Assembly (NCBI GenBank): GCA_016748015.1
Contig: JAAOMT010000226.1
Location: 602,604 to 666,603 of the forward strand
Source: Geosiphon pyriformis
Lineage: Eukaryota > Glomeromycota > Glomeromycetes > Archaeosporales > Geosiphonaceae
Reading direction: 5' to 3'
DNA length: 64,000 nt
The translations under genes were made by a program, and so were the position numbers. Of the stretch, positions 1 to 64,000 are shown piece by piece; the first letter of the stretch is position 1, and each line of letters starts with the position of its first letter. The notes under the pieces are model-generated. The model saw only the letters and a list, made by a program, of their open reading frames with translations, was not told where the DNA came from and searched no databases.

Positions 1-135
1 ATACTATTACATATAGAGCTTTAAAATTTTGTGCCAATATATCAATTGGCCATCGAGTATTAACTTGATTGGATCTTTAGCACCTAAAAGTTGAACATCA
101 GTCATCTTTTTTCAAGATTCCTGGCTTATTCCAAG

Positions 136-1353
136 ATGACAACAAAAATTTTATCTACGGTAACGGGTCAAAACTTTAATCAAAAAGTTGATAAAATAAA
201 TTCTTTTGTCATGCGAGAATTTAAGAGACGGGGTTATGATAATTCTGCTGAAAATGTTTTATCACAAAAACCTTTGATTGTTGGAGTCAGTGGGCCTCAA
301 GGTTGTGGTAAGTGACAAGATCTTTTTTATTGTCAATTCTTGGAAATTAAATTATGGTTAATCGATCTGCAAGATTTTTGTGACCAAAAAGAAATTCAGA
401 ATTTAAATAATCTTTGGCATATTTACGCCAATTTATTAAAAGGTAAAACGACCTTATGTAACTACGTGGCTCAAACTCTTTCAACACAATTCCATTTAAA
501 CGTCATAACTTTCTCAATGGACGACTTTTATCTCACATATAATGCACAAAGATCTCTGTCGCTTGAAAATCCCGATAATAAACTATTAGAGTATCGTGGT
601 CTGCCTGGTACACATGATATCAGATTAGGCGCCAAAGTATTTGAGGATCTTTTTCGTTTACATTCAGATCAAAACCATTCAGCTCAAATCCCACACTACA
701 ATAAATCATTAAAGAATGGTAGAGGTGATCGTTCCCCTAAATTTCAATGGACGAAAATCCAAAAACCGGTTGATATAATTATTTTTGAAGGATGGTCATT
801 AGGGTTCAGATCACTTCCTATTGTTGTTCTTGAAACGATATATAAGAACGCTCAACAGAATTCTTCATCACATTTGCCATCTCATAAGTTTGAACATTTA
901 GTAGCGATTAATAGGTACCTTGCAAAATACGAAACAGATTGGTACCCTTTTTTAGATACTTTTATACATATGGATCCACTGGATATCAACTACGTTTATG
1001 AATGGCGATTGCAGCAAGAGCATACAATGCGCGCCAAAGGATTGGAAGGGATGACTGATGAACAAGTCAAGGATTTCGTGGATAGGTATATGCCAGCTTA
1101 TGAACTTTATTTACCGGGATTACGAGATGGATGTTTTTTTGTGAGATCTGGCGATTATTGCCAAGAAAGCTTAAATATGGCTCCTGCAGTGGGCTCTGTA
1201 GTAGTTCAAGTCGAAGTGGAGAAAGAACAATTAATTCAGGGATTCAAAAAGGTTGAGGGAAAATATTTGAAGATTGTGTTAAATCAGGAACGGGAGGTTG
1301 TCGCTGAAATCGAACTTAATCCATTGTCTCCGCAAAAGCTCTTATCATTATAA
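136..1353 (+). CDS. TDA10: D-glycerate 3-kinase / Tda10-type P-loop kinase
   Basis: Two exons, 136..307 and 443..1353, give about 360 residues. The intron 308..442 starts GTAAGT and ends AAAAG. It splits the Walker A loop: exon 1 ends GVSGPQGCG and exon 2 continues KTTL, so GxxGxGKTT is restored only by splicing, which fixes the junction. A Walker B-like FEGW motif lies near residue 170 in the setting IIIFEGWSLGF typical of the plant-type D-glycerate 3-kinase / yeast Tda10 family (phosphoribulokinase-uridine kinase fold). The family phosphorylates small hydroxy-acids such as glycerate; the fungal substrate is less certain. I chose ATG 136 because the codons upstream in frame hold no earlier ATG. 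The C-terminal 60 residues are less conserved in appearance. The next gene (RCC1) follows on the same strand after about 720 bp. Confidence 0.88.
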
Positions 1354-2076
1354 AATCGAGGTTATCTTATCCATTTTGCAAATGATTAACGGGAAGATTG
1401 TCAAGAAAAACTTTAGAGTTTCTTAAATTCAATGTATAAAAAGATTTAAGTGAATTCCGATTGCGCAAAAATGATAAAATAGTGATCGTAGGAATTAAGA
1501 ATCAACCTGCGGACTCGGATGTGACAAAATACTTGTTTAGAGAATTGTCGGTACCGCTGTGTAAAGATCTTTGAGACTCAATTTTTCCACTACATGTCTA
1601 GAAACTTGCCCATATCCAAGATGGATTTGTGGCCATACTCAGTTTCGAAAATAACACGATTTAAAAACACAAACAGGAAACTCTTGTTTTCAGTGAAGGA
1701 GTCTGCATATTATATTCAGGTGCTTCATTCTTCGAACTCCTGGGTATTAGTTCAAAAAAAGGAAATTTTCTCTGCAGGGTATGATCAATAAAAATTGAAC
1801 GCGCTCAGACGCGTCGTCCGCATCGGTGTTCAAGTGAAATTAGTATCAATTATGATTGGTCAGCAGATCGAAGCTTTGGCATAAAATTGCACTTGAAGGA
1901 ATTCGAAAAACATCACACCTTTTTTAATTCCCTTCTGGCTTGATATTTTTTTGTTTTTATCCAGATAATTAAAAGGTCCAAGGCGTCCTTATAAATTTTT
2001 AGGCTTTCGTAAATTTTTGCTCAAACCTTGAGTATAACCCGACACCCAAACTATTCTATACAAAGTTTCTGCTAAA
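1354..2076. other. Intergenic; decayed coding fragments
   Basis: There is no intact gene. On the plus strand 1468..1575 reads as an open peptide (IVIVGIKNQPADSDV and on) up to a TGA, and 1600..1665 reads HIQDGFVAILSFENN in another stretch of open frame, followed by stops. The local G+C is higher than in ordinary spacer. I read this as the wreck of an unidentified, possibly RNA-binding, gene; it may also hold the RCC1 promoter. The 65-codon frame at 1594..1791 overlaps this but looks like chance. Confidence 0.25.
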
Positions 2077-3681
2077 ATGCCAAAGCCCACTCGCACACAA
2101 CCTAAAAGAGCTCAGAAAACTCAAAAAACTCAAACAACTCAAACCAAAGGAAAAGCCACTCGTGGCCGACCGAAAAGACAACTAGCGTCTGAATCAAATA
2201 AAAAACAGAAAAAAGAAGCATCCGAACCAGTGGCTAAGAAAATCAAAAAGAACGAAAGAGAGGATTTGCTTGCAATACCAGAACTCCCTACCGAGACAGG
2301 AGGAATTTTGGTTGTCGGTGGGGGAGAATGTGGACAGCTCGGGATCGGAGAGTGGAGCGAAAGGCAAAAGATCACTGGAATTAAGTTTTTACAGGATAAA
2401 GAGATTGTGGATATCGCTGTAGGTCCGTTGCATAATGTTGCAATCAACCGCCAGGGAAAGGTAGTATAAATAGACATGATTTTCTGAGTGTATTGTAACT
2501 TGATTTGCTTCATTCTTATTTAATATACCTAGTTCGCCTACTAATTCGGTCTATTTGCCATAGATGTATACGTGGGGATGTAATGACCATGGTGCTCTTG
2601 GTCGCGTTACCGATGACGAAGATGAGCGAAGGCCAGGTTTAGCTGACGATCGTGAAATAAACGATGTAAAGATTGTCAAAGTAGCTTGTGGTGGCTCATT
2701 GACACTAGCATTATCCGATGAGGGAAAAGTATACGCAACAGGCACTTTCAAGGGAAGCAAACTTTTGGGATTATTGCATCAAATAAACTTTATTCTTTTA
2801 AATGCACTAACCTTAGTTTGTTTTGATTTTTCTAAATTTAGTCGGAAGACGGTATAATTGGCTATTCAAGAGGACAACCAAAACATCAACAGTTTAGATT
2901 CTCACTATACCAGCCTGCTTCTAAATTGAAAAAGGTTGTGGATATTGCTGCTGGTCTTAATCATGCAGTGTTGCTAACTTCGGAAGGCTATGTATACACT
3001 TTTGGATCATCTGAACAATGGCAATTAGCTCGTCGAGGCTCACCAAGATTCCCATCTCTCACTCTATTTCCCGAGATTGCTGGACAACTTAAAAACGTTG
3101 TTATTAAAAAGATTGGATGTGGCAACTTTCATACTTTGGCAGCTGATGAAGAAGGGCATATATACGCATGGGGTTTAAATAATGCTCGCCAATGTCTTAT
3201 AGATGAGGGTGACCACGTCAAAGTTCCAACAGAAATTCCTTTTTTCGAGGGTTCTCCAGTCAAACAATTGGCAGGGGGCTTGCATCACTCGGTTGTACTT
3301 TTAGAAAATGGGAAAGTTTATACATTTGGCGGTAAAGAAAATGGCAAACTAGGAATCGGAGGTGACCAGGAGTCGAATAAAGGATACCTTAAAGTTGAAG
3401 AACTCGCACCATTGAAATTTGATACGACTAAACCAATAACATCTATATCAGTTGGGGATTTCCACAACATTGCTTTGACTGATGATGGCCAAGTTTTCAC
3501 ATGGGGGGATAACGTCAGTTATCAATTGGCCAATGAATCTGAAGACATTGAATATGCGCCATGTTATGTTGATTCTCACAGATTTGAGAATGAATACTTT
3601 ATTAAGGCTATTGGCGCTGGGTCTCAGCACTCTGTTTTCTTCGGGCTAAAACGTGAAAAAAATGACTCTTCAAATACATAG
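2077..3681 (+). CDS. RCC1: RCC1-type Ran guanine nucleotide exchange factor
   Basis: Three exons, 2077..2460, 2564..2752 and 2842..3681, give about 470 residues, the usual size of fungal Pim1/Prp20. Residues 1-65 are a Lys/Arg/Thr-rich tail (nuclear targeting and chromatin/DNA binding in the family). The rest is a seven-bladed RCC1 propeller with repeats such as GGGECGQLGIGEW, MYTWGCNDHGALGR, YAWGLNNARQC, YTFGGKENGKLGIG and FTWGDN. RCC1 loads GTP onto Ran in the nucleus and so drives nuclear transport and spindle assembly. Intron 1 may begin at 2461 or 2464; both keep the frame. Intron 2 (2753..2841) has a CTAAC branch site and a good acceptor, but its donor reads AAG|GGAAGC instead of AAG|GTAAGC. 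If it is not spliced, the protein runs into a stop after 35 extra codons. Protein identity is sure; the exact splicing of intron 2 is not. Confidence 0.9.
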
Positions 3682-5054
3682 TCGAATTCTCATTCAAACC
3701 TACTTTTTAAATTAAAAAGTGATCAAATAAATCAATTTTTCAGAGCGATGAGGTAATATCAATGGCGGAATTGTCTTAGCTAAATTATAATCATAAATTA
3801 GATGCCAGATATTAAAGCGTTAATGTTTAGAATTTTGTTGTAATTTAACATTTTTTTTATTGTCGGTTACGTTGTTCCAGCTTAGCTGTTAATATTACAA
3901 GTGCAAGGATTGAGTTTTCTTGAATGATATCAAGTCAAAAATGACTAAATCAGAAAGAGAAATGGTTGGTTGGAAGTTCAGTCTACTAATTACGATACGA
4001 AATCAAGAGTATTCTATTCAATTTGGATGATCTTTTGAGACAGATAATGAAACTATAAATTACTAGTTTTATTTGGTTTTGATCTTTCTCCATAAATGTA
4101 ATATAAAGAACACTCAACAAAGAATATTTTTTTGGTCCATACCCAACAGTCAAGCCAATGGGCACAAAGCTTTAGAGCGAGCAAAATTCATGAACGGATG
4201 GCCGGCATCGTACCAACGATGCTCAGCTCAAGAAATCAAGTTGGGATCTTCTAATTTAATGTCATCGTCCTTTTTGCCAAAGTGAAGTTGAGTCAAGATT
4301 TTGATCTCGGAGGGGATAACTGATTGCAAAATCAATTCAAAAATTATTTAACGAAAGATAAATGAGATTAGTTGAAAGTGGCAAATATCAGACATTTAAA
4401 GAAGTACCATAAAATGAAGGAGGGATTAATTTCTGTAAGTTGGCCGCAACGACACCATCCAAACAAATTCCCTTTTTGAAAGCTTTAGATTACAAAAGCT
4501 GCCAGCCATGAGTTTATTCATCACGTGATGTGTCTCATCAGGAGTGAGTGCGATCTTTGTTACGGATCTTAAGAAAGGAAAATCATGATTTGCATGAGTA
4601 CAATGGGTGATCCTTTGTAGATAGGTGTTGGTAAAAGAAAATTTACATAATTGCCATCCAGCCCAAGAGAATTGAATTATTAATATTAAACCAAAAAATG
4701 AATTTGATTTTTCCTTCATGAGTCGATCTATATCTTTGCAGCGGACAAAATATATGGATATCATTCTAAAAATGTCCGTTCCTGAATCACAGTCACCACG
4801 ACCAAAAAGCATCGATAATTCACAAAACCTGAAGTACTTTTGGTTCAAAAGAGATAACTAAAAGTTTTCTCTGAAGGGGCGTGAAATTTCATATATACGA
4901 ATTAAAAAAGGAATTTAATTAATGGTGAAATCCAATCAATACCGGGTATTTGCATAACATCAACACAATAATTATGGGTTTAAAGTTACACAAAGAAAAG
5001 GGGAAATAAAAAAAGTAGTGCTAAGAGAAACAAGGCCTAAGAAAACGAGCAATT
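3682..5054. other. Intergenic between RCC1 and PRP19
   Basis: No recognisable gene. Short open frames occur at 4073..4285 (+) and 4426..4848 (-); the second is listed separately. The 150 bp before 5055 are presumably the PRP19 promoter and leader. Confidence 0.4.
4426..4848 (-). CDS. Hypothetical protein, doubtful
   Basis: An uninterrupted 140-codon frame with an ATG, opposite in direction to its neighbours. I recognise no family. Around residues 48-70 there is a hydrophobic stretch (SFFGLILIIQFSWAGW) that could be a membrane segment. In DNA this rich in A+T a frame of this length is uncommon but not rare. No clear splice sites link it to other frames. It could equally be chance or an old gene fragment. 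Confidence 0.2.
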   Translation of the reverse strand: MNQKYFRFCELSMLFGRGDCDSGTDIFRMISIYFVRCKDIDRLMKEKSNSFFGLILIIQFSWAGWQLCKFSFTNTYLQRITHCTHANHDFPFLRSVTKIALTPDETHHVMNKLMAGSFCNLKLSKREFVWMVSLRPTYRN

Positions 5055-7142
5055 ATGTTCTGTGCTAGTAAGCTGATTTTTCAACACTATTTTTCCTTCT
5101 TTCCTTGCTTATAAACTTCTCACCCTTCGTCGTTTCTAGGGACTAACTACAACTCTTTGAAACAGTTTCTGGTGAACCTCCACAGGAACCCGTGGTTTCG
5201 AAAAAGTCCGGTCACGTCTATGAGAAGAGACTAATCTTCAAATATTTGGCCGATAATGGCAAAGACCCTATCACCGGTGAAGATACTGTGGAAGAAGATT
5301 TAGTGGATATTAAAATAAGTAGGTTTTTATTCGTGAGAGTGAAAATTCTTATTTGATCTAAATACTTGAAGTCTTTGTAAATTTTTTAATGAAAGTACAT
5401 CTCAAAGATTTTTTCATCCTGTATTTTCAATTCGAATTAACATTTACGCAGAGAAATATAATCCCATCCCATTAATAATAGTTTCAAATTATTAATAACT
5501 AATAAATTTAAATATGCTTGACACATTAACGTCCCAACCAGATCCAAAAACGGTGAAACCGCGTCCAGCTTCATTGACTTCTGTTCCCTCCTTAATCTCT
5601 GCTTTCCAAACTGAGTGGGACAGCCTTATGTTAGAAACTTATGAGCTCAAGCAACAATATCAACAAGTCCGACAAGAATTAAGCCATGCGCTATATTCAC
5701 ACGATGCTGCATGCAGAGTCATAGCGAGATTAATGAAAGAAAGGGATGCTGCACGAGAGTTAGTATACTTAAAAAATCTTTTCAATGCTTTGTGCAAAGA
5801 AATCCAAACAATAAAATTTTTTACAATTAATCAAAGTGCTCTTGCCAATGTCCAAGCCCATATTAACGTGCCGCCTCCCCCATCAGACGCTGCTGTCCCT
5901 GAAGGTGGACAACCGATGGATACTGGGGAGGATGAAACCGGTATCAACGACAAAGTGATCCAAAGACTAACTGAAACAAGTGAGATGTAAGTATTTTTCA
6001 CTTTATAAACCATATCTTGCATGTTTATCATGTTCCAACATAATTTTACTGTCTTTAGTTTGTCGAAGACCCGTAAAAAAAGAAAAGCACCCCCTAATCT
6101 CGCCAGCGTGGATGAAGTCAAAAACTACAGACAGATTTCCTACGTACCATCCCTTCACAAAACAACTTCCCCCGGTATCACCTGTTTGGATCTTGATGAA
6201 ACCGAGACATTCGTTCTGACCGGTGGCAATGATAGAATTGTCCAGATTTATCAAAGAGAAGAAGAGACTGTTGTTGGTGTTCTGAAAGGGCATACCAAAA
6301 AAATTACGGATGTTTTGTGGCATCGTAAAGGATCTAGTGAGGAAGGTGATATCGCGTTTTCAGCAAGTGCTGATAAAACTGTGAAAATATGGCGGCCCGC
6401 AGAAAAAGGATATGTAAATTCTAAGACAATAAACGTGCATACGCAGGAAGTGACAGGAATCGGTTTACACGCAACCAAGGATTATCTTGTATCTGTTTCC
6501 CTTGATTCTACATGGGCTTTTCATGATATTGAAACCGGAAGCACGCTTATCAAGGTCGAATGTAATGAAGTGAATAATGGTTATTCGTCAGTAGAGTTTC
6601 ATCCTGATGGGCTCATTCTTGGAACCGGTACAAATGACTCGGTTGTTCGTATTTGGGACATGAAAAGCCAAACCAATGTTGCGTCATTTGAAGGTCATAC
6701 CGGTCGCGTCACATCACTGTCCTTTTCCGAAAATGGTTATTATCTTGCGACGGCTTCAGAAGATAATCTAGTCAAATTATGGGATTTAAGAAAATTGGAT
6801 AATTTCAAGACAATAACTCTAGGCGAAGGTGCAAAGGTGAATAAAGTGGCGTGGGATTTGAGCGGCAACTATTTAGCTGCTGGTGGGACAGACGTGAGGT
6901 ACGTAATTGGGAATCAAAACATGTCTTTTAGTATTGAATCGAGTGGGCTGGATTTTTAAGCTTTGGCTTCTATACTTAGAATATTTCAAGCCAAAACCTG
7001 GAATGAGCTTGCGGTGCTCACAGGAAATGCTGCTGAGATCACTGACCTGAAATTTGAGCGGTTGGTAAAACACCTTGTTGTTGGTGGATTAGATCGTACC
7101 TTACGGTTTTATGGTGTTCCTATTGATGAAGAAGAAGGATAA
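5055..7142 (+). CDS. PRP19: Pre-mRNA-processing factor 19, U-box E3 ubiquitin ligase
   Basis: Six exons, 5055..5067, 5166..5318, 5542..5758, 5837..5986, 6059..6898 and 6980..7142, give about 511 residues. The first exon is 13 nt (MFCA plus one base) and is needed to make the near-invariant Prp19 start MFCAISGEPP. Residues 1-55 are the U-box ([17 protein letters not shown]). Next come a linker ([16 protein letters not shown]) and a coiled coil with [20 protein letters not shown] and the KERDAARDALANVQ helix, which forms the tetramer stalk. The rest is a WD40 propeller from about residue 210 with GH...WD repeats such as [11 protein letters not shown] and [10 protein letters not shown]. Prp19 is the core ligase of the NTC complex that activates the spliceosome. 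All introns are GT-AG; intron 1 has a CTAAC branch. The exon 2/3 junction (5318/5542) is chosen because it yields [11 protein letters not shown] without a gap. Confidence 0.95.
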
Positions 7143-7943
7143 AGATATAAGATTGACAACATGTTTCTATCAGGATTCTTTTTTGCATTCATATATTAGG
7201 TGGCGAAACCAGTGAATTTCGAATTCATAAAAGTATGACCAAAATTTTTTGATTAGATGAATCAAATTTATTATACAATATTTTCAAGGTCTTATGTTAA
7301 ACACAAAATGAAAGTTATAGGCACCTAATTTTAAGAAATAATTTGATGGATTGTCATTCTAATAATTATAAAAGCTTAATATTCCCGACCACACTAGAAA
7401 ACTTAAACATCACTGGATAGTTGCATGCAGGATCCATGTATCATTAAAATGTTTACATTGTGAGCACCCTAATCATATGATAATCTCATTCACCCCAAGT
7501 TCATGACAGATTACCAATGATCATGGTAAATGAGCTATGTCACAGTCAGCTTGTGAAAAATTGTTATTAAAGTGATCGCGATCAAGCGCTTTCTTAATTT
7601 ATTATCACATTGATTCATGTGTTGGAGATTAATTTGTTAAATTGCACATAACAAAGGAATATTTGGTCAACAAAACGAATGCCTTACAAAAGCTCAATAA
7701 ATAAGGTTTCATCGTATTCACACTGCAATCGATCATTTTTATTGATTCAATGTAAAATGCAAAAGCGTCGGACTATAAAAGCGCCAAACGCTGTTTTAAA
7801 CTATCTACAATGGGTAAAGGATTTAGCAAAGGAATTATGGAGTTCTAAAGGTGTGTATTTGCATTATATATATGTAACATTAATGTTCGAGTGGCAAACT
7901 CGTCGTTGTAAATAGTATTTTTTGTCATGATATTTTTCATATT
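7143..7943. other. Intergenic between convergent PRP19 and TFIIB-like gene
   Basis: Shared 3' flank of two convergent genes. It contains the palindrome GATCGCGATC near 7573 and an isolated TATAAAAG at about 7774, but the ATG downstream opens only 12 codons, so I call no gene. Confidence 0.5.
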
Positions 7944-10900
7944 CTAATAATCCTCTAGCTTATTTACGTTTTCTTCTTTTATTTTAATTATGATATTTTC
8001 GTCGTCGCTGCCACTCGTCTCTTTAGGAAGTACCCTAGGGGGAGCGGGGGATATTGGGATGACAAGAGTCCCATCAAGTTTCGTTCGAGGTAAACGAATT
8101 TTTGGTTCTTTCGCAAACTCTGGTGGTAATAGATTATCCTTGAACTTTGACAAGTTTTTATAGCAACCAACTAATGTCGCGTTCACTACACCAGCTGCTG
8201 CTGCAACATCTCGATGTTCACATTTAATTTGGTTTCGATCATTTGTGTTATTCCAAGTGGTTATTGCTAGCCAAATCGAAGCGGCACCGACCGAGACAGG
8301 ACACTTACCGGTGGTGATATTCAATGAACTGGCTTGTTTGTAGACATGAATAGAAGCCTCAAGGATATGGTCTGGTAGTTTTAAATTTTGACACCAACGT
8401 TTCTATGAAATTGAATTTTGAATGAGAATAAGCAAATATAAATGTGGACCACAAAATTATGTTTTGAAATTAACTTACGAGAAATTCAGCAGAATCTACC
8501 ATTCTCAATGATGGTCCATTTCCACCAGTACACAATCCATTATTTTCAAAAACTTTGAGCATTAATCGATAATAAGTTCCAATTTCCTGCTTTCTAACAC
8601 CAGCCGCATTACATATTTCCACAAAGGTTCTCGGAAGACCATGTTTACGGCATAAAATTAATAGGATAGAAGCAAGGATATGATTACGTCTACGGTGAGG
8701 TTGACGATTTTTCATCTCCTTGGATTGTTTAACCAATTCAAATAAACTCAAGGTTTCATCCCAAATCGATTGAGGAATCTCGATATTCTTTTCCCACTCG
8801 ATTTTTTCCAATTCTATCTTCTCATCTGAAGAATCTTTTAAAGTCGATTTCCGTTTAGGGGGACAAGGAGGTCTTTTACTATTCGTAGTAGATTCGGGAA
8901 TAACCTCGATGACTGGTTCAACTTTTTGTTCAATAGGTGGTTGAGGCAAAGTTTCATAAGTACTAATCGCGGATCCAGATTCTGTGTTCTTTGGACTACC
9001 GCTACTGTTAGATGTAGATGAACTTTTTCGAGATAAAGAACGAGTGGGAACAGATGATGATGATGATGATGATGAGGTGGCGGAAGAGGTAGTAGTTAAT
9101 AACTTTGTTGTGGAATCGGTTGAAGGTTCATAATATGTTAAGGATGAAGGAGAGGAATATACAGGCTCCTTTTCATTTTTAAAGGTTTGCTTCGAATTAT
9201 TGTCAGAGCGAGGGAGGAGTGAGGAAGGTAATTCAACCAGTATTTCTTCTTCCTCTTCTTCCTCCGTTAACATATCGTCACTATCCCAAGCACCAGATGG
9301 AACGGCATTAACCTCTGGAGTAGGTGATTTACATGGAGAACCTTTGTGCTTCGATTCTGTTTCATCTTGGGGATTATCGTCATCATCCATTGCTAAATCA
9401 TCATCAGAATTTTCGTGCAATTCATTTTCCGGTTTCACCATCTCGGCAGCGAAGAGAATGGAATCGAAATGATTTTCCGATTTTGTAACTGGTATATTAT
9501 TGAATTGGTTGATATTGGTGTTGTTTTTCCCGTTTCTCAAAGATTCCGTAAAAGTTGGTTTGATTTCTGCTTTTGCCATTCCTTCTTTCGAGAAATCTTG
9601 TAGGTCATTAAGGCACGGTTGAGGTTCATTATTGGAGACAAAGTGAGAAATCGAAACGGAGATATTCTCATTGCTGGCACGTCTAGTATCCATCATTGAC
9701 TGTAATATCATGATTGTTGCCTGCTCTTTTTCAGTAATTTCAGGATCAGATGTTGAAATAATAACCGGTTCTCCTATTGATACAGACATTTTTGTTATTT
9801 CAGTCTTTACAACAGGTGCAACTGATTCGACAACTTGTGGAGTTTGTTCTGGAATCTTTTGGATGGGTGCAATTGGTTTGACAACTTGCAAAGGTTTTCC
9901 TACACCTTCTATAAGCTCCACGATTTCGGAAGAGAATTTGCTTTCAGTTGGTGATAGCTGACTCTGCAGTTTCCATCTTTTACTGAGTATTTGATCAGAT
10001 GTAGGTGATTCGATCGGAAAATCACGTTTAAGATTTTGGAACATGGATTCTTTTTGAGATATCTTTGTAGGGGATGGTTTTAAAGGAATCGGATTATCGT
10101 TATCATCAGGTATAATGACGGCAAATAATTTTTGACCTTCGATATCCTTTGTACCTTTTTTGAATCGTTGAACAGAAGGTGAGGAGCGGGAAGTTCCATT
10201 TTTATGTGAATCTGTTGAGGGGGATGGAATAACATAAGGAACAAATACAGAGATCTCAGGTGAAGGAGGTTGTGGTGAGTATGAAACAGTCCTTTTTGGT
10301 TCAGAAATTTGTTTTAATTCGCTGGGAGTGGTAGAAATGGAATAATCATTCTGATTGTGTGAATTGATTGATGATACAGGGGAAGATTGCGAAAATTGAT
10401 ATTCCTTTGGGGGGGTAGCATCGTAATGATAAGGATAATAGGTAGAAGACTGTTGCCCAAATACAGGCGGGTAAACGAGAGATTGTGTTGACTCCTGATG
10501 CTCATCTGGATATGTACGAGTGGCTTGTTGTGTCTGTTGAGTTTGGGATGTGTTGAATTGTCTCCAAGGTTTTTCAATTACATCACGATCACGACGGCTT
10601 GACAAGGAATTTGAATCTCCATGGGCAATAGTAGACATTGATTTACGACGCTTTATTGATGCAACAGAATCACGACGGACCATGTGATCAACAGATTCCC
10701 GTCGATCTTGTTCGATTAAAGTACGGTTAGGTTTTTCTTGTAGTGGTATTTGCCGAGAAGATTTTTTCTCAACATACTTGGAGTGAGCCTGAGAATAGTA
10801 TTGATCATTAGAAATATAAATATGAGAAGAATTTGGTTGCGATCGTTCTAATGAGCCAGTCGAAGAAGGGGGATACGACAGAGGAGAACGATTTACTTCG

Positions 10901-11359
10901 GGTACATCATATAGAGTTCTAGATAAGGGAGAATAATTTGGTTCTGGTAATACAACTGGAGAGCTAGAATTTAATAAAGATGGGTGATTTGGTTGTGAAT
11001 CACACCGTAATGCATTGTTATAAAGTGACCTATAATTGAAAGAATTTGAATTGGGATTAGGTAGAATTGGTGTTGGTGGAGGATTATCGTAGTTTCTTGA
11101 TATAATTGGAGATTGAAGCAACTGTTCTCTAACTCCTGGGTTTGGTTCTGATCGAATCAAATCTCTGATAGATGGAAGGGTGACATGAGACTGTTGAAAT
11201 TCATAAGATTGATGCTGTTGTGAAGGTTGTTGATGATAGAGGTGCCTATACTCGCGTGATTGAGAATATTCATTTGTATGAAAGTGATTGTGGTATAAAT
11301 TGGTTTGTTGTTGTTGTTGTTGTTGTTGGTATTGTTGGTATTGTTGGTATTGTTGTTGG

Positions 11360-11417
<58 letters not shown>

Positions 11418-11511
11418 GCTGTTGCTGTAGCTGTAGCTGTTGATTTTGTTGGTAATGATAATGATATTGACCTTGGATGTGTTGATGGTCAATATTTAAT
11501 GATTGTTCCAT
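7944..11511 (-). CDS. TFIIB-core (double cyclin fold) protein with giant polyQ N-terminus
   Basis: Two exons on the minus strand, 8479..11511 and 7944..8402, join in phase 0 across a GTAAGT...CATAG intron to give about 1163 residues. The C-terminal 250 residues match the two cyclin repeats of TFIIB. Repeat 1 (about 910-993) has RRRNHILASILLILCRKHGLPRTF and EICNAAGVRKQEIG. Repeat 2 (about 1004-1115) has WCQNLKLP, GKCPVSVGAASIWLA and DVAAAAGVVNATLVGCYKNL. The first 900 residues are predicted disordered: a polyQ run (about 27-70), then Pro/Ser-rich, acidic and poly-Ser parts. I see no N-terminal zinc ribbon or B-reader, which ordinary TFIIB (about 320-350 aa) has. It is therefore not the general factor itself but a TFIIB-like protein, probably nuclear and promoter-bound; its role is unknown. 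The first in-frame ATG after upstream stops is 11511. Confidence 0.8.
11304..11440 (-). repeat. CAA/CAG trinucleotide repeat encoding polyQ
   Basis: (TTG)n on the plus strand, read CAA on the coding strand, interrupted by CAG, CAT and TAT codons, inside the TFIIB-like gene. The mix of CAA-dominant codons with His/Tyr interruptions suggests replication-slippage growth with some selection for Gln. The length is likely to vary among strains. Confidence 0.95.
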
Positions 11512-12820
11512 TCTTTTTAATGCTAACTGTGATTCTGAATATCTTTTAGTGTGAAATTCGTTCTGCTATTATTAATAGCTTTTATTGGTGCGGTTTTGTT
11601 AATCAAAATTTTGGTTAAAAATAATTAATAATTAAAATAAATCCCTATATAAACTCATAATGTGAATGTATAGTATTTCGAGGTTTTCTTCCGAAAAAAA
11701 GGGACAAAAAATCGCCAGACTGTTAAAAAAGGGATTTAAAGAAAAAAAAAATTTTTTAACTCCCTGAGCCGAAAAATTAGAAGCGGAGAGAGTGTGTATT
11801 TATACCCATTTGTATGTACCATTTGAGGTTATACAAATCTTCTATGTGGAACCATAACCAAAACAAAAATGATTGTGATGCAATTGTGGAAAACAGACTA
11901 AAAATGCAGATTGTGACACATTAGACATTTTATAGTGTCACTCATATTGCTGCACAATAGTCGCTAGTAAGTTTTGTAAAACTTAATTTATTTAAGCGAT
12001 ATTAAATAGGGCACAAAGTTCTTTGGCTCAAAAAAATTACTAAGAATTATTAAGCTTTCGTGATTAGAATGATTATATGTATGATAATTTCTTAATTTAT
12101 TTTCTTTATATAAATAATAAAAATTAAAGAGAATGTTCATTCATTGACCATTCAAATTGAAAAATAAATGGTTAATATTTCACCTTATAGTATTTTTGTG
12201 GCTCCTTTTCTGTATCGTCGATCGTGAGACACAGACACTGCCTTTTTCCCCAAAAAATAAGAGATCTCCGGAAATAATATTTGTTCACGTGATCACTTGG
12301 TTTCTTATGTTCATTAAATTGGGGCGAAGCAAAAAGACTATCAATAAAAACACTGATAAAACTAAAACTTTAAATATCAATTATTCTGTCCTACCTAATG
12401 AAACACGGGTAATCAATAATTTGATGATGATGATTATGATGATGATGATGATTATGATGATGATTATGGTAACATGGCAACAATGAAAATTATAGTTTTT
12501 ATCAGAAATTGCTTCTTATTATGTATTGAAAATAACCCAAAGAATTAAAATTTATTTATGGAACCATGATTATTCTTGGGTAAATATTTAGATTCGTCGA
12601 TAATAAAATATTCACATTTCATCCAAAACAACTAATATATGAAATTGGAGATATATATATATATTTTTTTTAATTCTCCTTATGTGTTTAAACATATATT
12701 TTGATAAAAAGTTATATTATAATAAATTTCTTCCTTTTAATAAAAAACTGATTCTTGGTAACACGAAGGAAAATTTTAAAAATTGAAAAAGAAAATTTAT
12801 TTTTTTTTATTTAAAAAAAA
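11512..12820. other. Intergenic, promoter side of the TFIIB-like gene
   Basis: AT-rich spacer. TATATAA near 11646 is a possible TATA element for the minus-strand gene, about 135 bp before its ATG. A CACGTG E-box lies near 12284. The frame 12157..12486 (+) owes its length to the ATG-repeat and is not a convincing gene. Confidence 0.4.
12421..12470. repeat. (GAT)n/(ATG)n microsatellite
   Basis: About 16 copies of GAT with ATTATG interruptions. Confidence 0.9.
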
Positions 12821-12927
12821 GTGAAATTATTTAATTTAATTTCAGAAATGCTAAATTGTTAAAAATTTTTGATCTATAATAAATATTAATTAAAAAATAT
12901 AAAAATTTTAATAGTAATTTAAAGTAT

Positions 12928-12933
<6 letters not shown>

Positions 12934-12996
<63 letters not shown>
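12934..12996. repeat. (AAT)n microsatellite
   Basis: About 20 uninterrupted AAT units. Confidence 0.95.
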
Positions 12997-12998
<2 letters not shown>

Positions 12999-13843
12999 GA
13001 TTAATTTTTTTAAATAATTTGTTATTTTTACTTAAAATATAAAATCAAAAATTATTTATATTTATTTAAATTAAATAAATAAAAATACATGTAATCAATT
13101 TAAAACAATTATAAAAATTAATACATTAAAAATTATTATTAATAAAATTATATTATAAATACTTAACTTAATTTATATTATTTAAAAAAACAACTTTAAA
13201 TTTATTTAAATTAATAATAATAATTTATTATGTTAAAACATAAAATAATAATAATAGATTTTATTTAATTATTTTAAAAAACTTGTATATATTTTTTATT
13301 AAATATATATATAAATAAATTACAAAAAAAAATATTGTTTTTAATAATAATAATAATAATTTAATTAAAAATATAAATAAATAAAATAAAATTGTTTGAT
13401 TTTTATTATTAAATAATTTGTTTTATAAATTTGTATAATATAAATAAACAAATATTTTTGGTACAAATAAAAAAATTTTTAAACTTTAAACTTAAAATTA
13501 AAATATTTAATTAAATTATAATTTTTGTTAAAAAAAAATAAAATTATATATATAAAAACTATATCAAAATATTTTAAATTATAATATGACTAGAAAAATA
13601 TCAACAATATAATTTGTAAATTTAATTAAAATTATTAAATAATTTGATAATAATATTTTATTTTATTTTTTTAATATATTGAAATTATTTTTATTTTTTA
13701 TTTTTTATTTTTATTTTTATTTTTATTTTTATTATTTAAAATCTTTTGTTTATTTTTTTTATTTTATTTATTTTATATTTTATATAATAAAATCAATTAA
13801 ATTTTTTAATTTTAAAGATTTATTATTAAAATGAATATAACAT

Positions 13844-13902
<59 letters not shown>
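13844..13902. repeat. (AAT)n microsatellite
   Basis: About 19 uninterrupted AAT units. Confidence 0.95.
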
Positions 13903-13903
<1 letters not shown>

Positions 13904-15593
13904 TAATTAAATAAATAAATATTAATAATATAATTAAAAAAGCAATTAAAAAATAATAACATAACTGAAAAATTTTTAATCTATTAAAATAAATAATGTA
14001 ATTGAAGATAATAATAATATAATTGAAAATAACAGAGAAATAATAATAAATATAAAATTTTTAAACATAATTATTTTTAAAGAACGTAATTAAAGGTTGA
14101 AAAAAATAGCAACTTCATTAATGAAGCAATATTTAACAATATTTTTTTTAAAAAAAAAGAACAGAAAAACAATATAAAAATACTTTATAATACCAACTTG
14201 ATATTATTTTTAATTTATTAGTAGACAAATAAATAATGGTTTTTTAAAAAATAAAACGAATTCAAAAAAAATGATCAAAACAATCTCTTTAAACATTGAT
14301 AGCTAAATTTTAAAATATTGTTTCAATTTATTATAAATTATTATGGAAGAATTGAAATCAATATCATTTTTTAAAAATTTGATTGGTCAATATATTGCTA
14401 ATACAATTTAAATTTACAAAAGTACTAATGCAAAGCATTTTTATGTTGTGTATTTTTTCAAATCCTTTAATAATCAAAATTTTCTTGAATTAATTAATTT
14501 TATTTCTATTAATAAATTTTATTTCTATTAATAAATTTAATATTATTCTAATAGATACTTAAATTTAATGCACTTGAATTGTTTTATTCAGGTATTAATT
14601 ACTCAAGAAATGATAGTTAATATATCAATATCAAAAAAAAATTATTTAATTCACAATTCAATAATTATTTTATTAATTTTAAAACTTGGTTTACAAAACA
14701 TTAATTATTAATTATTAATAATACAATATGTGTAATTGATAAAAATTATGAAATAATTTGTTTAAAAGATAATTATATAATATTATAAGATTACATTAAA
14801 AATTGCAACATGCTAGTTATCATAAAACATATAAAGCTGTAAAGTAATAATTTTATTTAATATTAAATTTAAATATTATATATATATATCAATATTTTTT
14901 TAAGGTTATTACTCAATATAATTGGGCATCTGAAACTTTAGAAAAAAGTTTAATACTACATTTAATATATGTCCAAATTAGTAATGTTATTAACATCAAA
15001 TTCCATAAGAGCGATAATTTTATTAGAATTTATGTTATGTTGCAAATAAGAAGTTTATTATTTTATAGATCGATTTTATAAATATGGACTCAAGATAAGA
15101 TAGAAAATATAAATGAATTGTATATCTGAAATAATTATTTTAGAAAATATTTATAAATATGTTCATTTGTTATAGAGAAACAAAATATATTTTTTAATAA
15201 ATAAAAAGTCACAAAAAATAATTAGTTTACATAAATAGTAAAAGTAAAAATCAAATTGAAAATGATTAGGCTTTTCCTTTCGGTCCCGGCGGTTGTTAAA
15301 TCTGTGAAATTTCTCATATCTAATATTTAATGTTGATACTTTGAATTGATACCATATTATAAAAACTGATACATATTTTGATTTCGTGCTATGACATAAC
15401 ATTTACATGAGTGAAGGAAGGGTAAGACTAGTTACTTTGACAATCTTTGTTGCATTAACGATTGCATCGGAGGCACTTAAAAACTTCATAGTTCCATTTA
15501 TTAAATTAGAATACATTAGGCAAATGAAAAAATAGGTGGGGTAAACAAAATGAGTGGCGACAGGAATAAATAAGACTTATATTTATATTATTG

Positions 15594-16900
15594 ATTTCAC
15601 GGTTTGCAAAGAAAAGTAAATAAAGTTTTTGACAATCAGCTTTTTTAAATGAATATATTACTTTATTAAGCTATTTGCCATTGAAGACCCACATTCTGTT
15701 TAATAATAAAAATATTTTAGATTACACAAAATAAATTAGAAGATAGAAATAAATACACTAGAATATTTTTTTGGTGCTAAATCTCAAAACTCCTTTCAAA
15801 TCTATCTTTTAAATTAGTTCTTCGTCGAGACTTAAAATTTTCTAATGAATCGAAAACCCCAAAAATTTTTGAACTCATTTTAAAATATCTTTAATCTATT
15901 CTTCAATAAAAAATCAAATTCATAATGAATTTAATTAACAAAATAGAGAACAATTTTAACATATATTTTTATTTCATAATTTTCATCTCCTCTAGGTTAG
16001 TATTTGGCGAGAACCCTAAACCACGATCGTAAGTTTCAAGTGTTTTTTGTAAAATTTCTTTATATTAAAAATAACACAAAAAATAACTATAATTTCAAAA
16101 TCTAAAGCGGACATTCAATGGTACTCGTAAATAACCAGTAAGCAATAAAAATTTATCTATATGATCCTTTTGAATTAATAGAAAAAGATCAAAAAAGAGA
16201 AGAATTGAAAATGGGAATTTTAATATTCTTTCTTATAATTAGGTTAATTATGTATGGAGGAAACATAATCGCAGCCAATGAAACCATATTAGAGTACACA
16301 AATGAACTCTGGACACTTAATATGTCAATATCTTTTTCAGTAGATTCACCACCCTGGAAAAAGATTAATGAATTTGAATATTCTAATTTAAACTCAGCTA
16401 TATCCAGTGATCTTATATCTCAAAATCAATCATCGAAACCAAATGTATATACTTGATCCAAAATCTCAAACTTGGTGGATCCCAACTTCATCACCAACAC
16501 ACAAATTTGGATACTCGGCAGTGACTAGTTTTAATGATAATTCAAGCTCTACGATTTTGGTGACTTATGATTTTATAGTGACCTGGAGGACATTTATAAT
16601 TAATAATTCGCCAGTGGCAATAATAGGGTATAGCGCCACCCTATTGAACGATGGAAAAATATATGTTTTTGGTGGATCCTATATCAAAAAAGTTAATCAT
16701 TTATGTGATATGTCTGACATCCATGTATATGATACAAATACAAGAAAATGGACTCGAAAGGTTTTTCATCTTATTAAAGAAATTTTTTTATTAATTTGTT
16801 TTTTAAAGAGGTCAAGCTAATCCAAAAAAATTGATGATATTTTCAAGGTTGGAGAGGGGGACGTGCCACCTCCTCGGCAAATGCATCAAGCTGTTGGTAA
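15594..16900 (+). repeat. Duplicated segment, left copy
   Basis: Direct repeat of 62703..64000. The match begins at TTTCACG and runs through about 600 bp of 5' flank and into the kelch gene. The left copy has two extra stretches (about 18 and 52 nt) near 15739 and 15885 relative to the right copy. Landmarks found in both copies include GGCGAGAACCCTAAACCACG and GATCGTAAGTTTCAAG. The region between this match and the ATG may hold a leader intron (ATC|GTAAGT at about 16030). Confidence 0.9.
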
Positions 16901-17190
16901 GTAATCAGAATTTGATGTGAGGACTTTTTAATCCCGAAACTTTCGAAGAAATAATTATTTCTAAAATGCAATTAGCTTCAAATAATATCATCATCATTTT
17001 TGGGGGGCGGGAAACGAATACAATGTGGGCTACAAATAATTTGGTTGTCTTAGATACTACTAAAACACCATTTGTTTGGAAAATACAAAACACAACTGGA
17101 GAAACTCCACCTGAAAGAATGCTTCATTCAATGACCATGGTTGGAACAAATATCATTGTGGCTTTTGGTAATCTTAATGAAGATCTCAGT
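16211..17190 (+). pseudogene. Kelch-repeat protein, broken copy
   Basis: Paralogue of the kelch gene at 63240. The start (MGILIFFLIIRLIMYGG) is a signal-peptide-like segment and PPWKKINEF matches the other copy. Against that copy, coding DNA for the first kelch blade (the IFGGHTS part) is lost and two further bases are missing before 16454, so the frame ends in a TGA. The former frame resumes at about 16440 (DPKSQTWWIP) but again lacks the FFGGG blade near 16550. Later exons are intact in appearance: 16848..16896 and 16976..17190 join through GTAAGT...TTAG to give the blade NNIIIIFGGRET and MVGTNIIVAFGNL. A further GTAAGT at 17191 leads into AT-rich DNA with no next exon. In these fungi kelch/galactose-oxidase-like proteins form large families. 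Confidence 0.8.
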
Positions 17191-17560
17191 GTAAGTATTT
17201 AATTTAAAGACATTTCTGAATCTAAAATTTTTTCGAGTATTAAAATTTTATATTTTAAAATATAGAAATTAAGTTTAAAATATAGCAAAAATAAAAAGTA
17301 TTTTTGTTCTAATCAATTGTAATATTAATTATGATTAATTAATTTTAAACTTATTATAATTTCCCTATTATTTTTCAATTTTATTTATTTTTTTAATCTT
17401 ATTTTCATTAAAACTATAGCAGTTTTTTTTATATATACAAAATAAAAAAATTTAAGCAATTATAAAAAAATTTAATTTATTAAAAATATAATAAAATTCA
17501 TAATATATTTTCAAGTCTCTTAATCAATTATTTTATTTTACCTAAAATGCTTTTACAAAG
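17191..17560. other. AT-rich filler between gene fragments
   Basis: No gene; it separates the 3'-truncated kelch copy from an opposite-strand kinase fragment. Confidence 0.6.
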
Positions 17561-17624
17561 TGTAATCCAACCACTACCTTTGCACATGCACATGCAACAA
17601 GGAGTATTACATAATAGAAGTAGC

Positions 17625-18215
17625 CTACACGTTTTCTAAATTTGACCAGCCACCCAAACTATAAATTGAATTAGACACAAGCCCACCAGATGCGCCTGTG
17701 CCAATTTCCTTAAACCCATAAAACTCAGATAACCGAGTTTGATCCCATATGCTGACTGCTCTATGAAAATCTTTATCAGTAAAAGAAGCCGTACACGGCT
17801 CAAACAAACCATTTCAGCAAATGGATCATTCTTTTTGGAATCGGTCCCTGAATTTTGTATTGGAGGTCCAGATTCTTTCACAGTATTTAACCACAATTGT
17901 CCTTACCAGATCCACAATTCTCACACTTGTCAACTTGCTCTTTTGAAAAATTTCATACTATTCCTTAAACATGAACTCTTTTACAAGTGCCACATACACT
18001 TCATCATCTATAAAAGTGTTTTTATTCTTGTACTGAGGTATTAGGTACCTTAACTGCCACAGAATGACAGATTCATTGCGGAAAGCACTCACACATATCC
18101 CATATTTCACTTGCTCTGTTGGCGTCTACATCACACAAAAACAAATAATTAGATGACTTGATAGTGCCACATTTTAGGCATTTTACACATGGGAAGGCAT
18201 TATCTTATGTTTTTT
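17625..18215 (-). pseudogene. Truncated protein kinase, N-terminal part only
   Basis: Read on the minus strand from 18215, the fragments carry Cys pairs (CLKCGTIKSSNYLFLCD, then CENCGSGKDNCG), as in the zinc-ribbon-like N-termini of lineage-specific kinases of these fungi. They end in WDQTRLSEFYGFKEIGTGAS, whose GTGASGG is a kinase glycine loop. The reading changes frame several times (one shift at about 17808) and stops right after the loop at 17625. The VAIK lysine, the HRD and DFG motifs are absent. This is a decayed, 3'-truncated gene; kinase assignment rests on the glycine loop and its leader. Confidence 0.55.
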
Positions 18216-18399
18216 TAACTGGGAGAATCATATGCAGAGCTTTCATTATGTAAGTGCACAGTCTTGCCATTTTCTTGCTTGTGATTTCAGCTGTCATTTA
18301 AACCAACGAGCTTGTCTAACTTGCCTAATTGTCAATTTGTACATGGAACTGTCTTAAACAGGATCTTAACGTATGTCTATCATTGTGAAGTACCAGTAA

Positions 18400-21300
18400 A
18401 TCAATTAATTTAATAAAATTATTATTGTAATATTACTTTTTTAGAGCATTTTTGAAATATTAATTTCTAATCAATATTAATAAGGCCTAATTAATATATC
18501 TAAATTTTATTTAAAAATCGAATAATATTTAAAATATATTAACTTTAGACAACACCTTCTAAATCAAATAATTGTAAATAAAATTTAAAAGCGTAACAAA
18601 CATAATATTTAAATATTAAATTTTTAATATTAAAATTAAACAAAATTCATCAATGTGTAATGTTATTTTGAAAATAATAATAATTTAATTTAAAAAATTA
18701 TTTATGATATCTTATCTATTGATAATGCATTTCATTATATGTTAAAAATTTAACTGTTAATTATATTTTTTAATAAAATGTAAATTTTTTTTTCATTTTC
18801 ATTGATTATATTGTGTATATGCTATTAATTTTTAGTATAATTGTAATTCTGGTAATATATTATACAGTTTTTTTTAAGTTTTCTATTTTCAATGTAGAAT
18901 TTGCTAATTATTTATTATATATGTATATAAATAAAATATATCTCCAAACTTTATGTTATTGTATATTAAAAACTTTTTTGCAAACTTTTGTTGTTGTATT
19001 AAAAAGTTGCAACCAATTCAATTCAAAAAGTTATAATTTTTTAATAAGTTCAATTTTAAATTAATTGTTTTCCATATTTTCAATATTAGTTTTTACTTTT
19101 TAACTTTTATAATTTTTTATTAGATTTGTAAATTGTTATTTTTAAATAATTAAATTTGAATTTTAATAGAAGTTTGAAATTGGTTTTTAATATTTAAATT
19201 TCAATATTTACCAAATATTAATTTACTTAAATTAATTTTAAAGGACAATTTATTTCAGATTTTTGAATTATAAAAATTTTGAGTTAATAATAATTTTTAA
19301 GTAGAAAAAACAATAATTATTTCAATATTAATTATTTTATTAAAATAATTGGATTATGTTTTTACAATATTATTGTAGAATTTTCAAGTATCAAAAAAAA
19401 ATTTTAATTAATAAATTGGTCATTCATTTAAATTGTCAAAAGATATTGAATATAAATTTTTGAAAAAAAAAGTTTTCTGTATATAAAATTTATATAATAC
19501 TAAATAGTTTCTAGTACTCTTAATTTACATAAAATCTTTGTTCATTTCATAGAACTTTTGTTTGAATACATAAATTTTACACTTTTATAGATTTTGGTGA
19601 ATTTTTTAATGTTACATATTTGATCTAATATATATAATTTACATGTAACTTTTAGTCACTTTTTAAAAATTAAGATTAATTTTGTTTAACACTAGTAATA
19701 ATTAATTAAAAAAAAATAATTGGATAACAAAATTAAATTAATAATAAGTTATGAAATTATATTTTTTTAATGTTTTGGTTATCTAATTTTTATTTGGTAA
19801 TAATACGAACCTCCTTGATATTTTTTGAAGTTAAAAATGTTAAGTTTTATTAAACTATAAAGTAAAACTTAACATTTTTGGAAATTTTACTTCATAACTT
19901 AATTTTTCAGATCTTCAAAAATCTCGAATACTTTAAAGTTTTAGATAAAATATTGACAACCAGGCAATACAGTTATTGTTACAGCTAGTAGAATGAAAAA
20001 ATTTTAATAGACAAATCAATAAATTTGTGGAAAATTAATATTTAATTAAAGTTTATACTGTACATATTTATTGCTTTAAATTCATGAACAAATAAAATAA
20101 AACAACCCATTTTTAGCAATCTTAACTAAAAATCCAAAACACTTAATTAGAATCAATTAAATTCATCATAATAACTATTAAATAAAATTATATATATATT
20201 GACCAAGAAGCATATACTCTTGGAATAATTGTAAAAAAAGTTATTTTTTATAAAAACTGTTTACACTTAGAGAATACTTTGAAAACCACACTTATTAATA
20301 TTGTAAAGTTTGTTATAAAATATGGGATTTTACATCATATTAACTTGTAGAAAAATATTGCCAGAAAAACACAATTGTATTAATACCAAACAAAAAACTC
20401 TCTCACCGAAAATGTCAATATGCTTTACAAAATTTTGAAAGTTAGAAAAGAAACATCTTTTACAACAATGTATTATTATTATTATAAATCTAAAATAATT
20501 TATAAATCGACATCAATTTTTATAAACAGTATTACAAGTTAAAATTTGACCCAAAAATTAGTACAAAATTGTTGAGTTGAAAATAATTTTAAATTGAAAT
20601 TTTACTGAAAAATGACTTTTTAGCCTAAACTGATTGCAATTCTGTAAAAATTTAGATTTTAAAATAAAAACTTGTAATTACAATTGGAATAAAATTAAAT
20701 AACAAAATTAATTTTTTACTATCAAAAAATAATATAAAACGAATAAAAGAATCTGAATCTATTCATTTTATATAAAAAAAAATTATAATTTTTTACATAA
20801 AACAAATGTTTTTATGTTTAACCGTTACTATTATATCAATTTTATCAAAATTAATTATTAAAACAAATAAAATTTTAAATTTGCCAAAAATACATTATTT
20901 CTTGCAATAATTAATAGTATTTAAAATGTTACGTTATATAACTATTACTACTTCTTTAAAAAAACCAAGAAAAAACTACCATACAAATTTTTTTTAACAA
21001 AAATTATTTTGTTACCTAACTCAAATACTTTATCAAAAATTACAAAATAAGTGTTAAATTTAATTTCAGATATTTTAAAGGCGATTTTTTGTTTTATTAC
21101 AAAAATTTTAAATTAAAATTAATTTGAAAATTGATCTTAAAATATAAATATAATTAATAGTTTAAGTTATTTCCAAATTATTATTAGCCAGTAAAAAGTT
21201 AAAATTGGAAAAATTATAAATGGTAAATATACTAAAAAGCTTTAAATAAATTAAAGTTATTCAGAATTAAACTAAACCAAAAAATAGTTTTATAATTTAT

Positions 21301-21490
21301 TTAAAATATGAAATAATTTTAGAAAACCAAAATTATATATAAACTAAAAATACTTTACTAGTTATTAAATTATTAAAAAAAATATGATAAAAAAATATTT
21401 ATTTTGGTGTAAATTAATATTAATATTTTGAGTTAGAATAAAATAGCAAAAGAAAACAAATATTATATAATAAGAAAATAAACAAAGAGA
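18400..21490. other. AT-rich DNA without genes
   Basis: No open frame of note on either strand. The only structure I see is the hairpin at 19833..19879. Confidence 0.7.
19833..19879. repeat. Perfect 17-bp inverted repeat
   Basis: AAAAATGTTAAGTTTTA (19833..19849) pairs exactly with TAAAACTTAACATTTTT (19863..19879) around a 13-nt loop. Shorter flanking GAAGTT / AACTT elements may extend it with mismatches. It could be a MITE-like end or the core of a small foldback element. Confidence 0.7.
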
Positions 21491-21492
21491 AA

Positions 21493-21640
21493 ATTCACCG
21501 AGTGGCTGGTCACGTGTAGAAAGTGCATGATTCGCGCCTAGTTTTAGATCACTTAGTCTGATTTTCTGTGCTAGGTGGCGTTTGGGCCTCACTCGTTAAG
21601 CGTAAATAAAATAAAATAAAATAAAATAAAAAAAATAAAT
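21493..21640 (+). mobile_element. SINE-like retroelement candidate
   Basis: A sharply bounded G+C-rich island of about 105 bp in AT-only DNA, followed directly by a (ATAAA)n-type tail at 21603..21635, as at the 3' end of non-LTR elements. Near its 5' end GTGGCTGGTCACGTG loosely resembles a Pol III A box and GATTCGCGCC, about 25 nt on, a B box. No target-site duplication is clear. A short minus-strand frame covers it but is not a gene I recognise. Confidence 0.4.
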
Positions 21641-24600
21641 TAAGAATTTATTGTATGCAATATGATTCTTGTAAATATTTCAATTACTATTTTTTTTAAA
21701 AGAATTTAAAAATAAAAAAATAGTCTATAATATTAACAAAAATAATACAGCTGCTACAATTTTATGCTTTATATTGGTGCTTCTTAAAATTTAATAACAA
21801 ATATCATTTATATTTTTCAATAAATTTTTATTCAATACACTTTTCAAAAACTACAAATACAAATCAAAAAAAAGGGAAAATAAGAATTAAAGAGTATCTA
21901 AGAATCAAAATTATTAATAAAACTAAAAACTAAAAAATTAAACTGTAATAATATGTTAAATAATTTAAAGTTTTTTTATTTAAAATAATATTAATATTTA
22001 TCAACATTTGAATTTTACTTTTAACTGTTAAAAAAGTTTTTAAAAGCAAAATTATTATTAAATATTAAAAATGCTATTTTAGCCATATTAATAACAAGAT
22101 AAAATTAAATTAAACTTTAAAAAAATTAAAAAGTGAAAAACTTTTTAATTTTTTAAAATAAAAACTTTTTTGTATATATATTTTTTACATTTTTATTACA
22201 ACCAAAATAAAAAATAAAAAGAGAACAACTCATTTTTTCACTTTTGTTTTTAATTATAATACTAATTAAAGGCTTTTTAACAATTAAAGCAGCTAAAAAA
22301 TGGTTTTCCAAAACAGTTTTCTCAAGTAATAAAAAAACAAAACACTTTTTCATTTTTGATTAAGAGTTTTTTCTTTTTCAAAAAAATTTTAAAGTAGTTT
22401 ATTAAAAGTTGTTTTAGTGTTGTCGCTATTACTGCCAAAAGTCCTAAAACTTTTAACCACAAACTAGTAGCCAAACTACTGTTTTCTTATTTTTTTTACT
22501 GCTGTTTTAATAATAATATAAACTAAAACAGCCAAAAAACAAACTTCTTTAAAATACCAAAAAAATAATTTTTTTGGTATTTTTAAAGCACTTTTATTAT
22601 TTTAAAGTCTTTTTTTAAAAAATAAAATATTTGTTTTTTTGTTTTTTTGGTGGTTTTATTAATTTTGTCATATTAGTATTAATTATTACCAGTTGTAAAA
22701 ACAAAACAAATTATGTTTTTATATGTATTAAATTAATAATATAAAAATTAAAGCACTTTTATTTTCTTTGTTTTTTAAAATATTATTAATTTTAATGGTG
22801 TTTAAAAAACAATAACTAATTTTTAAACATTTATTAAGTAAATAGTTTTGTTTTTAATATTTAATATTACTGTAAAGATTTCATTCTTGCTGTTATAACT
22901 TTTTATAAAATCTTTTTAAGCATTTTTTTCAACAACATTAAAAAATTTTTGGTATTTTTGGTGATAAATTAAAGTTTGCTAGTCTGTAATAATATGTTGT
23001 TATATATTTAAAGTTCTAAAAATACATAAGTAAAATTTTTCAAAGATTTAAAAATTTATTTTTTTTCTTATTTATTTATTTTTTAATTAATTTTGTAAAA
23101 TATATTGAATAAATATTATGTAGAAACGATATTTAATATGGAATTATAAAAATATTAATATAAAGCATATAATTATAATAGCTATTTTTTGTTAACAATA
23201 TAAACTTTTTTTTTATTTTCAGATTTTTTTGTTATTTTTTAAAAAAAATAATAACTAAATTATTTATAAAACTGATTTTACATACAAATTTAATTTGTTT
23301 ATTAAGTTAAATTTATTTTTTGATTATTTTTTTTGTTGTTTATTAGCATATTATTTTGATCTATAATATTATTAAAAAAATTTTATTATTATTTTTAAGT
23401 TTAAAAAATCTTTAATAATAATAATATTAAATCTAATATTTTACAAAAATATTATATTTGGTAAGAACTTCTAAATATTAATATTGTTATAAGTATAAAA
23501 TTTAAATTATCTGGTTTTTAATATAAAACTGTTTTTTCTGGTCTTTTAAAGTCTTTTTTTAGGTTTTTTATTGTATTTAAAGGTTTTGTAAACTAATTTG
23601 TTAGCTTAATATTTTATGTTAAAACTATTGTTTTTTTTTGTTTTTTTTAATATTGTTGCTAATAAAAATATTTAAATTTAAGTTACAGACTTTTTTAACT
23701 TGATAAAATTTGTAATTAATTTAATAAAAATTTAAAAAAGTTTATTGTAATGCTATTAAATAGCAGTTGTTTTTTAATTGCTTTGATTTTTTAGGTTATT
23801 TAAATAGCAATAATAAAGATAGCTTAAAAATTTAATAATTTTTATAATAATAGTAAGTTAAAACTGGTTTTAATGTATTATTTTAACTAAAAAAAAACTT
23901 TTAGCTAAAAATATTTTTTTTAATAGTTTAGACTATTTGTTTTAAAAATATTTAAAAACTTTTTTAGTTATAATACTTTTAATTAATATAGAAATAATAA
24001 TTGTTTTTTATTTTTGTTATGGTTATAAAAATAAGAAAAAAAGAGTTAGTTTTAATATTTTTATTTTTATATATATGTTTAATTACTTTATTAAAATAAT
24101 TAATTATTAAATTTATTTTATTTTATTGTAATCTTTTATTTTTATTATAATTTATGATTAAAAATTTAATTAATTTTTGAATTAGCAATAATTTTAATCT
24201 AATTAATATTAAGTATTATTATTTAATTCAAAATTTTTCAGTTTATTTTAAGAAGATTTTACTTTAATATTTATTTATAAATATAAAATTTAATTATAAA
24301 AAAATTATTACAAATTTTAATTAATTAATATTAATAATATTATATCAATTATACAAGTTTTTAAGATGGCTAATTGGTATTTATAAATATATTGAAAAGA
24401 AATTGGTTGGTTATAAATATACTTTTATTTTATTTATTTAACAATTAAATAATAAATATATATATTTAAAATTTTAGGATTTTTTTATATAATTAAATAC
24501 AAAGTTTACATTTTTGTAATCAAGTTAATTGTAATTTGTCAACATAAAAAAACATGTAAAAACAATTAAAGCTTATTTATTTACAATTATCAATTGATCA

Positions 24601-25000
24601 TATGTAAATCTAAAGCAGTTTTCTTTTTAATAAAATATTATAATAATATTGAAAGTTTTTTATGCTTTTTGAGCTTTAAACAATTATAATTGTAAATTAC
24701 TTAAATTATTATAATTATAATTAAATAATATTTTTGCTAATTTGTACCAAAAAATGATGTAACACCAAATTATTGATATTACTATTTTTAATCTTTTGAT
24801 ATCAAAATAGGATAAAAAATTATTAGGTTGTGAACTCAACATTACTCTTAGTATTCAAATAATTTCATTTTTATAAATTTAGAATATAGTCTTTGTTTAA
24901 GTTAAAATCAAAATATCACTCATGTGTAAAAATTATAAAATAAGCATTATATAATAACAAAAATTTAATTAATATTGATATTAAGTTTTTATCAGTTATA
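21641..25000. other. AT-rich DNA, possibly eroded transposons
   Basis: No intact gene. The minus strand of 22153..22500 has open, transposon-like stretches (separate entry). An imperfect direct repeat around ATTGGTATTTATAAATATA lies near 24370-24420. Confidence 0.5.
22153..22500 (-). mobile_element. Possible LINE ORF1 remnant
   Basis: Minus-strand frames include a 66-codon open reading (VLENHFLAALIVKKPL) and SSLATSLWLKVLGLLAVIAT near 22425-22480. Both have the flavour of the N-terminal gag-like ORF of LINEs in these fungi, and the strand bias (G/T-rich coding strand, C-poor) matches the decayed LINE at 46.9 kb. No zinc knuckle or enzyme motif is visible here, so the call is weak. Confidence 0.22.
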
Positions 25001-27504
25001 AAACAGATTCAAAGGCCAAATAAAGTAAGTAAACTATTTTCATTTAGATTGTATATCTATTGCTCGCTACCAAGTTTTTATATTATGACATCAAGCCATT
25101 TCAGTCACCATCATGATCCTTTTTGATGATACCAAATTAAACTCTAAGTTCAAAAGCATTTCGAGGTTTTAAAAAGGTTTGAGTTTTTAGTCAAATATCT
25201 TTCAATGGGAAAAATAAATTTAAGTTCTGTTGTCGTTCACAAAATTTCGAAAGAAAAATTTCTCAAGTTTCTACTTCACGATATCTTCAAATTTTGTGCG
25301 ATTTGTTCACAAAAATATATTAAAACTGAACTTAAAGAGATAATTCATTTCTTTAAAGATTATTCTTTCTTTGCTGAAACTATTTTCGTGAGGTATACTA
25401 ATCAAAATTCCCCGAACCATTCCAAAAATGTTTAATTAATTGGCGCAAAATTCACATTTAGTTACACACGATACACTAGATACTTTACTTAACCAGTTAT
25501 TATGTGGTATGACAGATTTTAGTATTGCCATTAATTTTCAATTAATTGCATCTCTATTTGTTTTTCAATATTAAACTCTTTTGATCATTAGCCAATAACT
25601 GAGTCGTTTTCAAATTTCAGAAACAATTGTTTGAACTAAACTCTTTGGCATCAAAGTTATAATTTACCGAGCAAGTGCAATAATATAAAATTTTCTAAAA
25701 AAGGTGTCTTTAAAAGCAATAAGTTTCTTAATAGGGAGGGGGTAGACTTTTGGAGAAAAGTTGTCCGAATTAAAAAATGTGTTCCAAGCTCATAGGAAAT
25801 AACATATTTAGCAATGTGAAAACTAAAAGATAATTATAGTTCAAATTCGATATCCGTCATTGTTGGCAAGAAGAATTCCGCAGAATCTTGTCATTAGCTT
25901 TAGGAAAAGGCTGATATCAGTGTAAACAACATGAAAGGTGAACGCTAAATTGAAAGATTGACGCCTGATTTACAGCAGAAACCTGCTTTTTGGCTGGCAG
26001 AAAATTCCTTTTTTCAATATTCTTTGTTATCTAGTTTTATAATTTTAATTCGCTTTAAAAAGCCGCAAATTTTTGCTTAATATAAAATAAAAATGTTATC
26101 ATAATAACGATAATCATTCCACAAATAGAAATTTTCATTCATTTGAAACCAAATTCTACCCAAAATCTTTCCTGAATATGTCACAAAGATAGCTTCTACG
26201 CAGAATTCTAAAACCTTTCAATAGGCTCAAGTTTTAAATCCTAATAAAAAGTCAATCGTGTAAACTCTTTTTTCATTCGAGTATCTGAAAGTATCTCAAA
26301 GTTTCTTTCCAATGTAATATCTATAACCTCTACTTTTAATTGGTTCAGTTGTCAACTATAAAAATCTGGAATTTTTCATTTTCGAAAAACCTCCTGCATT
26401 TTTATAAATTGCCATTTTTTAACATTCAAAATATGTAATATGCAAAATTTTCTAAAGTTGTATCACATTTATCAGCTAATTCACATCCTCAAACGTACCA
26501 AATCCCTTTACAATAATACCGGAAGAGAACCAGAACATATTCGCCAAATTTAGGTATTTTCGTCATAGAAACCTTTTTTCAATCACTTGACCAAAAATTT
26601 GTTGGAAAATCTATCGCTGTGAATTCTTAATGACTTCAAAAAATCATTTTATTTGTGCCTTTAAAAGCTTTGACCACAGATAAGATATGGAATTCGAGTT
26701 GCTGAAATACTTAATTTACTAATTAGTCTTATAATGATGTCAAGAACTGTTTTTTCGAAGAATCCTTTTTATCAAATAAAACAGTATTAGTAATTACGTA
26801 AGAGCAGAAGGTTGCATCGTTTTCAGCCACTTTTTACGATTATAAAAAAATGATAGAGCACTGCATGAAAACAACAAAATTCCCAAAAGTAAAACTGTGA
26901 ACAAAAACGGCAGATGGTTTGATTAGGTAACCCAAAACGAGCTGAACTTTCAAATTGACTGAATTTTTCCAAACATAAAACCTCACAACTAATCATGAGA
27001 AATCTGTTTCGCGTCAAAGACTATCTCTTCAATTTGTTCGGGCCGGCATTCTTGCCATTGTGATTAAAACATTCAATGTGTTACCTGTTACTTAATACTG
27101 CTGCATTTTTTTTACCTTATCAGAGATCTTTCACCAAATAGATGTCTTTAACAAACTCTGGTTGATCAAAAAATTCCGATTGGTTAAAAACAAGTATTAC
27201 AATTGTTTGGACTATCGATTTCCTAATCATAATTCGGTTTCAAACTCTTCTAGAATCCAAGGTCATATTATTCAATCGATAAAAAGGTTTTTGTTCTTCC
27301 CTTTTTTCATTTCTTTTAAAGAGAGAGCTAGATGCTTATTTGTCACAGAATCGAAAATTTTTCTTTATTGTGAGCTAAAATGTTTAGAATCCTTTGATTG
27401 CCTTATTGAATTATAGGACCTAAATTATTATCATTCTACTATTTGGAAAGAGTTTCTACTAATAAAGTTCATGTCTCGTATTTTATTAAAATTATTATTT
27501 GATC
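25000..27504. other. Gene-free, moderate A+T
   Basis: Composition is less extreme than in 18-25 kb, so it may be ordinary spacer or very old coding DNA. Open frames at 25205..25435 (+), 26823..27017 (-) and 27162..27416 (+) have no recognisable domain and no splice partners. Confidence 0.5.
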
Positions 27505-28851
27505 TTATAGCCAGCCAACTTGATGAAAATATGCCCAAAGTTTACTAGCTTTGTTCACATCCATTCTAAGAAGTTTTTGAGCATCGCTTTTACGGAATGG
27601 AAGTGATCTCATTCTATAACGCCGTGAAGCGGTTAATAAAGCATGTTTTGCATTGATGTATTGTACCGGTGTTAGACGAAATGTGGATGCAACGTATACT
27701 TCATTAGGGTGCAGTAATTCAACGTGGGGTAAATTTTGAATTGTTAATGGATCGCCTTTCCAAACAATTTGTGGTGGTAGTTCTAAACCACTATTATCAA
27801 GGATTAATCCGGCGAGTTCACTCAAAACCTGAGAAAATTCTAAATTTCGAGAATGAGAGAGACTGGGCTCGTCGTTACGAATTGAAGAGTCTTTGGGATG
27901 TGAATTCATTCTGTATTGGAATAAAAACTGGTCAGCCATCACACGGGTCGAGGAATTTCCTTTCCGTCGCTGAGGTCTTGGTGTGACAAAAGTTTCAATT
28001 TTGATCTTTTCTTTCTTCACTACTGGTTTCTTTCTAGGCCTTAAACGAGTTAGTGGCTCCAATGATTCGCTGGAAGATACTTCAGGCGAACTTGTTTTTT
28101 GGGAAACAGGTTTCTCAAAGTTGCTTCGAAGAATTTGAAGAGGGTCATGAAAGAAAATTTCCAACGAGTTAAAACTGAACGTAATTCCTTGGGAATCTTT
28201 ATTTGGCGAGCGAACAGGATAGGGATTCTTTCGTGGGTGATCATTTTTGACATTTTTCATTGTTAGTTCTTTATTGACCGAATCATCCGTTGGTGAAGGC
28301 GTCCACCCAACAGATAGACCATTCGTCTTGGTTTTTTTCAGGCCGATTTTTTCCAAAATTTCATCGGGTGCACTTGCTAAAGTAAAACGACATTTTCTTT
28401 TCGCTTGCGGCTTTTCCCCAGAAGGGTATTCTCTTTTTGAAGAAGAAATTGAGAAGTTTTGACTTTTGTCCCTTAATGAGTTTGATCCTTGTTGAATTGG
28501 TGAGGATTGATATGTATTGAAAGGCAAATTCTGAGTTTCGTTTGATGGCTTGACATGGGGCAAAGAATTTTCAGGGTTTCCTAATCCTGAAGTACCTAGA
28601 AGCGTAGACACTGATTCATTGTTTTTAAGTGGCAAAGATTTGTTTTCATTTATTGGTGAAAGAGGTGGTGTGTTAAGGGAATCGATTGAAGAAAACAAGG
28701 AATTTTTGAAACACAGCAATTTATTTGGTTTTGGATCTTGGAGAAATGTTGATTTAAAGGGGATTTTTGAGGAGTTGAATTCTGGCCATTGTGGCTCTCT
28801 TTTATATGAATCTAATGAAGTATGGTTGTAAATTCCTGTAACTTCAGTCAT
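27505..28851 (-). CDS. SWIRM-domain chromatin protein, Fun19/Laf type
   Basis: A single exon of 448 residues. The first 350 are Ser/Pro/Lys-rich and predicted disordered, with basic patches (RLRPRKKPVVKKEKIK). The last 90 are a SWIRM domain: PPQIVWKGDPLTIQNLP, HVELLHPNEVYVASTFRLTP, YINAKHALL and the closing DVNKASKLWAYFHQVGWL, which is the hallmark of yeast Fun19 and fission-yeast Laf-type proteins. SWIRM domains bind nucleosomal DNA or histone complexes, so a role in a histone deacetylase-type complex is likely by family. There are no transmembrane parts. The first ATG of the frame is used. It stands alone: the nearest upstream gene is almost 4 kb away. Confidence 0.85.
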   Translation of the reverse strand: MTEVTGIYNHTSLDSYKREPQWPEFNSSKIPFKSTFLQDPKPNKLLCFKNSLFSSIDSLNTPPLSPINENKSLPLKNNESVSTLLGTSGLGNPENSLPHVKPSNETQNLPFNTYQSSPIQQGSNSLRDKSQNFSISSSKREYPSGEKPQAKRKCRFTLASAPDEILEKIGLKKTKTNGLSVGWTPSPTDDSVNKELTMKNVKNDHPRKNPYPVRSPNKDSQGITFSFNSLEIFFHDPLQILRSNFEKPVSQKTSSPEVSSSESLEPLTRLRPRKKPVVKKEKIKIETFVTPRPQRRKGNSSTRVMADQFLFQYRMNSHPKDSSIRNDEPSLSHSRNLEFSQVLSELAGLILDNSGLELPPQIVWKGDPLTIQNLPHVELLHPNEVYVASTFRLTPVQYINAKHALLTASRRYRMRSLPFRKSDAQKLLRMDVNKASKLWAYFHQVGWL

Positions 28852-30648
28852 TTTTGGGGATACTTTACTTTAGCTATTTGACGATTATGGATAAAAAAAT
28901 TTTGACATATATTGCAAATTATCCTTCCTTTCGTTTTCACTAGAATTAAAATTACAATAATCAGAATGGAAAAGGTGGTTTTGTAAAAAAATGGGGGAAA
29001 AGTCAAAAAATGTATTAAATTTCTATGATGAACTTTCTTTCTTGTCAAAATGATAAACTGGCACGTCCAGCGGTTGATTGCAAGCTTACTCTGCAAGGAG
29101 ATTATGAAAAGATTAAACCTGTAAAAGAATTGATTCAAAAAAAATTACGTTTTCAATCTTGAGAGGGAACCTTTTATATTTATTAAGCAGGAAAATTCAA
29201 TCCATTCATCTCCTCGTTTACATCGTGAATCAGGACATGATTAACATTGACATTTATGCTGTATCACGACCTTCCAATTAATGGAAAAACAAACACACAA
29301 TGCCGAAGAATCAAGAAAAAGGAAAGCGTGTATTTACTTGCATGCTTGAATATACAATGATTGTGGTGTAACATTACCGAGAAAGGAAGTAACCGAAGAA
29401 AAGTTCCGCTAACGAAGTGAAAAAGTTTAAAATTTTAGGCAAGGTTCGTAACAAGTGAATTTAGGATTAATGAATTGAACTCCCAATATTTAAATTTTCA
29501 GAAATGCTTTTTGTTTGAGCTTGGGTTTTTCCTCAAATTGTCTCACTATTTGATATGTTCGTATGGTTTTAAAAATTTCAAAGTGGAGTAGATAACTTAT
29601 CTTTTACGACCTTAATATTGTAAAGAACTTTGTTCGACTGGCGTTTCAAAAACTTAATTTTAACTTTTGTAAATAATCTTTGATGGAAATTGAATTGGAC
29701 CTTTTCTACATGTTTTTTTGTTGATTTTCAATTAAAAAAAAAAATGGAAAAAAAATCCTAAAGTTGATTCATCAGATCAGTGTCAATCACAAGCCAAATG
29801 ACATCAGTTTATTAAAGTGACATATTGACCATTTCGACAAAAATCAAGGGCTTCTGAAAACAATTCCCGATTTCAAAACCAAGGAGTCAAATATGTTTTC
29901 AAGGTTTTTGAAGATGGTCAGGACAGTAAGTTTGATGATGGATTAACAGAAGATCTTGTTCAGAAAGGCTCCAAATATTATTCACATATTATTCTCCATA
30001 AATTAAATTTACGACAATCTCTTCTGAATGTTCTCCATCGCTATCCTAACTATTGATCACAAGCCTACCTTAAAGGTTAAACCACTTTTTATCGTCATAA
30101 TATTAACTAATTGTAAGACGTAATCCGAAACCAAAATCAAAAATCCTGAGTAAAAAGCCACGAGGAATCTCGGAAAAATAATGAAATATCAATGGGTTGC
30201 GGTATCCCAAGATTTTCTCAATCACCCGGCAAATTATTTATAAAAAATTAATGATATATGGGGGGTGGTAAAGTATTTAAAAGATTAATTGCTCTTTAAG
30301 CTTTCGAGAAAAAAAACCTGGGAAAAAACGAAATCGTCCTCCCCAATTGAATTTATTAAGATGCATGATAAGAAATCTTACATATTCATGAGGAGTAATG
30401 TGAATTTCAATATTAAAAAAATTCTTGAAGTCCAGGATTTTTCTTTCCTAGAAATTGGAATCGAGGGTTAGGAGCGATGGGCTTTTTTGAATTTGGTTAG
30501 AGTTCAGCAGACATTTTTTTTTAGTGAAAAAAAACCCCAAGGGGACTTTGTAGTCATTAAATAATAACAATTTTTATTGTAAGTAATGTGAAATAATAGA
30601 TTATTGTTAGGCAGCTTTTTACATATAGATCTCGATGCCTGTTTCGGT

Positions 30649-30783
30649 ATGTGCAAAACATATATGCAACGTGGTTTATGTAAAACGCGCCCAATGACAC
30701 ACGATGACGATCAGAACATTCCCTTTTTTTGTAGTTGCCAAAAAAAATTAATGAATAAAGGAGTGAAAGTTTTGGTTTTATGA
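30649..30783 (+). CDS. Small Cys-containing ORF or exon, doubtful
   Basis: Forty-four codons from ATG to TGA with MCKTYMQRGLCKTRP and FFCSCQKK. The frame is open for about 19 codons upstream (LHIDLDACFG), where an AG at 30627-30628 could be a splice acceptor. Local G+C is higher than the flanks. It might be the last exon of a small secreted protein; no signal peptide exon was identified. Confidence 0.18.
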   Translation: MCKTYMQRGLCKTRPMTHDDDQNIPFFCSCQKKLMNKGVKVLVL

Positions 30784-31967
30784 TAAAAAAAGCTTTAATT
30801 AATAATAAAGTTGATCCTTTGGTGTTTTTTTTACAATTTGTGTAATATTTTCATTTCGTATTTGAAATATCTTTGTGGCCTTAATTTATGAACAGTTTCA
30901 TCAAACCATTTCTTGTAAAGCCTGCTGCAAAGATATGATGATCCTTCTTTTTGGAAAAAAAAAAAACTTAAAAGAATGACCAAATTCGAAATTATTTCCG
31001 GAATTTTAGAAGTTGGAAACCCTTCAAAAAAGCTCTACCAGTTAATTACGCTATTCCAATGATTTTTATTGAATTTTTGAAGATAATTTTTTCAATCCTT
31101 CATTTTTATAACGTTAGGATTTTTTTTCACTTGCAAAATATTCCATATTCCAAAATCGAAATATAAAAGAATAATTTAATTTTTTTCTTAGAAATAAAGT
31201 CATTAATTCAAATCTTTGCCCAGGTTTTTATAGAATATTGACGCTAATCGTGACAGGGCAGTCAAAAATACTTTACAGAATTAAGCTTGACAGTGGCAAT
31301 ACACATGAATATTATCAAATAATTAAGTTTTTAAAGTTTCAACATCAAAAGATTTATTTTGAGTTTAGATTTTCAAAGTTTCGAACAAACAAATAATCAA
31401 AGGAAAATAATCATGGCTAATATAAGATTTTAAATAATTCTCAAAAATATATCACTGGAAGAAATACATAAAAATTTAGATGGAGCATCAGCAAACCAAA
31501 GAAAATATTTACATCACTCAGCTGGCTTAAACCCATAGGATGATAAGTTTTAATTTATTTTTTTGGAAAATTTTTTTATAAATGCAATTTTAGAAGTAAG
31601 ATTTGATTTGAATTTTCATTAATATTAATCAAAAAGATTTATTACTTAATATTAATTATTTTATATTATCGCACAAATTTAGCATTGATTTGAAAGAAAT
31701 ACAATGAGTATTTTATAAATATGTTTAATAAAATATTTCAGATTTTAAAAATATTCAAAATTTTAATTATGTGGAAATTATAATAAATTTTTTTTTTCAT
31801 TTATCAATTATAATTTATTTTTTGAAGTTTATTTATTTTATTTTATTTTATTTTATTTTAAATTTAACAAAATTTTTATAAATATTCTTGTTATAAATTA
31901 AAGTCACATAGTAAAAAAAAATCAGTAAATAAAAATAAATCAAATTGAATATAATAAGCTATGCAAT

Positions 31968-32033
31968 TAAAACTATATAAATATAAAGTATTAATATTAA
32001 TAAAACTATATAAATATAAAGTATTAATATTAA
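31968..32033. repeat. 33-bp tandem duplication
   Basis: Two identical copies of a unit beginning TAAAACTATATAAATATAAA, at 31968..32000 and 32001..32033, followed by the start of a third (TAAAAC). Confidence 0.95.
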
Positions 32034-32827
32034 TAAAACAGTTTATAAATATAAAAATTAAATAATATATTTAACATAATTTCATATCTTAATCAGAAAA
32101 TTCTAAAATTCTAGAATTTAATATTAATATTAGTTATTTAAAAGTTATTTTAGAAAAAAAATTTAAAAGAGCAGTTTTTTTTAACTAATTCTAAAGGCAT
32201 GTAGTACATAATTAAAAAAAGTACTTAATAATTAAAATTTTAATATTCATTAATGTTTTTTACTTTAATTCTTAACTCATTTGATTAAGATTTTCATAAA
32301 TAAAACTTTTATTTAAACAACTTCATTTAAAGTAAAGTAATAATTGTATGTATGCTCGACTTTATAGCTAATAATAATATGTATTATTTGATATTTAAAC
32401 ATCAAAGATACAAAAATAAAATAAATTTGAACATTAAAATAAGTAGTTATAAATTTAATATTTCCTGAATATAAAATCTGGTCTTTACCTTTTTTTGGAT
32501 AAAGTAATTCAGCAAGCATTCTGACTATACAAAAATATTTGTTTTTTATTAATTGATTTTGTAAAAAAGTTTTACATATCGAACTTCAGGATATTCATCA
32601 TTTCAAAAAATAACTATTTTACAACACGTCCTCTGCATTCTATTTTTCCTCAGAATATTGAATTCATATCTTGAGAATTCTCCACGCAATATAAACTCCA
32701 AATGAATCAAGAAAAATTGATTTATTGATAAGAAAACTTGGGCAGCTCACTTAGATTTGTAGTAAAGTGTTTTCCAAGATCAAAATTTCTAAAGCCTTTC
32801 CCACATCATCAACAACACATTGGTCTT

Positions 32828-33685
32828 TCACATCTCAATGAAAATGTATTTTCGACCATTAAATTCGATCCCTCGCGTTCCGTATATTTCCACCTCTTCA
32901 TATTTACCGATATGTTCTTCAAACGCCTTCTGCAATGGCCTACAAACTACATGACCTTGACAATACTCCGGACTCGTTTGAAATAAATCAAAGAATAAAA
33001 TTCGATGAGCCTCAGATGGGGACAAGAGAGGTGGCTTTTTGATATACTCCATCCTAAGTTTCACCTCATAATCTAGCTCTTCATCATGTGTACCAGGATG
33101 GGGGCAAGAGGTAGTATGTCCGGAAAAAAAGTGTGAAAACTTGATTTTTGAATTTATTTCGTCAATAGATTTTTTATATTTGAAAATCCTTCGATACAAT
33201 TTCACTTGAGTGTTATGGGATAGCCGTTGAAAATGAGGAAATCTTTCAAATTTTGATAAGTTTTCAAGGACGAGTTTTGATGACTCTTTATAGACTTTTC
33301 TAAATTTTCCAGACTCGGAAAAAACGAGTGCCAAAAGTGGATCTTCATAAAAGTGTAATTCAAGCCATTGCAAACAACCTTGGAAAGCTTTTTCGACCTC
33401 ATATTTGTCAGCGATTTGTAGTAAAATTGCAACTTCTTTCCAGGTCAAATTGAGCGTACTTGGGGAATAAATTTGTGACAATAATAGTTCTAATTCGATT
33501 GGACTATCAATTAATGGAATCTCTGGAATAAGCTGTTCCGGCGATAGCTGTGCATGGTTGAACATGTCTTGGAAAATCTTTGACGCAGTAGTCAATATGG
33601 AACGGTGAACTTTATAGGATGTTTCCTCAGCAGTAAGTATTAGATCACCGTCGTGGTAATAATGAAATGAACTCTGATAACCCAT
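32828..33685 (-). CDS. BTB/POZ domain protein
   Basis: A single exon of 285 residues. Residues 8-115 form a BTB domain: HDGDLILTAEETSYKVHRSI, LTTASKIFQDMF, then the IYSPSTLNLTWKEVAILLQI and ADKYEVEKAFQGCLQWL helices. Such proteins dimerise and often recruit substrates to cullin-3 ligases. The C-terminal 170 residues are not a known repeat; they contain HTTSCPHPGTHDEE and CQGHVVCRP, a Cys/His set that might bind metal. A similar stand-alone BTB layout (VHRSIL...PLIDS) is common in mushrooms and related fungi. There is no intron and no close neighbour. A role as a lineage-specific adaptor is inference. Confidence 0.85.
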   Translation of the reverse strand: MGYQSSFHYYHDGDLILTAEETSYKVHRSILTTASKIFQDMFNHAQLSPEQLIPEIPLIDSPIELELLLSQIYSPSTLNLTWKEVAILLQIADKYEVEKAFQGCLQWLELHFYEDPLLALVFSESGKFRKVYKESSKLVLENLSKFERFPHFQRLSHNTQVKLYRRIFKYKKSIDEINSKIKFSHFFSGHTTSCPHPGTHDEELDYEVKLRMEYIKKPPLLSPSEAHRILFFDLFQTSPEYCQGHVVCRPLQKAFEEHIGKYEEVEIYGTRGIEFNGRKYIFIEM

Positions 33686-36600
33686 GAATTTCTTTTATCA
33701 AACGTTCATTTCAAGGTGTGAAAAAGTGATATAGAAAAAAAGGTCTTTAGAGGTGTTCTTTTCTTTGGTAATAAAATTTATGAATAGAAATTGATGTTGA
33801 TTATGTTTCAGATTTTAGTATAAATGTAAGATAAATTCCTTGATTAAAATGACATGATCTGATTACCTAGAATAATTTTTGGAAGAATTATTTAGAAGCT
33901 TTTCAGTAAAAAGATGGAATATGAAAAAAAAATTTTCAATATAAAATTCTAATAAAAATCCTAGAGATCTAAATGCGGAATAGAGGTTCTATCAAAGGCT
34001 TATAACTAAAGAGCTTGAATAACTAACCAAAATATAAATTCGCAGGTTTACATTTCCTAGTAAGCAGGATGTATTTCGAATCAAATACCAAATACGTCAC
34101 TTGGCAGCAATTCCGGAATCCGAACAAATTATCGATTGAGGCAAAGTTCAAATTTATTGAGTCGAATTATGTCTGTATAACTGAAAAATTCAAGTTTGGT
34201 GATACATAATACGATCTACTCGAGTTTTATCCTTGCGTGTATTTTCTCGTGATTATAATTCAAAAGCTTTAAAAAGCTCGTAAAACATGTATCTAAATGA
34301 TAATTTATATATATTACCAGAATGAAAAAATTTTCGTTGAGTTTTTAGTTTACGAAAATTTTTAAAACTTTTTATTTCTGTATATTTAATTGTTTTAACT
34401 TCCCCAAGACAACACAATTTCCATTTTAAACATTCTAATAGTTTATTGGGACATTATTGCTTCACGATATTCACTTTTTAAGCATCAAAAGATTAACAAC
34501 TTTGGTTCCTGTATTAAAGTTTATTAAACGAAAATAATAAAGGTAACTGATTACTTTTCTACTATTTCATTATTTTCGAAAACTTTCTGAAGAATGGAGG
34601 ACAATTAGGTATCTGCTTTGAAACAGAATACCATTTCTAAATAGTATTTGGGCCCACTTAAAATTTTTAATGATAGATGAATTTTTTAAATATCTCTTTC
34701 ATCCAAAAGTTTTTTGCAAATGACAAAAATTTTTTGTTTATAAAATTTTATGGACTCTTTGAAACCAAAATCTTTTTTGAGTTTTAATTGTAATTTTCTG
34801 TGTAAAATTATTAAAATTATTGAATTATTTCCTTTAATTCAAATATTTTCTTGTTCCAAATTTAATTAATATTATCAGAAACTTGCATATTTTATTTTAC
34901 AATAAAATGTGAATAAAGCAGTCTGAAAGCAAGTAGAATATTAATTTTTGAAAATTGAAGTTAATGAAAAGAGACAAAAATTTAAATCTTAAATTACTTC
35001 ATTATTTGAAAGTCTATTTTTTTTTGCTCTGATAACCTTATTGAATAGCCTTTTTTTTATTTATATAGAAAAATCTGTTTAGAAAAAGAATTTCCCCATA
35101 AAAATATTAGAGATCTTCGGTTTAAGCCCACCCTCTAATAACAACAATCAAAGTGTTTGTCCAGACAAAAAACTAAAAATTTTTACCCAATTTTCATGTT
35201 TCAATAGAGATTTTCTAATTCCCATTGAAGCTTCATAACGTCAACAGCTTCGATTATGTCCATGTGCATGTGCAAATGATAGACTCTTCAGACAGACAGA
35301 CAGTGTTTTGGAAAAAAAAATGAAAAATTATTTATAAAGAGTATTTCAATGAATCAATGAATGAATGAATCAATGAATGAATGAATGAATGAATCAATGA
35401 ATGAATGAATGAATGAATCAATGAATGAATAATTATAATTGGAAAAAGGGGATCAAATCTAGAGGGGCAAATTAAGTTTAAAATAAGGAGTAAGTGCCAA
35501 GGTAAAATTATGTAGGTTTTAAAAAAATTTCCTTATCTATGTTTTTCCCCAACAATAATTTTCACACAAGATTGAAAAATGTTACATAGATTAAGAATTG
35601 TCAAAGGGATTGAAAGTTTTAATCAGTCTAATATTCGAAGATAAATAATTATTTGGTAAGTATTAAAGTTTGACTTAAATTCGTAATGTCCATCGACATA
35701 TAAATGTATTAAGGTCAAAAGTGCTCCTGCATAGTGAAAATGTGTCACAAGATGCATACTGTTACAACTCATCATATGACAAATTTTTTTCCCATTTCTT
35801 TAAGGTCTGGTAACTAAAATAATTTTTTATTATTGCAAGTATCAATATTATTTTTTTTTGTAATCCAATCTGATTGCTCACACAATTTATATCATGTTTT
35901 CCAAATTTTTTCAAACAATCTTTTTCCAAGTAATAAAACTAAACTAAGGCGTTTCAATGAGATTTTTTTGATTAATTAACAACTTAATCTTTTTTTTTTT
36001 TTTTTTGTAATCCACAGATTTATAAATTATTATTATTATTATTCTTATATGGCAGGCACCTAGAATCATCACTATATATCGAACGGCTTTCAATTTATCC
36101 GTTATCTGTGATGGGAACTTGGGGACAGGGCTTTTTACCTCTAAATGATTTCCATTTGATTAGTCAGGAAAAAAAAAATGATTTGAAAAATTTAATCCTC
36201 TTATTTGTTCATATCATAAAATATTGTGACATAAGTTTGTTACTTGTTTTCACCCACATTCCCAAATGTTTGACTCCAATGATTCAATCTTAGAAGTCGA
36301 GATTTACAAACAAACAAACATCTCGAAATTTTATTCCTTACACTAGTATTTTTGCGTTAGGATCCCGACTGATTTCATTAAGATTGCCTAACCATAAAAT
36401 TACAGTTAATGGAATCCAAAGCTCTTGAGTAATTACAAATAAAGTTGACTCTCATAAAATTGGCGTTTTTTTACAAATATTTTATCAATATTTTTATTTG
36501 AAAATTTGTTTCATTTTGAGAGGTATTAAGACTTGATTATTTTCTTTCTGATATACGTTCCTTAAACGTGGAACATATGCAATAAACAATAATTTAATTT

Positions 36601-37390
36601 GATCACAAGGTAGGGAACCTATCATAGAAAGCGAAAAAACGAAAGATTTGATGTAAGTTTTCACAAACAATATGAAAAAATTCATGACTCGAATATTTTC
36701 AACAATTATTCAACACTGTTACTATAACACAAAAAATAACAAGTAAAAAAAACTTAACTAGTTTTCCAAAAGATTCTAAATTCTTAAAGACTCTTTTTGT
36801 CTTTATATTTGCATAAGGAAAAGTTAAAATTCATAATATTTTGTAATTGAATTTGTATTTTTCTTAAAATATTTTCTTTGCTTAATTAACCAACTCAATA
36901 CATATTAGTAATTCAATTATTTTTTGAAATTCTTTCAAAGCAGAATTTTGCCTTACACAAAAACTCAAAAAGTAAGTGTTCCAAATTTTTTGTAAACTTT
37001 ATAAAAAGTTTCAGTTCTTTTAACTATCTAATTCTAATAATAAATATAATTGAAAAAAATTCCCTCCCCTCCCCCTCAAAGTAGCGGGAAAGCAAATGCT
37101 TTTTTAAATTTTATTCGAACCTTAATTATTCACCAGAATATCGTAAATGAAAAATTTATTTATAAAACTTTTCCACCTTTCAATAAAAATTGAACATATT
37201 GAAAATTCAATGTTTCTAATCTTCTTCAAAAATCTGACAATGATTAAAGGTACTTGGAATGCTAAGAGTTTTAGTTTAATTATTTAATAATATATTACTT
37301 ATATAAGTTTTTGGAAAAAAATTCCCAAATTTTCTACTTTTAAATTCTGACTGATAATATATATATATATATTTTTTATTTATTTACCTA
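33686..37390. other. Gene-free spacer with microsatellites
   Basis: No gene supported. It includes (CAGA)n at 35290..35303, an ATGA-type satellite (35347..35431), a poly-T run at 35991..36006 and (TA)n near 37363. Confidence 0.6.
35347..35431. repeat. (AATG)n satellite with 20-nt higher-order unit
   Basis: AATGAATG tetramers are broken at regular intervals by CAATGAAT, giving a higher-order unit CAATGAATGAATGAATGAAT repeated about three times with shorter ends. Confidence 0.95.
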
Positions 37391-38206
37391 TTACGAAGAC
37401 TGCTTCTCAAATAGCCAAATAAGCTTGGGGTATTCTGGTTGCTGCATTGCACGTATAACTTTTCGATGCCATTTTATTGCTTCATGAATGTCTAATGAAA
37501 TACCAAGCCCATAATGATGACGGTCTGCTATCAAAGACTGAGCCATTGTATTTCCAGCAAAAGCAGCTTTCCTCAACCAAAAATAACCTTTTCTTAAATC
37601 TTTTTTGACTCCAATTCCTTTAGTATAACAATGTCCTAATTCTGATTGTCCCCCACGATGACCCGCTATTGCTGACTTTTCAAACCAGTAAAATGCTTTT
37701 TCATCATCTTTAAAAATACCAATCCCTTGACTAAAACATAATCCAATGTTATGCTGGCCTAATGCGTTCCCAGCAACTGCTGATCGTAAGTACCAACAAG
37801 AAGCTTTTGACATATCTGTCTCGACACCATCTCCAAAGTCATAACAGATCCCTAATTCGTTTTGCCCAAGTGAATCTCCATTTTCGGCTGAAATCATGTA
37901 CCAATGAAACGCTTTTTTCTCATCTGGCTCTGTTCCTATTCCCCATCTGTAAAGAAAGCCAAGGAAACATGCGTACTCGGCACTTCTTGGTTGATTTTTA
38001 TGGTAGTTTATAATATATTGAAAGATTGCTCTTGAATCAAGTTTATTCTTTATTATCCAATTCTTAACATCTCGAACGATAATTTCAGCTTCGTCCCAAC
38101 GTTGATTACCAATTCGGAATATATTCAAAAGTTGATTGGCATATGTTTGATAGGTTTCTATGACATCCGCCATAAACTCATCACACGAGTTCTCAAGTTC
38201 TGCCAT
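37391..38206 (-). CDS. Sel1-repeat (SLR) protein
   Basis: A single exon of 271 residues. From about residue 75 there are five to six tandem Sel1 repeats of 36 residues with the pattern A...G...AQ..LG.CY..G.GV..D..KA..W: examples are SAENGDSLGQNELGICYDFG, AGHRGGQSELGHCYTKGIGV and AFAGNTMAQSLIADRHHYGL. The N-terminal 70 residues are an alpha-helical lead-in. Sel1 repeats are solenoid scaffolds. In arbuscular mycorrhizal fungi they are hugely expanded and often follow a kinase domain; this copy has no kinase. The product is probably cytosolic, as I see no signal peptide. Confidence 0.9.
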   Translation of the reverse strand: MAELENSCDEFMADVIETYQTYANQLLNIFRIGNQRWDEAEIIVRDVKNWIIKNKLDSRAIFQYIINYHKNQPRSAEYACFLGFLYRWGIGTEPDEKKAFHWYMISAENGDSLGQNELGICYDFGDGVETDMSKASCWYLRSAVAGNALGQHNIGLCFSQGIGIFKDDEKAFYWFEKSAIAGHRGGQSELGHCYTKGIGVKKDLRKGYFWLRKAAFAGNTMAQSLIADRHHYGLGISLDIHEAIKWHRKVIRAMQQPEYPKLIWLFEKQSS

Positions 38207-39191
38207 GCAAAAATTTTTAAAGAAATATTTTTGTCGAGTTTTAGTATTTTTTTAAGAAATTTTTAAAAGTCTAGGCCCTTTATGCAAAAACCTCCGCAAA
38301 ATTTTCATGCAAAACAACTTTCTTGTTTTAGAGACTTCTGAGATTCTAAAACGGCTGGTTTCCTGTGCTTCCATGCACGGAAACAATTAAAAGCAGGTTT
38401 TTGATAGACAGCATGACGAGACAGGGATTTCCAACGCATTAATAAGAGTCCAGCAATAACGCATCTGCAGATTGCCTGTGAATCTTTCCCCGCTCGTCTT
38501 TCTTCCAACGAATGACCGCAGCAGAAGAAAATTTAGGAGATCAGATGTTGATCGAAATGGGTATTGAGGAGGATAATATTTTGCATCAGACGAATCATGT
38601 TGAACGCCATTCTCTGATCATTTATTTACTCAATTCATATGAGATTTTGTTAATCAGTTCAGTTAAATATCTTTTCATGAATCCTTTTAAATGAGCCGGC
38701 CCAACTGATATTATAACTTGCCTTTATAAAAATCTCTGGTGGAGTTTGGATGCTGTAATAAATTAATTTTGCTACTTTGATTTTATTCTTTAGAAATTCA
38801 GACTAAAAACCAGATAATAAATTGGTGTTTATAAAGTGACTCGAGTGTTCTTTATTGTATTCAACAATCATGGTTCTCTAAAGGCTATGCACTTTTTTCT
38901 GAAATGAAATTTTGATAATAAATTAACTCATTAAGTTTTTGCAAAAATAATATATACTTGGCGGATGAAATCCCATAATACATTTATGTTAAAGACTATA
39001 TAAAGATCTTATCATTTAAGCTTTTTGATAGATAGAGCCTTTCAAATAATTAATATTTTTACCAAAATCTCAAGCTTTGTAAATATTCATGATATCGTAC
39101 ATGAGTTTGCAAATGTATTCAACGAAAATTTATTCTCACGTCTCAGAATAAAACGTGATTTTTTTTAGTAACTTTTTTTAAAATAAAAAAT
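38207..39191. other. Intergenic
   Basis: A G+C-richer part (38300-38700) has open frames on both strands (38305..38508 minus; 38512..38694 plus) with no domain I recognise; it may be the Sel1 promoter or an old gene fragment. The rest is AT-rich. Confidence 0.4.
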
Positions 39192-40768
39192 TCAGTTTTT
39201 TACCTCATCTTGTGAAGGACATTGGCCCATCATATAGCCAAAATATGGGCCTAAATGGTAATCGAATGACATAATCCATCGGTCATTTTGTTTTCTTCTC
39301 TCTCTCCATTTAGCATTACATTCCTATTTGAAATAAAATCTTTGGTTAAAAATCAAAAGTAAATCGTTTGAAAATGAAAAACTCTGTCATAATATTGGAG
39401 AAAGCTTGCTGTACAGGATGTTCGGCCAACGAATTTCTATCATAGCACATAAACACTTTGGGGTATTTCTTATTAGTCTGGGGTATTTTTGAAAAACCTC
39501 TTGAAATACATTCACATTCTTCTTGCAATGGAATCCAGTATTCGATCTCAAGAGGAACGTACGGTATTTTAAAATTCTCATTATTGTCTGCATAGCGACC
39601 AGAAGATGGGGAACTTGGGATCCAATCATCGGCATAAGTTACTCGATAGACATTTAACTGATCGTGAACATATTGTGCAAATTGAAGATTTCCAACCCTT
39701 GGGAGGCCAAATGTAACGACCGTTGGTTTAGTGAGCAAACCATAGGTTTCTTTAAAATCAAGTGCTGCGAATACTGCATAAACTATACACTCCCCCCCCC
39801 CAAAAAAAACAAGAAATGACTTGAATAATCAAAAAAAAAATAAGTTTAATGAGAAGATGAAAGAACATAAAATATCCACCTCCTCCTCTTCCAGACCCGG
39901 TAAAAGTAAACAAAGATTTCGAATTTTGAAATGTATTTCCTTCAAACTCTAAGATTTTCATATGTGCCAAAAATCTCGTTCGAGCCCTAACCCATTCTTT
40001 ATAGAAATAATCTTCTACAAATGCTCCCTCAGCTTGATCATATTTTACAGCCCACCATATACTAGACCTCCACTTTTTGTAACTCATTTCACCCCGTCGA
40101 AAATAAATGATAAGTTGTTGGAATGAACCCACAACGGACGGCTGAAGGTTTTTAGGAAATCCCGCTTAAAAAATTTTGAGCGGCAAAAACAAAAATTTTA
40201 ATTTCTAAATTTTTTTAAGAAATTCCAAAAATAGATATGATATACCATATATTCTACCACCAAGATGATCCGCCACCTGGAGGCAAGCAGCTTGTTGAGC
40301 GTAATGTGCGTTAAGCGTCAGCATTCTGAGGACTTGTTCATCGGTCACCAATATTTTTTCGAATAAATTTTCATTATTTGATTCATTATTTGATCGAATA
40401 TACAGCTTTTGTTTTGCATTATGATCCATTTTGGGAATCTCCATTGAATATTGATTAATTTGAGCAGTATCCTTAAGAGTCCTTAATGAAAGATTTGTGC
40501 CCGACAAAATCTTAGTCATATTAATTTTGTTACCCAAGCTTTCGATGCTTTTAAAAGCCCCATCTCTTGGAGATTCCTTTCTTATTAAGCTGATTCTCTG
40601 GTCAAATGTAAACTTTTGTTGAATTAATGTAATTAGAATAAGTAAAAGAAATCCAAATTTTAAAAAAAAAATTTGAAGATGGCTAAGATTCCTTGTGATA
40701 TTTCGAATCTCTTGAGGGTCTATATGTTTGGTATATATGGATGAAGAATCGTTTTTAATCTTGGACAT
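39192..40768 (-). CDS. Class-3 lipase-like membrane protein lacking the nucleophile serine
   Basis: Minus-strand exons 40246..40768, 39880..40164, then 39773 down to about 39415, and a last exon 39323..39192; about 430 residues. A hydrophobic segment at about 29-50 (FFLKFGFLLLILITLI) suggests a type II membrane anchor. The alpha/beta-hydrolase core follows: QLIIYFRRGEMS, then the nucleophile elbow, then VFAALDFKETYG, TVVTFGLPRVGN (conserved after the elbow in Lipase_3) and YADDWIPSSP with the catalytic-Asp position. The elbow, normally TGHSLGG, reads TGSGRGG, so Gly stands where Ser should be. The last exon has DYHLGPYFGYMMGQCP around the catalytic-His site. Exon 3 has no GT donor after MTE; either an earlier GT at 39414 is used or the protein ends at 39346. 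Introns 1 and 2 are certain by homology. Confidence 0.72.
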
Positions 40769-42543
40769 TTTCTTTTTAAATATTTTGAATCAATTCAAGA
40801 TTTAAAGGATTGATAAAATTTTTAAACTGACATGGTTGTTCCCAAAAAAAACTACATTAGGGATATTTAAATCCAAAATTTTTAATTTAACAAAAATGAT
40901 AATATTTGTGCAAATTTACCCATCAAATTCCCTTTTGATGGAAACCAAAAAATATTGAAAAAAATTATACGATCCCCAATTTTTCCTTGATTGCAAAAAT
41001 TACCGAAAGAAACGAGATTTAATCAAGAATATAGAAGAGAGATAAAAGATTAGAATAGCTCTCAGATTTTAATTTTACTTTTTTGATTAATGGTCTACCG
41101 ACAGAAATTTATTAATCTAGATATATTAAATGTCTTAATGCTCTGCGTTTGACAACAAATTTTTTATAAAACATTAACTTTTCAGAAATTTTTTTACTTA
41201 CCACATTTTGTTACTTCTTAAACAAACAAGTACTAATTTAGGTATCATTTGTTTTCGACTTTAATGCGGATAAGTTTTTTCTGAAAATCAAATAATTTCA
41301 ATATTTTTCTCGATTTAAAGTGATAAAGTTTTATCTAAAGCATCAAATTTGTGATCAGTGTTCTAACGCAAATACATTTAATATTAAATCTTGGATTAGA
41401 TGATAATACCATAAATAACTATGAGATGATTGAATTTGTAGTCAGATTTTTGCTTTATCAGAAATTGCAAAAAAAGTTAGCAACTATCAAATCAAAAAAT
41501 TTTGTAGTCTAAATTAGTCTAAAATAAAGTCATTGAAACTAGGAGATAAGTAGTAGTAAGACAATTGAAATATTTCGTAAGATTTTTAAATTATCAAAAG
41601 TTGTTATTTAAAAAACCTTTTCCCCTTTTTTAAAAAATGTGTATTTGAGGGATAAAATAAAAAAGTATTTTATGCTTGCTGCACCAAAAAAATATAATTA
41701 AAACCAAATTTAAAAGTCTTTTATCTAAAACTCTAAAACGTTAAAATAATAATTATAAATTTTAAATAGAAAAGTTATTTTTTATATCAAGTTTATTTTA
41801 ATATAATAAACTTTTTATGTTGTATTACCTTCACTAATTTGAAATTCACATCTTTTTTCGGGTAAAAGAATGGTTTATTTTTAATAAACTTGATAGGAAC
41901 TTCCAGAAAAAGGTTAAAGAAATTATATCCTTATTAATAATTCATGACTGACTTTATGTATTTCAATTAAGAAAGTAACTAAATATTAATAATATGGTTA
42001 CGAATTAACGATTATTCATTTATTACTTTTTATTAGAAAAATAATGTAATTTCAAAAAATTACAACCTTTTAAAAATAAATAGAATTTTTTCATTATTTT
42101 TATAATGTTAAAAATGATAATTGAATTCAAAATTCCAAAATTAATTTTTAATTAACTATTCAAATTAAATTTAAAAATTTAAAAATACCAATTTTTGGAA
42201 GATTTCAAAGTCACAATTATAATAATTTGATTTTTTTGTACATTAAAAATATTAATCCTTTAAAATGTAAACCACATTTTAAATTTCTTAGAAAAAAAGC
42301 AATTTTCTTAATTAAATTTATTTTTAGGATTTATAAAATTTGAAAACATAAATATTGAAATTTTTATTTCTTCTATAATTATATTAATTTTAATAATCTT
42401 TTTTACAAATCAATTCCATTAAAAAGTTACCAAGGGGTGACAGTTTATTATGAATTTATTACTTTACCAATCATTTTAAAATTTGAAATAAAAATCATTT
42501 CAAAAAAAAATTTATTTAATTGCGAAACATATAATCTAATACA
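40769..42543. other. AT-rich spacer upstream of the lipase-like gene
   Basis: No gene. It becomes AT-only after about 41.6 kb. Confidence 0.6.
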
Positions 42544-42775
42544 CTAATACTTTGTATGCCTATCTTTATTAACAATATAATCCTCAATTCGGCGAGGCAT
42601 TAATCGGACTAATCACAATAAATATCTTGTGGTATTGCTGCTCATTCCTCGGAAATAATTTGCTTCAATACACGAATGCTTCAAAATTTTGCAAGCTAAA
42701 ATATTTGTAACTGAAGATGAACAGCATTCCACAGCTTTGGGAAGGTCTAAATTCTTGTGGTCAGGTTTTTTTGCA
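42544..42775 (-). mobile_element. Tc1/mariner transposase, 3' remnant
   Basis: On the minus strand the last 19 codons read MPRRIEDYIVNKDRHTKY followed by a stop at 42544..42546. This is the standard C-terminus of Tc1-like transposases. Upstream, with frame changes, come a WAAIPQDI-type stretch (its Trp codon is now TGA) and a KLWNAV stretch at the place of the NPIENLW motif with the last catalytic Glu. The DDE core is otherwise gone. I could not find terminal inverted repeats. Confidence 0.7.
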
Positions 42776-45700
42776 AATTAGTGAGTATTTCCCACTACCC
42801 ATTTTCCAGTAATATTGAGAGTTTTTAAAATTTAATTTTATAACCCCCCTTTTATATAGGAAAGAATGCGTTTTGAATGAAAATAAACATGGTGACCAAT
42901 TAGGTAAGTGGTACACATATTGTGCTTATACATTAATTAGCTGAATTGCATACATAACTTATGCGAATTAAAATCAATTTTTAATTTCACAACACTCGCC
43001 ATCTTCTGGTAAAATGCCAATAAAATTTTATTAATAATTAAACAAGAATTTGTAGTTTCACTTTTGTTATTTGTTTGTTTTTATTGCATAAGGTGTAATC
43101 CAGTCCCCTCTTGCCGCACAAACACAGCTTTGTCAAAAATAATAGTAATAAGTTTTAATAGTGCTATTGCAATTCATTATCCTATTTAATTATATTATTT
43201 ATTATTTATTGATCATATTATTTTATTTAGTATAATTAACTATTCTGAAAAAAAATTGTTAACTTTATTATCAAACTTGATAATTAATGTTTTTTCAATA
43301 ACATTATCTTCCAAGCCTGTAAAAATATTGCTTAAATCTTGTTATTTTTTTATTTCTTAAGCAAATGTAGTTCTTTTATTATCTACTATTATAGTATACA
43401 ATTTTTACATATTACTGGCCATTCAAAACAGTTTAAACTACATTACACTAATATTTACAATATTATTGTTAACATATTTTTTAATCTCATGGTGTTTTTA
43501 AAAGTGTTTGTTACTGTATTTAATATTATTAAAAGTGTCCAAGTGTTTGCTGCTTCAATTTTGGTATTTGGAGAAAGATATTTTCATTTTTTAATAATTG
43601 TATTTTGTAAAAATAGCCAGTTTTTGTTTCTAAATTGTTGCAATGTTTTGATTTTTTTGCAGGCTTGTTTGTAAATAATAATTCTTTTTGCAAAATCTGC
43701 TTCTTGTTTTATGTTAACAAAATTTTTATTTAGTATTGAAATGTCTAATTAGTTTCTGTTTTAAAATCACTGTTTGAAGAGTTGCAACTAGTTTAAACTA
43801 CCTATAATAATTTTTAAGTTATATTATGTAAAAATCTAATTCCAAATTATTTTCAATTTAAATAATTTATGCTTTTAATAAGTGTAATAAGAAAAAAAAA
43901 GCGAATTTCATAAAATAATAAAAATAAGTTTAATAAAACCTTTTTTTTAATCCTAAAATATAATAAATTAATAACTTTTGCAAACTTAATAAGTAATTAA
44001 CTTTAAAGTTATTGGTCTATAATATAATAAAATAGAATTTAAGAAGATTTTAGTTTTTATTAATTATGGTTTGTGCAAAAAATATTTGTTTTATTAAATT
44101 GTATTTATTTTGACTATTAAAACTTTTAAGTTATTGATTGTTCTAACATTTTCAAAAAAACTTTTTTTTATATTTCTTTAAATAATTATTGTTTTACAAA
44201 GATTTCAGTAAATTTCTTTAAAATAAGTGAATTTTTTATAATCAAAAGTATTTTAGGAAATTTTTTAATATTAGATAATTTGGAATATTATACATTCTAA
44301 TAATAATATTTAATTATTTTTGTGATTTTACAAATTAAGTTAAAATTTAAATAATTAATATTAAATTTTTAGACAATAATATATAATTATTATTATTAAT
44401 AATAATTAAGATAAATTTTATGATAATTTTCAAGATAAATTTTTACTAGTAATAATAAGTTTGAACAGCTTTTAACAGTTTGCAAAAATTTTTTTTTATT
44501 ATACTAATAAATAAAAACATATTAAAATTCACAAAATATTTAGGTAAATATGTTTAATAAAACACATATATGTTTTAACTTTGTAAAAAATTCTTACATT
44601 ATTTTTTTAACAATGTATATTGTTATCAGAAGTTTTAGTCCTTTTTTTGATGTAGTTAAATCCATTGTTAATAAAAGCTTGTGAATCTCCAATAAGTTAA
44701 TTTATCTCTAAATTATCTCTCTATACTTTGTGTAGTTATTTTGCAGTAAAAGTTAATTATTTTACAAGAAGTCTTGACTGTAAGCTCATTAATAATATGT
44801 AGTTACTTTGTTATAAAAGTCAACCCTTTACAGAAAATTTTGACTGTAAACTATCCAATAATATAAAAAGGAAATAAAAAAAAGAAATTTAAAATAAATA
44901 GAAATGTAAAAAAGAATGTTTTCTGCTCAGACCTAGAATTGACTAAGTAATTACTGAAATTAGTAACTAATTAATTTTAGAATATTAGTCAGAAATTCTA
45001 AATTTCAAGCAGTAATAATTATAAAAGAATTTGTTAATTTTCAAAGTAGATAGATTTGTAATAACTAATTGCTTATTGTCTTGAATTTAAGATAAGATAT
45101 ATTTTCTCAAAAAAAAGCTCTTCTTTCATACAATTTGTTGTAGTACTATTCCATAATCTTGTTCTTTTTTTTGCTAATTTTTGGTGAACTAAAGATATAT
45201 TTTGGCAAACTACAAGTTATTTCGGTGAACTGTTAAATATTTTGTCAAATTTTTAAATATTTCAGTGAATTCTTGAATATTACATAGTTCGAAGTATTGC
45301 ATGATCTGATCATTGTATTTAGTTATACTTGTGTATTGTACAAATTGGGTTATTAATTGGATGGTAATATTTGATAATTTGACTAAATAATAAATGATAA
45401 ATTAATAATAGGAATTATAAGGATAATTTCATGCTAATTAATAACTCAATCTTCTGCTGATAACAAAGTAAAAGTTTTTCAAAAGATTTTTACCAAGGCC
45501 AAGTAATTTAAATTTTATTACTTATAATAATGCGAATAATTAAAAATATTGTATATTAATAATTATAGTATTAAAAGTCTTTGAATTCCAAAAGTTATAA
45601 TAAAAAATTTTGACAACAATAAAAATTAAATAATTTACAATTTTATGAGTTATATAACCAAAAAAATTATTTTACAAGCAATAATCTTTTTTTGATTTAA

Positions 45701-46886
45701 ACCAGATTTTAATACTGTTTTTTAAATAAAATTAATCACTGAGTGAACACGAAATTAGTAAAATCTAAGTTTTCAAAATAAACAATAATATATTGTTAAC
45801 TTTATTAAGTATTTTAATAATTATCAAAAAATATAATAACAACAAAAAAATTTAATCTTAAAATTATAACAGACTTAATAATTTTGACTATAAATAAAAA
45901 AAGTGACTTTTATTTTAGTGAAACATCCAAGTATTTTTAAGATGCAAATTTTACACAAACAGTTTAATATTGTTTTTAAATACCAACTTGAAGCTAATAA
46001 AACTAAAAAATAATTGAAACAAAGTATTAATATGGCCAATTGAAAATTTAAAAAATTATTAAATATCAAAACAAAAACCACTTATAAATTTTTGATAAAT
46101 AATAATAATTTTTTAATTATTAATCATAATATTAACAAATACATTGATACTGAAAAAAAATATGTTATTGCTTCAATTTTTATAATATTAGTCTAATTTT
46201 TAGAGTAAATAACATTTTTAATAAAATTGCGTTAAACGTAACTTGCTTGCTTTTATAATAGATAAAAATTAACAAAAAAGAATCACAAAAGCAATACAAC
46301 CAAATATTATTTGTGCTTATTTTAAAAAATATATTTTTGCTATCGTCATTTATAGCTAAATCTAAACTATAAAAGTTGTCAAAAAAAACAAAGACTATAA
46401 TACAAGTTTGTTATTAAAAAATTTTAAGTTTTTAATAATAATTAAAACAACGTTGAAACTGGCTTTGAAAAACTTGAATTAAAGAAGTCTTTTTTAAAAT
46501 ACTTTGAATTTATATCATTTAAGAAAAATGGTTCTATAACATTTTGTTTACTATTAAGAAAAATCTTTTGGTTGTCATTTTCTTAATCATATTAAAATAC
46601 ATTGTATTTGCTTCTTTTTATTAACTTATTGTATTAAATTTTGCATAAAATAATATTAGAAAATCCAAAAACATTTGGCATACATAATAATAAATATTTT
46701 TATTTGTTTTTAATTTGTATTTATTATTATTATTATTATTATTTATTGGTTATCTTAATTTTATATATATAAAATAAAAATTTTGTTATTTTTATGATTT
46801 AAAAATGCTTTTTATATGTATTTCTGTTAAAATTAAGATGAAAAAATTTAGTTGTTTGTGTTTTTTATAAATTACTAGCTCTATAT
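42776..46886. other. AT-rich DNA, probably eroded transposons
   Basis: Open frames at 43339..43674 (+) and 45875..46081 (-) are hydrophobic by base composition and have no domain. A small G+C-richer spot lies at 43105-43135. No gene can be supported. Confidence 0.5.
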
Positions 46887-48859
46887 TTGTTAATAATACA
46901 AAAAATATTAAACAGCTTTCTTTTCTATGTTCCAAATTTTCCAAAGAGCATAATTTTGATAAAAAAGTTTTTGTTTTGTTTTTCTCTTGTTATCTTTATC
47001 AATATTTTTCAACTTAATAACCCTTTTATTGTGGAATTGGAAGCTGTTTTGGGCAGCAATATGTCTAAGAAAAAAGTGCCCAAAAAAGTTTTTCATAGTT
47101 CTGCTGGTAGTTTTTTTTATCAAAAAAAGAAGATTGTTCTTGGTAATATTAAACACTTTGGTAATAAAAAAACATCTTTTTGGTCAAGTTTGGTTTTAGT
47201 AATAGTATGTTTTTGAATATGAATGGTAATTTTAGTGATAGTAAATACAGTAGTTTTATAATTAGTATTGATAGTGGTTCTCTTTTTGGTTTAATTGTCA
47301 TTACTTCAAAGACTAAAAAAATAGCTCCTACTGTAGTTCTTGGCTCTCTTCTTGTTTTCTTGATTTTAATATAAATAAAAAAGTCAGACTTTTTTTATTT
47401 CTTCTTAATATCTTATTAGACAAAAAATAGATTAATCTTAAGATTACTAAAACTTAAGTAAAAATATCCATCAAAATGTTTTTTGCTTTGAATATTAATA
47501 TTTCAGCTATGGAAGACAAGTCAATAATGACAAAAACTCAGATAATTAAAAAACTATTTTTAATAATCAATAATTTTAGGAAGGTCATTATCTTTTTAAA
47601 ATTTGAAAAAATCATCTGATTAATATTTACATTAAAAAAAATATAAAAAAAATCATTTTACTGGCTAAAAATAAGAGAATTATTATAAACAATAATGTTA
47701 AAAGACAAAAAATGTGTTTAGATCAAACTGTAATAATTAAAAAATTCTCATTAATATGTCAAAAAAATTATTATTATCACAATATCTAAGTATAATTAAA
47801 TTGTGTTAATCTATTTACAACTAATTGAACTGTAACAGAAAACTAGAGTAAAATTTGCCAAATCAAGTCAAACTAATCTGTTGGCATTAAAATAGTTAAA
47901 AACTGTAGAAAATTGTAATGTTTAGATATTTAAAAATTAGTTTAGGGCACTTTTGTTTACTTTGCCTATAGAAACAATTGCTTATGATTTTGGTGTTCTA
48001 TTGAAAAAAACTGGTGAAAAAACTTGTATTATAAATCAATTATTTGAAACTGGCAATAAAGTTTGCTGTGTTGTAATTGGTTTTGAATTAGATAAGAAGC
48101 TAAAATTTGTTTTTTATATAGAGCTGATTTTTGGTAATATAAAACTCTTCTGGATTAGAATAGTTTTGGTTTAATATAAGAAATATAAATGTTTTAGTTA
48201 TTCTGCTTTAAAGTATAGTGCTTCTAGTTTCTTTACTCTTTTATCTTTGAAAGTATTAAAAAATTTGTTTCAATAAAAATTGCCAAGTTATATTCTAAAA
48301 AAAACATTTTCATTTTTTATTCTGCTGTTTTTGATGGCAAATCATGGACTTAAGTAGTCTTAACAGCTTCTGTTTTTAATAATTTGTTCTCTAATTCTAG
48401 TTTTGGGGTTTTTTTCCTGGTGTTTTGAGTTTTAATAAAAATTTTTTTTTATCTTATTAGATAACTTTTTTTTTAAATGCTCATTTGGCTTTTTTGAAAC
48501 ACTTTTTAAAGCTTTTGGCAGATTAAATTTTTAATATTATGTAAAAATTAAGCTTTATAGATCTGGTATTTTTGGCATCTACTTCTTAATTTCTTTTTTC
48601 TATTATGTTTGTACTATTAAATTCAAATTTAAATTTAAATATAGTTCTGAATAATCTATTTGTGTTATCTGTTCCTTTTTTTTTAATTGTAAATAAAAAG
48701 ATTTTGGATTTGGGTTTAAGTAGATCAAAAATTTTAACTACTAAAGTAGATGGCTTAGAATTGAAAATAGTAGTTTTTGAAGTTTTAGTTAGTTTAGTAT
48801 TGGCAAAATTAAATCAATTGTGTACTGACTTAAGTTTTTTTGTGGTTGTCACATCTTAA
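46887..48859 (+). pseudogene. LINE ORF1 (gag-like) remnant
   Basis: Open pieces at 46887..47216, 47953..48174 and 48605..48859 are separated by stops. The middle part reads KTCIINQLFETGNKVCCVVI and is followed at 48175..48216 by YKKYKCFSYSALKY, which has exactly the CX2CX4HX4C spacing of a zinc knuckle with Tyr at all four ligand sites. The last part (TTKVDGLELKIVVFEVLVS) has the heptad-like shape of the coiled coil that ends such proteins. Confidence 0.7.
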
Positions 48860-48889
48860 TAACTGATTTAATTTAGAAAATTGCTATAT

Positions 48890-49950
48890 GTAATGTTCAC
48901 AATATCAATGTTTTTGCTAAATAAAAGAACATAGTTTATTGGCATGTAAAATTGGATAATATAATTTCGATTATTACAAAAACAAAGTTGAAATCTAGTA
49001 TTAAACTATAAATAGCAAATAAGTTTAATAGGATAAGAATTTTTAGATCTGATTTAGATAAAAACTTTCTTGATGTTAGAATGGCAATTATTATAAACAA
49101 TTCTTTAACTGATCATGTTTTAAAAATGAAAAAAATCTTTAGTTAAATTATTTTAGTGTGACTTTTGTTTAAAAATAAATTATCAGTTATAATTTTGAAC
49201 TTATATATAGATATTTTTGCTGAAATTAAGTTTGGTTAAGTATTAAAGATTAATTTTTTCATTGCTAAAGCTGTTAACTCCAATATTTTTATGGTATTGA
49301 GTGAAAATTTCAATGAAAACAGTTCAAAAAAAAGTGTGAGTTTTAGGTTTTGTGTAGATTTAAGCTTAATTAACTTATTTAATAGATATTTATTAGCCAA
49401 AGTTTCTACTTGGAGTAATTCTAAAGACATTAAAAAAGTTATTAATTTTATTTTTGTGAACCAAAACCTGGTATTTGCAGTTGTTAGTCATAGAATTAAT
49501 GTTGTATTTAAGTTTTTTAATACTAATTACAAAACAATTTTAGTTGCAGTTAGCTTGGATAGTTTTTTAAATATTTGTTATAATAATAATTATAAGCAGA
49601 TTAATAAAAATAGATGGAAGTTCAAAATTAAAAATGCTAAGATTAGTAAGTAGTTATAATTTAAGAAGTGCTTATTAAACAAATTCTTAAAAAAAATGGC
49701 TAAATTCAATAATACAAAATATTGTAGCAATTTGAATACTATGTGAAAAATTTTGAAGGAAATAGTAATAAATTTTATTAATAAAGTGTTTTCTAGACTT
49801 TGGTTTAATAAGTTTGAATATTTAAAAAATAAGCAATCATCTAAGTTTTTCAAATTAGAGTTGTTAGTAACCAAAATTATGAATAGTTTAAATTCAAATC
49901 AAGATTTAAATACTGTTTATTTTATCAATACATAGATTAATATTGATAAA
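48890..49950 (+). pseudogene. LINE ORF2 remnant, endonuclease (EEP) part
   Basis: From 49291 the frame reads VLSENFNEN, at the place of the family motif GDFN, and STWSNSKDIKKVINFIFV, at the place of the TW...S..IDYI motif. At 49519..49530 it reads NTNY where D-H is expected (SDH-type motif). So the catalytic Asp and His positions are Asn and Tyr. The linker toward the RT (FSRLWFNKFEYLKNK) is still open at 49753..49935. Confidence 0.72.
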
Positions 49951-50379
49951 AAAAAGGCTTTTAAATTGCATATTATGATTGAAAATGATATAAGTTTAAA
50001 GAAAATTTTACATTATTTGTTAAGAATTAAGAATAAATACTATAAATTCAAGTATTATAAATTTAAAGTTGTTTAAGATGTTTTTATTAGAAAAGCTATT
50101 GATAAACATATAAAAAATCTTTGTTCTAATAAAAAAAAATGATTAAAAGTATTTTGGATTAGCCATTTCAAAAAGTGGTATTTAACTATTTGATAATTAA
50201 TAATAATTTGATTTTGGAGCCACATAAAATCAAGTCTATAATTAACATAATTATGGAAAAATAAATAAAAAATATGTAGTGTCAGATGCTTTATCTAAAG
50301 ATAGTCTAAACAATATGTTCTTTTGGATTATGTTAATAATAATGTTTTTTTAAAAATAATGTGTAATATTAAGTTTAAT

Positions 50380-51790
50380 AAGTTTCTACAAGTTGTCAAA
50401 AATTTACTTGATAAAAAAGCTATTGGTCTTTTTGGTATTTTTAATAAGCTCTAAAACATAATAATATACAAGTTTTGGGTGGTTTATTAGACATTTTTAA
50501 TATATGCTTAGCATTAAATATGGTTTTTATACAATAGAAAAGAGTCTAAATTTCTATAATATCAAAGCCATATAATTGAGAAGGGATTTTTATAAATATC
50601 AGACCAATAGTTTTAATTGAAACAGCTTGAAAAATTTTATTTAAAATTCTTTTGAACAAAATTTTTTCAGTTTGTAATAATTTTGATATTTTGTATAATA
50701 ATAATTTTTCAGTTTTAAAAAACACATCTACCTAAACTTTGATTTTTGCTGTTGGTTTTATTATTAAAAATATATTAGAAAAAAACAAAAAATTGTGCCT
50801 AATTCTTCAGAACATGTGTAAAGCATACAATTCTGTTGGATGATATTATTTAAAAAACAGTTTAACTAAAATTAATATGTCTTTATTTTATTATATTTTT
50901 TAAAAGTATATACAATGATCAATTAATTAAGTAATAACAGATTTTGGATTTACAGAGAAGTATATTGTTTATAATAAACTAGATCAAGATAAAGTATTCT
51001 TGTCTCTGTTATAAAAAAATTTTTGCAAATCTTTGCTTTGTGAAGTTAAAAAACATAATAGTTTGTATAACTACAAATTGGATTCAAAAATTTTTATACA
51101 AACTGACAAATAAGATCTCAAAAATGACATAACATCTTTTCTGATAACAAAAACTTTTGTAAATGACACAATTTGGGTTAAGAATAGCATGATTCCTATT
51201 TAGCATATTCTGAACATAACTAGTAATTTTTTCAAATTAATAATATTTTAATAAATACAAATAAAATAATTGTCATATTTATTAATTGAAAAGTGGAAGT
51301 TTTTTATTTAGTAATAAATAGATTGAATATTTTAATAGCTAGAAAGAGTAAATTACATAAATACTTAGGCATTTTTTTGTTTACAGATAATCTTTTTATA
51401 CTAAGTCTTACTATGGCTTATTCAAATATTAAGTTTTTTACAAATCTGGTTTTGAAAAAAGCCATGTCTAACAAACAGTTTTTTTACTTGGTTTTGGTTG
51501 TTCTACAATTAATAGTTGGCTACAAATTACAATTTAGTCATATTTTGGTAAATATGTGTAAAAAGTAAGACAAAATATTAAAAAAAGAGCTCAAACTTAA
51601 GACCAATTTACCTAAAAATTTTCTCAATAAAGTCATTGCTTATTTTAAATTATATGATTTAAAATTATTTAAACAATTACAAGCCAAAAATTCTTTGGTA
51701 AATTTGGTAGTTTTTGCCAATTCGAAAAATATTCTTAATAGATTGTTTAAACATAGAGTTATGAATTTGCAAACTATTAGTTAAATGTTT
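50380..51790 (+). pseudogene. LINE ORF2 remnant, reverse transcriptase part
   Basis: In order: DKKAIGLFGIFNKL (50410-50450; the family has K..G..GI..EL), a stretch around YKYQTNSFN and ETA*KILFKILLN, then TFVNDTIWVKNSM at 51153..51191 where the active-site FVDD should be, and HKYLGIFLFTD at 51356..51390, the YLG block of the thumb, within the 91-codon open frame 51293..51568. The first Asp of the FxDD pair is Asn. Confidence 0.78.
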
Positions 51791-52099
51791 TAACAATCTC
51801 TTTGCTTTTCAACTAATTTGTTAATTAATTCTATAAACTGTTTTCTAACTGATATGATCAATACTTTAGTATTGTATAAGTTATTTTTAAACAATAATCT
51901 GTTTAATGTTTTCTGAATTAATAGTAGTATTATTGTTGCAGATGTTTTAAACTTAAAACCATATTTAAATATAATAAGTTTACTAAAAAGATTTGGTATT
52001 ATTTTCACAAACCAGCTTTTGAATTGTTATGGTATGTATTTTATATAGAGTATATTTCACAAATAAAAAAAACTAAATTCCAAAAGTTCAATTCTTAGT

Positions 52100-52860
52100 T
52101 GGTTTAGTTTATTGGTCAAGTTTATTAAGAATAATAGTATAAATAATAATAATACTCTGGCTTCTTATTCTACTTCTGTTCAATGCTTGGGCAAATTTAG
52201 TTTTATTTGTAAGTATTTTTTGAAGAGTAAATTTAATAATGTAGTTGTTTATATAAATAATTCAATCAAAAGTTTGAAGTTTGTAAATGCTTGTGGTAGT
52301 GTTGTTGCCTTCTTTTTAAATATTAATATAAGTGTAAAAGTTAGAGTAAATAGCTTGCTTTTTTTAATTTTGATGAAACTGCAGACTATTACTCATGTTT
52401 TGAAATGTGTTTTTGTGTTTAACTTAGTTGTATTATTTACAAATAGCCAAACATTATTGGATATAAGTGTTTTAATTAGAAAAAATATCAGTTCTGATTT
52501 TTGCAATAAATGCTAAATAAAGAAAAAACATATTTGTCATATCATTAAATCAAAAAATCTGTTAGTTAATTGGAACAAAGTTAAAAGTTATTTTAAGGTC
52601 ATTAGCAATAAGCGGACTGATTTTTTTGCTAATGCTATTACTGTGTTTAATTTTATGCTACTTATTAAAATGTTATATTACTTTCTTATTGTTAAAAACA
52701 AATCTGTCTTTGAAAATGTTCACTATTTTGTTAAGCATCTTTTTGAAACAATTAGTTTTGTTGGTTGAGATTCTAAATATGCTGATAATGTTGTAAATAA
52801 ATCTTTATGTAATCTTATTAATATGTGTAAAATCTTTAATATATAGTATTTTAATGATTA
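52100..52860 (+). pseudogene. LINE ORF2 remnant, RNase H part
   Basis: The frame 52112..52516 reads VVVYINNSIKSLKF where RNase H has YTDGS, then MKLQTITHVLKCV where it has TELQAI...AL, then LFTNSQTLLD where it has FTDSQ. The three metal-binding acids (D, E, D) are N, K, N. Past a stop, ICHIIKSKNLLVNWNKVKSY continues to the HxG/ADxxA region (RTDFFANAI). Confidence 0.78.
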
Positions 52861-53400
52861 AATTTATTCAGATTTTACCAGCTTAGTTTCTGTAATACTT
52901 TAGTCTTACTTTATAAAAACTTTATACTGCTGATTGCTTATAGCTAAAAAAAAAAATTATATAATTTAAATTATTCTAGTATATTGTGCATTTGATGTAG
53001 ATTAGTTAAGAACTCTGATTATATGTTTTCTTATATTTATAATAACTATGCCAAATTGGATTTAATTTCAAAAATTATTGAAATATAAACTGGTTTGTTA
53101 GATGTCTGTGCTATTAAAAATATAGTAATTTAGTCTTTATATAAAGCCAAATCTTTTAATTGTTTATATATATTGCTGGCCAAAAGCTTTGTAATGAGAA
53201 AGTAAATAACAGATACAGTATGCTTATTAGATGGCAGATCTGATAATGTATTGTTGATTATCAATTTGATCTGGGGTTTTGTTAAGAATTACAGATCTAT
53301 CATGTAATTGCCAATTGTTAAACTGAGAGTGTATTATAAAAAGCATGATTTTTTGCCATATAATGAATTTGTAATTCTAACAATATCTGACTTGGTATTT

Positions 53401-56174
53401 ATATAATTTCTTAAATGATTTATGATTTTGGTTTTAAATTAGATGTCCATATTTGTTTTGGTTTATATCTTTGTTTATCCAGTGTATATTTTAGTTTTTT
53501 GTGTAATATTATTAGTTTTGAAAAAAAATTTATAATACAATATTTACATCTAATATATTTTTATTTTTTAACTTTAATAATATAACTTTATATCTATATT
53601 TTTATGTGGTTTTTTAATTTCATAATAGAATTATTAGAATAAATATGTTTAATAATTATTTAAAATAATAAATCCAAATAAGTTGTAATCCAAATGAAAT
53701 AAAATGATTGAAAATTAATTAATGTAATAAAAAACACAATTTAATTTAAAATTTAAAAAATATAGGATATATAATATTTACAATATGAAAAGTATTTTAT
53801 AATGCAGAATTAAATAAAATGTGGTTTATAAAAAATTTATAAATAGAATTAAAAGATATTTATTTAAAAATATATATTAAACTTATTGTTTTTTTTTTGC
53901 TAACAGCCAATAAACTTATAATAAACAAAATAAAAAATACTGTTAAATATTATAATATATATTTTAATAAATCGTACCTAGCTTAATTTTTTATTAACAA
54001 GGTTATAATTGGAATTTTTATTGATAAAATGATAGATTAATTTATCAAAATTTTTAAATAAACAAAATAAACAAATTTTTTTTTTGAAATTAATATTAAC
54101 GAATGATTTATTTATATTTATTTTTTATTTCCATTTAATCAAAAACCATAAATTATTAAGTTATATTTTTTTTATCAATCTTATTAATAGTAATTTATTT
54201 TTATTTTAAAAAATTTTATATAAAGTATAATTAATCAAACATGTTTTGTGTGGTATTTTTTTATTTTTATCATATTTTTGCAGTTTTTAAATTGATAATA
54301 TTTATTATTATCTTTATTACTGAGTTATGATGTTTTTTACATTAAGAAATTAACATTTCATATTATTTAAAAAATATATTTATTTAATTTAATTTTTAAT
54401 AATGTATTTATAAATATTTATAAATATTTTTTTACATTGAATATCTATTAATTAAAAAGTTATTGAAAACTTTCTAATAATTTACTTGTAAAAAAATTAT
54501 TAATTTGTTGAATAAGCATAAAATTATAAAATTAACAAACTTTTAAATTATTAAAGACCAGTTGAACATAATTTAAGACTGAGTTTTTTTATTACTTATG
54601 TTGTTGAATTAATCTGTTCACAATCTTTATACAAGTATTTTCTCATTTTAGTTTTTCCTGTAATCAAACCACTTATATTAATTTGTTAGTCAAAAAATTT
54701 AACTGTAAGTTCATAAGAATCATTCTATAAATAAAATTTGCATAATCTCCATATCACATTGTACAATCCAAACTTCAATATCTTAAAGTCTCTTTTAATT
54801 TAATTTGACTTGAAATGTATTATTGGAGTCATCATATCTATTAAAAATCAATTGATACATAGTGTTACAAAATGAGTATTTTGAATTGAAGCTGGATGTA
54901 AATTTATAAGAAAAAACCGACAGAAATTAAAAAATCATACAATAGGTCAATATTTGCATTTCTCGTAAATTGATTCAAAATCTTTGACAATTCACAAAAT
55001 AAATTTAAATTTTTAAAAGATTGAAAAATATATATGATTATATAAAAGTATAAGAATGAGGTTGTAGCAATTTGCAAATTAGAAAAAAATAAATCATATT
55101 TATGCAGAATTAATGTAACGTTTTATTGCTTCAAATACTTAAATGATGTTGACAAAGTCGACCCAAAAAATAATTTAGCTCTCACAAAATGGGTTTTCTC
55201 TAATAGTTAAAATACAAGAATTGATTTTGAATGTAAAATCAACATCTTACTGGTTTTATTGTGAAGTGGTAAACTATAATTAAAATTATGAACTAAAAAA
55301 ATTTTTCGTCTCCTGAATCTAGTTTAATATAATTTCACAACTATCGCGTAATTTCTGTTTACATTTAAGGATCAACTCCTGGGAATTCAATGTAATACCA
55401 AATTGTAGTTAGTTCTTTGTTCTTATCATTTTCTATTAAAAATTATGCAGTCAGCTGAGATTTTCCACGAACCTTCCTTTTACAATTTTTAAAAATTTCC
55501 TTTTTCCGTCCAACCGCTTGATCTAAAACTCGTTCCTTGAGAAAAATCATGTTTGATTCACTTATCTTTTTTAGAAAGTTAAAAAGAACCATAATTATTT
55601 TTAAATGAACTTTGAAACAATGAAAAGCTTTATGAAATCTAAACATAGAGGCTTTTCGATCTCAGCGGCCATCGAACGCAAAAAAAAAAATTCTCAATTT
55701 TATGAGGTCATAATTGCATTCTTTTTACAAAAATAACTTTTTCCATACAAGTTTCATGATTTGGAAGCAAAATGACAGAATCAAACATCGTGAAAATCCC
55801 CTTAGAAAACGAGTCTACGGCGAAAGGTATGAACGAATCGACACATAATTATGAAAAAGTCAATAATTAATATCAGGTTTTCGAAGAAGTCTTCAATATT
55901 TTGATTATCACGCATTTGGGCCCTCATTGATTATGATTTGGAAAAAGTTGAAATGAGAAACACTCCAGAAATATATTTTGTGATTTTCTTCAGAAAATCA
56001 TTTAATCTTTCAATGAAGTAAAAAAATATTTCATTCATTCGAGAAATTTGTATTTACATTATTACTGAAGAAAAGTTTAAAAAAATTGGTTCGAATGTCC
56101 GCTAGAATCTGAGGTGATGAATAAATTAAACTCAATGTATTTCATTTCAGATTTCATTATATAGTTATCCCATG
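53401..56174. other. AT-rich spacer
   Basis: AT-only DNA to about 54.5 kb, then ordinary spacer. A 67-codon minus-strand frame (55443..55646; LKERVLDQAVGRKKEIFKNC) has no ascertainable family. No gene supported. Confidence 0.5.
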
Positions 56175-57269
56175 TTAAACGCAGATTTCCATGCTTCTGG
56201 CCCGAATAAGCTCTGCAATGCCTTCCATACCACCCCAATTAAAGATCGCTCTCATCCTCGGTTCATCCACCGCTTCATTCCAATTCTTGAGGGCAAAAGC
56301 CAATGCACCATTTTTCAAAACCTCATCTTCATAATTGCAGCCTAAAATAAACAAGGTCTGCCAATTCTTGGAGTCAACATTACGAATTAATTCTCTATTC
56401 GCGAGTTTGGCCAATTGTGGGAGTTTATTTTTGTAAGCTTCTGCATATAGTTCAGCGAGATGGGAGCGTGGAAAGAATCGGTCCATTTGTTCGGTATAAA
56501 GGTAAAATAATATGGCTCGGAATGTGACGAATGTGACGCCATCAATTTGAATTATTTTCCTTTGACTTGCGTTCCATTCCCCGACTAACATTCGTTTGAA
56601 CCAAATTGATCGTGATGCCAGTACGAATTGATGGGCTTTCAAAGTATTACCGTCTTTGAAGCTAAATTCAATGTCAGATAGCTTATTTTCACCAAAATAT
56701 TTGGTAAAGTTTGAATCAACTGGTTTGTACTTGTGGGTTTTGGCTGAGTACTTCCTGGCGCCGTTACAATTCCAGATCTTGACCCGAATCATGAAATCGA
56801 TATTGACTTTATCCCAGTCGCTCGAATTGTTTTGGTCGAATTCAGGATTGAGACAATAAAAGTTGTGTTTACCAGTATTATTTACTACAACTCCATGTGG
56901 AAGAGTAATTTTTCTTCTGTCCATTTTCGCCAGTGGTTTCAATTCCTCCTTACAATAAAGATTTTGCTGGCCTGGGTTTAACTTAAATAATTCTAGAGAC
57001 ATTTCAAATTGACTGACATTATAAGATTGTGGCCTTTCTTCGTCATTATGGAAAGGCCTTAGAAATATTCCGATTGAATTACTTTTTATCTTTGGTTTGA
57101 TAATTAAACGCCATAAGGAAGGCACTGAAGTAGCTGGTGAAGAAAAAACCTCGCTATAAATAATCTGGTTTCTTCGTATCAATGGATATAGGTGTTGAAA
57201 TTCTTTCAGAGTCCACTCATAGGTGAAGGTAGGTTCATTGATATTTTCGCTAACGCTCAAATTATTCAT
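56175..57269 (-). CDS. MATH-BTB domain protein (SPOP-like adaptor)
   Basis: A single exon of 364 residues from ATG 57269. The frame also runs 38 codons further upstream, but those come from a run of A on the plus strand (poly-Phe) and are unlikely to be coding. Residues 10-165 look like a MATH fold: FTYEWTLKEFQHL, SVPSLWRLIIKPK, then DFMIRVKIWN. BTB follows at about 185-290: LSDIEFSFKDGNTLKAHQFV, LASRSIWFKRML, IDGVTFVTFRAILFYLYT. A BACK-like helix set (YEDEVLKNGALAFALKNW) closes it. By family, MATH holds the substrate and BTB binds cullin-3, so it is a ubiquitin ligase adaptor. There is no signal peptide. It stands alone between spacers. Confidence 0.88.
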   Translation of the reverse strand: MNNLSVSENINEPTFTYEWTLKEFQHLYPLIRRNQIIYSEVFSSPATSVPSLWRLIIKPKIKSNSIGIFLRPFHNDEERPQSYNVSQFEMSLELFKLNPGQQNLYCKEELKPLAKMDRRKITLPHGVVVNNTGKHNFYCLNPEFDQNNSSDWDKVNIDFMIRVKIWNCNGARKYSAKTHKYKPVDSNFTKYFGENKLSDIEFSFKDGNTLKAHQFVLASRSIWFKRMLVGEWNASQRKIIQIDGVTFVTFRAILFYLYTEQMDRFFPRSHLAELYAEAYKNKLPQLAKLANRELIRNVDSKNWQTLFILGCNYEDEVLKNGALAFALKNWNEAVDEPRMRAIFNWGGMEGIAELIRARSMEICV

Positions 57270-58479
57270 TTTGTTAATGAGACTCAAAAGAAAGAAAAAA
57301 AAAAAAGACAATCTTTTAACCAACAATTCAAATGATAAAAGATATGACCCGTTTCTGACTGGCTTCTTAACCAGTTTTTTCAAGAACCTGTTAATTCTGA
57401 AAATTTAAATCATTTCATTTTGTGGCGCAAAGCCGCTTTACCCCTATTCGTTTGTTGAATCATTGCTAGTTCCAAGATTCTGAGAAGAAAAAAAAAAGAT
57501 ACCATTATCGTTGAATGGAAAGTTTCTAAAAATAAACAAAAGATCACGACATTTGATTATAGAAACTACCCCTGATTTATTGGTTAAAAAATCATTGCTT
57601 TTGATTAACAGTCAAAAATTAAAAAATTTATCCCAATTGTTGAATTTAGCTATTGGTTTATTCTATTTTGATGCTGATGTAACATCTATTTATGCCAAAA
57701 CTGGTCAGAGTGCATTATTGACCCATATGGCATATGATTGCCATTCTCATTGCCAGAAGAGATAATTAATGAACACTAAGAATTTCAAATATCAGGAAAA
57801 AACAAAGAACACTATGCTCCTTCGGGACTTCTTTGACTCCAAAAAATCCGTTTCTTTGAGTTTTTAAATTTTTTATAAGTAATGGTATACATTGTTTAAC
57901 TGATTTATATAATTGTTGATGAGAAAAAATTTTCAGGGCCAATTTAAATTATAAATCATTAATCCCACTAAGAGGTCCTTGTCTCAAAATCTTGTTTGTC
58001 CCAACTAAATGAGTTAAAGACTTTGCTTGAAAATTTATCATTCATGTGATTTCCGGAAACTTGCGCAAAAATCAGGGAGCTTTGAATTTGAGTAGTAATC
58101 ATTACCTAATCCTGAAAACTGGAAATGAATATCAATTCAGGAAACAAAAATTCTCGATTCATAAAAAAGTATGATCATTTCAAAGGGCAAAGACCCACGT
58201 TGTTTTCCCTTGGTTAATACAACTTTCGTTGAATAATACTTTTCAAAAATGAATTTTATTGCAGATTTTAAAAATCGAGCCCAAATTCTGTTAAAAGATT
58301 TTAGCTATATTTTTCTAGCTTTGGGAAATTCCAAAAAAATTTATAACATGATCATTTGCATCAATTTTCCCTAAAAACTTATACCAACACCTCGCTCTTA
58401 AGCAATTTACACTTCCTATTTAAAGCTCATATCGCTTAGTTAATATTGCCACACTATGAAAATCAAAAGTTAGCGCATA
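57270..58479. other. Spacer with one doubtful frame
   Basis: The plus-strand frame 57511..57765 (DLLVKKSLLLINSQKLKNLS) is open for 84 codons but has no usable ATG at its start and no known domain. It might be an exon; I do not call a gene. Confidence 0.4.
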
Positions 58480-58997
58480 TTAAACGAAAGCCAACAAAGC
58501 GGCGGCAACACCCATAGCTGCAGCCCCGATAGCACCTTGACCATATTTCAAAACTGGGGCGGCGTTCGTTGGGGTAGGATAACGGCGCGTTCCACTAAAA
58601 AGATTCATTTGAAAAAAAACAAGATTTATCAGATATGCTGGTCTTCAATCAATATGACTGGTAATAGATGTATTTAGAATTGAGCACCCACGTGGTAGTT
58701 TGGGACGTAACAGTGGTAGTACCAGTGAGAGTGGTCGATGTTGCCGTAGCAGTTAAGGTGGTGGTTGTCGGGCTTGTGGTCACAGTCGAGATGCCTGTGC
58801 TCGTAGTTGTAGTTATGGCCTGAAAATAGGTTATCGTTATTTCTGTCTTTCTTTTTATTTTTGTCAATTTGCTATAATTAATTTAACACTCAATTTACAA
58901 CGGTGGTTGAAGTTAGATCCTGAGCGTGGACAACCATGCCCAAAGCAAATGCAATGAAGAAAATAGCAAACAGAGCAACGGATCTAGCGGATTTCAT
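58480..58997 (-). CDS. Small secreted Thr-rich protein, probably GPI-anchored
   Basis: Three exons, 58899..58997, 58692..58819 and 58480..58594, give 113 residues. Residues 1-26 are a clear signal peptide (MKSARSVALFAIFFIAFALG, cleavage after VHA). The middle (TTTTSTGISTVTTSPTTTT and on) is almost only Thr/Ser, as in heavily O-mannosylated wall proteins. The end is NAAPVLKYGQGAIGAAAMGV followed by a hydrophobic tail closing ALLAFV, as in GPI-anchor signals. Intron 1 is GTAAAT...TTTCAG, intron 2 GTGGGT...TTTAG; the second donor was chosen since it alone keeps the hydrophobic tail in frame. A TATAAAGG lies 149 bp upstream. A surface or wall protein is very likely; no named family. Confidence 0.8.
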
Positions 58998-60855
58998 GCT
59001 GGCTTTGATGATTTTGAGATAAATATTAAAAAAAAATGGGACGAATGTTTTGCCAAAGTAGAATCTAAAAAAAATTTCTATATTTGCTTCGACTCTTAGT
59101 ATTTTTTGATTCGAATAAGAATGAAGAAAGAGGAAACTCCAGTTTCCTTTATACTGTTCCCTTATCGTTTTTCATTAAATATATCAGGACATGGATTCCA
59201 TTATTATTACAAATATAAGGATAAATCTTGTGATAAATCATTTGAAGATGCGCCTAAAATCCTTTTGATCAATCGAAAGATTTAATTAACAGTAACTTGG
59301 CACTTGTAAAGCTTAGAGCTTCTTTCTTTCAAAAATTTATCAAAAACTGCAATAATTTTGACAACAGGCCATTGAAATGTTCTAAGTTTGATAAAGTTCG
59401 ATTCTCCGGGGCTTGAATCTTTGACGATCCACTAGAATCATTTCTCAAATTTTTACATTTTGACGCTGTTTGGTTTAAATAAATAAAGCAAATTTGAAAT
59501 GGCCAAAATCGTGAACACCCATTTTATTTCTTAATCTGTAAAAATTTCTTTTTCAATAGGCTTCTTTCAAAAGTTGATTTTGCTTAATTCAATTTAATCT
59601 TTCGCTTTCTTTAAAAACTGACCATGGTCCAATACACCTTGTTTAGGTCAAGAATGTGAAAACCTTAAATGATTTTACTCATGTCAAAATTACTTTATAG
59701 CTTTTCTCTATATAAGCGAAACTATATTTTCCAGGGTAGAAGGGATCATCTGCTTTTAGATATCAGAAATCGGTTTTTTATTGTAATCTGATATTTTTTT
59801 ATTTCTATTTGGAAAAGCAAGTAATATTTTCAAAGCGAGCGAATTTGTGAATTTAAAAATCACAACGTTATCTTCAATTGAGTAAATTCCCATTTAAAAA
59901 TTTCATTCTATCTCAATATTAAAAACCCCTAAGGTACCCTCGAAATAATTGATATTTAAACGATGTTCTACACAAATTTTTTATCATTTAAATTTTATGA
60001 ACAATCTATATAGATTTCAAAATTTTCTAGGGCACATACCCATAATGCAAAAGATTATTATGGTGTGGCCAGGTATCGCATCCAGCGAGCCTATATAAAG
60101 AGTGAAAATGGGAGAGTTAGATATTTACGCAATTAAAGAAAATATATGAGATTTATATCAAGCAACCAAGGTCAAAAAGATATTCGAAGGAAATCTTAGT
60201 TTAAAAACATAGGAATCCTCTTTCTAATCAAAATCAAAACTTTTGAAATGATTATTGGATCAAATAGATTCGCAAAAAAGACTAAACGATTTACTAATGA
60301 GATATTCACGTTCCGTCTTTGTTAGACCAAAGGAGCTACCAAACCACTCAAGTTTTTGATCTAAAACTAGGACTACATCCTCAAAGCATTTCTGAATTAA
60401 CTTTTTGAGTAAATACAAATTCTTTATTGAAAAAGCTGGTTAGAAAAGGCCTCGCTAAAAATTCAAATATAAACATTGAGTAGAAATATTGGATTTTTAT
60501 CTTTGATATTACAAAAATTTTCTATATATTGTCTATAAAAATGTCGATTGAGAAAAATATAAATACATTTGTCACTAATATCTTTTAGGCACCAAATAAA
60601 AAATTTCGTTTCCACCATTGAAATTACATGAACAAGAAAATAAATCTTTAGCAGCATCTTTGTCGACAACAATAATCTCATTATTATCTATTTATAAAAT
60701 TTGCAACCCAAGTATTATCAAATATGATTTTTCTGGAAATCAATTATAAGCTTTTAAATGATGGCCATGTATAAGAAGAATCTATAAATTGAATAGAAAA
60801 GGAGAACATGTGATACTGATTTAGTTTAGGATTAGATTGAATTTAGGTTTTTTGC
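58998..60855. other. Spacer upstream of the small secreted gene
   Basis: Has the promoter of the secreted-protein gene, a lone TATATAAAG on the plus strand near 60092 without a gene after it, and a minus-strand open stretch at 60573..60692 (DKDAAKDLFSCSCNFNGGNE) that may be an orphan exon. The 72-codon frame 60463..60681 is in another register and not convincing. Confidence 0.4.
59129..59153 (-). promoter_or_regulatory. TATA box with adjacent inverted repeat
   Basis: Minus-strand TATAAAGG (59146..59153) beside GGAAACT-CC-AGTTTCC (7-bp arms, 59132..59147), 135-155 bp before the ATG of the small secreted protein. The position fits a core promoter; the inverted repeat could bind a dimeric factor. 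Confidence 0.45.
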
Positions 60856-60890
60856 AATAATCAAGCATTGCATAGCAATGCTTGATTATT
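60856..60890 (-). repeat. Perfect 16-bp hairpin, 3-nt loop
   Basis: AATAATCAAGCATTGC (60856..60871), loop ATA, GCAATGCTTGATTATT (60875..60890), with no mismatch. It lies just past the 3' end of the Fanzor/TnpB-like remnant. Confidence 0.95.
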
Positions 60891-60904
60891 TCCTACATGG
60901 TTAC

Positions 60905-61150
60905 TGTAGGACCAAGAAAAAGATCTCTCAACCGACATTTTCATCTCTATCCATCACAACTCCAGCAGTTATAAGCTGGTTCTTTAGATGTTGCCACATC
61001 TACTACAAATCTTGGATGTGTAAGCTTTGTTCTGAATAATAACACAACTCCTTAATTCCTTGGCCTTGCTGATCAGGCATTGTCAAAAGCAATAACTCAC
61101 TCAAAAAAGCATTTTTCAACAGTTTTCATGTAATCTTCTTGTCTTACAAT
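60905..61150 (-). pseudogene. Fanzor/TnpB-like RNA-guided nuclease, C-terminal remnant
   Basis: On the minus strand, in family order: VIAFDNA (about 61080-61100), like the RuvC-II surroundings (a conserved acid is expected here in TnpB); AYTSKICSRCGNI (60987..61025), the TSKxCSxCG that opens the zinc ribbon of TnpB and Fanzor proteins; AYNCWSC (about 60959-60979), the second CxxC; and MDRDENVG (60931..60954), the DRDxN of RuvC-III, ending in EIFFL after a TGA. The pieces lie in three frames, with indels of one to a few bases and stops, and nothing is left upstream of about 61.2 kb. Fanzors are the eukaryotic relatives of IS605/IS607 TnpB, carried by transposons, and occur in fungi. The remnant is dead. 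Spacing of the motifs is near normal, which makes chance unlikely. Confidence 0.68.
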
Positions 61151-61199
61151 TTACCATGTTTGACACATTAAAAAGAAGAATGACAATCGTATCAAATTT

Positions 61200-62702
61200 G
61201 CAGGTTAAAATTAATATCTGACTTAATGTTATTGGAAAAAAACATTCTTTGTATTAAAAACATAAACATAAAAATTTATTTTTGATGACCATAATATTAG
61301 CATTTAGAAAAAGTTGACTTAAAAATATTTGCTAAGTTAATTAACAATAAATTTTTTTATAATCATATAAAATAAAGAAACAAAATTAGATATTAGATAT
61401 TAAATAATAATGCAATATTTTATAAGTTTAAAAAAATAAATTTACAATTTAAAACAATTGCTTTTAAAATTAATTATACTTTAAACAATATTTAAAATTA
61501 TGTAAAAATTATTTTATTTTAAAGTTAAATCCTAAAATGCTTATTTGAATATTTTGAATAAAATATTTGTTAAATATTTTTCTTAATTATGTATTTATAT
61601 TGGCACTTTATCAAATTAAAATAACTTGATTAAAGTAAGTTAAATATATTTATTATTATTATTATATATATAATTATTTAACAATTAATTTAAAACTTGA
61701 AACATATTTTATTAAAATTATTTGAATAATTTAATTTGTTAAATTTACCAATTTTTAGCACTTAATTGATTTTAAGTGTATAAATATAAAAATTTTATCA
61801 GATTAAATTTCAACATACATAAACAAACTTCTATTTTTAAATATACATAATTACAAAAATTAATATTGCTAAATAAATTTATATAAAAATTTCTTTAATA
61901 TAACATAAATTCACATATGTTTTTATGTTAAAACAGCTAAAAAGATATTTTGTTATTTTGTTATCAATAAGTTTATTTTATATATTTTTATTTATGTTAT
62001 TAATAATGTATGCTAAATTAATAATAAAAAGTATAATGTTAAACTTAAAAGTTTTAAAAGTGGTTACAATCTAGAATCTTATTTAAAATATTAATAATAA
62101 ATGAAGTTAAATAGGTTTTTTACTCAAAAATAAATTGACAATATTGCTGTTTTTTTATATGCTGTATTAAATAATGTAAACTGAATTGTATTTTATTTTT
62201 AGTATTTTATATATTAATAATATTATGAAAATAAAAATATTTTAATCTTGTTTAAAATTGTTAAAGGCTTTGACTAATAATTTATAAGCTGTTTTGTTAA
62301 TATGTTTTACGAATCTATTTATTTGTAAATAATAAAACAAATATAAAGATTTTTCTATTTAGTTTTTTGGTTAAAGAATAATTTAATTAAAATTAATAAT
62401 ATTTTTAAAAATAAAATTCATTATAAATTTCGCTTTTGCTTTTTAAATAATTTTAGCTATAAGTTATTTTGTAAAATAATTTTCTATAACTGCTATATAA
62501 CAATTTTTTAGCTTTAATTAGCAAAAATTTAATTAAATTAAGAAGTTTTATGGATTTTGTTTTTTAACAAATGTTACAAGAATGAATATGTTTTTTATAT
62601 ATAAGATTAAAAATCATGTTTTCAAGTTTCCAAACTAGTTTTTCAATAATTTTTTTTGAATTTTTAAAGTTTAATAATAATAAAGTATTCTTTACATCAA
62701 TG
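61200..62702. other. AT-only DNA
   Basis: Almost pure A/T with no open frames; it ends abruptly at the start of the duplicated segment. Confidence 0.7.
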
Positions 62703-64000
62703 TTTCACGCTTTGCAAAGAAAAGTAAATATAGTTTTTGAAAATCAGCTTTTTAAATGAATATATTACTTCATTAGGCTATTTGCCATTGAAGACCACAT
62801 TCTGTTTAATGATAAAAATATTTTAGCTTACACAAAATACACAAGAATATTTTTTGGTGCTAAATCTCAAAACTTCTTTCAAACCTATCTTTTAAATTAG
62901 TTCATTCGTCGAGACTTAAAATTTTCTAATGAATCGAAAACCGCAAAAATTTTTGAACGCATTTTAACAAAATAGAGAACAATTTTAACATATATTTTTG
63001 CTTCATAATTTTCATCTCCTCTAGGTTAGTATTTGGCGAGAACCCTAAACCACGATCGTAAGTTTCAAGTGTTTTTTGTAAAATTTGTTTATATTAAAAA
63101 TAACACAAAAAATAACTATAATTTCAAAATCCAAAGCGGACATTCAATGGTACTCGTAAATGACAAGTAAGCAATAAAAATTTATGTATATGATCCTTTT
63201 GAATTAATAGAAAAAGATCAAAAAAGAGAAGAATTGAAAATGGGAATTTCAATATTCTTTCTTATAATTAGGTTAATTATGTATGGAGGAAACATAATCG
63301 CAGCCAATGAAACCATATTAGAGTACACAAATGAACTCTGGACACTTAATATGTCAATATCTTTTTCAGTAGATTTACCACCCTGGGAAAAGCTTAATGA
63401 ATTTGAATATACCCAGCGAAGTGAATCACATTCAGCTAGCATAGGTGGTGCCGAATTTAAAGAAATGTTTATTTTCGGTGGTCATACATCTCAATATCCG
63501 CCACCTGCGAATTCAATGCGTATATTTGATCCAACATCTGAAACTTGGCGGATTCCAAATTCTTCACCAACACGCAGCTTTGGACACTCGGCAATAACTA
63601 GTTTTAATGAGCCAAAAATTGATTTTTTTGGTGGAGGGTTTAATGGAAAAAATAACACAACTTTACTAAACGATTTGGTGATTTATGATTCTATATTGAA
63701 TACCTGGACGAAACTTACAAAAAATAATTCTCCAGCGCCAATAGTAAGACATACTGACACTTTATTGAGCGATGGAAAAATGTTTGTTCTTGGTGGAGCC
63801 TTTTTTGAAAACGTTTATAATTTCTCCAGTATGTCTGACATATATGTATATGATACATTTACCGGAGAATGGACTCGAAAGGTTTTTTATCTGCTTAAAG
63901 AAACTTATTCATTAATTTGTTTTTTAAAGAGTTCAAGCTAATCTATGAAAATTAATGATGTTTTCAAGGTTGCAGTGGGGGACGTACCAGCAGCACGAGG
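62703..64000 (+). repeat. Duplicated segment, right copy
   Basis: Direct repeat of 15594..16900, about 47.1 kb away. Identity is high in both the 5' flank and the coding part. This copy lacks two short stretches present in the left flank and keeps the kelch gene intact. Confidence 0.9.
63240..64000 (+). CDS. Kelch-repeat protein, 5' part (runs off the window)
   Basis: Exon 1 is 63240..63881 (214 codons); exon 2 starts at 63969 (VAVGDVPAARG) and runs past the end. The intron 63882..63968 has the weak donor GTTTTT; the same junction is kept in the broken copy. Residues 1-22 (MGISIFFLIIRLIMYGGNII) look like a signal peptide, followed by ELWTLNMSISFSVDLPPWEK, the lead-in typical of this fungal family. 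Kelch blades: FKEMFIFGGHTS, MRIFDPTSETWRIPN, PKIDFFGGG, DLVIYDSILNTWTKL, GKMFVLGGAFF and DIYVYDTFTGEWTRK. The beta-propeller is probably extracellular or in the secretory pathway; the ligand is unknown. Start chosen at the second Met-like codon, the only true ATG. Confidence 0.85.

Follow-up and report, generated by a model that had tools for sequence, protein, structure and literature searches.

Remnant of a probable IS607-type transposon with a Fanzor2-like nuclease, from a decayed multicopy family in a eukaryotic genome

The 64-kb stretch of DNA analyzed here (the window) has BTB, Kelch, and Sel1 among its genes, and its base composition is uneven: positions 12001-16000 and 20001-24000 have only 16% G+C, compared with 19-37% in the other 4-kb stretches. 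On its minus strand lie the frame-shifted remains of a TnpB/Fanzor protein's C-terminal RuvC/zinc-ribbon end, together with the right end of the element to which they belonged (Table 1). A first-pass annotation of this DNA had recognized such a protein end, broken into three frames with stops, at positions 60905-61150, and three-frame translation of the minus strand bears this out. The relic does lie there, but its real extent is longer. The consensus of its family (described below) matches the window from 61208 to 60854 at the DNA level (73.6% identity, E = 2.8e-66, blastn) and from 61232 to 60981 at the protein level (E = 2e-18, tblastn); the nhmmer alignment of the relic is L009/1549-1900. 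The DNA of 60780-61260 matches a second genomic copy at 75% identity (E = 1e-60), and a search of the genome with the relic DNA returned 42 rows, two of them the window itself. We found no further copy of the family in the 64-kb window, where the next DNA match of the consensus, palindrome and relic aside, has an E-value of 0.38. The best match to tnpA in the window reaches only E = 0.62.

The first-pass annotation had proposed comparison with TnpB/Fanzor zinc-ribbon profiles as the check on its reading. In a genome-wide profile search, PF07282 gives a significant match at the relic, above its curated cut-off (Table 1). When the relic is read through, with X placed at stops and the frames joined by hand, the score is 38.3 bits (E = 1.5e-9). 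The match is specific, and the assignment to a TnpB/Fanzor protein stands.

Table 1. Features of the relic and of the element's right end (window coordinates)
Feature	Position	Strand	Evidence
Relic: RuvC-II to RuvC-III, zinc ribbon, and element right end; 5′-truncated	60854..61232	-	blastn, tblastn, nhmmer
VIAFDNA, out-of-frame reading of the WAHYRFRQRL region	61076..61096	-	translation, consensus
Zinc ribbon, Cas12f1-like_TNB (PF07282), with internal TGA and TAA	60978..61088	-	E = 4.1e-5, 30.9 bits, curated cut-off 26.3
Codon of the displaced RuvC-II Glu (E_alt): Lys in relic, IIQNKAYTSKIC; Glu in consensus, IIQNEAYTSKTC	61026..61028	-	translation, consensus
CWSC, second zinc-ribbon cysteine pair (consensus CRNC)	60956..60967	-	translation, family alignment
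MDRDEN, RuvC-III motif (consensus IDRDEN)	60937..60954	-	translation, consensus
Perfect palindrome, 16-bp arms and 3-nt loop, inside the right end, beside the coding relic	60856..60890	-	sequence, fold
Degenerate outermost right end, CAATCTA vs. family CAATCCATCCG; putative boundary	60833..60855	-	alignment, right-end pattern

The translation gives VIAFDNA, TSKICSRCG, CWSC, MDRDEN, and EIFFL in that order, in three frames and with stops. Three of the motifs first reported, TSKICSRCG, CWSC, and MDRDEN, are genuine. TSKICSRCG lies inside IIQNKAYTSKICSRCG, which starts at 61040 on the minus strand, and holds the first cysteine pair of the zinc ribbon; the relic still shows a C4 zinc ribbon followed by RD (CSRC...CWSC...DRD). 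The frame changes between CWSC and MDRDEN because an 8-nt deletion lies between them; the deletion adjoins CWSC, although two similar 8-mers there leave its precise position ambiguous, and the same 8-nt gap is aligned in two other copies (L010 and L017). VIAFDNA, in contrast, had been taken for a RuvC motif and is rejected as one: it is an out-of-frame coincidence, since in the coding frame of the family consensus the same bases give WAHYRFRQRLISKAEELG. The consensus, too, gives IIAFDNV from these bases when read in the wrong frame.

A consensus of the 3′ part of the family was derived from 45 stretches of 42 loci, and one of the whole element from 88 aligned stretches. Left out of the family alignment were a second family (family B: L004, L039, and L040), duplicate loci (L058, L060, and overlapping loci), and L057. 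The family consensus is open for 332 aa up to the C terminus and contains SIDPGVRTPFTWYSP, NEAYTSKTCSQCG, CRNCG, and IDRDENGARGIFL (majority of the 88 stretches); IDRDENGARGIFLRAL is likewise present in this frame. Its PF07282 score is 75.5 bits. An N-terminal consensus piece, joined from two frames, matches the TnpB helix-turn-helix profile HTH_OrfB_IS605 (PF12323) at 28.9 bits (cut-off, 21), and NF040570 scores 90.1 bits, under its cut-off of 100. A genome search with PF01385 gave no candidate. Among solved structures, the best relative in a PDB search with the consensus is the TnpB-like protein L79 (E = 7.8e-24), which we take to be a mimivirus protein; the same search with the 228-aa frame of copy L022 gave no relevant match.

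Two features of the consensus bear on the kind of nuclease. The RuvC-I motif of the family contains DPG (SIDPGVRTPFTWYSP), a place before which the window relic is truncated, and in NEAYTSKTC a Glu occupies the displaced RuvC-II position, immediately ahead of the zinc ribbon. The canonical RuvC-II place falls within IVIPPFEV of the consensus, where we read Pro from the sequence, with a Glu three residues on (PPFE); read in the same way, this place is Asn in family B and in L79. The combination of DPG with a Glu shifted in this way is given as the fingerprint of Fanzors and bacterial pro-Fanzors in the accessible text of PMC10711439. Fanzors are RNA-guided nucleases with kinship to CRISPR enzymes. 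The family is best read as Fanzor2-like and carried by an IS607-type element, and its nuclease, when alive, may have performed RNA-guided cleavage.

The first-pass annotation had also linked the relic to transposons, and the whole-element consensus makes this link specific. The element is ~2 kb long (copies, 1.7-2 kb). Between its conserved ends it carries, in order from the left, tnpA for an IS607 serine recombinase and a tnpB-like Fanzor2 gene, and its right end forms a hairpin when folded. Its 5′ frame, which is frame-shifted in the consensus, matches the IS607 transposase model NF033518 with E = 1.7e-25 (89.7 bits, under the cut-off of 110). Searched against the genome, NF033518 matches at 30 places, none of which reaches the cut-off. 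At 13 of these, tnpA lies 59-708 bp upstream of a Fanzor place on the same strand (expected, 0.03), 17 of the 30 overlap 5′ DNA matches of the family, and 17 of the 30 have no scored Fanzor place downstream. The serine recombinase profile PF00239 yields three genome places from six candidates, and all three overlap family 5′ DNA matches. Because IS607 tnpA relics lie inside the same elements, we classify the element as IS607-type, with its own serine recombinase beside the Fanzor2-like nuclease.

Some of the tnpA relics merit separate mention. One (C318:771674-771880, plus strand) is on the same contig as the window, ~105 kb past its right end, with no Fanzor place scored adjoining it. Two others near contig ends (C397:2330-4450 and C310:449900-450857) are identical in 95 bases around the left end and have the same match statistics; the pair may be either a duplication or assembly redundancy.

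Patterns made from the element ends match the genome 14 times for the left end and 31 times for the right end (up to three mismatches), and reversed controls match nowhere. The element ends CCG...CCG, which is compatible with a GG/CC core. Target duplications were sought in 10 two-ended copies; truncated or unclear-end copies (among them L012, L018, L020, L022, L025, L028, L038, C397, C370b, and C352) were left out, and the left end of C306 was set by eye. For lengths k = 2-12 these copies show no consistent excess of identity over cross-paired flanks, in line with what IS607 elements should show. Mean flank identity at k = 2, 4, and 8 is 0.35, 0.375, and 0.362, against 0.239, 0.272, and 0.257 in the control (values compared without a significance test), and at k = 9 it is 0.267 against 0.280. 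Individually, the flanks of L067 (AGTTAATA/AGTTGAATA) form a near-match over 8-9 bases that is one base off, and those of C306 share 2 bases.

These data bear on a reading in which the nuclease traveled as a Fanzor1 passenger inside a MuDR-like eukaryotic cut-and-paste transposon, of the sort found in Rhizopus, Phycomyces, and Mucor, rather than as part of an IS607 element. MuDR-type Fanzor1 elements with 9-bp duplications are known from these three genera (PMC3627910, in the text available), and the host gene content looks fungal here, with a chitin synthase match (PF03142) of 821 bits besides the BTB, Kelch, and Sel1 genes of the window, although PF03142 also matches in four bacterial controls. 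The L067 near-match could be such a duplication, and the ends share an inverted similarity of ~40 bp, subterminal in position, whose score of 42 exceeds that of every one of 500 shuffles (mean 19.7, maximum 37). However, the 10 two-ended copies as a group lack the 9-bp duplication, the element has an IS607 tnpA, and its protein has the N-terminal helix-turn-helix of TnpB type. None of the Fanzor1 PDB codes named in the accessible part of PMC11423790 is among the 28 PDB sequences at E ≤ 1, whereas L79 is. A MuDR-like origin is very improbable, and we reject it on the absent 9-bp duplication and the presence of tnpA.

Movement by an HUH enzyme, in a Helitron2-like or IS200/605-like element, is more improbable still. 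The family right end does fold into a stem (z = -3.99), with a weaker hairpin at the left end; a consistent target duplication is absent; and the first look at the genome gave 148 candidates for the 3′ part against 85 for the 5′ part. This 3′ surplus may instead reflect better-conserved coding DNA at that end, and the tnpA relics inside these same elements are of serine type. The IS607-type reading has counter-evidence of its own: NF040570 and NF033518 score below their cut-offs, the ends have the inverted similarity, 17 of the 30 tnpA places lack a scored Fanzor neighbor downstream, L067 has its near-match, a Glu lies near the canonical RuvC-II place, and the window copy itself has no tnpA.

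The palindrome in the window (Table 1) folds with z = -4.66, and only one of 200 shuffles folds as well. RNAalifold predicts no pairs on 18 right ends, so the folding of single sequences is the basis for any RNA role of the hairpin. Quasi-palindromes can become perfect through template switching, without selection. That the palindrome gives rise to a small RNA with a present role, as part of a domesticated or still expressed fragment, is scarcely credible despite the perfection of its arms and its rank among the shuffles, given that 60000-62000 contains no Rfam match, that template switching offers another route to a perfect palindrome, and that the relic beside it is 18.2% diverged from the family consensus, with stops, frameshifts, and the loss of an active-site residue (Lys for the displaced Glu). 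According to the available text of PMC10711439, the right end feeds the guide-RNA scaffold in IS607 TnpB and Fanzor elements, and by analogy the palindrome may mark the site of such a scaffold hairpin (reRNA/omega-RNA).

The window copy itself is a fossil, inert now and without an active nuclease: nothing upstream of RuvC-II remains, and it has no tnpA. Very probably, what remains is the 3′ part of a single copy of an IS607-type transposon that had two genes, one of them for a Fanzor2 nuclease.

A search of the 124.7-Mb genome with the 332-aa consensus, in which 121 of 576 candidates were scored, gave 143 matches in 91 places, a list that does not include the window relic. Only 15 of the 143 matches are free of stops, and the longest of these, from a reading of the table by eye, covers 119 of the 332 residues. 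Among these matches there is no place with stop-free pieces spanning the whole query. An intact family copy, sought by genome-wide profile and consensus searches, was not found and is rejected. The suggestion of the first-pass annotation that the genome may still carry live copies is therefore not supported, so few and so short are the stop-free matches; with 121 of 576 candidates scored, a live copy of divergent or multi-exon form is unlikely.

The pattern of decay differs before and after the copies were made. Codon positions were compared in 31 stretches of the main subfamily and in nine stretches of eight loci of a second subfamily (five of the 45 stretches were dropped). Against their own consensus, copies of the main subfamily mismatch at 0.117 of first, 0.110 of second, and 0.122 of third codon positions, and since mismatch is even across codon positions, these copies decayed neutrally. 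The two subfamily consensuses differ at 25, 15, and 63 of 146 first, second, and third codon positions, respectively (dN/dS = 0.09), so the nuclease was under strong purifying selection in the copy-producing lineages. The nuclease was selected while the element moved, and the copies were neutral afterwards.

Family B (L039, L040, and L004, on C354, C114, and C250) is a second Fanzor family in the genome. L039 and L040 have 82% DNA identity over 2.08 kb and one stop each, in different places within the last 200 aa; their protein identity to the consensus of the first family is 48% and 45%, respectively. The DPG place reads QP-V in L039, and the right end of L040 ends in the same 11 bases as the first family, CAATCCATCCG. 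Three relic copies, L012, L018, and L028, have common flanking DNA, perhaps a segmental duplication that took the relics along; L012 and L028 also contain frames for Gly/Asn-rich repeat proteins of secreted appearance.

The data show directly in what order the genes stand, what the ends and the Fanzor motifs are, and that the protein was once under purifying selection whereas the copies decayed neutrally. How the element moved can be sketched from what is published or familiar about IS607 and Fanzor systems. TnpA would have excised the element as a circle and reinserted it without a target duplication. The right-end hairpin would have formed part of a guide-RNA scaffold, with flanking host DNA supplying the guide, and Fanzor2 with its guide RNA may then have cut the emptied donor site, where repair restored the element. 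Cutting of the donor site followed by restoring repair is a model that comes from work on TnpB. Afterwards the window copy was truncated on its 5′ side, and both its reading frame and its displaced Glu were lost.

Relatives in bacteria and archaea (80 loci listed, including Cyanobacteria, Chloroflexi, and Synergistales) have 29-58% identity in the best segment. DPG with the displaced Glu occurs in 27 of the 27 viral and bacterial relatives taken, a figure that for the Glu is partly so by construction because that residue was written into one of the two scan patterns. In a tree built from nine of the 13 viral loci, two of which served as outgroup, and from 21 of the 80 bacterial loci, of which one did, with no Fanzor1 rows, family A (that of the window relic) and family B fall among both viral and bacterial rows, and nearer kinship to neither is supported.

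The consequence for the window as such is modest. A wider reading, for and against which we find ourselves evenly balanced, is that this probably fungal genome was colonized by an IS607 element of bacterial or viral derivation that kept both its recombinase and its RNA-guided nuclease, reached about a hundred copies with the nuclease strongly purified across two subfamilies, and then became extinct there. If so, the family would richly document, in fossil form, how an insertion sequence of prokaryotic type with two genes multiplied in a eukaryotic nucleus, and it would suggest that Fanzor2 aided the spread of its own copies. A large dead IS607-Fanzor2 family that retains readable ends and both genes, and in which selection during life is cleanly set apart from neutrality after death, offers a natural record of whether spreading required the nuclease.

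High copy numbers have been described for Fanzor1, as in the fungal MCi, ROr, and PBl and the algal CRe-1 (150 loci) and CMe-1A (~150 copies). These elements share with ours a transposon-borne protein with RuvC and zinc ribbon, but they ride on Helitron, MuDR, Mariner, and other elements and not on IS607 (PMC3627910, as far as its available text goes). Saccharomyces kluyveri offers a parallel for the recombinase: there, as presumably here, a horizontally acquired IS607-family serine recombinase multiplied in a fungal nucleus, and the accessible part of the report counts six recombinase genes and mentions no Fanzor partner (PMC2715888). Bacterial IS607 pro-Fanzor TnpBs have the same DPG and displaced Glu but are prokaryotic (PMC10711439, available text). 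Our literature search, which left most subscription journals outside, found no Fanzor paper for Glomeromycota or Mucoromycota and no IS607 for mycorrhizal fungi; Fanzor2 in fungi has already been reported (PMC10432273, in the part available).

The closest known systems are the eukaryotic and viral IS607-type Fanzor2 elements, such as ISvMimi of mimivirus and ACa-1/-2 of Acanthamoeba, which likewise pair a serine recombinase tnpA with Fanzor2 and lack a target duplication (PMC3627910, text available); L79, our best solved relative, agrees with this kinship. Bao and Jurka describe these elements, in the accessible text of the same paper, as without terminal inverted repeats, whereas the ends here carry the ~40-bp inverted similarity. 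For each cellular species, their 2013 table gives, in the portion available, one Fanzor2 family or two; here, in contrast, 91 places, none of them intact, were scored in one cellular genome. Since high-copy Fanzor1 and fungal Fanzor2 were already known, what the present family adds is the IS607 two-gene form at such a scale.
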